DNA of 56,868 nt, taken from Bacillota bacterium. GTDB lineage: Bacteria; Bacillota; Sulfobacillia; Sulfobacillales; Sulfobacillaceae. The DNA lies in the NCBI GenBank assembly GCA_021821465.1, contig JAKACM010000020.1, positions 1 through 56,868 on the forward strand, written 5' to 3'. Below are positions 1 through 56,868 of this stretch, one piece after another (position 1 is the stretch's first letter; each line of letters begins with the position of its first letter). Position numbers and translations under genes: made by a program. The notes under the pieces were generated by a model. That model saw nothing but the letters and a program-made list of their open reading frames with translations. It had not been told where the DNA came from and made no database searches.

Positions 1-610
1 CAGCGAAAAGGATGCAACAGTCGATAATGTCTTCATGCCGCCATGATATCCCATCGGGGAGAATTTGTCCACCCCCTATGCAATGCGCTCACCGTGCGGC
101 TTAGCGGAACTATGCCGAAACCCTGCGGGCGCAAGACCGACGTCAAAGATTCCCAATGGCTGGCGGAGCTCTTAACCTTTGGCTTAGTGGCCCCCGTTTT
201 ATTCCCGACTGTCCGCAACGGGAGTTGCGGGAAGCGGTGCGGTATCGCCACCGTGTGATTGAGGAACGGGCGCGCGAGGTCAATCGGATTCAAAAAGTGC
301 CCGAAGGAGGCCATATCAAACTCGGGAGTGTCATTTCCGATGTGTTAGGCATCTCCGGCCGAGCTATGCTCCGAGCCTTGGCACAAGGCGAGGAGGATGT
401 GGAACGTCTGGCCGACCCCGTATTGGAGCTTCGGCCGATCTGTTAGCCCGAGCCCTCACAGGGCTCATGGGAGGTCATCAACGGTGGACGTTGCGGAGGA
501 AACTGTAGCACTGGGTCGAGTTAGAAGCCCACATTGCCGAGGCAGACCGAGAAATTGTCGAGCGCACCTGCGCTTTTGAGGACGCCCAACAGCTGGACGT
601 CTCCCGCCTA
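1..610 (+). pseudogene. Broken IS110-family transposase
   Basis: The translation matches the central part of IS110-type transposases: GRKTDVKDSQWLAELL near 125-175, then REAVRYRHRVIEERAREVNR and a stretch ending GISGRAMLRAL up to about 390. To follow the protein the reading frame must shift near 200 and again near 425, and an in-frame TAG interrupts it at about 509 (after RRKL). Beyond that the same frame continues as a plausible transposase segment (HWVELEAHIAEADREIVERT) to about 600, then similarity fades. The beginning lies outside the window. With two frameshifts and a stop it cannot make a working enzyme. No terminal repeats were recognised. Confidence 0.85.
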
Positions 611-930
611 ATAATTTTCGGGACAGATATTGCTCAAACCACTCGTAGTCAAGCGAGATCTTTGTGAGCTAAACTGTGCGGTAATCTGTTCCGCATCGAC
701 AACGTTCGACACGGAAGGAATGCCGGCGGAAGTTTATGATCCCGCCAACCGCCTCGACAGACTATACATTGGCCAGCCACGTACAATACAGAATTGTTTC
801 AATTTGAGTCTTTGGTTTTTTAAATCCCATGACTGTTGAGACGAGACCTGCCGCAGTGTGTAGAAAGCGGCATAGTCTTTACGTGTCTCAGGCATTATCC
901 ATGAACTTTCACATCTGATGTCTTACTGTT
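611..930. other. Non-coding gap after the IS110 remnant
   Basis: I see no supported gene here. Open frames are short, lack ribosome binding sites and resemble nothing. This is probably the decayed tail of the insertion plus the 3' flank of the next, opposing gene. Confidence 0.5.
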
Positions 931-2286
931 CTATTTTTCGGTCACGGTTTCCAAGCTGCGTTTGGTGGCATTAATGGCAAGTGGCAACAACAAAGCGGTT
1001 ATGCCCGCAGCTACAGCCATGACGACAAACCCTTGGGTAAATCCCCCAAGGTTGACAGCCGTTAGTATAAACATGGGGGCCAGAGCCCCGCCAATGTGTC
1101 CGAGTCCATCGGTTAATGAAACCCCGGTGGCACGAGCACGCGTCGGAAAGTGTTCCGCTGTAAGTGCATAAAGCAGCGGAACCATCAACCCAATCGTTAT
1201 CGAAGCAATAAGTCCCAGCACCATGATGATCGTCGGAGAAGGAAACAATCCAATGATCAGAAGGCTCAGACCAAACGCGATAGTGACCCACAAAATGAAC
1301 CACTTGCGTTCAAATCGATCACCAAATACAGCACTGCCGATTGCCCCAACAAAAAAGCCGATGCCGCTGATCACCAGATAGCTTATCGTGTTGGTGAGAG
1401 TATATCCGCGGGTCACAAAAAGGCTTGGAGCCAGAGTCAGCCAGCCGTAATTGGCGACATAATAGACGAACCAGATGATGGCAAAAAGAATCAGTCGCGA
1501 TAAATAGGGTGGAGCGAGGAGTGTTCGGGTTGGGTATTCTCTTGTGCTGACAGCATGTTTTGCAGGGATTGCGGGAGGCAATTTTACGTGAAGTTCTTGG
1601 AGGTATTGTTCGGCTTCGGCAACCACCTTGTTTGCATCGGCAGTACGATTTTTGCTCAATAACCAATGGGGGGACTCCGGAATATGACGGCGCAGGATCG
1701 TAATCGTTAGTCCTCCGATGGCTCCCACAAAGAGCAAGGCTCGCCAACCCCAGCTGAAATTGGGAACCAAACCCAATGCAATAAAAGGGACTATCGAAAA
1801 ACCGGCATACGCAAAGGTCGTTGCCCAACCGGTATACCGGCCCCGCAAGGGTGCCGGCGAAATCTCGCCTAAATACGTGGTAACGGAAGCTATCTCCGCA
1901 CCAATGCCCATGCCGGTAATAAAGCGAAATATATCAAGCCAAAGAAGGTTAGGACTGAATGTGCACAAAAGCGAACCGATGGTAAAGAATGATACCGATA
2001 GCATCAAGCTGATACGGCGGCCGTAGAGATCGGAAATCGTGGAATCCAGATAGGAGCCGATAATATAGCCGATTAAACCCACACTGATAGCTGATGCTGC
2101 GATTTCTGGGGTGACATGAAATTGTTTGGAAATGACAGGTAGAGCGAAACCGATATTCACTATATCGAAAAATCCGAAAAAGTATCCGGCGCCGATAATC
2201 CATAGCAAAGCCCAGGAATAGGGCCATCTGGGCAAACGGTCAAGCCTGCCTATAATGACTTCGGCTTCAGATTGTGATGCATTCAT
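931..2286 (-). CDS. MFS transporter, carboxylate/sugar-type symporter
   Basis: A 451-residue major facilitator superfamily permease of the inner membrane. About 12 hydrophobic segments are visible. The loop 2-3 signature appears as DLYGRR, and the helix 4/5 region reads FRFITGMGIGAEIASVTTYL followed by EISPAPLRGR, as in sugar-porter and metabolite:H+ symporter subfamilies. The second-half loop motif is GDRFERK. I place the start at 2286 because AGGAGG lies about 9 bases before that ATG; the longer frame upstream has a Cys-rich, unconvincing N-terminus. It diverges from the crotonase/CoA-transferase pair. A role in taking up the acid that those enzymes activate is plausible but inferred. Substrate unknown. 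Confidence 0.9.
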   Translation of the reverse strand: MNASQSEAEVIIGRLDRLPRWPYSWALLWIIGAGYFFGFFDIVNIGFALPVISKQFHVTPEIAASAISVGLIGYIIGSYLDSTISDLYGRRISLMLSVSFFTIGSLLCTFSPNLLWLDIFRFITGMGIGAEIASVTTYLGEISPAPLRGRYTGWATTFAYAGFSIVPFIALGLVPNFSWGWRALLFVGAIGGLTITILRRHIPESPHWLLSKNRTADANKVVAEAEQYLQELHVKLPPAIPAKHAVSTREYPTRTLLAPPYLSRLILFAIIWFVYYVANYGWLTLAPSLFVTRGYTLTNTISYLVISGIGFFVGAIGSAVFGDRFERKWFILWVTIAFGLSLLIIGLFPSPTIIMVLGLIASITIGLMVPLLYALTAEHFPTRARATGVSLTDGLGHIGGALAPMFILTAVNLGGFTQGFVVMAVAAGITALLLPLAINATKRSLETVTEK

Positions 2287-3108
2287 GTTGGCATTGACCT
2301 CCTGCGGGAATATTTCTTGTTGGGGGATGTAAACAGATGGTGCACTGGTAGTAACACTCCCAACATATTTTAAATGCTTGCCATAGCAAGTATCACACAA
2401 AATTATGACGAATCAAGAATATCACCCGACAAAACAAAATTTCGATATCTCAGACGCTTTCCAGTGTTGCCAAGCCGCCATTGCTTATGCGCATGAACAT
2501 TCTAAACACTCTGGCCGAGGAGGAAGTGAAATCTCCTTGCGTTTTGTTTAATATCTCCGTGTGTATTGCATCTATCAGTCATAGGCTTCGTCCGTTTTCA
2601 ACTTTATTGACATACGATAACGACAGAACCAGAAGTCTGGTGCCAGGACCAGCAGTTGTTCTTTTCCCTCCGGTCAGTTCCTGTTCCTTTGGCGGAGAAG
2701 TTGAAAACGAAGCGGTTTTTCGGGTTTGCATGGGCACTCTTATAGAGAAGGGGAGTATTATCCGTGCAAGGGGGCTTCGTGCCTCCCTTTAGCGGTGCAT
2801 GGAAGCCGTACTCGTCAGCACAATCAGATCGTGACTCACTATTTTCTGTCGTCGCGGCAATAATCTGCCAATCATTTCTTGCAGTTGCAAGATCCGTAAG
2901 AAGAGAGTTACTGGGCGTTGGATGACACGTGAGTTTGCTTGGTTAGGCACGAGGATTTTTAATTGGCGAGCATCTTGCTAAGTCGGCTGTCTTATTTCGC
3001 CGGCGTCTTACCCATTGCTTGACAGTATCTTCTTGGTTGAAGTATGAAAGATAGAAACAATGATAACGGCTATTCGGTGGGCAACCGACCGGAAAGGGTG
3101 GCTAAGCA
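2287..3108. other. Divergent intergenic region (822 bp)
   Basis: Lies between the divergent MFS gene and the crotonase gene. No protein frame here has a ribosome binding site or recognisable content. It is unusually long for a simple divergent promoter. A good sigma-A-type promoter sits near its right end (listed separately); otherwise I see nothing definite. Confidence 0.5.
3019..3048 (+). promoter_or_regulatory. Sigma-A-like promoter for crotonase gene
   Basis: TTGACA at 3019-3024 and TATGAA at 3043-3048 are separated by 18 bases. The pair is about 60 bases before the GTG start at 3109, so it would drive the crotonase and CoA-transferase genes. Confidence 0.55.
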
Positions 3109-3885
3109 GTGCCTACAATACAAGTCAATACAGAAGAAACCTTAGCACTAACAGTTGAACAATCTGTTGCGCGAATTGTTATTAATCGTCCCATGCGGCG
3201 TAATGCCCTGACCGAGGCCATGTGGGAGACACTGCTCGAATGGGTTAGTCACCTTCCCTTGCATACCCGTGTTCTTATCATTATGGGAGAGGGAGGAGTT
3301 TTTACATCGGGGAGTGATGTCCGGGAGTTGGCCAAACTACCTGAAGATGGAGTGGGTCGGATTTTTCGACTTATTGAAGCGACGGCCAGAGCAATTGAAG
3401 CTTTACCCATGCCCAGCGTGGCTGCAGTGACAGGGTTGGCTTTAGGCGGGGGCTTGATTTTAGCTTTGGCGTGTGACTTAAGAATAGCGAGTGGGCGTGC
3501 TCAATTTGGCATACCGGTGGGACGCTTGGGCATTACGTTGCAACCCCCGTTCTTACAGCGTTTGGTGCAAGTCTTGGGTTTGAGCTGTACCAAAGACTTG
3601 ATTTATACGGGACGAACGTGTAAGGCGGAGGAAGCGCTCCGGATGGGACTCGTCAATTATCTTGTCGATGATGAGTCGCAATTTGCTCAAGAAGTTGACA
3701 AGCTGGCTGGAAAAATCTTGGCACAGTCCCCGCAATCTCTTCGGGCCGTTAGATATAATATGGTTCGATTATTAAATTCCACAGTCCCCGAAGCCGCGGA
3801 TTCATGGGTTGGTTCGGACTTTGCCGAAGGAATTCGCGCATTTATCGAAAAGCGTTCTCCCATTTTTCCCAGTGAAACTCAGTGA
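3109..3885 (+). CDS. Crotonase-fold enoyl-CoA hydratase/isomerase family protein
   Basis: A 258-residue protein of normal crotonase length, presumably cytosolic and acting on an acyl-CoA. The first oxyanion-hole segment (GVFTSGSDVREL, about 63-74) and the second (GLALGGG, 109-115) are clear. Both glutamates that catalyse hydration in classical enoyl-CoA hydratase are missing: the positions matching rat Glu144 and Glu164 are Ile117 and Val137. Simple hydratase activity is therefore unlikely; another crotonase reaction such as isomerisation, thioester hydrolysis or C-C chemistry fits better. The GTG start follows AGGGTGG by 8 bases. It is 40 bp upstream of a CaiB-type CoA-transferase, probably in one operon. 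Confidence 0.88.
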   Translation: MPTIQVNTEETLALTVEQSVARIVINRPMRRNALTEAMWETLLEWVSHLPLHTRVLIIMGEGGVFTSGSDVRELAKLPEDGVGRIFRLIEATARAIEALPMPSVAAVTGLALGGGLILALACDLRIASGRAQFGIPVGRLGITLQPPFLQRLVQVLGLSCTKDLIYTGRTCKAEEALRMGLVNYLVDDESQFAQEVDKLAGKILAQSPQSLRAVRYNMVRLLNSTVPEAADSWVGSDFAEGIRAFIEKRSPIFPSETQ

Positions 3886-3925
3886 TTAAGATCCGTGTCA
3901 TTATGACTACAGGAGGGACATTAAT

Positions 3926-5083
3926 ATGACATTGCCTTTTGAGGGAATCCGAATCATTGATATGTCGCGCATCTTGAGTGGGCCGTATTGCACGATGTTT
4001 TTTGGGGATATGGGAGCGGAAGTTGTCAAAATTGAACCTCCTCAAGGTGATGACACCAGGAAATGGGGCCCGCCTTTTGTGGGAGGTGAAAGTGCTTATT
4101 TCCTAAGCGTGAATCGCAATAAAAAGAGTGTCGTGCTGGATTTGAAGAATCGGGCAGATCGGGACATCATTGAACAATTGATTAGCCAGGCAGACGTGGT
4201 TGTGGAAAACTTTCGTCCGGGCACTTTAGATCGTTTGGGCCTGGGCTTCAAATCCCTTGTCAATCTGAATCCTGACATTATTCTGGCATCAATATCCGGT
4301 TTCGGCCAAACAGGTTCATATCGGGATGAGCCCGGTTATGATGTCATTGCCCAGGGAATGAGCGGCATGATGTCTATTACCGGGGAAGGGGGAATGCCTG
4401 TCAAACCAGGGCTGTCCCTCGCCGACGTCAGCGCCGGCATGTGGGCGATTATCGGCATTTTAACCGCACTTCATCGCCGTCAGCAAGAAAGAAGTCCGCA
4501 ATGGATTGATATCTCTTTGTTGGAATCGATGATGACTTTTCATACCTATGCGGCCGGAAACTACTTTGCTACGGGCACAAACCCATCCCCGTTAGGCAAC
4601 GCCCATCCCAATATTTGCCCATATCAGACATTTTTGGCTCAGGACGGGTATTTTAATCTTGCTATAGGCAATGATCGTTTGTGGGGGATTTTTTGCCGAA
4701 GCCTTGGTCATGAGGAGTGGATCACGGATTCCCGGTTCCGAACCAATCAGGACCGGGTTCGGCATCGTGACGTCTTAGTTCCAATCTTAGAGGATTTATT
4801 CGAGACACAACCCGTATCCTATTGGCAACGGATGCTGAGACGAGCCAAAGTACCGACTGGCCCTGTTTACCGGTTTTCAGATTTATATCGCGATCCCTAT
4901 GTTACCGAGCGGGAGATGGTGTTCTCCTTGGACCACCCGACCGCGAACCAGGTTCCTCAAGTGGCATCTGGTGTCAAATTTGTTAATCAACCGCTAGACT
5001 TCAAAAAATTTACGGCACCACCCAGTTTAGGCCAACATACGACACAAGTCTTGAAAGAATGGGGCGTTTTGCCCCCCGACTAA
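3926..5083 (+). CDS. Family III CoA-transferase (CaiB/BaiF/Frc type)
   Basis: A 385-residue member of the CaiB/BaiF family, which moves CoA between organic acids through an aspartyl-CoA intermediate. The N-terminus has the family pattern (DMSRILSGPYC, then GAEVVKIEPP). Asp167 in LADVSAG occupies the position of the catalytic aspartate (Asp169 in formyl-CoA transferase). ENFRPGTLDRLGL and GFGQTG are also typical. Length is normal. AGGAGGGAC lies just before the ATG. It follows the crotonase by 40 bp, so the pair likely activates an acid to its CoA ester and then processes it. The acid cannot be deduced; carnitine-like, aromatic and dicarboxylic acids are all possible. Confidence 0.92.
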   Translation: MTLPFEGIRIIDMSRILSGPYCTMFFGDMGAEVVKIEPPQGDDTRKWGPPFVGGESAYFLSVNRNKKSVVLDLKNRADRDIIEQLISQADVVVENFRPGTLDRLGLGFKSLVNLNPDIILASISGFGQTGSYRDEPGYDVIAQGMSGMMSITGEGGMPVKPGLSLADVSAGMWAIIGILTALHRRQQERSPQWIDISLLESMMTFHTYAAGNYFATGTNPSPLGNAHPNICPYQTFLAQDGYFNLAIGNDRLWGIFCRSLGHEEWITDSRFRTNQDRVRHRDVLVPILEDLFETQPVSYWQRMLRRAKVPTGPVYRFSDLYRDPYVTEREMVFSLDHPTANQVPQVASGVKFVNQPLDFKKFTAPPSLGQHTTQVLKEWGVLPPD

Positions 5084-5708
5084 CCTACATGAGTCATGTG
5101 TATCGCAATCTCTTGGTATCCTTTGTTGGAGGGGATTGAGAGTGTCCCGCAAAAGATTAACAGATGACGAAAACTCCAGCGAACAACTGGTCGAGCAATA
5201 TTGTGACGTCAATTTGGTGTGGGTGTCATTGATGCCTTGAGCACAAGTCTGCCATCCTGCCCTAAAGGACGGAACTTGCAGAATGGGTGGTTAACTGGCC
5301 ATAGCCGCCGAAATCTCTGAGCCGACGGCTCTATTCCGTCAATGCACGCTGGAGGATGCTCTTCAGTCCTACTGTTGGCCGACCTTGGAATCCAAGCTGA
5401 AGGTGGGGTGACGGTTTAGGGGACCCGAGGGAAATTTGGTGAGGCGGGGGATTGTTTCTACCCGACGATGGGTGCACTGGTGGCACACCTATCGTGTGGC
5501 CCAAGCCTTGGCTGATCCCATGACCCTGATGACGCCTATGGCCCGAAATTGGCCAACGTTTATGATGATCTTGCCCAAAGGGCGCGGCGACAAGGATCAC
5601 TTGTATGGTATAGAATGTGCTGAAGGTGTGAGGCCAGTGCGTGATGCACAGACATCTCCAAGAGTGTATTAAGGGTCGTGATCCGCATCGGAAGCCAACT
5701 CAATATCC
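5084..5708. other. Gap with possible decayed mobile-element end
   Basis: No convincing gene over 625 bp. One open frame (5436-5672, plus strand) lacks a good ribosome binding site. Around 5255-5280 the sequence CTGCCCTAAAGGACGG followed by AACTTG resembles the CCTGCCCTAAAG...GGCTTG end motif seen near IS200/IS605-group RNAs, including the one at 50.1 kb in this window. It may be an old element end. Confidence 0.3.
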
Positions 5709-6620
5709 ATGATGATGGTCGACTACCGGGATGGTGATATGTTGCATTTTGAGACCGGCTACAGCGGCAATTCTCTTGTGCGTGAGAAACTGTACCCGCT
5801 CTTCGAGGACGTATTCGGAATCTCCGCCGTACTTCTTAAAGACTTTTACCGAAGGGGATTTTGGGACCCTTCTTATTGTCCGTATACTTTCTTTGACGGT
5901 GATATAGCTGTCGCCAACGCCTCGCGCTTTGAGCTGCCTTTAATGATCAAAGGACGTTCCATTGCGGCGGCAGGCATTCAGTCCGTCATGACACTGCCCA
6001 AGTACCGCCATCGTGGGTTCATGACCAGCCTCTTTGAACGTATGTTGGAAGACATTGACCGATACTATTCTCTCAGTTTGCTTTTTACGAAAACCCCGAG
6101 TCTCTATAAAAAGTTTGGTTTTCGGATTGCGCCAGAGACGCGATTTTGCGCTCGTCTGTCGGACCTGGCTTTTGGAACGAAGTGCTTGCTGAAACGACTC
6201 GACCTCTCCCAGTGTAATGATGCGTCGTTACTAGATCATCTGCTCCGGCGATCTACTCCGGTCTCATATTGGTTTGCGCCGACGGCGTATACCAGTTCAT
6301 TTTACCTGAATTGTTATGATGACACCTGGCAAGGGCGGATTTACTACCATCCAGACTGGAACGCTGTTCTTATCTTCGACATGGACCCTGACACGCTCCG
6401 GATGTATGCGATCCTGGCCGAGGAATGGCCCACCATGGCGGAGATTGTCCAAGCGACAGGCGTCACTTCTTTGTCATGGGTGGTCACTGACTTTTACCCC
6501 GACCGTTTCCCGGATTTGAAATGGAACTCGGTTGCCTATAAATCCCCGGGAAAACTCATGATCCGGGGTAAAGGGGAACCCCCCATCCCAATTAAATATC
6601 CGGAGATGGCCAAATTCTAA
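5709..6620 (+). CDS. GNAT family N-acetyltransferase
   Basis: A 303-residue protein with a GNAT acetyl-CoA-binding region at about residues 88-140. The stretch AAAGIQSVMTLPKYRHRGFM contains the R-x-x-G-type pyrophosphate loop, and LYKKFGFR matches the conserved 'Y-K-K-x-G-F' end of the fold. The C-terminal half is long, as in Eis-like acetyltransferases that add a sterol-carrier-like domain, but I cannot confirm that. The start is weak: three ATG codons in a row have no clear Shine-Dalgarno, and an ATG at codon 11 preceded by GGGATGGTG is an alternative. Acceptor substrate unknown. It stands alone. Confidence 0.75.
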   Translation: MMMVDYRDGDMLHFETGYSGNSLVREKLYPLFEDVFGISAVLLKDFYRRGFWDPSYCPYTFFDGDIAVANASRFELPLMIKGRSIAAAGIQSVMTLPKYRHRGFMTSLFERMLEDIDRYYSLSLLFTKTPSLYKKFGFRIAPETRFCARLSDLAFGTKCLLKRLDLSQCNDASLLDHLLRRSTPVSYWFAPTAYTSSFYLNCYDDTWQGRIYYHPDWNAVLIFDMDPDTLRMYAILAEEWPTMAEIVQATGVTSLSWVVTDFYPDRFPDLKWNSVAYKSPGKLMIRGKGEPPIPIKYPEMAKF

Positions 6621-7484
6621 TGGACACACTGGATAAACGAATGAATATAAAGCCATCTACCAAAAGTGAATGTTACTGCACTTTGACAGCTAAGCAGGAT
6701 CCGCATAATCACGTGCGCATCTTGCGGTTTTGGAGCGGTGAGCTAATTCTATCCGCGATCGGAACCGGAACTCAATTCCTTGGCGTGGATAATTGTTGCG
6801 GTTGTGGCAACCGGTAAGCGCAAAACGCTAGGGCCCAATCGGTAAAGAACCGTCTTAGTTACCATAAACTGGGTATCAGTTAAGTGTGGAAAAGACACGG
6901 GAACCTGGGTGGATCGTGTTAGGGTGGGAGACGACGAGTGGGACACAACGCGGCAACGAACGGCAGCCTGGCACTTAGGTCTAAACAAGGAACAGAGGCG
7001 ACTTACGTGCACCTTGAAGGACTGAGTCCCTGCTGCTGATTAAGACGGATTGAAATGAGGATGAATTGATCAAGGCTGAAAATGCAAGTGAGGGCCATGG
7101 TTAGCCATTTCCGCCGGTTCATTCCCGTCACACTGCAACGGAATTGAGCATATCTTAAGGGATTATCGGCGGGTACATTTGAAGCCATGGCGGCTTAGAT
7201 GACAGCAAAGACGACTGGTTGTGCGTGCCCAGAAGGGGCGATCTTTTGACGGCTGGAGTCTTGGATCCTCTATCGCAAGTTGGATATTCTCTTTCGTGGA
7301 TGAGAAGCCATTACCCAGTAATCACAATGTGGAGATTAGGACGGGGGTAAATATAATTTGGTGTTGACAAACTAAGAATATTAGCATAATCTTTATTATA
7401 GATAGTTAACCGTTTCGGGATGTCATGCGGGTGTTTTAGGGGTTTTTGAAGCTCGCGCAAGACCTCTCCCCCAGGAGGTACGAA
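6621..7484. other. Long intergenic region before TauE gene
   Basis: A stretch of 864 bp with no supported gene. A small frame overlapping the previous stop (6620-6817) and frames on the minus strand at 6749-7188 have no recognisable features. The only solid element is the promoter at 7364-7392. Confidence 0.45.
7364..7392 (+). promoter_or_regulatory. Sigma-A-like promoter for the TauE-MBL-TetR operon
   Basis: TTGACA at 7364-7369 and TAATCT at 7387-7392 with an ideal 17-base spacer in an AT-rich context. It lies about 90 bases upstream of the TauE start and is the most consensus-like promoter on the plus strand in this window. Confidence 0.65.
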
Positions 7485-8267
7485 ATGATTTCCATGATCG
7501 CGTTGCCAGTTGCGGGGTTTCTGATCGGACTGTTTATCATTACGTTGGGTGGAGGCGGCGGAGCAGTGTATGTCGGAATTTTGACTGTGTTTTTCCATAC
7601 TCCTCCGGCGATCGCGGCCTCGACGTCTTTGGCAACGATGATTCCGACCACCGCGGTAGGGGCCTTCAGTCATTGGAAAGCGGGGAACGCGAATATTCGG
7701 TTAGGCTGGTATCTGTTAGGCTTCGGTATTCTGGGGGCTGTCGTCGGTTCGATTTTTTCCGGCGTGTTGCCCCAAAGCGTGTATGACAAAATCTCCGGGT
7801 TGGCTATCGTCGGGATCAGCGTTCAAATGCTGGTGCAGCTTCTTCATCGTAAGCGCCGACCATTGTCCGCCACGCCTTATACCTCTGTCATGCCTCGCAG
7901 ATTCTGGCGCATCATCGCAGCTGGAACTTACGGAGTGTTTGGCGGAGTCTTATCCGGGCTCATCGGGATTAGTGGCAGTGCCGCCATCGTGGGCGGATTG
8001 TCCGTCGTGGGTTGCGATGTGACGGAAATTGCCGGTACCTCGGTGTTGGTTCTGTTGGGAATAGCTATCACCGGATTTTTGATGCATCTTCATCTCGGAA
8101 CGATTGACTGGTCTATAGTCAGTCTATTTCTTCCCGGAACCGTAGTCGGGGCCTTCGTTGGGCCCGTCCTCCTCCGACGAATCTCAACCAACGGGCGGGA
8201 AAACGTCTTGAGACCCTTGTTCGTGGTGTTGATGATCGGTACAGGGATGGCTCTGACCTTCAAATAG
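7485..8267 (+). CDS. TauE/SafE family sulfite/sulfoacetate-type exporter
   Basis: A 260-residue inner-membrane protein with about 8 hydrophobic segments in two similar halves, as in TauE/SafE (DUF81) permeases. Each half has the family pattern: a glycine-rich GGGGGAVYVGIL with PPAIAASTSLATMIPT, and later SGLIGISGSAAIVGG with AGTSVLVLLGIAITG. CAGGAGG precedes the ATG at 7485, so that start is preferred over the in-frame TTG at 7446. The family exports sulfite, sulfonates or other small organic anions; the exact substrate cannot be read here. It is followed after 24 bp by a metallo-hydrolase and then a TetR regulator, likely one transcript. Confidence 0.88.
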   Translation: MISMIALPVAGFLIGLFIITLGGGGGAVYVGILTVFFHTPPAIAASTSLATMIPTTAVGAFSHWKAGNANIRLGWYLLGFGILGAVVGSIFSGVLPQSVYDKISGLAIVGISVQMLVQLLHRKRRPLSATPYTSVMPRRFWRIIAAGTYGVFGGVLSGLIGISGSAAIVGGLSVVGCDVTEIAGTSVLVLLGIAITGFLMHLHLGTIDWSIVSLFLPGTVVGAFVGPVLLRRISTNGRENVLRPLFVVLMIGTGMALTFK

Positions 8268-8291
8268 GGAACAAAAGGAGCGAAGAGAGGC

Positions 8292-8924
8292 ATGACCATC
8301 ACCAAGGGCGTCATCATGTTGGAGAGCAGTGCCAGTAGCCACGTATTCTTGATCCAATCGGACGAAAACTTGTTAATCGACACCGGGAACCCGGGAGCAT
8401 TCGCAGCCATTTGGTCTGAGTTGCGATCTTTGGGGTGTGATTCGATTGCTCATATCTTGCTGACCCATCACGATGTGGATCACATCGGAAACGCTCAGAG
8501 ACTGCAAGAAGAGACTGGTGCGGATGTATGGGCCTCCGGTGAGGATATTCCTTATATTGTCGGGGAAAAACCCCGGCCCGGCATCAAACGGATCATCCAA
8601 GGCATTCTTCGGCCGACACCACCGCGGATCAATGGCAGTTATTCCGGGGACCAACCGTTTGGAGACATCCGGGTCATCTCGGCTCCTGGCCATACTCCAG
8701 GACATGTCATGTTTCTTTATCGCCGAGTCTTGTTTGTCGGGGACCTCTTTGCCATCAAACAGGGGGAGTTGCGCCTTTTTCCCCGCTTCTTGACTTGGAA
8801 TTCGCAAGTTGTCCTAGAGTCTCTCGCGTTACTGAAAACTCTGGAATTCGAGTGGCTGTGCCCGGCCCATGGCCATCCTCTACAGCGTAACGATGCCGTA
8901 GAACGCTTTATCCGTCAATACTAA
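8292..8924 (+). CDS. Metallo-beta-lactamase-fold hydrolase
   Basis: A 210-residue MBL-fold protein, cytosolic by sequence. The metal motif reads THHDVDHIG: His59, Asp61, Asp63 and His64, the H-x-D-x-D-H variant of H-x-H-x-D-H that is common in this superfamily. The second metal-binding histidine is in SAPGHTPGHV and the bridging aspartate in FVGDLF. The C-terminal histidine is in CPAHGHP. Reaction unknown: thioester, lactone and sulfur-compound hydrolases all share this fold. It sits between a TauE-type exporter and a TetR regulator, which suggests a detoxification or efflux unit. Confidence 0.85.
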   Translation: MTITKGVIMLESSASSHVFLIQSDENLLIDTGNPGAFAAIWSELRSLGCDSIAHILLTHHDVDHIGNAQRLQEETGADVWASGEDIPYIVGEKPRPGIKRIIQGILRPTPPRINGSYSGDQPFGDIRVISAPGHTPGHVMFLYRRVLFVGDLFAIKQGELRLFPRFLTWNSQVVLESLALLKTLEFEWLCPAHGHPLQRNDAVERFIRQY

Positions 8925-9003
8925 ACGTCAGGCGCCAAAAATTGGAATACCGTGAGCCTTCGAGAGAGATGGGAACATGGCACCTTCCGAAAGGAGCAAA
9001 CCG

Positions 9004-9570
9004 ATGACTTCATATCATCGACTCGATCGGACCCTTATTGTGAATACCGCCGCACTTTTGGCCGAAGAGCACACGCTGGATCACCTGACGATGAATCAGG
9101 TGGCCGAGCGTTTGGGGGTGAAAACCCCGTCGCTGTATAATCATGTTGAGGGGCTGCAAGATTTGCGTGCGGCACTGGCCGCTTTAGGCATGCAGCGACT
9201 GGGAATGCAAATCACCCAAGCAGCCATTGGCAAATCCCATGAGGATGCGATCACCGCTATTGCTCGGGAATATCGAATGTTTGCGCGAACCTATCCAGAG
9301 CTGTACAAGGCTATCTTAAAGTCTCCGGAAATCCAGCACAACGCCATCACCGAAGCCGAAAACGAGATGGTCCAGATCCTCCTCAAAGTGCTTGAACCGT
9401 ACCACTATAGTGAGGAAGAAGCGTTTCATCGGATTCGTGGGTTACGTAGTATCCTCCATGGCTTTGTGTCATTGGAGGCCGCAGGATTTTTTAGAGCACC
9501 GTGGGATATCGAAAAGAGTTACGAAAAACTCATCACCGGCATTCTTGACACCATGAATCCATGTTCGTAA
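9004..9570 (+). CDS. TetR/AcrR family transcriptional regulator (WHG-type C-terminus)
   Basis: A 188-residue DNA-binding repressor. The N-terminal helix-turn-helix is clear: LTMNQVAERLGVKTPSLYNH at about 28-47, followed by VEGLQDLRAAL. The C-terminal ligand domain resembles the WHG subgroup of TetR proteins (FARTYPELYKAIL and GLRSILHGFVSLEAAG). I place the start at 9004 because AAAGGAG lies 7 bases upstream; an ATG at 8977 would add nine residues without a site. It is the last gene of the TauE-MBL-TetR set, 79 bp after the hydrolase, and probably regulates that promoter or its own. Confidence 0.88.
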   Translation: MTSYHRLDRTLIVNTAALLAEEHTLDHLTMNQVAERLGVKTPSLYNHVEGLQDLRAALAALGMQRLGMQITQAAIGKSHEDAITAIAREYRMFARTYPELYKAILKSPEIQHNAITEAENEMVQILLKVLEPYHYSEEEAFHRIRGLRSILHGFVSLEAAGFFRAPWDIEKSYEKLITGILDTMNPCS

Positions 9571-10213
9571 GCACAGGAGACGACGACCTAATATGGATCT
9601 GTGTTAGCCGATAATCATAATGGCGATTCAATCCTATGGCAACGTCAAATGGTAAGGTTCCGTACACGGTTTGGTCTACAGAACATCACAGGTTTGTGCC
9701 CTTCGATTGCTTAACGTGATCGGTTTACATTGAGGGTCAGCCGAAAGTGCCGCTACTTGCCATTACCGGAATTTGTCGGGATGGAATATGATGAAGACAA
9801 GTTGGGGCATGGATGAACTGATTGCATATTTTGCGATTGGAGTGTAGCATGATTTTTGTCTTTTTTTCGATCTTTTGGGATGAATCAGCTTCTTAGCCAA
9901 TAACATCGAAAAAATGAGTGATTGACTAAGGAGCAAACCAACACTTTACCATCCTTGTTCTTAGATGAGTTTCGGATGTGCTGAATGTCGTCTAAGGTGA
10001 GAAAGTCAAATGATATCAAAGCGATTTCGTAGAGAATCCGCGGGTCAGCATGAACAGTGCAGGTGTTTAATGAGCTAGCGGTTGGCACGCGATTGCGCTC
10101 GACGGGTACTTCACGCGCTCCATATCCCAGCGCCAACCTCACAAGAATACCGATGAACCCATCTCATGATGATGATTCGAACGCGTTAGTGTTTTTGAGG
10201 CGAGAATACGAGT
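9571..10213. other. Intergenic region (643 bp) between TetR and toxin gene
   Basis: No gene supported. A minus-strand open frame at 9885-10142 and a plus-strand frame at 10057-10329 lack ribosome binding sites and familiar content. I see no clear terminator hairpin for either neighbour. Confidence 0.45.
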
Positions 10214-10621
10214 TTAGATATTTTTGTGAGTGTTGCCGGTCTGGTTACGTTCAGACATTTCGCGGCGAAAAACCTTTAAGCGTTTCGCAGCTATGGCATA
10301 GACTTTATCGTGGTCCCTTGGGCCAATAGCGATAATTTTCATGATGATTTTGGTTTCCTGGCGAGGTCTATAGATCACCCGAAGTCCCAAGTGCTTGGGT
10401 TTGATTTTCGTGAACCCGTGTAGCTCACCATGCAAAGGCTCGCCAATGCCGTTCGGTTTGATGAGGAGACAGTTTTTCGCCCGAGCCAGAATCAAGGCCA
10501 GGACTGTTTCTTGCTGCTCCTTTTTGTATCCGATTAAGTCTTCTACGGCTTGTTTGCTAAAGCGTATCTCGACGTTAAATGGCCCCAGCATGGCGTTCAC
10601 GGTGTCTTCGACGGTTAGCAT
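10214..10621 (-). CDS. RelE/ParE-superfamily toxin
   Basis: A 135-residue toxin candidate, somewhat longer than typical RelE (about 90-100). The core shows the RelE/ParE pattern: NVEIRFSKQAVEDLIGY, then a C-terminal half with LHGFTKIKPKHLGLRVIYR and IIAIGPRDHDKVYAIAAKR, where Arg and the final basic helix are expected to act. The RelE group cleaves mRNA in the ribosome and the ParE group poisons gyrase; I cannot separate the two. Its ATG overlaps the antitoxin stop by one base (TAATG), so it is translationally coupled. Confidence 0.85.
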   Translation of the reverse strand: MLTVEDTVNAMLGPFNVEIRFSKQAVEDLIGYKKEQQETVLALILARAKNCLLIKPNGIGEPLHGELHGFTKIKPKHLGLRVIYRPRQETKIIMKIIAIGPRDHDKVYAIAAKRLKVFRREMSERNQTGNTHKNI

Positions 10622-10989
10622 TACTCTTCCTCAACGACTTCGCTTAAGTGAGCGATCCGGTTCACGTCCAAACCGAGTTCAGAAATGACTTGGGCCAAGG
10701 ATATTTCTGCCTGTTCGTCTTTTCGCTCCAACGCAATCTGGTACATAATCTGGTCGATGGCATCGTCAACAGCTTCTTTATAGCGCAACAATTCCTCGAA
10801 AAATTTCAAATCGGCAATCACGGCGCGGCCATTTTTGTTCCGGGTATTTTGAACGACGAACAATTCATCACTCATTTTGTCCGCGTACAGTTCGAGAATT
10901 TCGGCAAGTTTACTCGTACGGGTTAGGTCCGAGATGTTCAGGACATTATCTTTCACGAATTTCAGGACATCTGAACGTGTTGTTGTCAT
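10621..10989 (-). CDS. Phd/YefM-like antitoxin
   Basis: A 122-residue partner of the downstream RelE/ParE-type toxin. The segment KLAEILELYADKMSDELFVV, then RAVIADLKFFEELLRYKEAV and MYQIALERKDE, is characteristic of Phd/YefM-like antitoxins: an N-terminal DNA-binding part followed by a helix that wraps the toxin. The start at 10989 follows AAAGGTGCCCACC; a longer frame from 11016 has no better site. It would neutralise the toxin and repress the promoter at 11055-11083. Confidence 0.85.
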   Translation of the reverse strand: MTTTRSDVLKFVKDNVLNISDLTRTSKLAEILELYADKMSDELFVVQNTRNKNGRAVIADLKFFEELLRYKEAVDDAIDQIMYQIALERKDEQAEISLAQVISELGLDVNRIAHLSEVVEEE

Positions 10990-11054
10990 GGTGGGCACCT
11001 TTCTTTGTTCCTCCATTTTTCCATAGTATGGGTTAGTTGCGCCGTTCGATACGT

Positions 11055-11083
11055 ATTATCACACAAAAAATGTGTATTGACAA
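11055..11083 (-). promoter_or_regulatory. Toxin-antitoxin promoter with palindromic operator
   Basis: Read on the minus strand, TTGTCA (11083-11078) and GATAAT (11060-11055) are spaced by 17 bases. The spacer contains a perfect inverted repeat, ACACA-N5-TGTGT (11061-11075). A repressor bound there would block RNA polymerase, which is how type II antitoxins autoregulate. The site is about 70 bases upstream of the antitoxin start. Confidence 0.65.
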
Positions 11084-11088
11084 CACAA

Positions 11089-11919
11089 TTAACTCACGTG
11101 TCGTTTCGCGACAAAGGGAACTTGGACGGAGGCAGATACCGGCGTTCGGAAGCGGCAGAGGTATGAGCGAATTTCGGCTGGGGCCCCCTTCAGGAAACGA
11201 AGAAAGCGCCCAATGGCGTCTTTGATCGCCTAGAGGTTGGGGAAATACGTATTGAGGACGACTTTTTCGCGGAGTCACTTCCCCATGCGTGCGACGTTAT
11301 TAAGGTTGGGGGAATAAGGTGGTAAGAACAGGAGATGGAGTTCCGGGTGATCCACTAAAAATGGGGTTATGGCCTTGGCATGGTGGATTGTGGCGGTGTC
11401 GAGGATAAGGTCGATCTGTTTACCGAGGTACCGATTGAGAACCAGCTGGAGAAATTGTTGGCAGGTTTCAGCCGTCGATTCCTCATACTCTTCCACGGTC
11501 CCGGCGCCTGTCGCCAGAGCGACCATGCCTATGCCGCATGGCGGCAGGTTGTTTTGATCTTCTTCGTTCCCCGTAGTGACCAGGACGAAGGCCTGTTGTT
11601 TGGCCGGATCGAACTGGTCTAAGACATCGGTGGGGGGCGTCCCACTAAACCCCTGGCGGTGCACCCAGCCCGACTCATCCGAATCTCATATCGGCCCGTG
11701 TGAGGGGATTGCTGAAGCGCGGCGGTCAGTTCGGGTTCGAGGGCAACGGGGATTTGGACGGCTTACCCGAACTTTTGCCGGGGTAAGGCGTCCGGCCTTC
11801 CTCGGTTCCATGCCTGCACATAGTTACGGACCGTTTCCGCCGCGAGCCCAATAATATCGGCCACCCGTGGCCGGATAACCTTCCCAGACCAACCGAACGG
11901 CCAAGAGGCGAACGCGCAT
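11089..11919 (-). pseudogene. Broken IS630-family transposase
   Basis: Minus-strand translation follows an IS630 transposase in pieces: MRVRLLAVRLVWEGYP at 11919, then after a frameshift RVADIIGLAAETVRNYV (helix-turn-helix), a stop near 11763, and then the DDE domain with DTATIHHAKAITPFLV and LLFLPPYSPNLN (about 11410-11290). A last piece, REKVVLNTYFPNL, ends in a stop but continues as AIKDAIGRFLRFLKG. At least two frameshifts and two stops make it inactive. It lies directly upstream of the toxin-antitoxin promoter, whose -35 begins six bases beyond the remnant. Confidence 0.85.
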
Positions 11920-12176
11920 ATGCCTAGACTCCGTCTTTTTCGAGCTTCCGCAAACTGTGTAGAGAAAATCCATGAGTCGTGATGATCTTGATCACGTAAG
12001 TCCTGCAATTCGGTAGAGAGGGTGAAAAATCTTTTGAGTGAGAGAAATTACGGAAACCTTTTCTTCGATTAATATAGTTTCTGCTGATTCTGAACGGGTT
12101 TGGCCGTTATCCGTTGCTAAGGATTGACCGGGGGGGAGGGTGTAATAATTTTGCTCAGTCTGAAAATACCGACTTG

Positions 12177-12185
12177 TGCTAGAAT
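12177..12185 (+). promoter_or_regulatory. Extended -10 promoter for acyl-CoA synthetase
   Basis: TG-C-TAGAAT at 12177-12185 is an extended -10 element, about 33 bases before the ATG at 12219. No good -35 stands at the right distance, which is usual for extended -10 promoters. Confidence 0.5.
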
Positions 12186-12218
12186 AAGTAAAACAATGAA
12201 CTTTTGAGGAGGATGTTT

Positions 12219-14174
12219 ATGGCATCTTCATTTACCTTAAGTAATGTTCCCCGAATTTTACCGGAGTATATCCCTTCAAATCGCTTACCTATTCGCACTG
12301 AAGACGAATATCCCGCACTTTATCAAAATTCCATTGATGATATTGGAGCGTATTGGGCAAGCGTTGCAGGTGAATTAGAATGGAGTACACCTTGGACTCA
12401 AGCTCTGAAAGGAGAGCTTCCACGTTTCGAATTTTTCAAAGATGGTCGGATCAATGTGAGCGCCAATTGTATTGATAGGCATGCTCTACGCCATCCGAAT
12501 CGGACGGCCTTGACGTGGATTAGCGAAACCGGACAAGAACTGACATGGACATATGAGGAACTTCTCGATCAAACGGCCCGTATGGCCTCTTTCCTTTATC
12601 AGCAGGGTATTCGGGCGGGTGATGTGGTCGGACTCTTTCTGCCAAATCTGTTGGAGACTTTTGCAGCCGTTCATGCCTGTTATCGCATCGGGGCAATCTA
12701 TAATATCATCTTTTCGGGGTTCTCTGCGGAGGCCCTTTACGACCGGTTATCCGATACCCATCCTCGTGTCATCATTACTGCCGACGGCACATACCGCAGA
12801 GGACGTTTAATTCCCTTGAAAGAGACATTGGACAGGATTTTGGATCGGGTACCATCGGTTGAACAGGTTATCGTCGTTCGACGGGCCAACAATAGAGTAG
12901 AGATGAAGCCGCCTAGAGACCGTTTTTGGGATGAGATCTTGGCTGAGGTCAAAACATGTCAAGATCCGGTGCCCATGGAAGCGAATGACCCGGGCTTTAT
13001 CATCTATACCTCAGGAACCACTTCCAAACCTAAGGGAGTGGTGCATAGTGCCGCCGGGTTTTTGGTTGGGGTTTATCATAATGTTAAGATGACTTTGGAC
13101 TTGGGTGAGGAAGATGTCTATTGGTGCACGGCCGATACCGGTTGGTTGACCTTCCCGATTTTTGAGTTGGTCGGGGCCTTGGCGCATGGAGTGAGTGCCA
13201 TTGTTTATGAAGGCGCGATGGATTACCCTACTCCCGCTCATTTTTACCAAATTCTATCTCGGCATCGCGTGAGCAAAATTTTTACTGCCCCCACATGGCT
13301 CAGAATGCTTGCGCGATTCGGAGAATCATTGAGCACCGACTACCCCCTGCCTGATTTGAAGCTTATCGGCTTAGTGGGTGAGCCTCTTGATGCCAGCACC
13401 TGGCAGTGGGTACGGAAGCATGTGGGGTCCGGAAAAGTCGATATCAACAATACTTACGGGCAAACGGAAACGGGCAGTGCTTGGGCGTCCGGAATTGCCG
13501 GGGTGAGCGCAATGAAACCGGGTTCATGCGGTCCCGCATTACCGGGGCACGCATATCAGGTCGTCGATGATGCCGGGAACCCGGTGGAAGTCAATACCCC
13601 GGGTACACTGGTCCTCACCAAGCCGTTTCCGACTCTGGCCCGAAGCCTTTGGAATGATTCGCAGAGATATGTTTCGCAATATTTTACGCACATTCCCGGA
13701 CGCTATGATACCTTTGACACGGCTATTTATGACCCGGACGGGCATGTCTGGGTCTTGGGGCGCATTGATGATGTCATTAATGTGGCAGCTCACCGTCTGT
13801 CTACTATGGAAATGGAAAGTGCTATTTTGGAGCTTCCCGGTGTGGCCGAGTCCGCGGTTATTGGATTCGATGACGGGGTTAAGGGGCAAGTCCCCATTGT
13901 TTTCATCACATTACGCGAGGAGTCTTTGAAACAGGAAAACTGGACAGAGAAAGTTCAGGAACAGCTTACCCGTCAAATTGGTGCTATTGCCCGTCCGAAT
14001 CAAGTTTTTGTGGTGGATGCCATGCCCAAAACTCGTAGCGGAAAAATTGTAAGGCGCCTGCTTAAAGAAATTTTGGGAACAGGGGCAGTAAAGGGTGATG
14101 TGACTGGCATGGAAAACCCCGAGATCGTAGAACTGCTGGTGGATCAACTGAAGTCAAAACCAACGGTAGAATAG
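12219..14174 (+). CDS. AMP-forming acyl-CoA synthetase, Acs/PrpE-like
   Basis: A 651-residue adenylate-forming ligase of the acetyl-CoA synthetase type (full Acs length). Motifs: P-loop YTSGTTSKPKGVVH (about 263-276), NTYGQTETG (411-419), hinge GRIDDVINVAAHRLST, and PKTRSGKIVRRLL with the catalytic lysine. The numbering runs in register with Salmonella Acs, so the acyl pocket can be read: Trp309, Thr311 and Val386 are kept, Val310 is Leu, and Trp414, which limits Acs to acetate, is Gly. Small residues there are known to open the pocket to longer or branched acids. GAGGAGG precedes the ATG. Transcribed alone; it faces the ABC exporter across a terminator. Confidence 0.92.
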   Translation: MASSFTLSNVPRILPEYIPSNRLPIRTEDEYPALYQNSIDDIGAYWASVAGELEWSTPWTQALKGELPRFEFFKDGRINVSANCIDRHALRHPNRTALTWISETGQELTWTYEELLDQTARMASFLYQQGIRAGDVVGLFLPNLLETFAAVHACYRIGAIYNIIFSGFSAEALYDRLSDTHPRVIITADGTYRRGRLIPLKETLDRILDRVPSVEQVIVVRRANNRVEMKPPRDRFWDEILAEVKTCQDPVPMEANDPGFIIYTSGTTSKPKGVVHSAAGFLVGVYHNVKMTLDLGEEDVYWCTADTGWLTFPIFELVGALAHGVSAIVYEGAMDYPTPAHFYQILSRHRVSKIFTAPTWLRMLARFGESLSTDYPLPDLKLIGLVGEPLDASTWQWVRKHVGSGKVDINNTYGQTETGSAWASGIAGVSAMKPGSCGPALPGHAYQVVDDAGNPVEVNTPGTLVLTKPFPTLARSLWNDSQRYVSQYFTHIPGRYDTFDTAIYDPDGHVWVLGRIDDVINVAAHRLSTMEMESAILELPGVAESAVIGFDDGVKGQVPIVFITLREESLKQENWTEKVQEQLTRQIGAIARPNQVFVVDAMPKTRSGKIVRRLLKEILGTGAVKGDVTGMENPEIVELLVDQLKSKPTVE

Positions 14175-14181
14175 TCTTTGC

Positions 14182-14222
14182 CGCCAAAAGGCCTGGGCGT
14201 ATTATTTCCAGGCCTTTTGGCG
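14182..14222. terminator. Bidirectional terminator between convergent genes
   Basis: A perfect 15-bp inverted repeat, CGCCAAAAGGCCTGG (14182-14196) and its complement (14208-14222), with an 11-base loop. AAAA/TTTT tracts inside the stem can serve as the U-tract in both directions. It starts 7 bases after the synthetase stop and abuts the stop of the opposing ABC gene. Confidence 0.75.
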
Positions 14223-16109
14223 TTAACCTATGGGTTTGCCGGCAACGGATGCAAAATCTTCCTGATGAGCATATTGACTGTGGTACAGCTGCCAATAAAG
14301 CCCATGGTGTTTTAACAATTCCTCATGTGTGCCTTGTTCGTGGATGCGCCCTTGGTCCAAGACCAGAATGTGATCAGCATCTTGAATCGTGGAAAGTCGA
14401 TGAGCTATGACGAGACTCGTTCGCCCCTGCATAAGACGGTCCATCGCCAGTTGAATTAGCGCTTCTGTTCTGGTATCCACACTGCTTGTTGCCTCGTCCA
14501 AAATCAAGACAGGAGGATCGGCTAAAATTGCTCGAGCAATCGTTAACAGTTGCTTTTGGCCAGCGGAAATATTCGCGGCTTCTTCATTGAGGACGGTATC
14601 ATAACCCTCGGGCAGCGTCTGCACGAAGTGGTCAACCTGTGCCGTCTTGGCAGCTGATATGATTTCTTCATCTGTTGCCTCCACCTTTCCATAAGCGATA
14701 TTTTCGCGAATCGTTCCGTGAAATAGCCAAGTGTCTTGGAGCACCATGCCCAATAGATGATGCAGTTCATGTCGGGATATCAATCGGGTGTCGACCCCGT
14801 CAATAAAGATGCTCCCCTCGGTAGCATCATAAAAGCGCATTAACAGATTGACGAGAGTGGTCTTACCCGCCCCAGTTTCGCCGACGATAGCCATTGTGCT
14901 TCCGGGTTCAATGTGCAAACTCAGGTCATTGATAACCGGATGATTGGGAGTGTACGCAAAAGAGACATGATCAAACTCAATCAAACCTTGCACTTGCGTA
15001 AAATGATGAGGCTCGGAGACAGGTGTTTCCTCGGGAGCGTCCAACACTTCAAAAACACGCTCTGCGGAGGCTATAGCCGATTGGATTACGTTGGATATGC
15101 TGGACAATTGGGTAATAGGCTGAGAAAATTGTCGGGTATATTGGATAAAGGCCAGAATATCACCGATTGGAATACGGCGCAGGGTGACGAGTATTCCGCC
15201 CACAACGCTCACGAACACGTACCCTAAATTGCCGATTAAGGTCATGATCGGCATGATAATACTCGTGATAAATTGAGCTTTCCACGTGGCTTCATACAGC
15301 CTCTCATTAATCTCGGTGAAACGTTCGATGGCTTCTGCCTCTCTATTGAATGCCTTAACCACCTGATGCCCCGTATACATTTCTTCGATGTGCCCATTCA
15401 GTTCACCCAGTACCGTTTGCCGCCTCGAGAAAAATTTTTGTGATCGCCGCGCGATTATCCGGGTGAAATAAAAACTTAAAGGAACCGTCAAGAGAACGGT
15501 AATGGTCATGATAGGACTAATTAACAGCATCATCACCAAAACACCGACAAACGAAACGATCCCTTGAATAATCTGAGTCAATGACTGCTGCAAGGTACTA
15601 CTGATGTTGTCGAAATCATTGACAAATCGGCTAAGAATGTCTCCATGGGCATGGGTATCAAAATAACTGACAGGCAACTGTGCAAGCTTATGGTCCAGTT
15701 CTTGTCGCAAGTCGTAAACTGACTTTTGCGCTACGTGAGCCATGATATAGCGGGGAAAATAGGTAAAGGCCGAGCTTATGATGTACAAGGCCGCTAAGAT
15801 CACAAGCCAGTGGGAAATGACGGAAAAATCAATATTTCCGGCGCCGTGTACTTGACGCAGGAGACCTTGATAGAGTTGAGTAGTGATTAGGCCCATGATT
15901 CTCGGTGCCAGGATGCCGAATCCCGTCCCCAGAATGGTGCTGACCACCACAAAGGCCAAGGCCCATTTATAGGGTAGGAAATAGCGAAGCAGGCGGCCTG
16001 CAGTGTCCCGAAAGTTTTTGGGTTTTTCGACCGGATTGCCTAATTGACCTCCCCAGCCTCCGCCCATCATGGGCCTGAAAGGGCGCGAGGATTGCGACGT
16101 CTCCTTCAT
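14223..16109 (-). CDS. ABC exporter subunit (BmrD/YheH-like, canonical NBD)
   Basis: A 628-residue half-transporter: a membrane domain (about residues 40-345, six segments) fused to an ATPase. Walker A is GETGAGKTT (410-418), Walker B ends ILDEATS with the catalytic Glu, and the switch histidine is present in AHRLST. The signature is altered to ISAGQ (about 514-518) instead of LSGGQ. The N-terminus carries a Met/Gly/Trp-rich stretch (MMGGGWGGQLG). Its ATG overlaps the stop of the partner gene by one base (TAATG). With that partner it should form a heterodimeric multidrug or lipid exporter. Substrate unknown. Confidence 0.9.
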   Translation of the reverse strand: MKETSQSSRPFRPMMGGGWGGQLGNPVEKPKNFRDTAGRLLRYFLPYKWALAFVVVSTILGTGFGILAPRIMGLITTQLYQGLLRQVHGAGNIDFSVISHWLVILAALYIISSAFTYFPRYIMAHVAQKSVYDLRQELDHKLAQLPVSYFDTHAHGDILSRFVNDFDNISSTLQQSLTQIIQGIVSFVGVLVMMLLISPIMTITVLLTVPLSFYFTRIIARRSQKFFSRRQTVLGELNGHIEEMYTGHQVVKAFNREAEAIERFTEINERLYEATWKAQFITSIIMPIMTLIGNLGYVFVSVVGGILVTLRRIPIGDILAFIQYTRQFSQPITQLSSISNVIQSAIASAERVFEVLDAPEETPVSEPHHFTQVQGLIEFDHVSFAYTPNHPVINDLSLHIEPGSTMAIVGETGAGKTTLVNLLMRFYDATEGSIFIDGVDTRLISRHELHHLLGMVLQDTWLFHGTIRENIAYGKVEATDEEIISAAKTAQVDHFVQTLPEGYDTVLNEEAANISAGQKQLLTIARAILADPPVLILDEATSSVDTRTEALIQLAMDRLMQGRTSLVIAHRLSTIQDADHILVLDQGRIHEQGTHEELLKHHGLYWQLYHSQYAHQEDFASVAGKPIG

Positions 16110-17842
16110 TAACCGACCTCCTTTGCCAGTTGGGTGCGCACGATCTCCCGATACACGTCACACATCTCCATCAGTTCGTCATGGCTGCCCAATCCGGCCA
16201 GATGGCCTTCGTCAAGGACCAGAATATTATCGGCGTCCATTACCGTATGGATTCTCTGGGACACGAGGATAACTGCCGCATTTGCTAGGGTATTTCTCAA
16301 GGCTTCGCGCAAACGGCGATCAGTTTGGTAATCCAGTGCAGAAAAACTGTCGTCGAAAAGGTAAATTTCTGCTGGTTTTACCAGGGCTCGGGCAATGGCC
16401 AGCCGTTGTTTTTGGCCTCCGGACAAATTGCTGCCGTCTTGATTGACCACAAAATCCCATTGCCCCGGCAATTGAGAAATAAACGAAGCAGCTTGGGCAA
16501 CTTGTGCCGCGTTCTTTATCTCTGCAAGTCCTGCATTCGGGTTGCCGAATCGGATATTTTCGGCAATTGTTCCGGAGAAAACGACGGCGCGTTGGGGAAC
16601 GTAAGCCATGCGAGAGCGCACACTCTCTTGGGTAAGATCGCGAATATCGGCCCCATTCAAGAGGATGCGGCCGCCAGTGACATCAAAGAATCGGGGAATC
16701 AGGTTGAGTAGTGTGGTTTTGCCGGAACCCGTGCCACCAATGATCGCGCTTACTTTCCCCGGCTCTACGGCAAAGGACAGGTGGGACAGCGCTGGGCGCT
16801 TGGCACCCGAATATACAAAGGACACGTCGTCAAAAACAAGGGGAGAAGAAGATGCAGAATAAGTTGCAGGGGACAACGCATGTTCTCGGTCTCGGACTTG
16901 AGGTAAGATATCAAAAATTTTGTTGATACGCCTTGCAGAAGCCTGAGCCCGTGGGATCATAAAAAGCATAGCTGAAACCATCATGGTGGAAAACATAATT
17001 TGAGTGATGTATTGGATGAAGGCCATTAATTTCCCAATTTCAAGACCATGGGTTCCCACTTCCTTGCCTCCATACCATAAGATCACGACGGTGGAAAGAT
17101 TGATTATGAGCATGACCAAGGGCAATAACAGCGCCATCAGCGTGTTGACCTTAATCGAGACATCGGTCAGGGTACGGTTGGCATCTTGAAATTTCGCCTC
17201 TTCATGTTGATCGCGCCCCAAGGTGCGGATAATACGAATTCCAGTGAGCGATTCACGGACCACCCGATTTAAAGCATCCACTCGCTCCTGCATCCACTGA
17301 AAAAGCAGAGTGCCTCGTTTGAGAATGGCGTACACCGACAGGGTTAAGAGTGGCAAGATAATCAAAAGAACCGATGAAAGCCGTGCATCGGTGGACATGG
17401 CCATAATAATGCCACCCAGGGCCATGAGAGGGGCCGTAACCATCATGCGCAGCAGCATGTTGACGAATTGTTGCACTTGCATCACGTCGTTGGTGGAGCG
17501 CACAATCAAGGAGGATGTCCCGATCTGATCAAAGTCGTGGGGCATAAAGGATTCTACATGCCGGAATACCTTGTCACGCACTATTCTCCCAAATTCAGCG
17601 GCGGTCTTAGACGCGAAATATCCGGCCGCAACAGAAAACCCTGCTCCCAGAACCGTGATTCCCAGCATGACACCACCCATAACGAAAATATAGTGTATGT
17701 CCGATTTGATCACGCCCAAATCCACGATATCTGCCATAAGTCGAGGGAGATATAAGGTGGCCAAAGATTGCAAAAAGGTCAGGGCAATTACCAAGGAAAC
17801 CGATGGCCAAGAGGGACGTAACACACTCAGTAGTTGTTTCAT
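16109..17842 (-). CDS. ABC exporter subunit (BmrC/YheI-like, degenerate NBD)
   Basis: A 577-residue half-transporter with an N-terminal six-helix membrane domain and a C-terminal ATPase. Walker A is GGTGSGKTT (369-377) and the signature is intact (LSGGQ, 473-477). The catalytic glutamate after Walker B is Asp498 (LFDDSFSALD), and the switch histidine is Gln (VSQRIHT). Those are hallmarks of the degenerate subunit in heterodimeric exporters such as BmrC, LmrC and TM287. Its degenerate Walker site would pair with the altered ISAGQ signature of the partner, so the odd residues cluster in one composite site. First gene of the two-gene operon. Confidence 0.9.
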   Translation of the reverse strand: MKQLLSVLRPSWPSVSLVIALTFLQSLATLYLPRLMADIVDLGVIKSDIHYIFVMGGVMLGITVLGAGFSVAAGYFASKTAAEFGRIVRDKVFRHVESFMPHDFDQIGTSSLIVRSTNDVMQVQQFVNMLLRMMVTAPLMALGGIIMAMSTDARLSSVLLIILPLLTLSVYAILKRGTLLFQWMQERVDALNRVVRESLTGIRIIRTLGRDQHEEAKFQDANRTLTDVSIKVNTLMALLLPLVMLIINLSTVVILWYGGKEVGTHGLEIGKLMAFIQYITQIMFSTMMVSAMLFMIPRAQASARRINKIFDILPQVRDREHALSPATYSASSSPLVFDDVSFVYSGAKRPALSHLSFAVEPGKVSAIIGGTGSGKTTLLNLIPRFFDVTGGRILLNGADIRDLTQESVRSRMAYVPQRAVVFSGTIAENIRFGNPNAGLAEIKNAAQVAQAASFISQLPGQWDFVVNQDGSNLSGGQKQRLAIARALVKPAEIYLFDDSFSALDYQTDRRLREALRNTLANAAVILVSQRIHTVMDADNILVLDEGHLAGLGSHDELMEMCDVYREIVRTQLAKEVG

Positions 17843-18179
17843 AGGATCACTCCGCTGAAATCATATTGCCTTTAGTTTGCCGCGAGAACAACTGAAAGTC
17901 GTTAGTTCCGCCTTTGTTGTTAGTACAAATAAAATAATATCATAAGACCGGGTGGCGCCAATACGTGTGAAAAACCTATTGTCCGCATGAAGAAAGTCTC
18001 AGAGCCTGTCAAAAGACGCGTGGGCAGTTTTGATAGTTTCCTTGTGTCACTTGGACAGGATCGATTCTATCCCCGTTTGACATTTTGCGCTGAGATTAGG
18101 CAGTATGAAGGGGTACTCGAATTTTCTTCAAGATGCGGTTTTCTGTAAACATAACTCCCGGCTGGCACCTTAAAAGTCC
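17843..18179. other. Divergent region between ABC operon and MFS gene
   Basis: Holds the likely promoter of the ABC pair on the minus strand: TTGGCG (17961-17956) and TATTAT (17939-17934) with a 16-base spacer, moderate match. No clear promoter for the MFS gene and no leader peptide (as found upstream of bmrCD in Bacillus) could be defended. Confidence 0.4.
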
Positions 18180-19433
18180 TTGGGGACGGGCCTTCGGTTA
18201 AATCCACGAGGCGGTGGGATCATCAAATTCAAGAGGCATGGCTTGTGGAACAATCGTTTTTTGTGGGCTGTCGGTATGAGTTATTTTGTGCAGTCGGCGT
18301 GGTTTGTCTTGCTAATATGGCGAGTGATGGAGCAAACTCATTCAGATTTGTGGATGGCTTGTGCCTTGGCCTTAGGGTTCTGTGCCGATATTGTCGTCGG
18401 CGTTATGGGCCCTCAGAAGGGCGGCGGCAGAAATATTGCTCAGCTCGTTTTCAGTGAGGCTCTGCTGTTTTTTCTGGCCAGTTTCGTCATCGATCGCTCC
18501 TTGGCGTGGCTGATGATAACCGCTTTGGTGAATGGTTGGCTTGCAGGGCGCATTACCCCTTTGCTGCAAGCATACCTCACCCGCCACACTCCCGTATCAT
18601 CTCTTCGCCAGGGATCGCGAAGTTACGAACTGGGATCCCGGATCGGTATTTTGCTGGGTCCGGTCGTCGCCGGTTGGGGGCTGGTTCATCTTCCCTTTTC
18701 TATGCTTTTACTGGTGTTTTTCGCACTGTTGCTAATCGAAGCCATTCTTCTTTCCCCTCTTGATACCGGAGCAGTGGTCCGGACGAAAGAGGATGAGGGG
18801 AATCGGCCACAAATTTTGTTTGTTGCCACCATAAAATATGTCCTTCAAGATCCGTTCTTGGGCATTGCGCTCGGTGTACGAGGATTAAATAATCTATTGT
18901 GGCCGGCGTTCACCCTGGGCGTGCCATTATTGGTGGTACAGGCATGGCATCAAGGCTCTTTAGGATTCGGCATATTAAGATCGGTCTGGGGATTCAGCAC
19001 GATCGTCGGGACTTTATGGCTAGTCCCACGGATTGGCGGCAATCTTGGTAAATTTTACTTCGTTTCCTGGATGTTCACGGGCATGGGCTTTGCTCTGCTT
19101 GCTTGGAGTCCATCATATCAGTGGGCTGTTATCGCGGCTTTTCTGGGGGCGTTGGCCAGCCCTGCTGTGCATGTTGCACTCGACACCTATATTGGAGAAC
19201 ATGTGCCTCATCAGGCTCATGGACACGTTTTTGCTTTTCAGCAATTTGTTATGTCTGGTTTAGGGGCTGTGGGACTGGGAGTTATGGCGCTATTTTATGA
19301 TCGATGGCCACCGGATCTTGTTCTCGGCATGACCGGAGGTCTTATGGTATTAGCGGCAACCGCAGGGTCCATTCAATATACCAAACAGCTTCATAATCGC
19401 CAAGAAGCGGCGAAGATGCCACCTGAATTTTGA
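18180..19433 (+). CDS. MFS transporter, likely exporter
   Basis: A protein of up to 417 residues with about 12 hydrophobic segments. Patterns such as GSRIGILLGPVVAGWGLV in the middle and a charged cytoplasmic loop (about 198-215) fit the MFS exporter group that includes MFS_3-type proteins. The classical loop 2-3 motif is weak. The start is uncertain: TTG at 18180 opens the frame but has a poor ribosome binding site, and a TTG at 18243 (LWNNRFL...), just before the first membrane segment, is an alternative. It is divergent from the ABC exporter, so two efflux systems may share a control region. Confidence 0.8.
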   Translation: MGTGLRLNPRGGGIIKFKRHGLWNNRFLWAVGMSYFVQSAWFVLLIWRVMEQTHSDLWMACALALGFCADIVVGVMGPQKGGGRNIAQLVFSEALLFFLASFVIDRSLAWLMITALVNGWLAGRITPLLQAYLTRHTPVSSLRQGSRSYELGSRIGILLGPVVAGWGLVHLPFSMLLLVFFALLLIEAILLSPLDTGAVVRTKEDEGNRPQILFVATIKYVLQDPFLGIALGVRGLNNLLWPAFTLGVPLLVVQAWHQGSLGFGILRSVWGFSTIVGTLWLVPRIGGNLGKFYFVSWMFTGMGFALLAWSPSYQWAVIAAFLGALASPAVHVALDTYIGEHVPHQAHGHVFAFQQFVMSGLGAVGLGVMALFYDRWPPDLVLGMTGGLMVLAATAGSIQYTKQLHNRQEAAKMPPEF

Positions 19434-19723
19434 AAGAATTAAAGCAGAGGCAGGCAAAGGGTTCTCCCCTGTGACATGCGTAACCAGAAATCACTTGCGC
19501 TGACACGGACATCTTAGTTTCTTCTCACTTCGGGAAAGGACGCGTTGCTGGATTCAAGTCCATTGAGTAATGGCAGCGTTTTTACCAATGGAAGGTTTTC
19601 CGCATGCTCGACATAGTCTATCTCATCCCATGACTTGCGTATTATCTTTCCGTTGGAATAGGCGAAGGTTCATATCAACCATGATTCAAGATGACGCCCT
19701 GAAATGTCGCATCGACTGCTTGT

Positions 19724-19981
19724 TTATTCCTGACTTTGTCTGCCTATCTTCATTGTTGCGGGTGAGGATGAGCTGCTCGCTGTGATTAAACGTACGTTAT
19801 AGTTCACAGGCTCTTCGACGAAGGCATCCCATTGTGGCGGGTCTTGACCCGTAATGTGGGCAATTTTTTGCGCTTGAACAAAATCTTTCAGCATTTTCCG
19901 GCTATAGTTTCCGGTCTGTTCCGTCACATCCCAGACTGCCAGTCCAAACAATGCTACACCAATGAGTTCGATAATAATCAT
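19724..19981 (-). CDS. Small single-span membrane protein, hypothetical
   Basis: An 85-residue frame opening with a strong hydrophobic segment (MIIIELIGVALFGLAVW) followed by a polar, mostly hydrophilic tail ending in a serine run. AAGGAG lies 9 bases before the ATG at 19981, which favours a real gene. I do not recognise the family. The single N-terminal span suggests a membrane-anchored protein with its tail on one side. It stands alone, convergent with the MFS gene and divergent from the lipoprotein gene. Confidence 0.5.
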   Translation of the reverse strand: MIIIELIGVALFGLAVWDVTEQTGNYSRKMLKDFVQAQKIAHITGQDPPQWDAFVEEPVNYNVRLITASSSSSPATMKIGRQSQE

Positions 19982-20469
19982 ACAGAAAAGTCTCCTTATC
20001 TTGAGTACATGGTTTGTCACTAATTTAACATAGCGAGATACATTTGACGACTCAATGACGGACTACGTATGTCCTTAGGTATGGAGAAAAGAGTCGCTGA
20101 AAGAATTTTGATAAATATTAGGGCATCTTGACGAATTTTTCCGTCTGGGTCTCTAGTCACGAAGTGTGGTCGTTAATGGTGATCACTCTCCGGTGCACTG
20201 ATTGCGTGTTGGAGCATTTTACAATTCATAAGAATTCAACAAGGAATGCTGTCTGATTGGAATGAAGGTTTATTGAATTGAACGGTACTGATATTTACAT
20301 ACTGCGCCCAAATATGACATAATGCATCATTAATATGAATAATTATGGTGCGGCGGTGTCTGTATAATATCGTAACTCCTTTCACTAGTTAATCATTAAA
20401 ATTCGGCAAAAGTCGCGTATCTCCGCTGATGAGGACATCAGCCGTAAATTCAACGAAATGAGGTCTTAT
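19982..20469. other. AT-rich divergent region before lipoprotein gene
   Basis: Almost 490 bp without a gene, clearly more AT-rich than its surroundings (for example 20270-20400). It should contain the promoters for the small membrane protein and the lipoprotein, but several weak -10-like sequences overlap and I cannot choose one. Confidence 0.4.
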
Positions 20470-22185
20470 ATGACGAAGGTCAATATAATTTTAATGGCAT
20501 CCAGCCTTTTAGGTTTGTTGACGGCCGGATGTGGTCAGGCTTCTACTGCTAACTCATCATCAAACCCATCGACATCCACGGTTGTGGTGGCGTTGCCTAT
20601 TCAAACCGCGCCTAATTGGTTTTTTCCGGTACTGGCGTCGACCGGCTTCACTGATACAAATACTCAGATGAATTTCATGATGTATGAACCCTTAGTGCAT
20701 ATTAGCCGGACTGACACAATCAACTATCATAGGTCGATTGCATCAAATATTGCATATAACAAAGCCGGAACACGGTACGTGATAAGCATTGGATCCCGTT
20801 ACCGGTGGTCTAACGGCCGGCCCGTGACTGCACAAGATGTGGTGTTTACGTGGAATATCATGAAGGCGGCAAGTGAAAACGGTGCAAGCTGGTCATATGG
20901 AGGTGCGGGGGGTGGGGGGATCCCATCGGACTGGACGGGCGTGCAAGCGATGGGAACACATAAAGTCGTCGTGACTTTGGCACATCCCGCTAACCAACAA
21001 TGGTTTATTCACAACGGATTGGCTCAGATTATCCCAGTGCCGCAGAGCCAATGGGATAAATATCCCCACAACATGACGAAGGAATTATCCTACATTAAAA
21101 GTATTGCGAATGTTCCGTCATCCAAGCCCTATCATGTTGTGGACGGTCCCTTTCAATTTTCACAGATGCAACCCAGCAATTATTGGGACTTTACACCTAA
21201 TGCTCATTACGGAGGGCATAAAGCTACCGTCAAGACCATTCGGTTTCAATACGAAACGTCATCCGCTAACGAATTTGCCGGCCTGAAAACGGGGACGGTC
21301 GCGGTGGGCTACTTACCTCCATCTCTGTGGAATTCCAGAAATAAGCTATCGACTGCCGACCGCTTTTGGGGAGGCTACGTCTTCGGATTCAATATGGCTC
21401 GAATCAACCAAAGCCCCCAAGCTTTGGGTGGCCTCGGCCCCATATTCAGCCAGCGATATGTTCGCGCTGCTATGGAAATGGGCATCAATCAAGGAGGGAT
21501 TGTGAAGAGCTTCTATCACGGGCAAGGTGTCATGGAGGACGGTCCGGTACCTTCGCGACCGGCAACAACGTTTTATGATCCGGCATTGAGCAAGGCTCCT
21601 TATCCCTTTAATCCTGCCCAGGGAAAGGCCCTTCTGGAAAAACATGGTTGGCGGGACGTGAATGGAACCATGACGAAACATGGCGTCAAGTTGTCTTTTC
21701 CGCTTATTTATACATCGGGAAGCACGACGATTACCGACATCGTGCAATTGGTCAAAGCAGGATGGGCCAGAGAAGGCATTCAGGTAAGTTTGGTACCGGA
21801 GCCTTATGATAACGTGATTCAGACGATGCATTCCAATCCAGCCAAATGGGATGCGGCGTTTTGGGGTGGAGGTTGGACGTATCAACCGGATTATTATCCT
21901 ACGGGGGGCGAGCTATTTGCCACAGGCTCGGCAGCCAATGCCGGGCACTATAATTCTCCGACGATGGATCGGTTAATTAGTGGATCGTATTCTCCGGGAA
22001 CGCTGAGTCAGAGCCGCAAAGCCCTATTTGCTTATGAGTCATGGGCTGTTCAAGACATCCCTTACCTCTGGTTCCCGTGGGTTCCACAATTTAACGAAAC
22101 GGCCAATACCGTTCATCATGTCAAATCCACGTTTAATCCAATTACCGATTTGAATTATCCTAATTATTGGACCACCGCCAAATAA
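20470..22185 (+). CDS. Extracellular solute-binding lipoprotein, family 5 (peptide type)
   Basis: A 571-residue lipoprotein. The N-terminus is a lipoprotein signal (hydrophobic run, then lipobox LTAGC) so it should be anchored on the outer face of the cytoplasmic membrane after a Ser/Thr-rich linker. The body fits SBP_bac_5 (OppA/DppA/NikA type): YEPLVHI, the segment RWSNGRPVTAQDVVFTW, later QRYVRAAMEMGINQ, and a terminal region with YNSPTMDRLI. GAGGT 5 bases upstream supports ATG 20470 rather than 20458. No permease or ATPase genes are nearby, so it must work with a transporter encoded elsewhere. Ligand, peptide or other, is unknown. Confidence 0.9.
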   Translation: MTKVNIILMASSLLGLLTAGCGQASTANSSSNPSTSTVVVALPIQTAPNWFFPVLASTGFTDTNTQMNFMMYEPLVHISRTDTINYHRSIASNIAYNKAGTRYVISIGSRYRWSNGRPVTAQDVVFTWNIMKAASENGASWSYGGAGGGGIPSDWTGVQAMGTHKVVVTLAHPANQQWFIHNGLAQIIPVPQSQWDKYPHNMTKELSYIKSIANVPSSKPYHVVDGPFQFSQMQPSNYWDFTPNAHYGGHKATVKTIRFQYETSSANEFAGLKTGTVAVGYLPPSLWNSRNKLSTADRFWGGYVFGFNMARINQSPQALGGLGPIFSQRYVRAAMEMGINQGGIVKSFYHGQGVMEDGPVPSRPATTFYDPALSKAPYPFNPAQGKALLEKHGWRDVNGTMTKHGVKLSFPLIYTSGSTTITDIVQLVKAGWAREGIQVSLVPEPYDNVIQTMHSNPAKWDAAFWGGGWTYQPDYYPTGGELFATGSAANAGHYNSPTMDRLISGSYSPGTLSQSRKALFAYESWAVQDIPYLWFPWVPQFNETANTVHHVKSTFNPITDLNYPNYWTTAK

Positions 22186-22221
22186 AGGGAATCTTGTGGC
22201 TCAAGTCCTAAAGACAAGAGC

Positions 22222-22258
22222 GATAAAAGCGGTGCGCAATGTGCACACCGCTTTTATC
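22222..22258 (+). terminator. Rho-independent terminator after lipoprotein gene
   Basis: A perfect 13-bp stem, GATAAAAGCGGTG (22222-22234) with CACCGCTTTTATC (22246-22258), and an 11-base loop, 37 bases after the stop codon. The T-run lies inside the 3' arm. Confidence 0.7.
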
Positions 22259-22595
22259 TTTCCCGAATCCCTTAGAGTAGGCCAGAGGCCTTAATGCGTG
22301 TCTGACAGAGGTGATCCGGGGGAATAACCTACTCCCGGTAATGCCGAGGGTCGGGGAACTCGTTCGCATCCCGGGCCGAAAAAGTGGCCATGTTGTGTCT
22401 TTCCCCCGTGGATAGTGGACCAACAATCAATGTGGCAATCGAGACGGTAAACAAGTTATTTCGGCTCAGTTCTCGGAATCACTCGGTCAGTGAGGAACCC
22501 AGGGAGGGAATTCCTAGCACTCGACGTAATATTCTTTCGCGAAGTCATGTGATGCAGTGCCCGAGGAGTTAGGAGTTAGCGGGGTTAGCTCACCT
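22259..22595. other. Gap between terminator and B12 leader
   Basis: No gene or clear motif. Small open frames on both strands have no ribosome binding sites. Confidence 0.4.
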
Positions 22596-22625
22596 TTGTC
22601 TCTTCATGCAGTAATTTGATATAAT
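22596..22625 (+). promoter_or_regulatory. Promoter of the cobalamin riboswitch transcript
   Basis: TTGTCT (22596-22601) and a perfect TATAAT (22620-22625), 18 bases apart, immediately upstream of the riboswitch. Confidence 0.65.
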
Positions 22626-22649
22626 CGAAAAAACATATTGATGAAACTT

Positions 22650-22800
22650 CATCTGGTGCCCAAGTGGGAGAATAGGGAATCCGGTGCAAATCCGGAGCGG
22701 ACCCGCCACTGTTATGGATGAGGAGTATCATGAGATCACTGCCTTAAGGCGGGAAGACGATGCTCCGATGACCCGAGCCAGGAGACCTGCCAGATGAGAG
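22650..22800 (+). ncRNA. Cobalamin (AdoCbl) riboswitch
   Basis: The leader carries the conserved B12 riboswitch core in order: GGTGCC at 22655, GGGAAtCCGGTGCAAATCCG (about 22676-22695), GCGGACCCGCCACTGT (B12 box region, about 22697-22712) and GAGCCAGGAGACCTGCC near 22775-22792. Such elements bind adenosylcobalamin and switch off downstream B12 synthesis or transport genes. An intrinsic terminator follows at 22821, so control is probably by premature transcription termination. The gene controlled is the CobT-BluB fusion. Confidence 0.93.
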
Positions 22801-22820
22801 ACGAATGCGGCATGATGGTA

Positions 22821-22851
22821 AAATGTCCGACTCCTTGTGAGTGGGACATTT
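22821..22851 (+). terminator. Riboswitch expression-platform terminator
   Basis: AAATGTCCGACTC (22821-22833) pairs with GAGTGGGACATTT (22839-22851), 12 of 13 positions (one G-G mismatch), five-base loop, then CTTTAT. It lies between the riboswitch aptamer and the CobT-BluB ribosome binding site, the position expected for a B12-dependent attenuator. Confidence 0.7.
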
Positions 22852-22878
22852 CTTTATGCTTAAGGGGGAAGTCAGTGT

Positions 22879-24651
22879 ATGCGCAAAATTCCGCAAGACA
22901 TCTTTGAACCATTTGAGCAAATTTATGCGGTGGACGGTATGTTTCAACAAAAAATGCAAGAGCATCTGGATCAGTTAGTTAAGCCGGTTGGCAGTTTGGG
23001 ACATATGGAAGGTTTGGCATGCCAAGTCGCAGGGATCCAAAAAACGATAAATATTGAGGTCGACCCGGCCATCGCCTTGGTGTACGCGGGTGATCATGGC
23101 GTAGCGGACGAAGGGGTCTCTCAATATTCTCGCGATGTCACGGCACAAATGATGGATGCTTACCAAAGACAGCGGGCTGCCATTTCTGTGCTGGCGCGGC
23201 AGGCGGGATGTTCCGTTCAAATCATTGACGTCGGCGTCCACGGAGTATGGAAAGATGGGAATCAGAATGGAACGGTAATATCTCGTAAGGTCCGCAGGGG
23301 TACCAGAAATTTTGTTCACGAACCTGCCATGACGGACAAAGAATGCTTGCAAGCATTGCAAGTGGGTATAGATAGGGCAGCTGAAGCTGTTCAAGAGGGC
23401 TACCGAACTATTCTGCTCGGGGAGATCGGAATCGGGAATACGACCGTGGCGGCAGCCCTGGGATCAGCGCTCTTGCAGGAAGCTCCTCGGAATGTGACAG
23501 GTCGTGGGAGCGGAGTGGATCACTCCGGATGGGAACGAAAAGTTCAGGCGATAGACGAGACGTTAGCACGACATATGAACTCTGATCTGGAACCATTTGA
23601 GATGCTCACCCGTTTTGGCGGGTTGGAGGTAGCCGCCATGGTTGGCACGATTTTGGAAGCCGCCCGTCAGCGAATAATTGTGGTATTGGATGGGTATCTC
23701 ACCGGAATTGCCGCACTCCTTGCCGTTCGCATGGCACCTAACAGCGTAGGCTATCTCATTGCCTCGCATAAATCTCACGAGCCGGGTCATCAGCGAGTTC
23801 TCGCGGCCTTGGGACTTTGGCCTCTATTGGATTGGCAAATGAGGTTAGGTGAATCCAGTGGCGCGGCCATGGTTTTACCCTTGTTGCGACAAAGCTGTGC
23901 CGTGTCAACGGATATGGCCACGTTTAATGAAGCGGGAGTCAATTCCGGAGATTCTTTTGATCCTGTTGATGAGAAATTGCTGACCCGTTCGACCAAGGAA
24001 CCGTATCCCTTTTCGTTGCCGGAGCGAATGGCTGTGTATCGTGCTATCGAAAGCCGCCGTGATATTCGTCACTTCCTTCCCGATTCTGTGCCGGATGACA
24101 CTTTGGCAAGGTTGCTTCAGGCCGCACATCACGCCCCTTCAGTAGGCTATTCCCAACCATGGGACTTTACTATTGTTACCGATCCGGAAATAAAAGCGCG
24201 ACTGAAAGATCTTGCCGATCGCGAACGTCAAGTTCAGAGTCTGTATTTTGACGACGAAATTTCAGCCTTTTATCTCAGATTGAAATTGGAAGGACTCACT
24301 GAAGCCCCAGTCGTTTTGGTGATTACGGCCGATCCTGAACGGGGGGGCAGTGAAATTCTGGGACGGCACACCATGGAAGAAACCACTTTATATTCTGTGG
24401 CCTGTGCAGTGGAAAATCTATGGCTGGCAGCGCGTGCAGAGGGTTTAGCAGTGGGATGGGTAAGTTTGTTTGAAAAGCGTCACTTGCGACGGGTCTTGGG
24501 CATGCCAAGTCACATCGAACCGGTGGCGGTATTATGCATCGGTTATACCGATCATTATCCTGATGAACCGCAGCTGAAGAAGGTCGGTTGGGCCAAGTCG
24601 GAATCATTAGCCGGTCTCATACACTGGCAACGATGGGATACAATTCAATGA
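22879..24651 (+). CDS. CobT-BluB fusion: DMB phosphoribosyltransferase and DMB synthase
   Basis: A 590-residue fusion of two enzymes that make and attach the lower ligand of vitamin B12. Residues about 10-355 are CobT, which joins dimethylbenzimidazole (DMB) to nicotinate mononucleotide: AGDHGVADEGVSQY (70-83), GEIGIGNTT (181-189) and RLGESSGAA with Glu325 at the catalytic-base position. Residues about 380-590 are BluB, the flavin-destroying DMB synthase: ESRRDIRHFLPDSVPDD, AAHHAPSVGYSQPW (415-428) and AEGLAVGWVS. A polar linker (about 356-378) joins them. GGGGGAAG precedes the ATG. It is controlled by the upstream riboswitch. Cytosolic. Confidence 0.95.
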   Translation: MRKIPQDIFEPFEQIYAVDGMFQQKMQEHLDQLVKPVGSLGHMEGLACQVAGIQKTINIEVDPAIALVYAGDHGVADEGVSQYSRDVTAQMMDAYQRQRAAISVLARQAGCSVQIIDVGVHGVWKDGNQNGTVISRKVRRGTRNFVHEPAMTDKECLQALQVGIDRAAEAVQEGYRTILLGEIGIGNTTVAAALGSALLQEAPRNVTGRGSGVDHSGWERKVQAIDETLARHMNSDLEPFEMLTRFGGLEVAAMVGTILEAARQRIIVVLDGYLTGIAALLAVRMAPNSVGYLIASHKSHEPGHQRVLAALGLWPLLDWQMRLGESSGAAMVLPLLRQSCAVSTDMATFNEAGVNSGDSFDPVDEKLLTRSTKEPYPFSLPERMAVYRAIESRRDIRHFLPDSVPDDTLARLLQAAHHAPSVGYSQPWDFTIVTDPEIKARLKDLADRERQVQSLYFDDEISAFYLRLKLEGLTEAPVVLVITADPERGGSEILGRHTMEETTLYSVACAVENLWLAARAEGLAVGWVSLFEKRHLRRVLGMPSHIEPVAVLCIGYTDHYPDEPQLKKVGWAKSESLAGLIHWQRWDTIQ

Positions 24652-24830
24652 TGCGTCGTTCGACTAATTACGGGTAGCGGCAAAGGGTTTGGCTCATGAA
24701 TTGGTCAGACAAGGGTAGTGAGTTGAGGCAAATAGATCCACAATTTTACTCGAATATGGTTAAATGAAAGTTAAGATTATCGGGTTGAGACGGGATGCTA
24801 GGGTAGCTATTGCAACAAGGAGGTCGAGAA

Positions 24831-25838
24831 GTGAGCGTTAAATTTTCGGCATTGTATGTTGAGCAGGATGTTCATACTCGGGAAGTGACAAAAGGAATAA
24901 GGGAAATCACGACGGATGACCTCCCTCAAGGCGATATCCTTATTAAAGTTCACTTTTCCGACGTCAATTACAAAGATGCTCTGGCCACAATATCGTCCGG
25001 CCGGGTCGTTAGGCATTACCCGATGATACCAGGAGTCGATTTGTCCGGGGTGGTGGTAGAGACTCACAATACCCGATTTCGTGAAGGAGACGAAGTCCTA
25101 GTTACCGGCTACGATTTGGGCACGGCACATTTCGGGGGATTCAGCCATTATGCGCGTGTGTGGGGAGATTGGGTGATTCCCTTACCGGCATCTTTGAGTT
25201 TGTGGGACGCCATGGCTTTAGGTACGGCCGGATTTACGGCTGCATTGGCGGTGGATGCGCTGCAAATGCATGGGGTGCGAGCAGATTCGGGCCCAGTGCT
25301 GGTTACGGGAGCGAGCGGAGGGGCGGGAAGTATTGCCGTGAACCTACTGGCCGACCAGCACTATGAGGTGGCGGCCGGAACAGGAAAGTCAGCCGAAGAA
25401 TATTTGAGAAAGCTGGGAGCCTCCGAGATCCTTTCGCGTGAAAAAGTGTCTGGATCCAGTAAGCATCTTCTTGACCACGAGATATGGGCGGGAGGTATTG
25501 ATTCGGTAGGAGGGAAAACATTGGAATATTTGCTCAGAACTACCCGGTATGGGGGTTCGGTGGCTGCCTTTGGCATGAGAGGCGGAACTCAAATCCAGAC
25601 CTCAGTTTTCCCCTTTATTTTGCGAGGTATCCGTCTCTTAGGAATTGACTCCGTTAACTGCCCCTATGATTACCGCCGAGAGATCTGGCAGCGATTGGGC
25701 AGTGACTGGAAGCCTTCCCAATTGCCTTACATTGTACAGAATACAGTGGGTCTGCATAACCTTCCTCAAATCATAGACGAATTGTTGCAAGGAAGTCACC
25801 TGGGACGTACGGTCGTCGACTTGAATCATGAAGAATAG
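24831..25838 (+). CDS. Medium-chain reductase, YhdH/YhfP (acryloyl-CoA reductase-like)
   Basis: A 335-residue zinc-independent medium-chain dehydrogenase/reductase. FSDVNYKDALA and PGVDLSGVVVE are hallmarks of the YhdH/YhfP/AcuI subgroup, whose best-known member reduces acryloyl-CoA with NADPH. The nucleotide-binding fold follows (VLVTGASGGAGSIAV), and the structural zinc cysteines of alcohol dehydrogenases are absent. AAGGAGG stands 7 bases before the GTG at 24831, so that codon, not an upstream TTG, is the start. The substrate might be an enoyl-CoA or a quinone. It sits alone, convergent with a methyltransferase. Confidence 0.88.
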   Translation: MSVKFSALYVEQDVHTREVTKGIREITTDDLPQGDILIKVHFSDVNYKDALATISSGRVVRHYPMIPGVDLSGVVVETHNTRFREGDEVLVTGYDLGTAHFGGFSHYARVWGDWVIPLPASLSLWDAMALGTAGFTAALAVDALQMHGVRADSGPVLVTGASGGAGSIAVNLLADQHYEVAAGTGKSAEEYLRKLGASEILSREKVSGSSKHLLDHEIWAGGIDSVGGKTLEYLLRTTRYGGSVAAFGMRGGTQIQTSVFPFILRGIRLLGIDSVNCPYDYRREIWQRLGSDWKPSQLPYIVQNTVGLHNLPQIIDELLQGSHLGRTVVDLNHEE

Positions 25839-25846
25839 CCTTTTTC

Positions 25847-25906
25847 CGGCGCAAAAACCAAGTGTATGCATGGGCCGGCTTTTAGCTTTCTAAGGTTTTT
25901 GCGCCG
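25847..25906. terminator. Long-loop inverted repeat between convergent genes
   Basis: CGGCGCAAAAACC (25847-25859) is perfectly complementary to GGTTTTTGCGCCG (25894-25906) across a 34-base loop. The right arm overlaps the last codons of the opposing methyltransferase. It may end both transcripts; the long loop makes this uncertain. Confidence 0.4.
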
Positions 25907-26444
25907 CAACGGTAATTATTCCGGTGGTTTCTTCGATGTCCCATACCCATATGCGCCAGCGTGATTGCAATTGCGTGACCAACTGCGAATGCAAATTCAC
26001 ATAATGGCTCTTTGGCCCCGGCAAATTATTCAACAGTACAAATGTCCGTAAAATCAAATGTCCTCCCGGTTTCAATGCATTCAGCGCTCGCGCACAGACT
26101 TCCTCATCCCAAAAATAGGCCATCAGTGCCAGATCATAACGGCTTGTTTCCGGGTGCCATTGGTCAAGATCTATCTGTAATGGCTCGATACCTACAATGT
26201 GTTCTCGTAGGACATGGTCCTGTAACTGCTCTAAGGCAGCGTCTGATACGTCCAGGGCGTCAACTCGCCACCCGTTGTTAGCAAGCCACAAAGCATGACG
26301 ACCAGATCCACAGGCAATGTCCGCGGCCAACCCTGGAACCTCGATCTGAGTGAGAACACTTATGATTGCGGAATCTACCTTGGCAAAATGGACGACTCCT
26401 TCTCGGTATCGAGTATTCCAGCGCTGACGATCCTCTTCTGCCAT
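25890..26444 (-). CDS. Class I SAM-dependent methyltransferase
   Basis: A 184-residue methyltransferase from the ATG at 26444 (AAGG 10 bases upstream, MAEEDRQRWNTRY). Motif I is ADIACGSGRHALWLA, followed by the acidic end of strand 2 (VDALDVSD) and a later LNALKPGGHLILRTF segment. The layout, with RWNTRYREG near the N-terminus, resembles the TehB/small-molecule group of methyltransferases. An in-frame extension to 26624 encodes 60 further residues without familiar content, and I consider it upstream DNA. Substrate unknown. Confidence 0.82.
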   Translation of the reverse strand: MAEEDRQRWNTRYREGVVHFAKVDSAIISVLTQIEVPGLAADIACGSGRHALWLANNGWRVDALDVSDAALEQLQDHVLREHIVGIEPLQIDLDQWHPETSRYDLALMAYFWDEEVCARALNALKPGGHLILRTFVLLNNLPGPKSHYVNLHSQLVTQLQSRWRIWVWDIEETTGIITVAAQKP

Positions 26445-26699
26445 ATCGAGTGGCCTTCTTTCTTCTGTAATGCTGTTAATGGGTCCATAGATCTGTGAAA
26501 TCGGAGTAGAACAAAAACAGATCTTTTTTATGCTACCACGGCGAGAGTTTCGGAACCAGTCTTTGACTTCGTATAGTGACAGGATTCGATAGCCATCTTG
26601 CGGATTCCAGGCTAGCCCTTTCATACTCGTTCATCTTCTTTTGTCGATAATCTCAGTGAAAGGCAATTATTATCAGATTCTGACCATAGACCCAGGTTT

Positions 26700-26825
26700 A
26701 CTGATGGAAGTCACGACACCACCCGTTCAACGGGTGGCTTGAATTTCGCCCTACAAGGGCGGGATCCTTGCTGCGCCTCAAGGCGCGATTTCGCCGGCCT
26801 CTTCCCTGGCTACCCCTAAAGGGGT
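26700..26825. repeat. Cluster of short hairpins at the end of an IS200-like element
   Basis: Four inverted repeats follow each other. CCACCCGTT/AACGGGTGG (26719-26737) is the strongest, followed by GCCCTACAAGGGC, GCGCCTCAAGGCGC and CCCCTAAAGGGG. IS200/IS605-group elements have subterminal hairpins that TnpA recognises as single strands, and this cluster lies directly 3' of the TnpA remnant. Confidence 0.55.
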
Positions 26826-27240
26826 TTATTGACTCGTCTTGTCCTCGATGATATCCGCTTCTTCTTGTTCCTCCGTGTACTTTCTGATGACATCCTGGTT
26901 GACCCCTCCCGTACTCACGTAATACCCCCTCGCCCCGGCTTCATTTGCGAAAACCGATCAAAGATCATCCGTGCGCTTTTCCCTTTGAGGTATCCCATAA
27001 ACTCTGATACACTCCGCTTCGGCGGCATTCTCACATATCTATGCACGTGATCCCCACTCATGCCGCCTTTCCACCCACTCCACATCCTGGTACTCACCAA
27101 GCGTCCTCAGGATTTCCCCGATTTCCTTTCTGATCTCTTTGAAGAAAACCTTTCGACGATATTGCGGGATGAATAGGATAGGATCACGGCCATCCCAGAG
27201 GGTGTGGGATAGACTTTTGCACCCACGGGCACCATCCTCC
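26826..27240 (-). pseudogene. Broken IS200/IS605-type TnpA (Y1 transposase)
   Basis: Minus-strand translation gives SLSHTLWDGRDPILFIPQYR and RKVFFKEIRKEIGEILRTLG, then after a frameshift GDHVHRYVRMPPKRSVSEFM with GYLKGKSARMIFDRF, then a further shift to ARGYYVSTGGVNQDVIRKY and a stop at 26826. This is the order of a full TnpA: the HUH pair is reduced to DHVHRY (two histidines, as H-x-H), and the catalytic tyrosine region IRKYTEEQEEA follows. Two frame breaks, and sequence missing between the middle and last parts, make it inactive. No TnpB gene is attached here. Confidence 0.85.
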
Positions 27241-27468
27241 TTTGCTTGAGGTTTGAGAATTGGCTGGCGAAACCATTTCGCCGTATAGCAACGGAGGACT
27301 TTTCCATCATGCCTCACGGCTTCTCCTATTCAGTTCTCCCCTGCATAGCGTGGGGCTTAATGCTGAATTATGGTCCCTTTCCTCATATCATTATGGAAAG
27401 TAAAGAAATTCATGAAATTTTTGCGTCATCAGGAAGGAAAATCCGCACCCGATCTTTAATATGGATAA

Positions 27469-27492
27469 GTAAACGGACAAAGGTCCGTTTAC
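27469..27492. promoter_or_regulatory. Perfect 24-bp palindromic operator
   Basis: GTAAACGGAC (27469-27478), four bases, then GTCCGTTTAC (27483-27492): ten perfect base pairs in dyad symmetry. Size and A/T-rich outer arms with a G/C core resemble TetR-family operators. It is 56 bases before the ATG of the membrane protein at 27549, but no TetR gene is adjacent. Confidence 0.65.
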
Positions 27493-27548
27493 GGCAAAAA
27501 TGTTGGTGTAGCACGCTATGGTACAAAACAGGTAACGGGAGGAACGCC

Positions 27549-28013
27549 ATGAAGAGTATAGTTTTTCGAATGTATCTTGTCGCTGCTGTATGGGCTCTTA
27601 TAGGAGCGGTCATTAATCTCGTGATAATGAGGGGGAGCGGATCCGAACCCCCCGGGCTCGCTATTGCCCTTGACCTTGGCATGGCCATTATTGTTTTTTT
27701 CACCGGGCGGCTGGCGAAAACCCAAAACGCATCGCCATGGCGGACCGGCAGTATCAGTGGTGGGATTTATGGGCTGTTATCTGCCTGGCCAACGCTGTTT
27801 GTTCATGTCACTCGCGCACAATTGCTCGCTCGTCTTAAAGGACGTCCGCTTTCACCTTCAGAAGTCTCCTTGTCTTTACGTATCGCTAATTCTCCCGCTG
27901 CGCACTGGCTGATATGGTTGGTCAGCGTCGTTTTTGGCCTTATCCTTGGTTTGATTATTGGAGGATTGGGTGGCGCAACTGTCAAGCGGGTAGGATCATC
28001 GCTTGACATTTGA
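27549..28013 (+). CDS. Hypothetical four-span membrane protein
   Basis: A 154-residue integral membrane protein with about four hydrophobic segments: near 8-28, 37-51, 66-85 and 122-145. The last has a glycine-rich end, LILGLIIGGLGGATVKR. GGGAGG lies just before the ATG at 27549, so the longer frame starting at 27246 is an artefact that runs through the IS200 remnant. I do not recognise the family. A perfect palindromic operator upstream suggests it is tightly controlled, perhaps as part of a stress or efflux response. Confidence 0.65.
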   Translation: MKSIVFRMYLVAAVWALIGAVINLVIMRGSGSEPPGLAIALDLGMAIIVFFTGRLAKTQNASPWRTGSISGGIYGLLSAWPTLFVHVTRAQLLARLKGRPLSPSEVSLSLRIANSPAAHWLIWLVSVVFGLILGLIIGGLGGATVKRVGSSLDI

Positions 28014-28386
28014 GAATGCGGCACGGGGATAAGAAGAATAAATATGCGAGCTTTGGATGGATGAAAATCTGGATCAAAATCACGTGTGAACCCTCGACCC
28101 TGATACAGGAGAATATCTGTGCATATTGTCAGGATCCTTTTGCGTTGCCATGCAGAGCTAAAGAAAATGGTTCCTGGTCTTTTCCACACGTTTTCTGTTG
28201 AAGAACAACAAGCACTGCCGAATTTGATTCCAATCGTTGCATACGAAGATCTGAGGAATCGGAAGAGTGCTGCTTGCATGAAGACACTCAAACTTGCAGG
28301 GCGTGAGGGCAGGTGGCGTAGAGTCCGGTGAAAGAAAAAATGCGCGCACCTTTTACTGAAGGGGCTGACTTCCGGAAGAGGTCAGC
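28014..28386. other. Intergenic gap with hairpin
   Basis: No gene supported. GGCTGAC (28363-28369) and GTCAGCC (28381-28387) form a short hairpin next to the stop codon of the opposing oligopeptidase gene. It may be its terminator, but no T-run follows. Confidence 0.4.
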
Positions 28387-30444
28387 CTACTCCATCAAAT
28401 CGATTTTGCTGAGAATAAAGGCGTATTCTTCGGCCAGTTCGCGCAGCCGCGCATAACGCCCCGAAGACCCTCCGTGACCTGCACCCATGTGCGTTTTGAG
28501 CACTAAGGTATGGTTATCTGTTTTTCTCTCCCGCAGACGGGCAGCAAACTTGGCTGGCTCAAAATACCCCACCCGGGGATCATTAAGCCCTGCATACATG
28601 TAAATGTGAGGATAAGGTTTAGGTTCCACGTTATCATAGGGACTGTATGATTTCATATACCGATAAGGTTCAGGCTGATGAGGATCGCCCCATTCGTTCC
28701 ACTCCAGTGTGGTCAAAGGGATATCAGAATCCAACATTGTGGTCACAACATCCACAAAGGGTACTCCCGGGGCAATCACTTGAAATAATTCGGGAGACAT
28801 ATTGAGAACCGCGCCCATGAGAAGACCTCCGGCACTCCGCCCTCTGGCGGCTAAGTGGCGCGGATCTGTCCAGTTGTTATTGATGAGATAGCGGGCGGCG
28901 GCGATAAAGTCGGTAAATGTATTCCGCTTCTTCATGAGCTTACCCTGCTCATACCACCACCGGCCTTGCTCTGCTCCCCCACGAACATGCGCAGTAGCCA
29001 TTACAACCCCCCGGTCCAACAAAGGGAGTCGACTTGATGCAAAAAACGGCTCCATGCTAAACCCGTATGCTCCATATCCATAGAGAACAAGAGGATGAGG
29101 CCCATTTTTTTGTAATACCTGTCGGGAATATACCATAGAAACGGGAATATCTGTTCCGTCCTCTGCAGTGGCCCATACCCGTTTCTGTTCGTAAAGTGCA
29201 GGATTAAATCCACCGGGCACTTCTTGTTGCCGCAAGATGTGCATGCTGTGGTCAGCCAGGTTCAAGCCGTATGTTCTGGGGGGCGTTAGAAATGATTCGT
29301 AGCGTATTAACACCTCATCGGGATTCGCGGAAAGATTTGCCCCCATTTCCACATGGTACAACGTCTCGGGCCACGGAAGCGGCCGCAATTGTCCTTGCCC
29401 ATAGGTCCAAATTTGAGTGAGACCGTTTTCTCGTCCTGCTATGAGGAGTCCATCCTTGAATGGGTAGACACGGTTTAGGTATTTTGTGTCGTTGTCCGGC
29501 ACCATGGACCTGCACTGAGTTGGCGGCAGTTGGTGATCGGGGCAGCTTAAGAGTTCGAAGTTAGGTTTTCCCCTATTAGTTAGCACGAGAAACTCTTGAT
29601 CTTGGTGTTCAAGTGAGTAAAGAACACCCGTCGTCCTTGGCCAGAAGATCGAAACGGTTTGCTCATGGTTAAGAGTGTTAAGTAAACGCACTTCACTGGT
29701 GGTCTTATTTTCAGAAGTAAAAAATAGGTAGCGACCATCGAGAGATTTGGTCAGGGCCAGAATAAAAGTATTGTCCGATTCTTCATAGACTAAGGAATCC
29801 TCCAAGGGAGGAGAACCCACCCGATGCCGCCATAAGCGATAGGGGCGTTGAGTGGGGTCAACGGTGACATAATAAATAAATTGTCCAGTGCCATCCCATT
29901 CCAAGCTTTGTTCGATGAATACATTGGGGATTGAATCCTCCAAAACTTCGTGGTTTTGTAAGTCTTTAATTCTCAACGTATACCGATCGGTTCCGTCGTG
30001 ATTTTCCAAAAACGCTAGGAATCGGTGATCGGAGCTCAGTCGGTAAAGCGAAACGTTCAGGAACTCCCCAGATAGTGCCAACGTATTAACATCGAGAATG
30101 ATTTCCTCTGGGCATTCATCTAATGCCTTTCGATTTTGAGCTCTTTTCCTTGCATATACGGGATACTCTTTGTCTGCCACCATGCGTTCATAATAGAAAA
30201 ACGAGCCATCTTGCACCGCTACTTCATTGTCGTTCTCAAGGGTGTGGGAGCGCATTTCGTCATAAAGTTCTTGGGTTAAGGAACTCAATGGCTGCATAAC
30301 GGACTGGTAATAATGATTTTCTTCTTCCAGATAGCGCAACACCTCGGGGTTATCTGGTTCTTTCAACCAATAATACTCGTCAGGACGTGAATCACCATGC
30401 AGATGATGCTCGTAGGGAATTTTTCGAGCCTTGGGTGGTTGCAT
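28387..30444 (-). CDS. ptrB: Oligopeptidase B-like S9A serine peptidase
   Basis: A 685-residue prolyl-oligopeptidase-family enzyme. The N-terminal part (about 1-400) is the beta-propeller lid, starting with RKIPYEHHLHGDSRPDEYYW. The C-terminal alpha/beta-hydrolase domain holds the catalytic serine in GRSAGGLLMGAV, the aspartate region near YAGLNDPRVGYFEP and the histidine in MGAGHGGSSGRY. Oligopeptidase B cleaves short peptides after basic residues in the cytosol. Length matches the family (about 680-710). GGGAGG lies 10 bases before the ATG at 30444; a TTG two codons earlier is also possible. Monocistronic by spacing. Confidence 0.92.
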   Translation of the reverse strand: MQPPKARKIPYEHHLHGDSRPDEYYWLKEPDNPEVLRYLEEENHYYQSVMQPLSSLTQELYDEMRSHTLENDNEVAVQDGSFFYYERMVADKEYPVYARKRAQNRKALDECPEEIILDVNTLALSGEFLNVSLYRLSSDHRFLAFLENHDGTDRYTLRIKDLQNHEVLEDSIPNVFIEQSLEWDGTGQFIYYVTVDPTQRPYRLWRHRVGSPPLEDSLVYEESDNTFILALTKSLDGRYLFFTSENKTTSEVRLLNTLNHEQTVSIFWPRTTGVLYSLEHQDQEFLVLTNRGKPNFELLSCPDHQLPPTQCRSMVPDNDTKYLNRVYPFKDGLLIAGRENGLTQIWTYGQGQLRPLPWPETLYHVEMGANLSANPDEVLIRYESFLTPPRTYGLNLADHSMHILRQQEVPGGFNPALYEQKRVWATAEDGTDIPVSMVYSRQVLQKNGPHPLVLYGYGAYGFSMEPFFASSRLPLLDRGVVMATAHVRGGAEQGRWWYEQGKLMKKRNTFTDFIAAARYLINNNWTDPRHLAARGRSAGGLLMGAVLNMSPELFQVIAPGVPFVDVVTTMLDSDIPLTTLEWNEWGDPHQPEPYRYMKSYSPYDNVEPKPYPHIYMYAGLNDPRVGYFEPAKFAARLRERKTDNHTLVLKTHMGAGHGGSSGRYARLRELAEEYAFILSKIDLME

Positions 30445-30717
30445 AATCAAAAATCCTCCCGTATTTGATTTTGGGGACAGTTACATTGATCTCGGTTCTC
30501 GAACATACTCCTAATTAGGGAAAAAATTAAGAAAACCCCCCAAAGAGTCTTCGTATCAAACGAAAATGTGTTAATCCAATATAACCAATGTACCCTAATT
30601 GATTGAGATCCGTCATCCCAGCAATGATAATATTCTTTTTGGGGGGGACATTTCAGTGTAATCGGGTCCAAGGAGTCACAATTGAGTCCATCCGTGACTA
30701 ATGCGCTAGAGATAGCT

Positions 30718-31128
30718 TTATTCGCCGCTCATAATAGTGGGAGGGTGAATCAAAAATCGGTATACCATGCCAAAAGATAGGGGATAAGTCTGCCGTTGAT
30801 CGAAAATCTCGCGAATCAAACTTTGTAGATGATGCGCCAGCATAACGAAAACAACAATAAAAAATCCCAAGGTTACAAGAAGCCACAAATTCAAAGATGC
30901 AATACTGGTGTATTTTAGTAGCATCAACCATGACATGCTTTGTAATAGCATGACGCCGTAAAAAGCATAAACAGTACGGTACACGGCTTGCCATTTTCGC
31001 AACCACACCCAGCCATCTTGACTGGTCGATGTCCAACGGTAAGGCCAGTCGCCCCTAAAATGCAGGTGTAATAATCGGTTCACGGCACACAATCCTTGGG
31101 CAATCATTACCAGTGCTAGAAGGAACAT
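30718..31128 (-). CDS. Hypothetical membrane protein
   Basis: A 136-residue protein with about three hydrophobic segments (near 1-16, 53-73 and 80-100) and a basic, aromatic loop between the first and second (HFRGDWPYRW). GGGAGG precedes the ATG closely. The family is not recognised. It lies between the oligopeptidase gene and the divergent MFS gene. Confidence 0.6.
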   Translation of the reverse strand: MFLLALVMIAQGLCAVNRLLHLHFRGDWPYRWTSTSQDGWVWLRKWQAVYRTVYAFYGVMLLQSMSWLMLLKYTSIASLNLWLLVTLGFFIVVFVMLAHHLQSLIREIFDQRQTYPLSFGMVYRFLIHPPTIMSGE

Positions 31129-31362
31129 GAACCTCCCTTCCTCTCCCTCGTCAGTATACCGTGTTTTCCGGCAAGACGTATACTAACCTTTCAAGTCCTG
31201 ATTTCGGGTCTTGGGAATAGAACCGGTCTCGGGCATGTCAAGAACCGAAAGGAACTCCGGACAATATGTCATGTTATTCATTACCTTTCGACAAATTATG
31301 TATGACGAGTACGGTTAAGATAGGCATAATGCTTATGATATTAAATAGGGAGGCCTTCTTGA

Positions 31363-32598
31363 ATGCCCAAATCCGTTTCCGTGTCAGTACCTCGGGAAGC
31401 ACGTGAGCTAGCCCAAAGCCGTGCTTTGGCGGCTGGCGGTGATGCCATGATTGAGGTGGCCATTGCCCTTCTCATTCTGCATCGAACCCACAGTCCTGCC
31501 GCGCTCGGGTTGGTTTTATCCATGCCCTGGTGGGCTGGAATTATCAGCAACTTAACTAGCACGGCCTGGATCGATCGCGTGTCACGCCGTTTGATTCTTG
31601 TTTGGGGTGATATACTTCGTGCAATTCTCGTTGTTGCTATTGCCGTTATCCCGTCGTTAATAGGGGATACCGTGGCTTATTTCTTGTTATTTGGCGTCGC
31701 GGCATTGTACAATACTTCATTTCAGGCCATGACCCCCGTTTTGTCAGGCGACAAACTCAAGACTATGATTGCGCTCATTCAGCAGTGGGAATCCTTGGCC
31801 GCTGCCGCTGCTTACCTTATTGTCAGTGTGGGATTTGTGCGGCCAAGCACCATCCCATGGATCTTTTCTGTGGCGGCGATATTGTTTGTGTTGTCCGCAC
31901 TGCGCATCGGTACGATTAAAGCCGCAGTAAATGCCTGGCACCCACAAGGTGATTTTCCGACTGCGCCCACCTCTACGCGGAAGCAATACAGTGAAGGTTT
32001 TGCTGCCTTTCGAAAGAATCCTACCTTGTCTTGGCTGACGGTCATCAGTTTTTTCGGTGCCGTGTTAGTGTTTGGGTTTAATGTGATTACCGCGCCGGCT
32101 ATGCGCCGCGTATGGCATCAGCCTACGGCTCATTATGGTTGGGCTTTGCTGGCTATTGCTATTGGTCAATGGGTGGGCGGAAAACTCCTTAGCACGGAAA
32201 AGGTTCAGAAAATGACTTCAAAGATGCGTGTTGTCATCGGATTTTCCGGTCTGTCTCTCGGATTTCTGGCTCTGGGCATATGGCATGAAATATTGGTGGC
32301 ATTGCTTATTTTGGCTGTCGGGGGGATAGCTAATGCCTTGGCGTCTCGAGCAATTTCCCAATGGATTCAGACCCATACCCCCAAGAACATTCTGGGACGC
32401 ATCATGTCTTTGAGAGGCCTGTTCCTCATCTCGGGTGCGGGAATTGGGTCTTTGGCGGCTGGTGTCGTGGTTACTCGTTTCGGCGTAATTACAACCTTTT
32501 ACTCGTGGGGGGTGTTAGGTATTTTGATTGTGTTGGCCGTAGGCGCAATTCCTTTGCTTCAGCCTCAGGAGTCTTCTTCAGAACCACAACAAAAATGA
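31363..32598 (+). CDS. MFS transporter (MFS_3/enterobactin-exporter-like)
   Basis: A 411-residue permease with about 12 hydrophobic segments. The start region (SRALAAGGDAMIEVAIALLI) and the middle signature YNTSFQAMTPVLSGDKL followed by IQQWESLAAAAAYLI resemble the MFS_3 group of drug and siderophore exporters, in which the 'P-x-L' segment after helix 4 is typical. A loop with IDRVSRRLIL stands at the 2-3 position. Normal length. GGGAGG precedes the ATG by about 11 bases. It is one of several exporters in this window and stands alone. Substrate unknown. Confidence 0.85.
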   Translation: MPKSVSVSVPREARELAQSRALAAGGDAMIEVAIALLILHRTHSPAALGLVLSMPWWAGIISNLTSTAWIDRVSRRLILVWGDILRAILVVAIAVIPSLIGDTVAYFLLFGVAALYNTSFQAMTPVLSGDKLKTMIALIQQWESLAAAAAYLIVSVGFVRPSTIPWIFSVAAILFVLSALRIGTIKAAVNAWHPQGDFPTAPTSTRKQYSEGFAAFRKNPTLSWLTVISFFGAVLVFGFNVITAPAMRRVWHQPTAHYGWALLAIAIGQWVGGKLLSTEKVQKMTSKMRVVIGFSGLSLGFLALGIWHEILVALLILAVGGIANALASRAISQWIQTHTPKNILGRIMSLRGLFLISGAGIGSLAAGVVVTRFGVITTFYSWGVLGILIVLAVGAIPLLQPQESSSEPQQK

Positions 32599-33089
32599 CA
32601 CCGTTTAACGGATTTGAGCCAGGAAGCATATTTCCGGGGCAGGCACAACGCCAAACACATTTCGGTAGACATGTAAAGTTCTCGCTGTCCGCCACCACAG
32701 CTTTACCCTCACCAATGCTCCATTTGCCATCCCAGGCCGAAAGACGCATTCCCCAAGCTTGGGTGGTGCTAAGAAACCCTGACCCTGGCGCTATGCGGCA
32801 AATTCTCAGAAGGCACCGTGCCCCACGCGGCCGACCGCCGGTACGTGAGTGTTCCCGTGGAGATGCCCAATTCTGGAATGGAGGGAAATCTTCGTACCAC
32901 CGGATGTGTAGAAAAATTGGCTGACAGCAAATGAAGGTCAAGAGATTAATCCTGTTCCATGCCAATAGGTGTTACTTTATCCCACACACTGCTCTATGCA
33001 CTTCATGCCACGATGCGTTCCCTGAGACGAAGTGTCCATATGTTGTAAGCGTGCTCATCAAATATTTACGCCATGACATGAACTGAAAA
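32599..33089. other. Intergenic region after MFS gene
   Basis: No gene supported in 490 bp. Open frames on both strands (32489-32965 minus, 32361-32924 plus) lack ribosome binding sites, and the plus one is mainly a shadow of the MFS gene. Confidence 0.45.
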
Positions 33090-33120
33090 ATAAGAGGAAG
33101 CCTTTTGGGCTTCCTCTTAT
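33090..33120 (-). terminator. Rho-independent terminator of the small membrane protein gene
   Basis: A perfect 13-bp stem, ATAAGAGGAAGCC with GGCTTCCTCTTAT (33090-33102/33108-33120), five-base loop. On the minus strand it is followed by TTTTTC, as expected for the terminator of the gene ending at 33147. Confidence 0.8.
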
Positions 33121-33146
33121 GATAAAAACTAATATCCGGGTGTCTT

Positions 33147-33509
33147 TTACGCGGCGTGATGGCGATGTTCGGGCGATCCCGAAATCTTGGGACCCACTAC
33201 AGCTTGCCAAATGCCACCTATCAAGGCAATTAAACCGGCTAGCATAGTTATCCATAACGCCGTGCCAAAGTGTGTGAAACTGTAGAAGAATGGTGTCAAA
33301 CCCATGTACAATCCGAATAATGCGGTTAAATAATAGCGCCAGACCATACTACCGGGAACAAATAAGCCCCAGATACTTGCGATCAGAATAAGTAACCCGA
33401 AAATAATTGCACTAGTAACATAGGCACTTGAGTGCATGGGATTTAATGCCCAAGCCGAGACAAAGAACCAAACGCCTACAATCGCTAACACGATGTTTCG
33501 CCAGGTCAT
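33147..33509 (-). CDS. Small four-span membrane protein, SPW-repeat-like
   Basis: A 120-residue protein with four hydrophobic segments in two similar halves. Each half has a Trp near the start and a small-residue/Pro motif (WFFVSAWALNP; then FGLYMGLTPFFYS). This is reminiscent of SPW-repeat membrane proteins, although the exact motif is not perfect. The C-terminus is histidine-rich (PEHRHHAA). GAGGAGG precedes the ATG. Function unknown in the family. It has its own terminator. Confidence 0.65.
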   Translation of the reverse strand: MTWRNIVLAIVGVWFFVSAWALNPMHSSAYVTSAIIFGLLILIASIWGLFVPGSMVWRYYLTALFGLYMGLTPFFYSFTHFGTALWITMLAGLIALIGGIWQAVVGPKISGSPEHRHHAA

Positions 33510-33835
33510 CTGTACTACCTCCTCACCATCAGTTACTGTTTGTTATAAGGTTCAGGCCCTCTGACACCGATTTAACACAAAATGCGATAAGTTGAAAGTG
33601 CCGGAATCGGCCACAAAAAGGAAAGGATGGATGATATTCCCCATTTATCGCGTCAAGGCTTTAAGAGTCTCATTGGCGTTTCTTGATTCTCGCTACTGCT
33701 GAAAAATATTGTTGGGACGTTGATCCATATGAAAGAGGAGGCATGAGAAGGTCTTATATTGTCTCTAAAACTCTTAGGATGACGGAGTAAAATACAGTCG
33801 CCGGAACGCCAGGTTTAATTTGCCAGTTTTTGTCG
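33510..33835. other. Intergenic region between small membrane gene and tag
   Basis: No gene or clear signal in these 326 bp. Confidence 0.4.
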
Positions 33836-34423
33836 TTATTGCGGAAGTTCTACAGTCCCGGGATGCCCTAGGACTAAATATCTCTCACACTGTGTCAGAT
33901 GATCAACTACCAAACCCACAGCTTGACAATAAGAATAACAAACGGTTGGGCCCACAAAGCGAAAGCCTCGGTGCTTCAGATCACGGCTAATACGTTCGGC
34001 AAGGGGGGAAAAAGGTGGAATCTGACTAGACTCCTGATAATGGTGAATTTCCGGTACATAGTTAACAAATGCCCACAAATATTTTGCGAACGAGCCATGT
34101 TCCTGTTGAATTTGGATAAATTCCCGAGAATTGTGTATGGCCGCTTCAATCTTTGCGCGATTACGGATCAGATCGGCATTTGCCAGAAGTGAGTCAATCT
34201 CATTGGATGAAAAGCCGGCGACCACCTTCGGGGTAAATTGTGAAAATGCACGCCGAAAGGCTTCACGCTTTTTTAAAACGGTTAACCAGCTTAGGCCCGC
34301 TTGCATTCCTTCCAGAATTAACATTTCTAAAAGTCGTGAATCATCTGTGACGGGGACGCCCCATTCTAGGTCGTGGTAGGCTTGATATAGTGGATTTTGT
34401 GTTGCCCAGGCACAATCGGTCAT
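33836..34423 (-). CDS. tag: DNA-3-methyladenine glycosylase I
   Basis: A 195-residue helix-hairpin-helix-fold repair enzyme that removes 3-methyladenine from alkylated DNA. The N-terminus (CAWATQNPLYQAYHDLEWG) matches Tag, with the HDxEWG signature, and EGMQAGLSW contains the conserved QAGLSW. The zinc ligands are expected from Cys4, His17 and a C-terminal pair; GFRFVGPTVCYSYCQAVGLV is the conserved Tag C-terminal segment, though the final histidine is not obvious to me. AGGAG lies 9 bases before the ATG at 34423, so the upstream ATG codons are not used. Confidence 0.93.
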   Translation of the reverse strand: MTDCAWATQNPLYQAYHDLEWGVPVTDDSRLLEMLILEGMQAGLSWLTVLKKREAFRRAFSQFTPKVVAGFSSNEIDSLLANADLIRNRAKIEAAIHNSREFIQIQQEHGSFAKYLWAFVNYVPEIHHYQESSQIPPFSPLAERISRDLKHRGFRFVGPTVCYSYCQAVGLVVDHLTQCERYLVLGHPGTVELPQ

Positions 34424-34707
34424 GGTAAGTAATCTCCTTGAGTAGAGCACCATTAGTACCAATAGATTATCACAGAAATGAGGGCATCAACGAACAACCT
34501 TAGCAAAAGTTTTCGAAATCTGGGTCGAGCCTCCGTCCATCACATGGGTGAGTCATGTTCTCGGCACACAGGAGCACCGGTTTCACGACGTTTCGTTGAC
34601 AACCGCGGAACATTTCTCAAGTCATTCGCTGGGAGAGCTGTTCTCTGATGGTTCCGATAGTCTACGGCCGTTAGCGAATTTGCTCTTGCCCTTTTTCTAA
34701 ACTGCCG

Positions 34708-35472
34708 TCACAGATCGGATGAGACCCCAAAGAGCCGACGGGCGTTAAGAGTTGTTTGACCCATCCAATCGAAAGATCTGGGGGCAATTTGATTCAAGGT
34801 CGCGACCAGCTGAGCAATTATGGCGGGGGAACTTATGCGATGTCCTATGTGTGGCCAAGGACTGTCTGTTTCCAAAATTACCCTTTGTGGAGACAGCAGA
34901 GATAATAGATGCCGATCACGGGGATAGAAACTGATATCGGGGGTAATTCCCACGTAATAGCCTCTTTTTGCGATTTCGTGGAGTATATCCCGCGGTGCTT
35001 TTAACCAATGAAATACAACACGGTGCAAATTTGGGAATTCTTCGAGGATTCGCAGCATGGGTTCCGTAGCTTCATGCACGGCATGGATAATTACAGCGAG
35101 GTCTTTTCTTTCGGCCCACCCTAACTGAATATACACAGCGTGCCAATTGCGATTGAATTGTGAGCGGGTGAGAAACCGGTAAGTGGGCAATCCAATTTCA
35201 CCTATTGCCGCAATGGGTTCCTGTTCAACAATACGCGCTGTTTCGAGTAATGCCTCTGGGGAATGGTCATATTCAGGGTGCAATCCAATCGCACGGAGGT
35301 AGCGCAACGAATAGGAGGGCAATGTGGCAAGAAGTTGCGACTGACGTCGGTATGCAACCGGCCCCGTGGCTACCAAAACCCAGTGGGTCACGTTGTGTCT
35401 CAGGGCAAGATTCACTGCGTAACTCAAATTTGATAGTTCGTCCAAGTGAACGTGGGTATCCCATATCTCCAT
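34708..35472 (-). CDS. TatD family metal-dependent hydrolase
   Basis: A 254-residue TIM-barrel metallo-hydrolase of the TatD family (nucleases that trim DNA or RNA in cytosol). Metal ligands are visible: DTHVHLD at the N-terminus, Glu in AIGEIGLP, His in VIIHAVHEAT and VVFHWLKA, and Asp in LETDSPWPH. The C-terminus NARRLFG is typical. Length is normal (about 255-265). It lies downstream of no close partner; tag is 285 bp further along the same strand, and a uracil-DNA glycosylase is nearby. Exact substrate uncertain. Confidence 0.9.
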   Translation of the reverse strand: MEIWDTHVHLDELSNLSYAVNLALRHNVTHWVLVATGPVAYRRQSQLLATLPSYSLRYLRAIGLHPEYDHSPEALLETARIVEQEPIAAIGEIGLPTYRFLTRSQFNRNWHAVYIQLGWAERKDLAVIIHAVHEATEPMLRILEEFPNLHRVVFHWLKAPRDILHEIAKRGYYVGITPDISFYPRDRHLLSLLSPQRVILETDSPWPHIGHRISSPAIIAQLVATLNQIAPRSFDWMGQTTLNARRLFGVSSDL

Positions 35473-35504
35473 GATTCATTAGTATACTAAATTTACGGTT
35501 CTGC

Positions 35505-35805
35505 TTGCCTCTTTTATCCAGCGCGCCGGGATCGCCCGACAACACCCGGCGCAAGGAATGCACCGTAGATAAAATCACGTCGATTACGATGGTCAAGCGG
35601 GCGGTCAAACACGGATTTCGAGCGCAATACGTGCTGACCGATAGTGGGTTTAGCCGCAAAGGGTTCATCCAGGCGATGCGGGAGATTAAAAACCACGCGC
35701 TGCACGTGGTGTGTGGGGTGCGCAAAGACAAGCGTCAGTATCTCTACCGAGGGAAAAAGTTGGACGTCCAGACCCTGCACGCGACCCAAAGTAGAGTAGG
35801 AGGCC
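35505..35805 (+). pseudogene. IS4-family transposase fragment
   Basis: About 95 codons match the middle of an IS4-type DDE transposase: KITSITMVKRAVKHGFRAQY, then VLTDSGFSRKGFIQAMREIK with the DSWF-like second Asp motif (here DSGF), then HVVCGVRKDKRQYLYRGKKL. Both ends are missing; the frame runs into a hairpin at 35792. It is a leftover of an insertion, not a working gene. Confidence 0.75.
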
Positions 35806-35827
35806 CCTTCCGAGGCTTCCTACTCTA
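35792..35827. repeat. Large hairpin ending the IS4 fragment
   Basis: TAGAGTAGGAGGCC (35792-35805) pairs with GGCTTCCTACTCTA (35814-35827), one G-T wobble and an 8-base loop. It could be a terminator without T-run or a rearranged element end. The transposase frame stops making sense exactly where it begins. Confidence 0.6.
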
Positions 35828-36286
35828 CCCATCAATATCCCAATGCACCGTAAGACCCCAATCTTTAGCGATGGGGACATCATGAGTTCACATGCAGGCG
35901 AAAGTTTTCCCGGCTCCCTCCGACCCTCCATATTTTGTTGTATGCTTAATAGTATCGGCCCAACGAAAAATGGGATACGTGCGGTTGTCTTCCGCAATTG
36001 GGGGAACGTAAAAGCTCTCGCGACGTCCAGCAGACGTTAACGGAATGCCGCCAAACAAGGATAAGTCGGCGAAGATTTCGGGCGGGTGGCTCAGGGTGTG
36101 TGGCTCGCCCGAGGCGGGTAAATCAGATGAGGGGGTGCCCTGGGCGGCATCACGGTCCGGTCCGAGATACAGTTTGGGAGGCGCATAGTGCCCCTACGTA
36201 AGAGGATCAAAGCCTACCATTGTTTAGGAGAGGGAGGAGGCGGATCGCTCTTTCAAGGTTGAACCTGGATCCGCCGTTACTTGCGA
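35828..36286. other. Gap before the uracil-DNA glycosylase
   Basis: No gene supported in about 460 bp. Short frames at 35843-36201 lack ribosome binding sites. Confidence 0.4.
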
Positions 36287-37015
36287 ATGGAACACAATTG
36301 CCAGGATCTTAATGAGGCCATAATATCTTGTCGTCAATGTCCCAGATTGGTTGAATGGAGAGAGTTTGTCGCTTTACACAAGGTTCGGAGATTTCAGCAT
36401 GAAACCTACTGGGGTAAACCTTTACCAGGATTTGGCGACACAAAGGCTGAGCTTGTCATCGTCGGTCTCGCACCCGCCGCTCATGGAGGAAACCGAACGG
36501 GGAGAATGTTTACGGGCGATGATTCCGGAAACTGGCTGATAGATGCTCTTTACCATACCGGGTTTGCCAATCAAAACCGTAGTGAGAGGGCAGATGACGG
36601 ATTAATTCTTACCAATGCCTACGTTACTGCGGGAGTGCGGTGTGCACCACCGCAAAATAAACCGACTCGTGAGGAGAAAGTTAACTGTTTTCACTTTTTA
36701 GAGGACGAAATTAATCTGATTAAACCTCGGGTAATCGTAGTTTTGGGGCGTTTTGCTTATGACAGTTTTCGTCAATACCTGGGCACTTTAGACATTAAGG
36801 CGCCGCCGGCATCGAATTTTGGGCACGGGCGACGAATAACATGGGATACCATACAAGCACGTCAAGTTACTTTATTAATGTCCTATCACCCCAGCCGCCA
36901 AAACACACAAACCAAAAAACTCACCCGTCCCATGTTTTTGGACATCTTCGAAATGGCTCGAACTATATTGAAAAACAGGGAAGGATTGGATAAGAAACCA
37001 TTGTACCGGCAATAA
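36287..37015 (+). CDS. Family 5 uracil-DNA glycosylase (UdgB-like, 4Fe-4S)
   Basis: A 242-residue enzyme that excises uracil and related damaged bases from DNA. The Fe-S ligands are recognisable: the CRQC pair near the N-terminus, Cys in GVRCAPP and Cys in VNCFHF. The active-site motif GLAPAAHGGNRTGRMF, continuing TGDDSGNWL, and the second motif SYHPSRQNTQTKKLT are diagnostic for family 5, which lacks the usual catalytic Asp of family 1. ATG at 36287 is my choice; an in-frame TTG lies two codons earlier and no strong Shine-Dalgarno is visible. Neighbours tag and tatD also act on DNA. Confidence 0.9.
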   Translation: MEHNCQDLNEAIISCRQCPRLVEWREFVALHKVRRFQHETYWGKPLPGFGDTKAELVIVGLAPAAHGGNRTGRMFTGDDSGNWLIDALYHTGFANQNRSERADDGLILTNAYVTAGVRCAPPQNKPTREEKVNCFHFLEDEINLIKPRVIVVLGRFAYDSFRQYLGTLDIKAPPASNFGHGRRITWDTIQARQVTLLMSYHPSRQNTQTKKLTRPMFLDIFEMARTILKNREGLDKKPLYRQ

Positions 37016-37192
37016 CATACTTAAGAGTACAGAGTTCCCAATAAACCTGTGGTAAAATTAAGTAAAAAATAATAGAAAAAACTAACTATTTATTTTGATC
37101 GTTATGACTTTGAAAATATCAAGCAATAAAATTCCTCTCTTCACTCTGTTGGCATTATTCCTCGAATGTCTTGTTGAGAGGAGGTGAGTGTC

Positions 37193-37426
37193 GTGGATTA
37201 TGATGGTGAGTTTCGGCGGTTGATTGTTCGTTATCAACTGGCTTGGGATCACTGGGAGTGGGCTGATCCTCTGCATCAAGACCAGGCCATGGTTGAGTTG
37301 ACTGCGGCCGTCATCGCACTGAATACCTTCATCCAAGAACAGAAAGCATTGGCGGGTCTTCCTACACGAGGTCAATATTATTCCATCACGAGCTTGAGTC
37401 TTAACCCGGAACGAGGTGTATCTTAA
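37193..37426 (+). CDS. Small hypothetical protein
   Basis: A 77-residue acidic-to-neutral helical protein. AGGAGG (37179-37184) lies 8 bases before the GTG at 37193, a strong start signal. The pattern LAWDHWEWA and VELTAAVIALNTFIQEQ gives two amphipathic helices, loosely like the small YaaL/DUF2508 proteins, but I do not assign it. Stands alone. Confidence 0.6.
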   Translation: MDYDGEFRRLIVRYQLAWDHWEWADPLHQDQAMVELTAAVIALNTFIQEQKALAGLPTRGQYYSITSLSLNPERGVS

Positions 37427-37577
37427 ATATCGTGAAACCTCTACTAATGATGGGACGGGATTGCGTTTAAAGAGAGCGCGTTGTGATCTTGCTCGAGAGG
37501 CAACTTTCCTTGACCATGGGACGGAACAGCCTCACGCTCTTTGATTATGTCGTCCGACATCACACAGCCACTGCCCT

Positions 37578-38453
37578 TTAGCTTCCCGACGCGTCCGCAA
37601 TAAGCATACTGGAAACAATGAGCAGCCCACCTGCCAAAGCCATTGCCGATAAGTTCTCATGCAACGCGACCCATGCAATAACGGCTGCAAATACCGGCTC
37701 CATTGTGAAAATGACGGCAACGTAGGAGGCCGAGGTCTGCCGTTGAAAGTGAAGTTGAGCCCAATAGGCAAATGCTGTGCCCAAAAGTCCGTTCACAACT
37801 ACGGCTAACACGATGATTGGGGAAAGCCAGTTATGAAATCCCCCAGGTCCAGTGAATAGAGAAATGAGGAAACTCAGTAACGTAACCACCAATAGTTCAA
37901 TGCCCGTCAATGCTACGGAATCGTAACCTAAGGCCCATTTATCCACGGCTACGATCTGAAGAGCCCAAAATACAGCGCAAGCCAAGGTATAGAAGGTGCC
38001 AACCGGGAAATAAGCCCTGTGAATACCTCCGTTTAACAACCCGAGCCCGATGATTGCCATCAAGGCGGCGAGCCATGTTCTGGTGTGCGATTTTTGATGT
38101 AAAAAATAAATCGACATAATCGGTACAATGATGACGCTTAACCCGGTTAAAAATGCCGACACCGCCGGAGCAATGGTTTGAAGTCCCAATGTTTGCAGGG
38201 CATAGCCCAGAAACAGCAATGCTCCCAACACTACGCCAATAAGCCATAATCGACCATTTCTCAAGTTCTTGCGATATTTCGGACCGAACACAAAAAATTG
38301 ACTTACAGCTATTGTGGCTAAAAGGAAGCGAAGAGCCAGATAGGGAAACACAGGCATCACAACCAAGGCCGCTTTTGTCAGGGTAAACGTTGCACCCCAG
38401 ATAAATGTTATAAAGACCAAGACACTGTTAGCTATAGCCCGGGATGATCTCAA
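37578..38453 (-). CDS. EamA/DMT family transporter
   Basis: A 291-residue drug/metabolite transporter of the inner membrane with 10 predicted spans in two EamA repeats. The first repeat has VFITFIWGATFTLTKAAL and the second ends with YVAVIFTMEPVFAAVIAWV, the conserved EamA motif with EP. Such proteins export amino acids or other metabolites. The start is TTG at 38453, 8 bases after GGAAG. It follows the CGNR regulator by 40 bp in the same direction, so regulator and exporter are likely one operon. Confidence 0.88.
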   Translation of the reverse strand: MRSSRAIANSVLVFITFIWGATFTLTKAALVVMPVFPYLALRFLLATIAVSQFFVFGPKYRKNLRNGRLWLIGVVLGALLFLGYALQTLGLQTIAPAVSAFLTGLSVIIVPIMSIYFLHQKSHTRTWLAALMAIIGLGLLNGGIHRAYFPVGTFYTLACAVFWALQIVAVDKWALGYDSVALTGIELLVVTLLSFLISLFTGPGGFHNWLSPIIVLAVVVNGLLGTAFAYWAQLHFQRQTSASYVAVIFTMEPVFAAVIAWVALHENLSAMALAGGLLIVSSMLIADASGS

Positions 38454-38493
38454 CCGCTCAACTTCCTTTGCGTTCGTCTGGGGTGTGATAAGT

Positions 38494-39084
38494 TCATGAG
38501 CTGCGACGGTAACGCTGGTAGTGTCGAAAGCTTTTACGACGATTGCCGCATGTTTCCATAGAGCACCATTTGCGTTTTCCGGAATTATTGATGAAATAGG
38601 CCAGACAAGTGGGATTTTCGCATTTCTTTACGCGTTCCAATGCGTCCGTTGTGATCATTTCCATCGCGTCGTAAGATAGTAAAGCTAAAAGCCCTGAAAC
38701 ACTTCCACGTTGGGGGACAGGCACGAGGTGTAAGTTCATAGTTTCCGGGTCCGCTCTCATAGTGAACGTCAATGGTGAGCCCGTCATAATATCGGTTAAA
38801 TACGGTGAAAATTGCTTGATCTTCTTTAAAGAACGATCTTCCAAAAAGCTTCGCAGACGTTGACGAAATTCTCCCAGAAGAGGAAGGTCCCAAGAACTAT
38901 CGGCCACTAATTTCTGATATTGCACGGACGCAATCTTGCCATTCTCTGTCATAAAGCTAAGCCAAGCAATAACCGCGCTCGGAGAATCAATCATGTCCGT
39001 GGTCTTTCCACGGAAATATTGAACGGTGTTTACAAAATCCAACACGAAGCGGTCACCAAAATCGGTAAATACGGGTTTTTTCAT
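38494..39084 (-). CDS. CGNR zinc-finger transcriptional regulator (ABATE domain)
   Basis: A 196-residue protein with an N-terminal ABATE-like domain (FGDRFVLDFVNTVQ) and a C-terminal CGNR zinc finger: C-x4-C in CENPTCLAYF and CSMETCGNRRK. The family is considered to act as small-ligand-responsive DNA-binding regulators, often next to transporters. The start at 39084 has a poor Shine-Dalgarno. It is the first gene of a pair with the EamA exporter and divergent from a second EamA gene at 39728, so it may control both. Confidence 0.88.
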   Translation of the reverse strand: MKKPVFTDFGDRFVLDFVNTVQYFRGKTTDMIDSPSAVIAWLSFMTENGKIASVQYQKLVADSSWDLPLLGEFRQRLRSFLEDRSLKKIKQFSPYLTDIMTGSPLTFTMRADPETMNLHLVPVPQRGSVSGLLALLSYDAMEMITTDALERVKKCENPTCLAYFINNSGKRKWCSMETCGNRRKSFRHYQRYRRSS

Positions 39085-39727
39085 CTTTGCTGCGCGGGAT
39101 GCTCCGATCTGAGCCGGGGCAGGGCCAACGCCCTCCCGCTTCTCCTTTCTCTGTTATCGTCATTCATGACCAACAGCCTGAAAACTATTGCGTATTTGGG
39201 ATTACGTACTGCTCTTCATCGGCCCACCTTATCGAATGCAGTAGTCTCAGACGAAAGCATTAGCTGAAATCCGTTAAGACTACTCTCCCTTTCATGACTT
39301 GGCCTAAGACCGGAACGCCCACCTTAATCTCTTGCTCACGATCATGAACACTACCTTTTTCGCTGATACCCTGAGCCCCAGAATATTATCTCGTATCCTT
39401 ATACTCGTTCTGCCTTTCCTGGCAAGGATTGGAACTCCCGGATATTGCGAACCTACAGTCCACATAATCACTGCCCTGATTCGTCTCCGGGGTCTTCTAG
39501 CGATTGTGACTTTTGCATGCTTCTTTCCCTTACGACGGGAAAGAAGAAGATATCCCACTTCCCATTTCCTTTTCCTTTTTATTATAGAACTAAATGCTTT
39601 ATCGTCATTGACTTCTTTAAATATAACTTATTAAACTTAGGCAAATGGTTTTAAAAGGCACTCCTGGTTGTTCAACATGATTTTGCGGAAGAACTCGGTC
39701 GTCGCCCCCAGGAAAGGCAGGAAAGAA
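39085..39727. other. Divergent region between CGNR and second EamA gene
   Basis: A stretch of 643 bp with an AT-rich right end. A moderate promoter candidate for the EamA gene is TTGACT (39608-39613), 17 bases, TTAAAC. Open frames on both strands at 39304-39654 lack ribosome binding sites. Confidence 0.4.
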
Positions 39728-40621
39728 ATGAATACGTTTCTTGCTTTGTGCTATACGTTCTTATGGTCGTCTGCCGCGGTCGCGACGAAATTTGGATTGG
39801 AAGCGGGGCCGCCGTTGATTCTTGCTTCGTTGCGATTTAGCATGGCGGGAGTGTTTTTATGGATACCATGGAGTGTTAAGCATAAGCGCCTATGGCCCGA
39901 GAAAGCTGTCACCGGACCTTTGGCAATTTTGGGCCTATTGAACACCACTTTGTATCTCGGGGCCTCATTCGAGGCTCTCAGAGTGGTATCGGCAGGACTC
40001 TTCAATCTCTTCGTAGCAGTTAATCCGTTTTTCGTTTTATTGTTGGATCGGATATGGTTAGGACGAACCGTACGGCCCATTCAATGGTCAGGGTTTGCGG
40101 TGGCCACAATAGGACTGGCAATCGGGTCGTGGCAAGCTGTAAGACAATTTAGCACACCTTGGTGGGCCATTGGACTTATGGTTGGCGGTCAAATGTCGAT
40201 GGCCTTGGGCAGCATCTATTTTCATCAGACCCGCATGACTTTATCATCTATTACGGTCAATACCTGGCAGCTTATCTGGGGAGCAATATTTCTGTGGCCT
40301 TTTGCATTTTTGCTGCCTGGATCCAAAAATGTCACTTGGAACCTTGAGTGGTGGGGGGGCTTGGCATGGCTTGTGGGAGCCGTTTCTATCGGTGCCATGC
40401 TGTTGTGGTTTCGGCTTCTACGGCGTGGTGCAGCCCAAGCCAGTATGTGGTTGTTATTGACACCGGTGATCGGGTATGTGCTAGGACTTATATTTCTTCA
40501 TGAATCCTTCACGCAAGCGGACATGATATCCAGCATATTCGTCATGATAGGTCTTATTCTCTTTCGAACAAAAAAGGAAGCAAGGTTGAAATCTTCTTCG
40601 GGAAGGGATCTAAGAAAATAA
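39728..40621 (+). CDS. EamA/DMT family transporter
   Basis: A 297-residue transporter with 10 predicted spans and two EamA repeats (first: LCYTFLWSSAAVATKFGL; second: ASMWLLLTPVIGYVLGLIFL with the family's P in place of EP). Start at ATG 39728, preceded by AGGAAAG; the frame continues upstream but without another site. It is divergent from the CGNR-EamA pair, so two paralogous exporters share one intergenic region. Confidence 0.88.
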   Translation: MNTFLALCYTFLWSSAAVATKFGLEAGPPLILASLRFSMAGVFLWIPWSVKHKRLWPEKAVTGPLAILGLLNTTLYLGASFEALRVVSAGLFNLFVAVNPFFVLLLDRIWLGRTVRPIQWSGFAVATIGLAIGSWQAVRQFSTPWWAIGLMVGGQMSMALGSIYFHQTRMTLSSITVNTWQLIWGAIFLWPFAFLLPGSKNVTWNLEWWGGLAWLVGAVSIGAMLLWFRLLRRGAAQASMWLLLTPVIGYVLGLIFLHESFTQADMISSIFVMIGLILFRTKKEARLKSSSGRDLRK

Positions 40622-41131
40622 CCCCGAAGGCGCATTCCAGATTGCGGGTCCATTGAGATATGGCATGGTCCTTTTTGACATCGAAGTCCTCTTTGGATTG
40701 AGATCTGTAGGCCGGATCTTGATTACGGTATAAGGGCCAATATACCCGAACTCAGGGAATACGTGTTACAAAACTAAGAAAGTGGCCGGCCGCAAAGTGA
40801 CAAGCAAGACGGAAAACATGGTACAAGGTCCGTCCGACCTGGTTTTTTTGTCCATTTGACCTCAAAGCATGAGGATATCTGTTCCAACCAGGAACCAAGG
40901 AGTTCTCAGTGCAGGATCTGGGACCGGAAGATGTAGGGTCATCAGTTTTCCGGTTGTCGCTCTGAACGGTCCTTATGATCCTTGCTAATTTAGTTTACGC
41001 TGAACGTGTTCGAAATTGATGATTCCCGTGTGAAATGACTAATGGCAGAGTAAAGAATGATGGTAACCAAGCAATTATTTTGGCAAGAAAGAAGAGCGAA
41101 GCAGAGTTTTTGACGAAAGGAGAGGTGTTCC
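40622..41131. other. Intergenic region before tatA
   Basis: Without a gene for 510 bp. AGGTC-N5-GACCT followed by GG and seven T (about 40826-40849) is a weak terminator-like element, 200 bp after the EamA stop. No promoter stands out. Confidence 0.35.
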
Positions 41132-41407
41132 ATGTTTGATGATTTATTAAGTCCGGAACATTTAATAGTCTTGGGGATTGTGGCCTTATTGATTTTTGGA
41201 CCCAAAAGACTGCCTGAATTGGGCTCTGGCCTGGGACAGGCATTACGAGGTTTCCGGGATGCTGTCAGTGGAGTAGGATCGGATCCTGTCCAAAAAGTAT
41301 CCCAAGCCCAACACTCGCACAAGTTGTCTGAGGGTGTTTTGACCCCCGAGCAATCCTCGCCAGGCCCGGTAACAAAATCTGACTCCAAGACATCGGACAC
41401 CCCATAA
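41132..41407 (+). CDS. tatA: Twin-arginine translocase subunit TatA
   Basis: A 91-residue TatA/TatE-type pore subunit. A single N-terminal membrane helix (LIVLGIVALLIFGPKRLPEL) is followed by the FGPKxLPxLG hinge and the amphipathic helix GLGQALRGFRDAV, then a polar Ser/Pro-rich tail. It helps export folded proteins with twin-arginine signals. AAAGGAGAGG precedes the ATG. No tatC gene is in the window, so the partner is elsewhere. Confidence 0.92.
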   Translation: MFDDLLSPEHLIVLGIVALLIFGPKRLPELGSGLGQALRGFRDAVSGVGSDPVQKVSQAQHSHKLSEGVLTPEQSSPGPVTKSDSKTSDTP

Positions 41408-41852
41408 GTGGGATGATAATGAAAGGAATACCGAAATGTTACCTTCCGAGTTTGTACAAGATCCTCTTTAAGGACGCTTTTGACATTACTCTTGACTTAA
41501 AGCAAGCGATTCTTGGAAGGAATCTACTTACGCGATTTGCTCGTATGGAGTGAGCCAAACACTCGCGACCCACACGCCAAAAATCCCCGGCGAATTGCTC
41601 TGTTCTTTCCACGCATCCCGTCAACGTCTGGTCTACAACGTGGGGCCTGTACGTCGCTCACGCATTACGGGAGGCGACCACCAACCTATCCACGTTTCAC
41701 AGGGCGAACACGGGTTAAGCATACAACGCGATATGGATGGTTGGAGAGAACTGGAAAAAACTTTCACTTGTACGCAAATGGGCTAGATCCCATAGCTGAC
41801 GCTGAGAATCTTATGGCGCATTAGATAATGCGTCAAGAGTCTGTCGAAATCT
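41408..41852. other. Intergenic region between tatA and the aldo/keto reductase
   Basis: No supported gene in 445 bp. Overlapping plus-strand frames (41513-41824) have no ribosome binding site or recognisable content. Confidence 0.4.
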
Positions 41853-42833
41853 TTATCGAAAACCCCAAATGGGGTGAGGAATGTATGGCTCCTCCAAAAA
41901 ATCGATTTCTCCCGGTTGTAGCCGGATAGAAAGAGATTGTACTGCGTCATCCAGATGATTCATCTTCGTGGCACCAATGATCGGTGCCGTGACCTCATTT
42001 TTATGGAGAACCCAGGCCAGAGCAATTTGAGCTCGCGGAACCCTATGGCGGTCTGCCACTTCTTTCACGCGTTCCGCGATTTTTTGGTCAGTGGTCTCAG
42101 TGAATTCGTATAGCTTTTTGCCAAATTCATCCGATGCAGAACGCGTTGTCTGTTCGTTCCAATCCCTGGTCAGCCTGCCTCGGGCCAATGGGCTCCACGG
42201 GATGACACCGATGCCTTCTTCTTTACACAGAGGGAGCATTTCCCGTTCTTCTTCGCGGTAGATCAAATTGAGATAGTTCTGCATTGACACAAAACGAGGC
42301 CAGCCGTGTTGGTCTGAAATATGTAAGGCTTTGAGGAATTGCCAGGCATACATGGATGAGGCGCCGATATACCGGGCTTTTCCGGCCTTCACCACATCGT
42401 TTAAGGCTTCCAGTGTTTCTTCTATCGGCGTGTCATAGTCCCAACGGTGTATTTGGTACAGGTCGACGTAGTCTGTGCCGAGACGTCTTAAACTACTGTC
42501 AATTTCCGCCATGATAACCTTGCGCGACAGACCGGCACCATTCGGACCTTGATGCATGCGGCCATGGACCTTGGTGGCAATTACGACCTCATCCCGTTTG
42601 GCATATTCTTTTAGGGCACGTCCCAGAATTTCTTCACTGGTTCCCTCGGAATAGACATTGGCCGTATCAAAAAAGTTGAGACCGAGTTCTAACGCTCTTT
42701 TAATAAATGGCCGACTATGTTCTTCGTCAAGAACCCACTGATGTCTTCCACGCTCCGGTGTCCCATAACTCATGCAACCGAGACAAATCCGAGACACATC
42801 CAAGCCGGTATTTCCCAGTTTTACATACTCCAC
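41853..42833 (-). CDS. Aldo/keto reductase
   Basis: A 326-residue NADPH-dependent TIM-barrel oxidoreductase. The catalytic tetrad is readable: Asp and Tyr in FFDTANVYSEG, Lys in ATKVHG, and His in YQIHRWD. The cofactor pocket appears as MQNYLNLIYREEE, IPWSPLARGRL and the C-terminal GATKMNHLDDAV. It resembles the YajO/AKR11-13 group acting on aldehydes and sugars. Length is typical. It is transcribed alone; physiological substrate unknown. Confidence 0.92.
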   Translation of the reverse strand: MEYVKLGNTGLDVSRICLGCMSYGTPERGRHQWVLDEEHSRPFIKRALELGLNFFDTANVYSEGTSEEILGRALKEYAKRDEVVIATKVHGRMHQGPNGAGLSRKVIMAEIDSSLRRLGTDYVDLYQIHRWDYDTPIEETLEALNDVVKAGKARYIGASSMYAWQFLKALHISDQHGWPRFVSMQNYLNLIYREEEREMLPLCKEEGIGVIPWSPLARGRLTRDWNEQTTRSASDEFGKKLYEFTETTDQKIAERVKEVADRHRVPRAQIALAWVLHKNEVTAPIIGATKMNHLDDAVQSLSIRLQPGEIDFLEEPYIPHPIWGFR

Positions 42834-43220
42834 AACGAATTCCCTTCTTTCTTATTTTTTTGATTCGATAGAATTACGGTGACGGTCTCATTGTACACGA
42901 ATTTTTGAGAGGAAGGCGGTTATGGTCGCGATCCTCGGGTATTCCCGCAACAACACCCGTTCCGCGTGTGGATACAATGCCGAAAACGCTCTTATAGTGT
43001 GCGGGCGTGTGAGAGGCGGCATGACAGGAACATTGGGGTCTGTCAATTTTCAACACATATCGAGAGTTTGACATGGGGCCTCGAACAGGATTCCTGCTCT
43101 TTAACTGTCATAATGTTGTGAAATCCTTTTTCGGCATGAATCGGGAGTGTGCTATGATTTATGATATAAATGGTGTTTGTTGACGACAGCACTTTTGACA
43201 AGAACAGTGACGAGGTTAAA
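42834..43220. other. Divergent region between reductase and dehydrogenase genes
   Basis: Contains both promoters but I cannot pick them with confidence. No gene is supported. Confidence 0.35.
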
Positions 43221-44315
43221 ATGATGCATATTGTTGTGACAGATGGGGATCAAACTGGTCAAGAGCTTTTGGAACAGGCTTTACGAGTGATTTCGACCGA
43301 TGTTTTGGGATTTCCGGTGAAAACAGTTCACTTTGATCTAGGTTTGGAAAATCGTCGCAAGACAAAAAATCAAGTGGTGTTAGACGCTGCACAGGCTATG
43401 AAGACCTATCGTTTTGGGCTTAAGGCGGCGACGATAACCCCGGAATCTAAGGACGATGTCGGCAGTCCCAATGCAATATTGCGAAATGAAATTCAAGGGA
43501 CTGTCATAGTGCGGACCGGACGAAGAATTCCAGGCATTGCACCTCCGGTTGGGGTATATTCACCCATTTCCGTAGTCAGAATGGCTGTGGACGATGCTTA
43601 TGGTGCCAAAGAGTGGCGAAGTGGCGAAGGGTCGGATGAATGGGCTTACCGTACGGAGGCAATTTCCCGAAAGGTATGCCGGGGAGTGGCTGAGTACGCC
43701 TTTTTGCATGGAGCACGGACGCACGCTAAGGTTTTTGGCGGGCCAAAATTTACCGTGAGCCCAGTTTATGAAGGCATGTTCAAAGAGGAAATGGACGCAG
43801 CGGCCCAGCGCCACCCCGAAGTGCCCTACGAACCCCAATTGATTGATGCAACCTATGCTCTCTTATTGGTTAAGGCGGGAGAAGCACTGGTTATTCCGGC
43901 CCTGAATCGAGACGGTGACTGTTTATCGGATTTGGTATTGCAAATGTTTGGATCTCTAGCCGGCGCTGAATCCTTGCTTTTGTCGCTGGACGATGAATGG
44001 CAGCCCAAAGTGATTATGGCAGAGGCCCCTCATGGAACGGCACCAACGCTGTTTGGCAAAAACATTGCTAACCCCATGGCTATGATTTTGGCCACAGCAT
44101 CTCTCTTGGCGCACAGTACCGAAAATGCTGCCCAAATCGCCTCGCGAGCCATTTATGAATCGACATTGGAAGCCGTAGCGAGTGGAATTAAAACACCGGA
44201 TTTAGGCGGGAGCACGGGAACCACCGAATTCACGGATGACGTGATACAGCGTGTTCGCACAAAGATTGAGGTTTGGAATACTTTAGGTCACCTGTCAGCT
44301 CAGAAATCGCTGTGA
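43221..44315 (+). CDS. Isocitrate/isopropylmalate dehydrogenase family enzyme, atypical
   Basis: A 364-residue beta-decarboxylating dehydrogenase. KAATITP and SPNAILRNEIQGTV match the CATITP and SPNGTIRN-x-x-x-GTV segments of eukaryotic-type NADP isocitrate dehydrogenase, and RDGDCLSDLVLQMFGSLAG matches its YDGDxxSDxxAQ metal site. EAPHGTAPTLFGKNIANP is closer to isopropylmalate dehydrogenase. The usual N-terminal GDGIGPE is degenerate (VTDGDQTGQ). Mn/Mg aspartates are kept, so it is probably active, on isocitrate or a related 2-hydroxy acid. GAGGTTAAA precedes the ATG at 43221, so upstream in-frame codons are not used. Confidence 0.82.
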   Translation: MMHIVVTDGDQTGQELLEQALRVISTDVLGFPVKTVHFDLGLENRRKTKNQVVLDAAQAMKTYRFGLKAATITPESKDDVGSPNAILRNEIQGTVIVRTGRRIPGIAPPVGVYSPISVVRMAVDDAYGAKEWRSGEGSDEWAYRTEAISRKVCRGVAEYAFLHGARTHAKVFGGPKFTVSPVYEGMFKEEMDAAAQRHPEVPYEPQLIDATYALLLVKAGEALVIPALNRDGDCLSDLVLQMFGSLAGAESLLLSLDDEWQPKVIMAEAPHGTAPTLFGKNIANPMAMILATASLLAHSTENAAQIASRAIYESTLEAVASGIKTPDLGGSTGTTEFTDDVIQRVRTKIEVWNTLGHLSAQKSL

Positions 44316-44562
44316 CGCCATAACGCTGATAAATGTGAATAATGGCAAGCTCATGCCTCGTTGGATACAGTCCGGCGAGGCATTTTCGGTCATAGGCGTG
44401 GAAACCGCATACCAACAACGCCCCATTGGTGTGACGATTTAAATGTGTTCGCTCTTTGACAATAGGATATATTGGCGGTTGTCTCCCACCATCGTGGGAT
44501 GCGTAAAATATATCGCGTCGTCAAGATCAGACGTTAACCGGATTCGGCGAACGATAAGTCTA

Positions 44563-44680
44563 AGTAACCGGAGACCTTGAGGCGACCGGATAGGGGGCTT
44601 TTGGCCAACCCTTTGCGAGTAAAGCTGACGTCAGCCGGTTCTTCGCAAGAATCTCCTCCCTTCAGGGAGGGGAATGTCAA
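44563..44680 (+). ncRNA. TnpB omega-RNA-like 3' terminus (copy 1)
   Basis: A structured segment ends like the right end of IS200/IS605 and IS607 TnpB elements. TGCGA (44614) pairs with TCGCA (44643-44647) around an inner palindrome GCTGACGTCAGC (44624-44635). Then CCTCCC-TTCA-GGGAGG (44655-44670) is followed by GGAATGTCAA. In known elements the omega RNA scaffold ends in such a hairpin just before the guide. A homologous but more decayed copy lies at 45660. No TnpB reading frame remains upstream. Confidence 0.55.
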
Positions 44681-44780
44681 CAAGATGGTTTAATGACGCT
44701 ATAATCGGCACTACAATTGTTCGTGATCTGTTCTCGTCGCACAATACTTAAAACGCGGACATGCTCCGCCCATTGAAGAG

Positions 44781-45446
44781 TCAAAAAAAACGGATTTGTT
44801 CGGTGTGATATGGGACTTTACTTAATGTCAGTTCAGGGTAAGAATCGATGGCTTTCTCCCATTGCTCAACAACGGATGTGGGATAGCAGGGGGGAGAAAG
44901 CCGTATACCTTCATGGGGCACTGAATCTTTAACCCATTCATACCATGCCCGCGCCCAAGAGTCATTTCCCACGGGGGGCGTGCATGCATGTAATGCAGTG
45001 TCGATAACCTGTAAGGGGGTCATATCAAGAAAAGATTGCACGTTGGGTTCTTGCTTCCAAATAGCCCAAGCCCAGGTGGCAAGTCCGGGGTGAACTTGAG
45101 GATGATGCAATATTTCATCAAAGTTTTCCCTCCAGGTCATGGGCGAATGGTTGCTGCAGGCAATGATCCAATCGTATGGATCCCATGTAGGACCATTATG
45201 ATTGCACCACCACTCTTGACAGGCCGGCCACTGCCAATACTGCAATTGATCTCTAAGGCGACAATGCCATCTAAGGGCCTGACGCACGATTTCCCATGTC
45301 GTATCAGTCCAAAACTCTGGGTTCCGGGGTTTTTTCCAAGCTGATTCAAGAAATTGGGTGATAGCCAGGGCCTGGCCTGCCCACGACACATTCCATTTTC
45401 TGGTCTGATGAGCGAGCTGGCGAATGTACCATGCCTGTGAGTCCAT
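44781..45446 (-). CDS. Tryptophan-rich hypothetical protein
   Basis: A 221-residue protein with 21 tryptophans (9.5%), spread through the whole length, along with many His and Gln residues. AAAGGAGG sits upstream of the ATG at 45446, so it looks like a real gene. No signal peptide or membrane span is apparent. Paired Trp patterns recur (QYWQWPACQEWW; TWAWAIWKQ; SWARAWYEWVK), and the helical spacing suggests an all-helical soluble protein with a Trp-filled core or binding surface. I recognise no family. It lies between the two TnpB-like RNA ends at 44.6 and 45.7 kb, so it may be cargo of a lost element. Confidence 0.65.
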   Translation of the reverse strand: MDSQAWYIRQLAHQTRKWNVSWAGQALAITQFLESAWKKPRNPEFWTDTTWEIVRQALRWHCRLRDQLQYWQWPACQEWWCNHNGPTWDPYDWIIACSNHSPMTWRENFDEILHHPQVHPGLATWAWAIWKQEPNVQSFLDMTPLQVIDTALHACTPPVGNDSWARAWYEWVKDSVPHEGIRLSPPCYPTSVVEQWEKAIDSYPELTLSKVPYHTEQIRFF

Positions 45447-45659
45447 CGATAATGGTTCCTCCTTTTTTGCCAATGTGCCATAAACCGATGCCTTCACACA
45501 AGAGATCTAGGAGTCTTGCTGTGAGGCTAAACTTTCCACCGGTCTCTTGAGAAATCTGAAGAATTCCGCAAGGACTTTTGTCTTTGGCATTGAGATCACC
45601 CTACCTTAGCTTAGGACAAAATAGGATGTTAACAAGATAGGATGAATACCATTGTGTCC

Positions 45660-45755
45660 GGTGACCAAAAGACCTTCGGGCGATTCACATAGAGAGGTTG
45701 CCTCTTTTAATGCGAGTCGCGCGCTCTCCGTTCCTCGCAAGAATCCTCCTTCTCT
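45660..45755 (+). ncRNA. TnpB omega-RNA-like 3' terminus (copy 2, decayed)
   Basis: Aligns with the copy at 44563: GTGACC, GACCTT, GGCGA, ATAG, then TGCGAG (45711) pairing with CTCGCA (45734-45739) followed by AGAATC and a CCTCC run. The spacing of blocks agrees with copy 1, but the final CCTCCC/GGGAGG hairpin has decayed to CCTCCTTCTCTTTAG. This indicates an older, broken relative of the same element end. Confidence 0.45.
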
Positions 45756-46559
45756 TTAGACGTGCATCCACAACGAGTATAGGAGTCACATACTTAAAGA
45801 GACAAGAGGGTTTTAACGCCATATCCCATGACACGGCCAGGATGGGGTAGGGATAGCACGGTGGAACATGTGCAGTGACAATATTGAAGCATTAGCAATA
45901 GGGCCTGGCGTCAACACGGTATACAAGTACAAATTCGATTCGTTAATTCTTTACCTGCCTGTCATTTTCCTGGGATAAATTGGTGAATGTTCTAGGGAAG
46001 AGACGACACGGAAACCTTCAGTGATTGCTCGCCGTCCTTGTTTTGTATCGAGCAGGGGTATGCTTTCTCGTAGACTTTTTCAGTCCGTGATTCAGACCTG
46101 GAAAAACTCGTGGTGTGAGCTATGGATTTTATGAATTAATTCTCCAATTGGACAGGCCGTCCCATGTGTACACAATATTGTGCATAAAAGTTTTCCATGA
46201 CAAAATTTGATCTGCTGAAGAATTTGTCCAACGAGCAGACAAGCGGGCAAAAAATGATCTGCCAGCACTTTAGAGAGAAGATGCCGCTGCATAGATCCAA
46301 ATTTACAGCCAGTCAATACGGCTGGCTTTAGAAGCGGAGATTTCGCTGCCCAAAAAATAGAGACTGTCGTTCGCACCGGGACGGTGATCCATCTCACAAC
46401 GACAAGCAGGGGGATTCAATACACTGGGACTGGGCACATTGTTGTTCGATTGCTACCGGCAGAGGAGCCTGATTCATCATTAATCCGTGATTAAAATGTG
46501 AGGGATGATTCCGGAATTTCCGTCCCCTCGGGAGCTCGCTAGTTTGGGAGGGAAAACCA
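45756..46559. other. Long gap with possible gene remnants
   Basis: No intact gene. On the plus strand around 46270-46500 an open frame ends with TGTVIHLTTTSRGIQYTGTG and stops at 46494, but stops lie upstream and no start is visible; it may be a gene tail. On the minus strand 46092-46397 is open without a ribosome binding site. The motif at 46384 is listed separately. Confidence 0.35.
46384..46397. promoter_or_regulatory. GTGA-N6-TCAC site 1
   Basis: GGTGATCCATCTCACA contains GTGA-N6-TCAC, the Crp/Fnr-family dyad. It lies 163 bases upstream of the gene at 46560. Confidence 0.5.
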
Positions 46560-46898
46560 ATGGTTGAAGTAAAATCGGTGAATTGGAGCCATGACGGATG
46601 GGAAATCCATTTGGCCATTAAGGAAGGGGTATATCACTTAGATAGCTATCCCGTGAGAATTTCCCACTTGGCTTTTGATCAGGATATATCGACCCATAAG
46701 GATTTGGCCACAGTAGTCAATGTGTTGATACGTGATCACATGCGTCGGGGATGCTTGCCACCACATGGAATGGTTTTGGATTGGTCTCGGGCCGCCAACG
46801 TTTGCCAAACAGACACGGAAGAAGCCATGGCGCCTTGCAATCGCATTGCGGCCAGTCGCTTACCTTGGAGCGGCGGTGGGGTCTCGGATCATTTTTGA
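46560..46898 (+). CDS. Hypothetical protein of the redox island
   Basis: A 112-residue soluble protein. GGGAGGG ends 7 bases before the ATG, a convincing start. The N-terminal half is beta-rich by pattern (VEVKSVNWSHDGWEIHLAIK), the middle is helical (KDLATVVNVLIRDHM), and three cysteines occur at about 60-92. I do not recognise the family. The upstream Crp/Fnr-like site groups it with the genes that follow. Confidence 0.65.
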   Translation: MVEVKSVNWSHDGWEIHLAIKEGVYHLDSYPVRISHLAFDQDISTHKDLATVVNVLIRDHMRRGCLPPHGMVLDWSRAANVCQTDTEEAMAPCNRIAASRLPWSGGGVSDHF

Positions 46899-47054
46899 AT
46901 TCAGTTAGTGTGTAGCCTACATCGCACAGAGGGATGAATGAAAACGCGCCATGCGATAGGCTTGCCATCAAGGTTGCACGGTTACAGGCGGTTCAAACTG
47001 AAAAGAGGCGCCGGGAGAATGATCTGACTGCACGATCTCCCGGCGTCTTTGATG

Positions 47055-47294
47055 TCAGTCTTTTGTAACGAGGATGGCAAAACGTTCCGGACCTTGTTCT
47101 TGATAGTTAATCGAAAACACACCGGGTTGTTCCGCTTCCAATTGATAAAGTAAGGGTTTAGGGTCATGATCATTGATCAGTAGAGCCGTAAATCCCTGGG
47201 GCAAGGCATCAAAGACGGATAAAATAGTCTGATGTTTTACCGGCGGAGGCAGAATCGGTGCGTTGATAATGACTGCTGGATCTGAATTAGCCAT
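47055..47294 (-). CDS. DUF2249 protein
   Basis: A 79-residue DUF2249 domain. The core is diagnostic: LPPPVKHQTILSVFDAL, then LINDHDPKPLLYQLEAEQPG and a short beta end. GGGAG lies upstream of the ATG at 47294; the frame extends further upstream but that part overlaps the promoter motif. DUF2249 proteins are small alpha/beta proteins of unknown biochemical role, often near hemerythrin, nitrogen-oxide or Fe-S genes. A paralogue is at 53794. Confidence 0.88.
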   Translation of the reverse strand: MANSDPAVIINAPILPPPVKHQTILSVFDALPQGFTALLINDHDPKPLLYQLEAEQPGVFSINYQEQGPERFAILVTKD

Positions 47295-47908
47295 AAATAT
47301 GTCAACTCCCTTAAATAGATGCGAACTAGAGATTTTATGATGGATGCGGGTCTGACGGCCAATGACATCATCATCAGTAAAGACAGTTCTTCGGGTAACC
47401 GAATGCACAGTCAACCCTTCTTGAAGAGGGTACAAAAGACTAGAACAAGAATCTGTGACATTGATCACCCCACAAAATTGATGCTATGGTCTTTGACGAA
47501 ACGAGCATGGGACAAAAAGTCCTTAAACGAAAATGTGGATTGCAATAATTCTGAATAACTATAAGGGATCGTCAGAGGATTAAAGTCTATGATGCCTTGA
47601 GACGGTTCCTCGGTCGGTTTCAGGTATTCTATAATACGGCAGATCATCAGAATATCTCTTTGGTTCAGTTCAAGATGGACGTGATTATTACATTCTTCTA
47701 AAGTGGCGGGGGATATGTTTGCTTGAAAAAAAGTAGGAAGTCTTAGACCTGGTCCACTTTAAAGTGGCAGTGTTTGCCCAAGATGGAAAGATGGAGTGTT
47801 GGTGTCGGACCGAGTGCGCAACTTCTTAGGCAGGTGGTGAGTACAGCCGTGTGAGACTATTCAGGGTACAGACTGCTCGCCAATATTAGGCTACGAATTG
47901 TGGGAGGA
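47295..47908. other. Promoter region of DUF2249 gene and palindrome
   Basis: A stretch of 614 bp. Contains the Crp/Fnr-like site at 47455 and a 14-bp perfect palindrome, CCACTTTAAAGTGG, at 47754-47767 followed by CAG. Frames on the minus strand (47465-47647) look spurious. Confidence 0.4.
47455..47468. promoter_or_regulatory. GTGA-N6-TCAC site 2
   Basis: TGTGACATTGATCACC matches the Crp consensus TGTGA-N6-TCACA at 9 of 10 fixed positions. It is 161 bases upstream of the DUF2249 start at 47294. Confidence 0.6.
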
Positions 47909-48256
47909 CTATTCATCAACAAGGTGATGCGGAAGGGAGTTAAAATCGATCATGTCATCGGGCGGCAACACATTCTGAAGCCATTCGGCCGCCTCGTAGA
48001 GGACTTTCTTATTGAGGTAATAATAGTGCCAAGTCCGTTGCCGAGCTTGGGAGATTAGCCCGGCTTGAGATAAAATCCTTAGGTGGCGAGAAATCGTAGA
48101 TTGGGGTAAAGCCAAATACCGTGCAATGTCTTGCACGCAGATGCCACGTACGTGATCCTCCTTGTTTTTGCAAAACTTCTGAGGGTCATGGAGGACTTCA
48201 AGAATCCGTCGCCTCAACGGGTCGGCCAGGGCCTTAAAAATTTCATCGATGTTGAT
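47909..48256 (-). CDS. ArsR-family transcriptional regulator
   Basis: A winged-helix regulator of about 116 residues. The N-terminal helix reads IFKALADPLRRRILEVLHDP, the classic ArsR start, so coding must extend beyond the TTG at 48217 usually chosen by frame rules. The HTH is IARYLALPQSTISRHLRIL, and the wing RQRTWHYYYLN. The only codon behind the ribosome binding site (AGGGAGG, 10 bases upstream) in frame is ATC at 48256; no ATG, GTG or TTG is available, so the true start is uncertain. Two cysteines (FCKNK... and GICVQDI) could sense metal, sulfur or redox state. Confidence 0.82.
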   Translation of the reverse strand: MNIDEIFKALADPLRRRILEVLHDPQKFCKNKEDHVRGICVQDIARYLALPQSTISRHLRILSQAGLISQARQRTWHYYYLNKKVLYEAAEWLQNVLPPDDMIDFNSLPHHLVDE

Positions 48257-48763
48257 AGCCTTTCTCCCTCCCTACGATGAGACATCTGATGAGGTTTATA
48301 TTATCAAAATTTATTTGTGTTGAGGTGTACCTTTGGATGCTCGGACGTATGTGTTATATGAACGAAACTTGCATTTCGCGTTAGTGAGGCACGCAAGGAT
48401 TAAGAAATCAGTCTGTCTAGAGATTTTGCAACAATTAACGCCGTGATTTTCATAGCGATATCACGGCCTGATTACAGTATAAGTGCGTCTATAACCGACA
48501 GTCTGTTCCTGTCGCTAGATCGAGGGTGGGCACCGCCGTTTACGACCCTTCGGTCAGTTCGGGGGCTTTCGCACATTATTGCTCTTCTCAGCCACCGGAC
48601 AGACCTCTAATGAGAATTTCTGTGTCCATTGCCGATGACAACCGGGAGTTGCAATAGGTCTCGAACCTTGCGTTGCCGGAAATGCATGTTGTAAAAGTGT
48701 CGCCGCTAGCTAGGTTATATTTGCGCATCTGGGTCTAATCAAGACCAATCATCGGCACACGTT
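48257..48763. other. Intergenic region upstream of the ArsR gene
   Basis: No gene supported. Just upstream of the ArsR start is an AT-rich stretch with GATGAG repeated as a direct pair (about 48277-48294) near a likely minus-strand promoter; this could be the ArsR operator, but the evidence is weak. Confidence 0.35.
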
Positions 48764-49240
48764 TCAATCGGATGAAGGATCATGCGACCGATGGGAATTC
48801 GAATGGTAGACACCAGTGTATTTGTGTAACAGCCCGTCAAATAACCGCTGATAGCGGATGGGAGACGATTTAAGATGGACGTAAACTTTTGCTGCCAATC
48901 TTGCGGCTCGTTCCTTGTCCTGTAGGGATATGACATCGAGTGCCTCTTTCATGGCGTCCATCAGATGGCGGAATTCTTCTTGTTTTTTTTCGACGGCCTG
49001 TTGAAAAGCTCTCGGATGAACAATCACCACGGCATGATTAGAGGATTGCATCTTGTCGACTGCAAGATCTTGGAGGCCATGCAGAAAATCATGGCCTTGC
49101 GTGGTGTTTTGCCAGTCAAAGCCTAGAACCTCATCGGCTGCTCCTTGCTCGACAAATGACCGTAGGACTTCCTCAGGTAAAGAATCACGAGTATTTGCGC
49201 CCATATCATACCACTGCGCTATCTTGAATGTATTGGTCAT
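48764..49240 (-). CDS. Hypothetical helical protein of the redox island
   Basis: A 158-residue soluble protein. AAAGGAAC precedes the ATG. The C-terminal two thirds form charged amphipathic helices (VEKKQEEFRHLMDAMKEAL, KERAARLAAKVYVHL), and the extreme C-terminus is His/Ser-rich. I recognise no family, although the helix-and-histidine composition recalls small carrier or hemerythrin-neighbour proteins; the metal-binding pattern of hemerythrin is not present. It is in the same orientation as the ArsR and DUF59 genes. Confidence 0.65.
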   Translation of the reverse strand: MTNTFKIAQWYDMGANTRDSLPEEVLRSFVEQGAADEVLGFDWQNTTQGHDFLHGLQDLAVDKMQSSNHAVVIVHPRAFQQAVEKKQEEFRHLMDAMKEALDVISLQDKERAARLAAKVYVHLKSSPIRYQRLFDGLLHKYTGVYHSNSHRSHDPSSD

Positions 49241-49424
49241 AGGGTCAGTTCCTTTTTTGATGGAGTAGAATTTGCCTCGAACGCATTCAGCCTAACGTGA
49301 AGAGGGACGTTTTTCCGCACATTCTTGACGTTATACCTATGACAATTCATACGAGAGAGGCATTCGGAAAAAACTTTTGGTAAATCAAATTCCGTTATTC
49401 CGACAAGCACCGTGCGCATTAGAT

Positions 49425-49730
49425 TTATGCAAAACCAAAATACTCTTTGGCGTCATCAGACATCATGGACGGATCCCATGGGGGAGACCAGACAACATCT
49501 ACGTTCGCATCTTGAATTCCTTCCACGCTCAGCAATCGCTCGTGGGCGCCTTCTTGAATATAGTTCGTCGCAGGGCAACCGGGGGTCGTCATGGTCATTA
49601 TCACATCCACGCGACTATCCTGAATGGTTATGCCATAGACAAGGCCCAAATCAACAATATTGTATCCCAGTTCCGGGTCTATTACGTCCTTCAGAGCCTC
49701 TTGAATAACTTCTTCGGTGATTTCACTCAT
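49425..49730 (-). CDS. DUF59/MIP18 family Fe-S assembly protein (SufT/PaaD-like)
   Basis: A 101-residue single-domain DUF59 protein. Conserved DPELGYNIVDLGLVYG and TTPGCP with its cysteine are clear, and the C-terminus (VVWSPPWDPSMMSDDAKEYFGF) fits the PaaD/SufT subgroup. Such proteins help mature Fe-S clusters or deliver them to targets. AGGAG stands 10 bases before the ATG at 49730. A Crp/Fnr-like site is 78 bases upstream. The Mrp-like carrier at 55354 and two ferredoxins are nearby, which supports an Fe-S role. Confidence 0.9.
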   Translation of the reverse strand: MSEITEEVIQEALKDVIDPELGYNIVDLGLVYGITIQDSRVDVIMTMTTPGCPATNYIQEGAHERLLSVEGIQDANVDVVWSPPWDPSMMSDDAKEYFGFA

Positions 49731-50099
49731 TCGAATTGCCGCTCCTCTCTTACGTATCAATCTTACCTCTTGTAGAGTATTGTGCCCCTAATCATTCTCT
49801 TTTTGTCGTGATCATGATCACGAATGTCACCCACGTAGTGTTCGGAAGAAAGAAGAGTCAAACGGAAGATTTGGCCACGCGAAGGGATTCGACTTTAAAC
49901 ATCCGAAAGGTCGATGGAAACCCTTAACCTCGGGTTAGACGGCGAGGTTCATGAGTTTAATAGCCCACCGGACGACAATCAAAGAATATCAGGTGAAAGG
50001 ACACAGCTGTTTTGTCATTACGACACAAAGTCAAACCGATTTCAACAGATGTTCTTATCGCACATTTTGTTGCTGTGATGTATTGTGAGTAACGTGAGA
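49731..50099. other. Control region of the DUF59 gene
   Basis: Holds the palindromic site at 49808 and otherwise only short frames. It runs into the HEARO RNA. Confidence 0.4.
49808..49821. promoter_or_regulatory. GTGA-N6-TCAC site 3 (perfect 16-bp palindrome)
   Basis: CGTGATCATGATCACG (49807-49822) is a perfect palindrome containing GTGA-N6-TCAC. It is 78 bases upstream of the DUF59 start at 49730. Confidence 0.65.
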
Positions 50100-50345
50100 T
50101 TTATTCAGCTCATTGAATCAATGAGGTCAATCACCCTGCCCTAAAGTGCGAGGCTTGAAAGAGCTTCAGATTGAATAGCCTCAGTGCTTCGAACACTACG
50201 TTGGGATCGTCACGACACACTGGGATGCGAGTCCTAGTTCCAGGCCCTATCGTCCGTGGTTAAAAGTCCTTTCGGGTAGGGATGGTGCTACAGGCATAAC
50301 AAGCGATTCCAACATTGGCGAAGGACAATTTACTAGGAAAGGAGA
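50100..50345 (+). ncRNA. HEARO / IscB omega RNA
   Basis: The 5' flank of the IscB gene matches, by recall, the HEARO RNA that serves as guide scaffold for IscB. Visible blocks in order: CCTGCCCTAAAGTGCGAGGC (about 50138-50157), the hairpin AGTG-CTTCGAA-CACT (50183-50197), ACGTTGGGATCGTCACGACA, AGTTCCAGGCCCTAT, CGTCCGTGGTTAAAAGTCC and GGATGGTGCTACAGGCATAA, ending next to the ribosome binding site of iscB. The usual position of the guide would be just 5' of about 50130, where a TCATTGA/TCAATGA inverted repeat occurs. The scaffold looks intact although the protein is truncated. Confidence 0.8.
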
Positions 50346-50353
50346 CAGGCGTA

Positions 50354-50686
50354 ATGCTCGTCTATGTGATCAACAAACACCGCCAACCCTTGATGCCTTG
50401 CTCTCCGAGAAAGGCTCGCCTGCTGCTGAAAGCAGAGAAGGCTAAAGTCATTCAACGCACGCCATTCACGATTCAATTGCTCTACGGCAGTGCCGATTAT
50501 AAACAACCGATCTCTTTTGGCGTGGATGCAGGCACAAAGCATATCGGCGTGTCCGCTACCACCGAAAAGCACGTGGTGTTTGAGGCCGAAGTGCAGCTTC
50601 GGACTGATATTCAGGACTTGCTTTCCACAACGCGCATCTACGCTCTTGATCCAAACAATGAAAGGAGGAGCGCCGTAAATTTCTGA
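50354..50686 (+). pseudogene. iscB: Truncated IscB (RNA-guided nuclease ancestor)
   Basis: Only the first 110 or so residues of IscB are present. The PLMP domain is visible (INKHRQPLMPCSPRKARLLL then KVIQRTPFTIQLLYG), and RuvC-I follows with its catalytic Asp in FGVDAGTKHIGVSA. The start of the bridge region is seen (VQLRTDIQDLLSTTRIY), then it breaks into unrelated residues and stops at 50686. The HNH nuclease domain, RuvC-II and RuvC-III are missing (a full IscB is about 400-500 residues). GGAG precedes the ATG at 50354. It is therefore inactive as a nuclease, but could still bind the upstream omega RNA if expressed. Confidence 0.85.
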
Positions 50687-50926
50687 TTGAAAAGCACATC
50701 CATTTTACCAGAGTGCGACGCCATTTTTTGCGATCGGGAACCGGTTGGGGTCAATTTTCCGAAACCCGTCCGGTTCATGCCCGGGAAGCCGCATGCTGTC
50801 GTGAAATCTTGGGGGAAAATTTTCTCCGGGGGTTTGCTAAGCCCGGTCCCTTAAGGATTCTACAACACCGGAAAAGCTCGAAATAGGATTGTCGCGAAGA
50901 ACCCCTGGAGCGAGAAGGGACATGAG

Positions 50927-51556
50927 ATGCAGAAGGATACAAGCCGAGACGATTGGCAAAGTTTGGAGCGGGTTTTTCGAACTTTTCCCTCAACGCTCAA
51001 ACAGCGGCGGGTGTGGCGTAAGCAGTCGGCGTCCGTGTACGAAAGTTTGCTGAACCATGGTCATCATGGTTTGCCTGCACTGATACCGGGTTTAGTTCAT
51101 GCCCGATTGGCTACGGCATTGTTGGTCGCAGGCTACCGCTCGAAGTCGCAATTGGCTTCCCGTTCATTTTTGTGTCTGGGTTGTCACGCTGGTCTAGAGG
51201 TGCGTATTTTGCGGGATTTTGGTGCCGGGCGTGCGGAAGGCATAGAAATTCGTGATGCTGTCGTTCAAGAAGGAATTTACCATCAATTAGTGCGAGCCGA
51301 TGAGATCCATATCGGCGATTTTTGGCACATATTATCAATGGATGCCGTCACGATCTGGAATGAGATCGTGGTACTTGCCCCCGAGGCTCTATCCTTAGGA
51401 AAACTGTGGGACACGGTCTGGGCTCATCTATCCCCATTAGGTCATTTGATTGTCGTAGCCCAGGATGCGGATTTACTGGATGTGCCCTCGCATATTCAGC
51501 ATGGAGAGGCCATGGAGGGCACCATGCAGTGGTATTTGGCAAGCAAAGGGCGTTAA
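50927..51556 (+). CDS. Hypothetical protein with methyltransferase-like fold
   Basis: A 209-residue protein. FLCLGCHAGLEVRILRDFGA followed by AEGIEIRDAVVQEG resembles motif I and the acidic strand-2 end of SAM-dependent methyltransferases, and ADEIHIGDFWHIL and HLSPLGHLIVVAQ resemble later strands. GAAGGGAC lies upstream of the ATG. The N-terminal 70 residues are basic and helical. No close family comes to mind. Activity uncertain. It follows the IscB remnant by 240 bp. Confidence 0.6.
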   Translation: MQKDTSRDDWQSLERVFRTFPSTLKQRRVWRKQSASVYESLLNHGHHGLPALIPGLVHARLATALLVAGYRSKSQLASRSFLCLGCHAGLEVRILRDFGAGRAEGIEIRDAVVQEGIYHQLVRADEIHIGDFWHILSMDAVTIWNEIVVLAPEALSLGKLWDTVWAHLSPLGHLIVVAQDADLLDVPSHIQHGEAMEGTMQWYLASKGR

Positions 51557-51914
51557 TTGTCTGACGATACCCAGGGGGGAGTTGTGTTAAACTCACTAAA
51601 TAGGAGAATAATACGAATTATTTAAACGTGATCACAATCACTTTCTTTTCCCCAACCCTACGCTACTGTGAACGAGGACCCTTAAAAGACTCTATCGCCA
51701 AAAGTGAACTTACCAACCGCAACCCGTCAACTTTTACGGTACACAAAAAGGGGTAGACGCCGTGCCATAAGGCTTAAAGTTATGGACTTTCCGTTGCTCT
51801 TGCGGGACTCATTGGCGTGGTGGCAAGTTTCCGGCGCTAATTCTCTGCAATTGATGCCCACCGCCAGGATGCATAAAGATCATCAACCGAAAAGATTGTG
51901 AGGGGGGATTAAGT
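51557..51914. other. Control region of the ferredoxin gene
   Basis: Contains the site at 51628; the rest is AT-rich without a credible gene (a 65-codon frame at 51704 lacks a site). Confidence 0.4.
51628..51641. promoter_or_regulatory. GTGA-N6-TCAC site 4
   Basis: ACGTGATCACAATCACTT contains GTGA-N6-TCAC and the stricter GTGAT-N4-ATCAC. It is 274 bases upstream of the ferredoxin GTG, so a long leader is implied if it acts there. Confidence 0.55.
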
Positions 51915-52196
51915 GTGGCTCACGTAATAACGCAACGGTGTGTCGGAGTCAAGGATCAGAGTTGTGTTGAGGTTTGTCCTGTTGATTGCATACATCCCGC
52001 CTCGGATTTGGACGGACAAGAGGCCTTCGATGCCGCTCCACAGCTTTATATTGATCCTGATGTTTGTATAGATTGTGGGGCATGCGTCCCTGCTTGTCCC
52101 GTGGAAGCCATCTTTTATCTCGACGATGTTCCCGAGGAATACTATGACGATATTGAGGCTAATCAGCAGTTTTATCGAACTTGGCCCCCAAGTTGA
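51915..52196 (+). CDS. Seven-iron (3Fe-4S/4Fe-4S) ferredoxin
   Basis: A 93-residue soluble electron carrier. The first cluster pattern is C-x7-C-x3-CP (CVGVKDQSCVEVCP) and the second is C-x2-C-x2-C-x3-CP (CIDCGACVPACP). The acidic C-terminus (LDDVPEEYYDDIEANQQFY) is typical of the 7Fe ferredoxins of actinobacteria and Firmicutes. The start is GTG at 51915 after GGGGGATT. Its partner reductase is not in the window. It may supply electrons or act with the Rieske protein at 53265. Confidence 0.93.
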   Translation: MAHVITQRCVGVKDQSCVEVCPVDCIHPASDLDGQEAFDAAPQLYIDPDVCIDCGACVPACPVEAIFYLDDVPEEYYDDIEANQQFYRTWPPS

Positions 52197-52322
52197 GGAA
52201 GATTGCCTTCGAACTCTTGTGCCTGAGGACCAGTGCGGAGTAGCATGTGGTATGGAAAAGGAATTTTTCCTAACCGGCAACGTGGGTGCTGCGTATGACT
52301 TTCAGAAGGCATACTTTCTGTG

Positions 52323-52349
52323 AGTGGCAGGAAGTTGTATACTGCCACT
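52323..52349. repeat. Hairpin downstream of the ferredoxin gene
   Basis: AGTGGCAG (52323-52330) and CTGCCACT (52342-52349) pair perfectly with an 11-base loop. The same AGTGGCAG follows the palindrome at 47754. It could be a terminator or a regulatory site. Confidence 0.45.
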
Positions 52350-52413
52350 ATTATGTATCGGATAAACGCATCGCAAATGGTGTTGGGTGGCGTTTAAAAT
52401 TCCGAGAGGAGTC

Positions 52414-52509
52414 ATGAACGCTACCCTAAAAATCGCAAACGAACCGGGATATATCTTGTCAGGAAACGTGATCAGTGTCTCAGAAGAGCAAAATAACGAG
52501 GCCGCATGA
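52414..52509 (+). CDS. Possible 31-residue microprotein
   Basis: ATG at 52414 preceded closely by AGAGGAG (spacing of 2 is short), 31 codons reading NATLKIANEPGYILSGNVIS then a Glu/Asn-rich end and TGA. No family known. It may be a leader peptide of the DUF302 gene 84 bp downstream. Weak evidence. Confidence 0.25.
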   Translation: MNATLKIANEPGYILSGNVISVSEEQNNEAA

Positions 52510-52593
52510 CGGGAACAAACGGTTAGAAGCTGAAGTGAGTTGTTCTCCGTGAGATTGTCTTACGGGGCATGAGAGAAGAGGAGTGGTCTCATA

Positions 52594-53013
52594 ATGTCTT
52601 TATCCTATCAAATTTATAAGTCCCATCTGAATCCGGAAGAGGTTGTCGTTCATTTGCGCCGTGCGGTGAGCAAGCGGAATTTAGTAGAGTATGCGGTAGT
52701 CGATCATCGTAAGGATATGTTGGAACGCCATGTGACCAATCCCCCATGGGCATATTCGGTAATCTTTGGGAGTCCTGTGGCAGGGGCCAAGTTTATGGAG
52801 AAGGCGCTGACAGCAGTGGCCGATTTGCCGGTTCGACTCGGTGTTTATGGCGATAAAGACGGTTCAACAATCGCTTATCACACCATGTCTTCTTTACTCC
52901 AAGCTCATCATGCCGATCTTTATCAGGCAGGGCAGGCAATTGATCAACTCGTAAAAGAACTGTGTGACGAGTCAGAAGCGAAGTTATCCGAAGAGACGAT
53001 GCCGCATTCATGA
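52594..53013 (+). CDS. DUF302 protein
   Basis: A 139-residue cytosolic protein of the DUF302 family. The pattern YSVIFGSPVAGAKFMEKAL, then AVADLPVRLGVYGDKDGSTI matches the DUF302 'FGNPxxG...DLPL' signature. Function in the family is unknown; it is often found with redox or sulfur genes. The C-terminus is extended and acidic. GAGAAGAGGAG precedes the ATG. Confidence 0.85.
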   Translation: MSLSYQIYKSHLNPEEVVVHLRRAVSKRNLVEYAVVDHRKDMLERHVTNPPWAYSVIFGSPVAGAKFMEKALTAVADLPVRLGVYGDKDGSTIAYHTMSSLLQAHHADLYQAGQAIDQLVKELCDESEAKLSEETMPHS

Positions 53014-53264
53014 GCCTGAGGATCATTATTCCCGGATATCGGCTCATCACCATACGGCTAAGGATTTATACTTTAGGGGGTCAGAAAATTGTCGTGGGTT
53101 TCCAATTTAAACTATGGTTACAAAGTTGAGGAAAAATACCGGGTAGCGCACCCATGATCAACAAGTGAGAGTTCTTCCGTGTCCATATGACCGACACGGA
53201 GAACATTTTTATGTGTTTGAACATTAAGGCCCTGGCTCTGCAACAATTTTGGCTGACCCACCTT

Positions 53265-53591
53265 TTACAGATCATCCGGGGATAAGTAAACTTCGTCATT
53301 TTCTACACGAACAGGAAAGACTTCAATGGGGGACACTGTAGGCATTTTTACGGCTTGACCGCTCCGTATGTCAAATTGCCCTCCGTGACGCGGACAAGTG
53401 ACAATATATCCATGGTAGGTACCTTCGCATAATGAGGCTTCAGCATGAGAGCATGTGTCATCGGTCGCGTAGACTACTCCATCAGTTCGGTAGAGAGCAA
53501 TCATACGGTCATTCAGCTCCACCAAATACGGAGTGGAAGCATCAATGTCTTGGACTTGCGCAACCATTGTCCATGTTTTGGGCAGTTTCAT
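53265..53591 (-). CDS. Rieske-type [2Fe-2S] ferredoxin
   Basis: A 108-residue small Rieske protein. The cluster ligands are C-x-H in DTCSHAEASLCEG and C-x2-H in VTCPRHGGQFD, as in the soluble ferredoxins of dioxygenase systems. The family donates electrons to oxygenases, or participates in assimilatory nitrite and other redox steps. AGGAG precedes the ATG at 53591, three codons into the longer frame. There is no oxygenase in the window. An ATTGAG-N9-CTCAAT repeat lies about 75 bases upstream. Confidence 0.92.
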   Translation of the reverse strand: MKLPKTWTMVAQVQDIDASTPYLVELNDRMIALYRTDGVVYATDDTCSHAEASLCEGTYHGYIVTCPRHGGQFDIRSGQAVKMPTVSPIEVFPVRVENDEVYLSPDDL

Positions 53592-53793
53592 GCTTCGCAA
53601 CTCCTTTTGAATTCCGGTCTCTCAATATTTGGGCCAATTTGTCGGAATACGTGTTATGCTTCCTCATTGAGATAATCTTCCTCAATTCCAGACTGAATCC
53701 GAAGACAAGCGCCCCGATCTATTTGGCTTTTCGTTCCAATTTCCATAGTCAACAACAATCTTGACGCCATGGAATTCTCAAAAGGTTCAATGA

Positions 53794-54057
53794 TTATTGG
53801 GATTTGGGAAGCACGCGGGTGACAGAGACATAGAACAAAGAATTTTTTTCACTAGGGGGTGTACGCGAAAAGACTCCTGGTTGTTCGGCATCAATTTGAT
53901 AAAATAAAGGTTTAGGGTCGTGATCATTGATAAGGAGCAAAGTATGATGAATAGGCAACACGTCTAACAAGGAAAAAATTACTTGATGGCGAATACTGGC
54001 CGGAAATTGCCAAGCATTTAATGTTACAGCTTCATAAGAATCTTGCATCTTAGACAC
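53794..54057 (-). CDS. DUF2249 protein, second copy
   Basis: An 87-residue DUF2249 protein, paralogue of the one at 47055. The shared core is SIRHQVIFSLLDVLPIHHTL, then INDHDPKPLFYQIDAEQPG, with a longer tail. The start is GTG at 54057, 7 bases after AGGAGG. A Crp/Fnr-like site is 73 bases upstream, in the space shared with the divergent adenosyltransferase gene. Confidence 0.88.
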   Translation of the reverse strand: MSKMQDSYEAVTLNAWQFPASIRHQVIFSLLDVLPIHHTLLLINDHDPKPLFYQIDAEQPGVFSRTPPSEKNSLFYVSVTRVLPKSQ

Positions 54058-54129
54058 AACCCAACCTCCTTCAACGTGTGCAGGAAACCGCCTGCAAAGA
54101 AAGTATATGGTACCGATCACGAAGACACT

Positions 54130-54143
54130 GTGATGAATATCAC
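54130..54143. promoter_or_regulatory. GTGA-N6-TCAC site 5
   Basis: TGTGATGAATATCACC contains GTGA-N6-TCAC and GTGAT-N4-ATCAC. It is 73 bases before the DUF2249 GTG on the minus strand, and about 280 before the adenosyltransferase on the plus strand. Confidence 0.6.
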
Positions 54144-54425
54144 CGTTCAACAACAACGGGTCATAAGCATGACTAAGTGCTCCGACCGACTCATGTGCCG
54201 GAAAGGCCCAAAGTTCCGGAACGTGATGGGTGTTCTTATGTTCTGAGTTTTTATGTGATTTGATCCCATTGTATCTGAGTCAGGGACTAAGAAGAGAGTT
54301 ATGGGAGATCAGGACGAGCTTGGTGATATTCATCACCGTCGAAAAGAAGGCGGTGTTCTAATGATGATTGTGCGGCCGTGGTCATTGATGGCGGTCCTAC
54401 GCATAACATGTGGGGAGGTAGGCTC

Positions 54426-54986
54426 GTGAAAATATATACACGCCATGGGGATACAGGTAAGACTCGGGTTTTGGGGAGCGGTCGTCGGTACAAGGATAAC
54501 GTGCGTGTTCAGGCATATGGAACCGTAGACGAAGCCGGAGCCTTGTTAGGCGTAGCCATGAGCATGCTAGGAGGGATCGATGGAGATATTCGAGAAATTT
54601 TGGACGATGTGCAGCAGCTACTCTGGGATATCGGAGCAGACCTGGCTCGTGTAGACAATCCTAAATATCCCTACCGGACCCCGGAGGATGCGGCCTCTCA
54701 TCTGGAACCAGTGATTGATCGCCTTCAAAATGAATTGCCGGTCATTTCGAAGTTCATCATTCGAGGAGGTACACCCGCCGGTGCCTTGCTGCATTTATCC
54801 TGTACGGTTGTACGTCGTGCCGAACGTGATGTGGTCCGCTTGCAGCAGTTTGAAACCATCCATCCGCCTATTTTAGTGTATCTGAACCGATTGTCTGATT
54901 TGCTTTTTGTTTTGGCACGAACCGTCAATCATCGGGCCGGGGTCATTGAGATGGATTATGAGCACAGCGCGCATGTGTTTCGCTAA
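54426..54986 (+). CDS. PduO-type cobalamin adenosyltransferase
   Basis: A 186-residue enzyme that transfers adenosine from ATP to cobalamin to make coenzyme B12. IYTRHGDTGKTRVLGSGRRY (N-terminus, ATP-binding), RVQAYGTVDEAGALLG and IRGGTPAGALLHLSCTVVRR then AERDVVRLQQ match the PduO/MMAB fold. GGGGAGG precedes GTG 54426. It complements the CobT-BluB fusion at 22.9 kb. Its location inside the redox island is unexplained. Confidence 0.93.
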   Translation: MKIYTRHGDTGKTRVLGSGRRYKDNVRVQAYGTVDEAGALLGVAMSMLGGIDGDIREILDDVQQLLWDIGADLARVDNPKYPYRTPEDAASHLEPVIDRLQNELPVISKFIIRGGTPAGALLHLSCTVVRRAERDVVRLQQFETIHPPILVYLNRLSDLLFVLARTVNHRAGVIEMDYEHSAHVFR

Positions 54987-55353
54987 CAGGGCATGTTAGG
55001 CAAAATGGGACGGCTTTATGTTGTCGTCCCTTCTCACGAATTCTTGTTTGATGGATTTAAGGAAAGCGGTTACATTCCCGCTTGTGTTTTGCTTCGCACC
55101 TTTGCAAATTCCTAGCTTTCGACCAAAGAAATGAATGGCCATAATGGGAACGATAAACCGCTAGAATCAAAGAATCATGGCACGTCCGTTTTTTGGATTG
55201 GGGGTATTTGGGGAATGAATTGCACCATTAGATTGTGGTGTGCATGGAGGCACTCACAGCAGGGTCACGAGGCAACCAAGAAGGGATAATGGCCCACCGG
55301 CCAAGAACTTTTTATATCCGGGAGAGGTATAACTTCCACGGACATCTTGGTAC
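54987..55353. other. Intergenic gap between adenosyltransferase and Mrp genes
   Basis: About 370 bp between convergent genes without a supported feature. Confidence 0.4.
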
Positions 55354-56484
55354 TCAAATACTCGGTTTGGGGGGAACTTTTTTGCCGGGAACAGCAAAGT
55401 GGGTGGGGATGAGGGGAGTTGTCGCGCCAGCCGTTGGAACCAAATCCAGGCCATTGATATCGCGAGCCAGTTGGTCATAAATGCTTTGGGCGGGATGATC
55501 TATGGGAACCAATCCCCTGACACCCGACTCTCCGGAAATGACCCATGGCACCTTTGCCAATACAGGGATCTGTAACGACTCGGCGACGGATTGTGCTCCG
55601 CCCTCACCCAAGGGAAACCACCGGTATCCACATTCTGGGCAGTTCATATAGGACATATTCTCGACGACACCGATTAGCCGGCGGTCGAGGCTCCGAGCCA
55701 TTTTCCCTGCTCTCTCCGCAACTTTGGCTGCATTGGCGTCAGGAGTGGTAATCAATATAGCAACCGCTTTGGGAAAGTAGTCATGTACATCCATGGCAAT
55801 ATCGCCGGTACCGGGAGGAAGGTCCAATACCATATATTCCGGGTTATTCCATAGCGTATCTTCCATCATTTGGCGTATTGCCTTGCCCAACATGGGACCG
55901 CGCCACATGACTGGAGCATTGTGGTCTACAAAGAATTTCATCGACATCACCTCGATACCCTGAACTTTCGGTGCGATGAACTGATGGTTTTGCGTTTGAA
56001 CTGGATCGCTAATCTGAAGAAGGTCAGGAACACTAAAGCCATAAATGTCACAATCCAATATTGCTGTACGCAGTCCGAGATGTGCCAAAGAACGGGCCAG
56101 ATTGATGCTCACGGTAGACTTGCCCACTCCTCCCTTGCCGCTGACAACGGCAATCATTTTTGTAGCTGATGGAGTACGCGGAGGACTTTGCGGGGATCGA
56201 GCAATTTTTCGGGCAGTATCGGCCTGTTCTCGAGAGCGTGGGATCACACGGACATCTTTGATATCGGGAAAGTGATTTTGTATAAAGAAAGCCAGAGCCA
56301 GACGATCTTTCTCTGTGAGCATGGCTCCGCGCCACACATCGGTCACATGAATATTTACTTTGGGTCCGTCACCATGGGGCTCTACCGCTACATCCTGAAT
56401 GTAGCCGGCCTTTAAGGGTTCAATGCCTTCCGCTGTATGAAAAGATGCCAAAATGCCTAAAATATCCTTCGATGTTAGTGCCAT
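55354..56484 (-). CDS. Mrp/ApbC-type Fe-S carrier ATPase
   Basis: A 376-residue P-loop NTPase of the Mrp/ApbC/NBP35 group, which binds and transfers Fe-S clusters. An N-terminal DUF59-like domain (about 1-85) precedes the deviant Walker [11 protein letters not shown] and then [13 protein letters not shown]. Switch and base motifs [10 protein letters not shown] and the CPECGYRW CxxC, where a bridging cluster binds, are present. GAGG precedes the ATG at 56484. It pairs with the separate DUF59 gene at 49425 in function rather than in operon. Confidence 0.92.
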
Positions 56485-56532
56485 CGCGACAGTTCCTCTT
56501 TCCTTATTCGCCAAAGTTGTCCCACTTAGGAC

Positions 56533-56868
56533 TCACGACGAAATAACTTCGTTATTTAGGGACTGAGGTTTAATGATGTAATTCCACTCACCATGGAATG
56601 ATTCCGGTACTAAGTCCAAATGCGCCAAGGTCTCATCGTCGACCGGGATGCCGGTCGGATAGGACCCCGTGTCGAGTTCGGCTTTCACGGTCAGTCCTTT
56701 CTCCGTTCGGGTATTGGCAATGCAATTCACCACCGTTTCCCACGTGCGCAGAACTCGACCGCGCCAGTTGAGGCTGATAAACGAAAAAAGTCGGTGCTCA
56801 ATTTTGTTCCATTTACTCGTTCCGGGGGGAAAGTGACTGACATGAATCGTCAGGTGCGTCCGGTTCGC
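56533..56868 (-). pseudogene. ISAzo13-family transposase, 5' part outside the window
   Basis: Minus-strand frame open to the window edge. It reads HFPPGTSKWNKIEHRLFSFI and LNWRGRVLRTWETVVNCIAN with VKAELDTGSYPTGI, a C-terminal DDE end typical of ISAzo13-like transposases, and stops at 56533. The visible 110 codons contain no break, so the gene may be intact beyond the edge; I class it as partial. Confidence 0.8.

Follow-up and report, generated by a model that had tools for sequence, protein, structure and literature searches.

GTGA-N6-TCAC repeats look like conserved predicted sites of a CRP-type activator in Sulfobacillus and its relatives

GTGA-N6-TCAC repeats in a genome of the Sulfobacillaceae look like conserved predicted sites of a CRP-type activator in Sulfobacillus and its relatives. 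The site recurs ahead of the same gene families, stands at a fixed distance from a -10-like box in many cases, and is linked to a regulator family whose recognition helix matches it. It is quite probable that these repeats are operators of a CRP-type member of the Crp/Fnr family, acting as a class II activator with a nitrite/NO and metal-centre role. Such a regulator would bind the sites directly, activate the adjoining genes and serve this role at low oxygen.

The window, i.e. the whole 56,868-nucleotide stretch of DNA that was analyzed, contains seven GTGA-N6-TCAC sites, six of which fall within 8 kb. The original prediction listed five sites, and all of these are present (46384, 47455, 49808, 51628 and 54130); as a total, five was too low, since the sites at 54323 and 24059 had been overlooked. 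One hundred shuffles gave a mean of 0.86 sites per window, close to the one site that had been expected by chance, and the largest shuffle count was six, none reaching seven. Genome-wide, the pattern has 114 matches compared with 59 for the reversed pattern, and the genome's own motif density gives approximately 0.18 expected sites per 8 kb. The stricter form GTGAT-N4-ATCAC, correctly assigned to three of the listed sites (49808, 51628 and 54130), occurs 13 times in the genome versus once for the control, with four of the 13 in the island, and the perfect 16-bp palindrome is found at 49807-49822 (CGTGATCATGATCACG). The composite of GTGA-N6-TCAC followed after 22 bases by TAnnnT (N22) occurs 15 times versus once for the control, again with four in the island, and four of the five listed sites have this -10-like box. 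All three comparisons show an uneven spread, and not the even abundance that had been named as evidence against a regulon. Some of the 15 composite sites, on contigs C102, C145 and C152, have no clear target. Bare GTGA-N6-TCAC also fits the Rex-type pattern GTGAA-N4-TTCAC, and the working consensus was therefore narrowed to about tGTGAYC-N2-GRTCAC, from which the 46384 site departs at one position. The match at 24059-24072 lies inside a CobT/nitroreductase ORF (22879-24651); it is probably due to chance and was left out of the regulon.

Within the island, the candidate site GTGATCCATCTCAC (46384-46397, + strand) has the -10-like hexamer TACACT at N22 (46420-46425) and would serve a gene for a 112-aa protein of family cl7 (46560-46898, +), which is without a Pfam match. 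On contig C150, a cl7 paralogue stands ahead of DUF2249 and Crp genes in the same orientation and has a site immediately before it. Upstream of the gene for DUF2249 protein A (79 aa; 47055-47294, -; profile E=4.4e-20) is the candidate site GTGATCAATGTCAC, read on the minus strand (47455-47468), with TACCCT at N22 (47427-47432); this site is kept in genomes G006 and G005, where the surrounding upstream DNA is 67-69% identical. An ArsR-family regulator was recognized by profile match at 47909-48217 (-), and the window scan found no GTGA-N6-TCAC between its gene and 49808. In this interval lie genes for a 158-aa protein of family cl20 (48764-49240, -), without a Pfam or NCBIfam match, whose G006 orthologue is preceded by a site, and for a DUF59/SufT-like Fe-S assembly protein (49425-49760, -; likely ATG start at 49730). 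The palindromic candidate site GTGATCATGATCAC (49808-49821, -) is upstream of DUF59 and has no TAnnnT at N22; G006 and contig C94 have a site kept upstream of DUF59 as well. The candidate site GTGATCACAATCAC (51628-51641, +), with TACTGT at N22 (51664-51669), lies 273 bp before the ORF of a 4Fe-4S ferredoxin identified by profile match (51915-52196, +). The gene order on C94 had raised suspicion of a decayed cupin remnant between this site and the ferredoxin, for which tblastn gave no support. DUF2249 protein B (84 aa; 53794-54048, -) has a Rieske 2Fe-2S protein downstream (53265-53600, -) and likely starts at the ATG at 54048, which places the candidate site GTGATATTCATCAC (54130-54143, read on -) upstream of the gene and not inside it. 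This site, with TATACT at N22 (54102-54107), would serve DUF2249 B. Its exact reverse complement at 54323-54336 (+) is a second site in the divergent region, 42 bp before the ORF of a PduO-type cobalamin adenosyltransferase (54378-54986, +; E=2.2e-50) and without TAnnnT at N22; the G027 homologue of this gene has two sites upstream as well.

The recurrence ahead of homologous genes in relatives that the original prediction called for was found, for example at DUF2249, which is present in 40 of 42 genomes of the order. A site lies within 500 bases upstream in 69 of the 96 places examined in 34 other genomes (68 of 87 within the order and one of nine outside it); these 96 come from more than 150 listed places, after omission of the second domains of tandem genes and of places outside the fetched stretches. 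The reversed pattern was found in none of the upstream regions and the N4, N5, N7 and N8 spacings in none or one, and DNA downstream of DUF2249 has a site in five of 96 places. Conserved sites persist in upstream DNA that is only 60-69% identical. In Alicyclobacillus and Paenibacillus, too, there are loci with this site and -10 ahead of DUF2249 genes, and ferredoxin, SdhB-like and NuoF-like genes are among the others with a site upstream. An excess of bare GTGAYNNNNRTCAC also appears in other classes (283 versus 83) and in genomes G014 (19 versus 4) and G022 (26 versus 11), and therefore only upstream placement and the composite are taken as specific.

Of 147 oriented entries, which represent 124 distinct sites, 53 have TAnnnT starting exactly 22 bases after the site, compared with a mean of 1.6 at other offsets, and the box is seen separately with DUF2249 targets (31/70) and others (22/77). 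The composite was counted 156 times in the 42 order genomes versus 27 for the control. This spacing is the predicted -41.5 geometry of a class II activator promoter. An activator with CRP-type specificity would bind approximately tGTGAYC-N2-GRTCAC centred at -41.5, and class II activation would switch on DUF2249, cl7, ferredoxin and cupin genes. DUF59 and some other targets seem to use a different promoter geometry; the N22 box was found in none of 10 DUF59, seven DUF2249-C and six hemerythrin entries. G014 and G022, the only genomes of the order in which DUF2249 is missing, also lack the Crp orthologue and the composite site. The composite was likewise not found in seven DUF2249-bearing order genomes (G010, G018, G030, G034, G036, G040 and G041), so its absence from G014 and G022 counts for little by itself; the seven include genomes in which the hexamer begins with CA instead.

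A Crp/Fnr regulator had been expected elsewhere in the genome, and two full-length genes were found (C167 and C150), each adjoining a DUF2249 gene with a GTGA-N6-TCAC site and linked to the same gene families. Both proteins match PF00027 cNMP_binding (E=1.9e-16 for C167 and 1.9e-14 for C150) and PF13545 HTH_Crp_2 (4.5e-15 and 3.8e-15), which places them in the Crp/Fnr superfamily. Among 38 orthologous matches, 31 sequences gathered by BLAST were aligned (a regular-expression finder recovered nine), and all 31 carry the recognition helix RETxxR, aligned to RETVGR of E. coli CRP. R180 and E181 are reported to correlate with GTGA-type motifs (PMC1274295). Residues R180, E181 and R185 together with GTGA half sites make the predicted DNA specificity CRP-type. 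These sequences contain zero to three cysteines per protein, none conserved; the 4Fe-4S cysteine cluster of FNR is missing, and FNR identity was rejected. Of the earlier label "Crp/Fnr-type", the family assignment stands and the FNR type does not. Sulfobacillales regulators share the conserved stretch G..IGIAG.WD...YP, and five of the 40 DUF2249-bearing order genomes have no detected Crp orthologue (G007, G010, G016, G024 and G028). Ten HTH_Crp_2 matches occur in the genome, with four above the cut-off (C150, C167, C111 and C43, the last at 27.0 bits); the C43 ORF is presumably a DtxR/MntR-type regulator, and a search with the C167 protein returned C167, C150 and C111 only. The ArsR regulator of the window, whose HTH_Crp_2 match is below the cut-off, was rejected as owner of the motif, as nothing ties it to the sites. 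Tetranucleotide usage correlates with the window at r=0.71 for C94, which carries NirK, and r=0.74 for C150, versus 0.86-0.95 for other sampled contigs except the short C71 (0.70). With an assembly contamination of 5.11%, both contigs may therefore be foreign or recently acquired; the regulator's native gene is probably the C167 copy.

Oxygen, NO or sulfur stress had been proposed as the shared function. Nitrite/NO metabolism fits best, and sulfur stress found no specific support. A NirK-like nitrite reductase gene is preceded by a site at nine of 13 loci, a count that omits L189 (31% identity), the weak L181-L185 and L190, and L186-L188 (second pieces of counted loci). NirK-like hits are clear in 10 of the 42 genomes of the order, and none of 61 genomes has a match reaching the TIGR02376 cut-off. 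Further recurrent targets in relatives are a 12-TM family and a hemerythrin that resembles YtfE/RIC repair proteins weakly, below the cut-off. One of six members of the 12-TM family matches NnrS below the cut-off (E=5e-4), two match COX1 weakly, and a profile matches cbb3 CcoN at 5e-10; the plain NnrS label was therefore dropped in favor of NnrS/CcoN-like. With these nitrogen-oxide genes among the targets, nitrite/NO metabolism is the likeliest function of the regulon, which would handle nitrite/NO and maintain the function of Fe-S or other metal centres when oxygen is low.

The same CRP-type regulon could instead respond to low oxygen or general redox state, with nitrogen-oxide genes as passengers in a minority of species. 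The wide presence of DUF2249 in the order compared with the few genomes with clear NirK-like hits would suit this reading, as would the sites ahead of ferredoxin, SdhB-like and NuoF-like genes and the Alicyclobacillus and Paenibacillus loci; it is nevertheless rather unlikely, given a regulator without FNR-type cysteines and the recurrence of hemerythrin, NnrS/CcoN-like and NirK-like targets. A classical cAMP-CRP carbon-control regulon is very improbable. The half site is of the same TGTGA type, and the C167 protein combines the RETxxR helix with 25% identity to E. coli CRP; however, the recurrent identified targets are not carbon-uptake genes, and the cAMP pocket is not of the E. coli type. 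E72, R82 and S83 of CRP contact cAMP, and in the C167 protein the aligned positions are A, P and A; on these residues, cAMP-CRP was rejected as the identity of the regulator.

Rex, a repressor sensing NADH/NAD, has the operator consensus TTGTGAA-W4-TTCACAA (PMC2883068), which contains GTGA-N6-TCAC. The Rex N-terminal family is represented by one match in the genome, and the Rex-like site GTGAATTAGTTCAC precedes an ORF on C116 that reads as cytochrome bd oxidase-like. Its ownership of the island sites is exceedingly improbable and was rejected: A occupies position 5 in none of 147 oriented sites, the form GTGAA-N4-TTCAC is absent from the seven sites of the window, and placement at -41.5 suits an activator. 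That the palindromes arose by chance or have a non-transcriptional role carries negligible probability. The excess over the reversed control in other classes, the intragenic 24059 match and the targetless composite sites agree with it, but it is already contradicted by the DUF2249 upstream placement and the N22 spacing, as well as by persistence in diverged upstream DNA.

The predicted CRP-type activator regulon resembles several known systems, and it is well supported that it represents a new example of a familiar kind of regulatory network and not a new kind of biology. The Crp/Fnr-family HcpR regulon of Desulfovibrio is described with the operator wTGTGAnnnnnnTCACAw, the R180/E181 helix, no Fe-S cysteines, a ferredoxin-like target gene and a nitrogen-oxide network (PMC1274295); the targets here center instead on DUF2249, cl7 and DUF59. 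In Thermus thermophilus, expression of DrpA and DrpB, both DUF2249 proteins, is reported to need the CRP-like activator DnrT during nitrate respiration (PMC6282519), whereas several DUF2249 genes per genome occur here. DNR and NnrR are likewise Crp/Fnr activators of nir, nor and, for NnrR, nnrS genes (PMC1274295), but DNR reads TTGATnnnnATCAA and NnrR ctTTGcgnnnncgCAAag in place of GTGA. In Haloferax denitrification islands, DUF2249 genes adjoin nirK/nor and are induced in denitrification, and a shared promoter motif is repeated across a 12.5-kb island (PMC11218638); the archaeal motif CGAAYATDKTYG differs, and the regulators proposed in that report are bacterioopsin-type, not Crp/Fnr. The Sulfobacillales regulators might form their own Fe-S-free, non-cAMP CRP-type class, whose putative ligand pocket would be marked by the G..IGIAG.WD...YP stretch, with the DUF2249 paralogues they control as signal- or NO-handling partners feeding back on them in the way proposed for the Thermus Drp proteins, a suggestion that is unlikely and offered tentatively.

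One regulatory signature is common to the uncharacterized DUF2249, cl7 and cl20 proteins of these acidophilic mine and bioleaching bacteria. An exact operator, a promoter geometry and a candidate regulator are now supplied, and the shared signature therefore gives all three families a testable function, which may be nitrite/NO handling and the upkeep of metal centres.

The window contains seven GTGA-N6-TCAC matches, whereas 100 dinucleotide shuffles gave 0.86 on average and never as many as seven. The five island sites proposed in the original prediction as a Crp/Fnr-type regulon are all present at correct coordinates. The two additional matches are one at 54323, which shares its divergent region with 54130, and one at 24059 within a CobT/nitroreductase gene. 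The sites at 54130-54143 and 54323-54336, in the divergent DUF2249/PduO region, are exact mutual reverse complements and thus the same operator in both orientations. The motif is not equally common genome-wide: in the 4.96 Mb scanned (199 contigs) it occurs 114 times versus 59 for the reversed control, and GTGAT-N4-ATCAC occurs 13 times versus once, with 4 of the 13 in the island.

The island encodes cl7, DUF2249, ArsR, cl20, DUF59, a protein at 50927, ferredoxin, DUF302, Rieske, a second DUF2249, cobalamin adenosyltransferase and Mrp/NUBPL proteins. Neither the cl7 protein (46560) nor the 50927 protein has a Pfam match. The 158-residue cl20 protein (48764-49240) lacks Pfam and NCBIfam matches; its relatives (families cl20 and cl26) are found in several of the site-bearing loci, and it is a candidate accessory protein. 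An ORF fragment at 50315-50760 ends early, and we take it to resemble the RRXRR region found at the N terminus of IscB/transposon-associated proteins.

DUF2249 was found in 45 of 61 searched genomes and in 40/42 of those in the order Sulfobacillales. All eight matches in the window's own genome, two of which belong to one tandem gene on contig C6, have the site upstream of the gene or apparent operon. Among 96 listed DUF2249 places in 34 genomes, the window's own excluded, the site lies within 500 bases upstream at 69 (68/87 in the order, 1/9 outside). The reversed pattern is found at none of them, versions with other spacers at 0-1, and the site itself at 5 when downstream DNA is scanned instead. 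The site recurs upstream of homologous genes in relatives. A second sample comprised 78 named loci with relatives of DUF2249 A, one of the window's two DUF2249 proteins, and a site within 400 bases was present at 24 of the 26 loci from Sulfobacillus and kin (L221-L246) and at 15 of the other 52. By title these 15 are all Bacillota; four are in Sulfobacillus-group assemblies (L262, L268, L283, L289), and the remainder include Alicyclobacillus, Paenibacillus, Kyrpidia and Neobacillus. Pairwise alignments of upstream DNA with genomes G006 and G005 and own-genome contig C94 gave 60-69% identity, with the GTGA-N6-TCAC frame retained at 54130, 51628 and, most exactly, 47455 and 49808.

The 147 oriented entries represent 124 distinct sites, those between divergent genes being counted in both directions. 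In 53 entries a -10-like TAnnnT follows the site after a spacer of exactly 22 bases, versus a mean of 1.6 at other offsets. This would centre the site at -41.5, where CRP/FNR activators bind at class II promoters. This spacing is found at four of the seven window sites, those assigned to cl7, to the two DUF2249 genes and to ferredoxin, and at 7 of the 15 site-bearing loci not among L221-L246; it is absent at 49808, 54323 and 24059. None of the ten DUF59 entries has it, which counts against this geometry. The composite of site and box occurs 15 times in the own genome (control 1), 156 times in 42 order genomes (control 27) and 16 times in 19 genomes of other classes (control 4). It is present in 33 of the 42; of the nine order genomes without it, two (G014 and G022) lack both DUF2249 and a Crp orthologue, but the other seven do have DUF2249. 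Four of the 15 own-genome composites (C102, C138, C145, C152) lie outside the loci described here: that on C138 (L163) precedes an ABC-transporter ATPase gene, and the other three have no clear target. Relatives of this ATPase (family cl28) are also near sites in other genomes. On contig C16 (L052, 1-11000), four sites within 6.4 kb surround SdhB-like, radical-SAM, NuoF-like and mevalonate-pathway-like genes, and the site at 740 (minus strand) has the -10 box after 22 bases.

An HTH_Crp_2 profile search of the own genome gave ten matches, four above cut-off (C167, C150, C111, C43), of which C43 is presumably a DtxR/MntR-type gene. The C167 protein as query matched only C167, C150 and C111 in this genome, and these three genes all share contig stretches with DUF2249 genes having an upstream site. 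Those on C167 and C150 are full-length Crp/Fnr genes outside the window, in line with the proposal that a Crp/Fnr-family regulator is encoded elsewhere. On C150 a site is followed, all on one strand, by the cl7, DUF2249 and Crp genes, an arrangement that suggests autoregulation. The C111 gene is shortened and has a reported in-frame stop; two DUF2249 genes on its stretch keep their sites (L044), with integrase/transposase-like ORFs nearby, and this may be a regulator locus copy in decay. A Crp orthologue is present in 35/40 DUF2249-bearing order genomes versus 0/2 without DUF2249 (Fisher p=0.024). The recognition helix RETxxR occurs in all 31 aligned regulators, taken from 38 orthologous matches; Rodionov et al. 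report that these residues correlate with the operator bases G3 and A6 in CRP-type sites (PMC1274295). At the sequence level, the putative recognition helix and the GTGA site agree. Conserved cysteines are absent from the 31 regulators, as are the CRP cAMP contacts, judged on the C167 protein.

The bare motif also fits Rex-type operators, and the own genome has one Rex-type match. A GTGAA-N4-TTCAC site, GTGAATTAGTTCAC (C116, L050 9281-9294), precedes a cytochrome bd oxidase-like ORF and is Rex-like, unlike the island sites. The island sites are very unlikely to be Rex operators, with A at position 5 in 0/147 oriented entries; the bare motif covers a second, predicted Rex-type regulon.

Tetranucleotide usage of C167 fits the window (r=0.947); C94 (L047 1-12000, r=0.71) and C150 (L043, r=0.74) are unlike it. 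Because of this difference and the 5.11% contamination of the assembly, C94 and C150 may not be native to this organism; they would then have been acquired or come from a different Sulfobacillales member in the assembly. Despite their usage, they carry island relatives, a NirK-like gene and the second full-length Crp.

Recurrent neighbours of the Crp/Fnr-type site are DUF2249, cl7, DUF59, NnrS/CcoN-like membrane proteins, cupins, hemerythrin and ferredoxin, and PduO in two genomes. The related island on C94 has four sites in 4 kb and a NirK-like gene, whose product has 3x1e 'Nitrite reductase' as best PDB match (E=8e-59) and scores 173 bits against TIGR02376, below the cut-off of 296. An upstream site is found at 9/13 loci with NirK-like genes (7/10 within the order). 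Published reports describe Haloferax DUF2249 genes induced during denitrification (PMC11218638), Thermus DUF2249 proteins dependent on the CRP-like DnrT (PMC6282519), and copper nitrite reductases in S. acidophilus strains, with other Sulfobacillus species lacking one or not stated to have one (PMC4378227). Among the matches listed (titles and abstract starts, with subscription journals mostly outside scope), the DUF2249 and Sulfobacillus nitrite reductase/Crp/Fnr literature does not describe this regulon. The proposed regulon is probably new, of a kind already known. Because of the NirK-like site loci, the Haloferax and Thermus precedents and the Sulfobacillus copper nitrite reductases, nitrite/NO handling is favoured, with some reserve, as its function.
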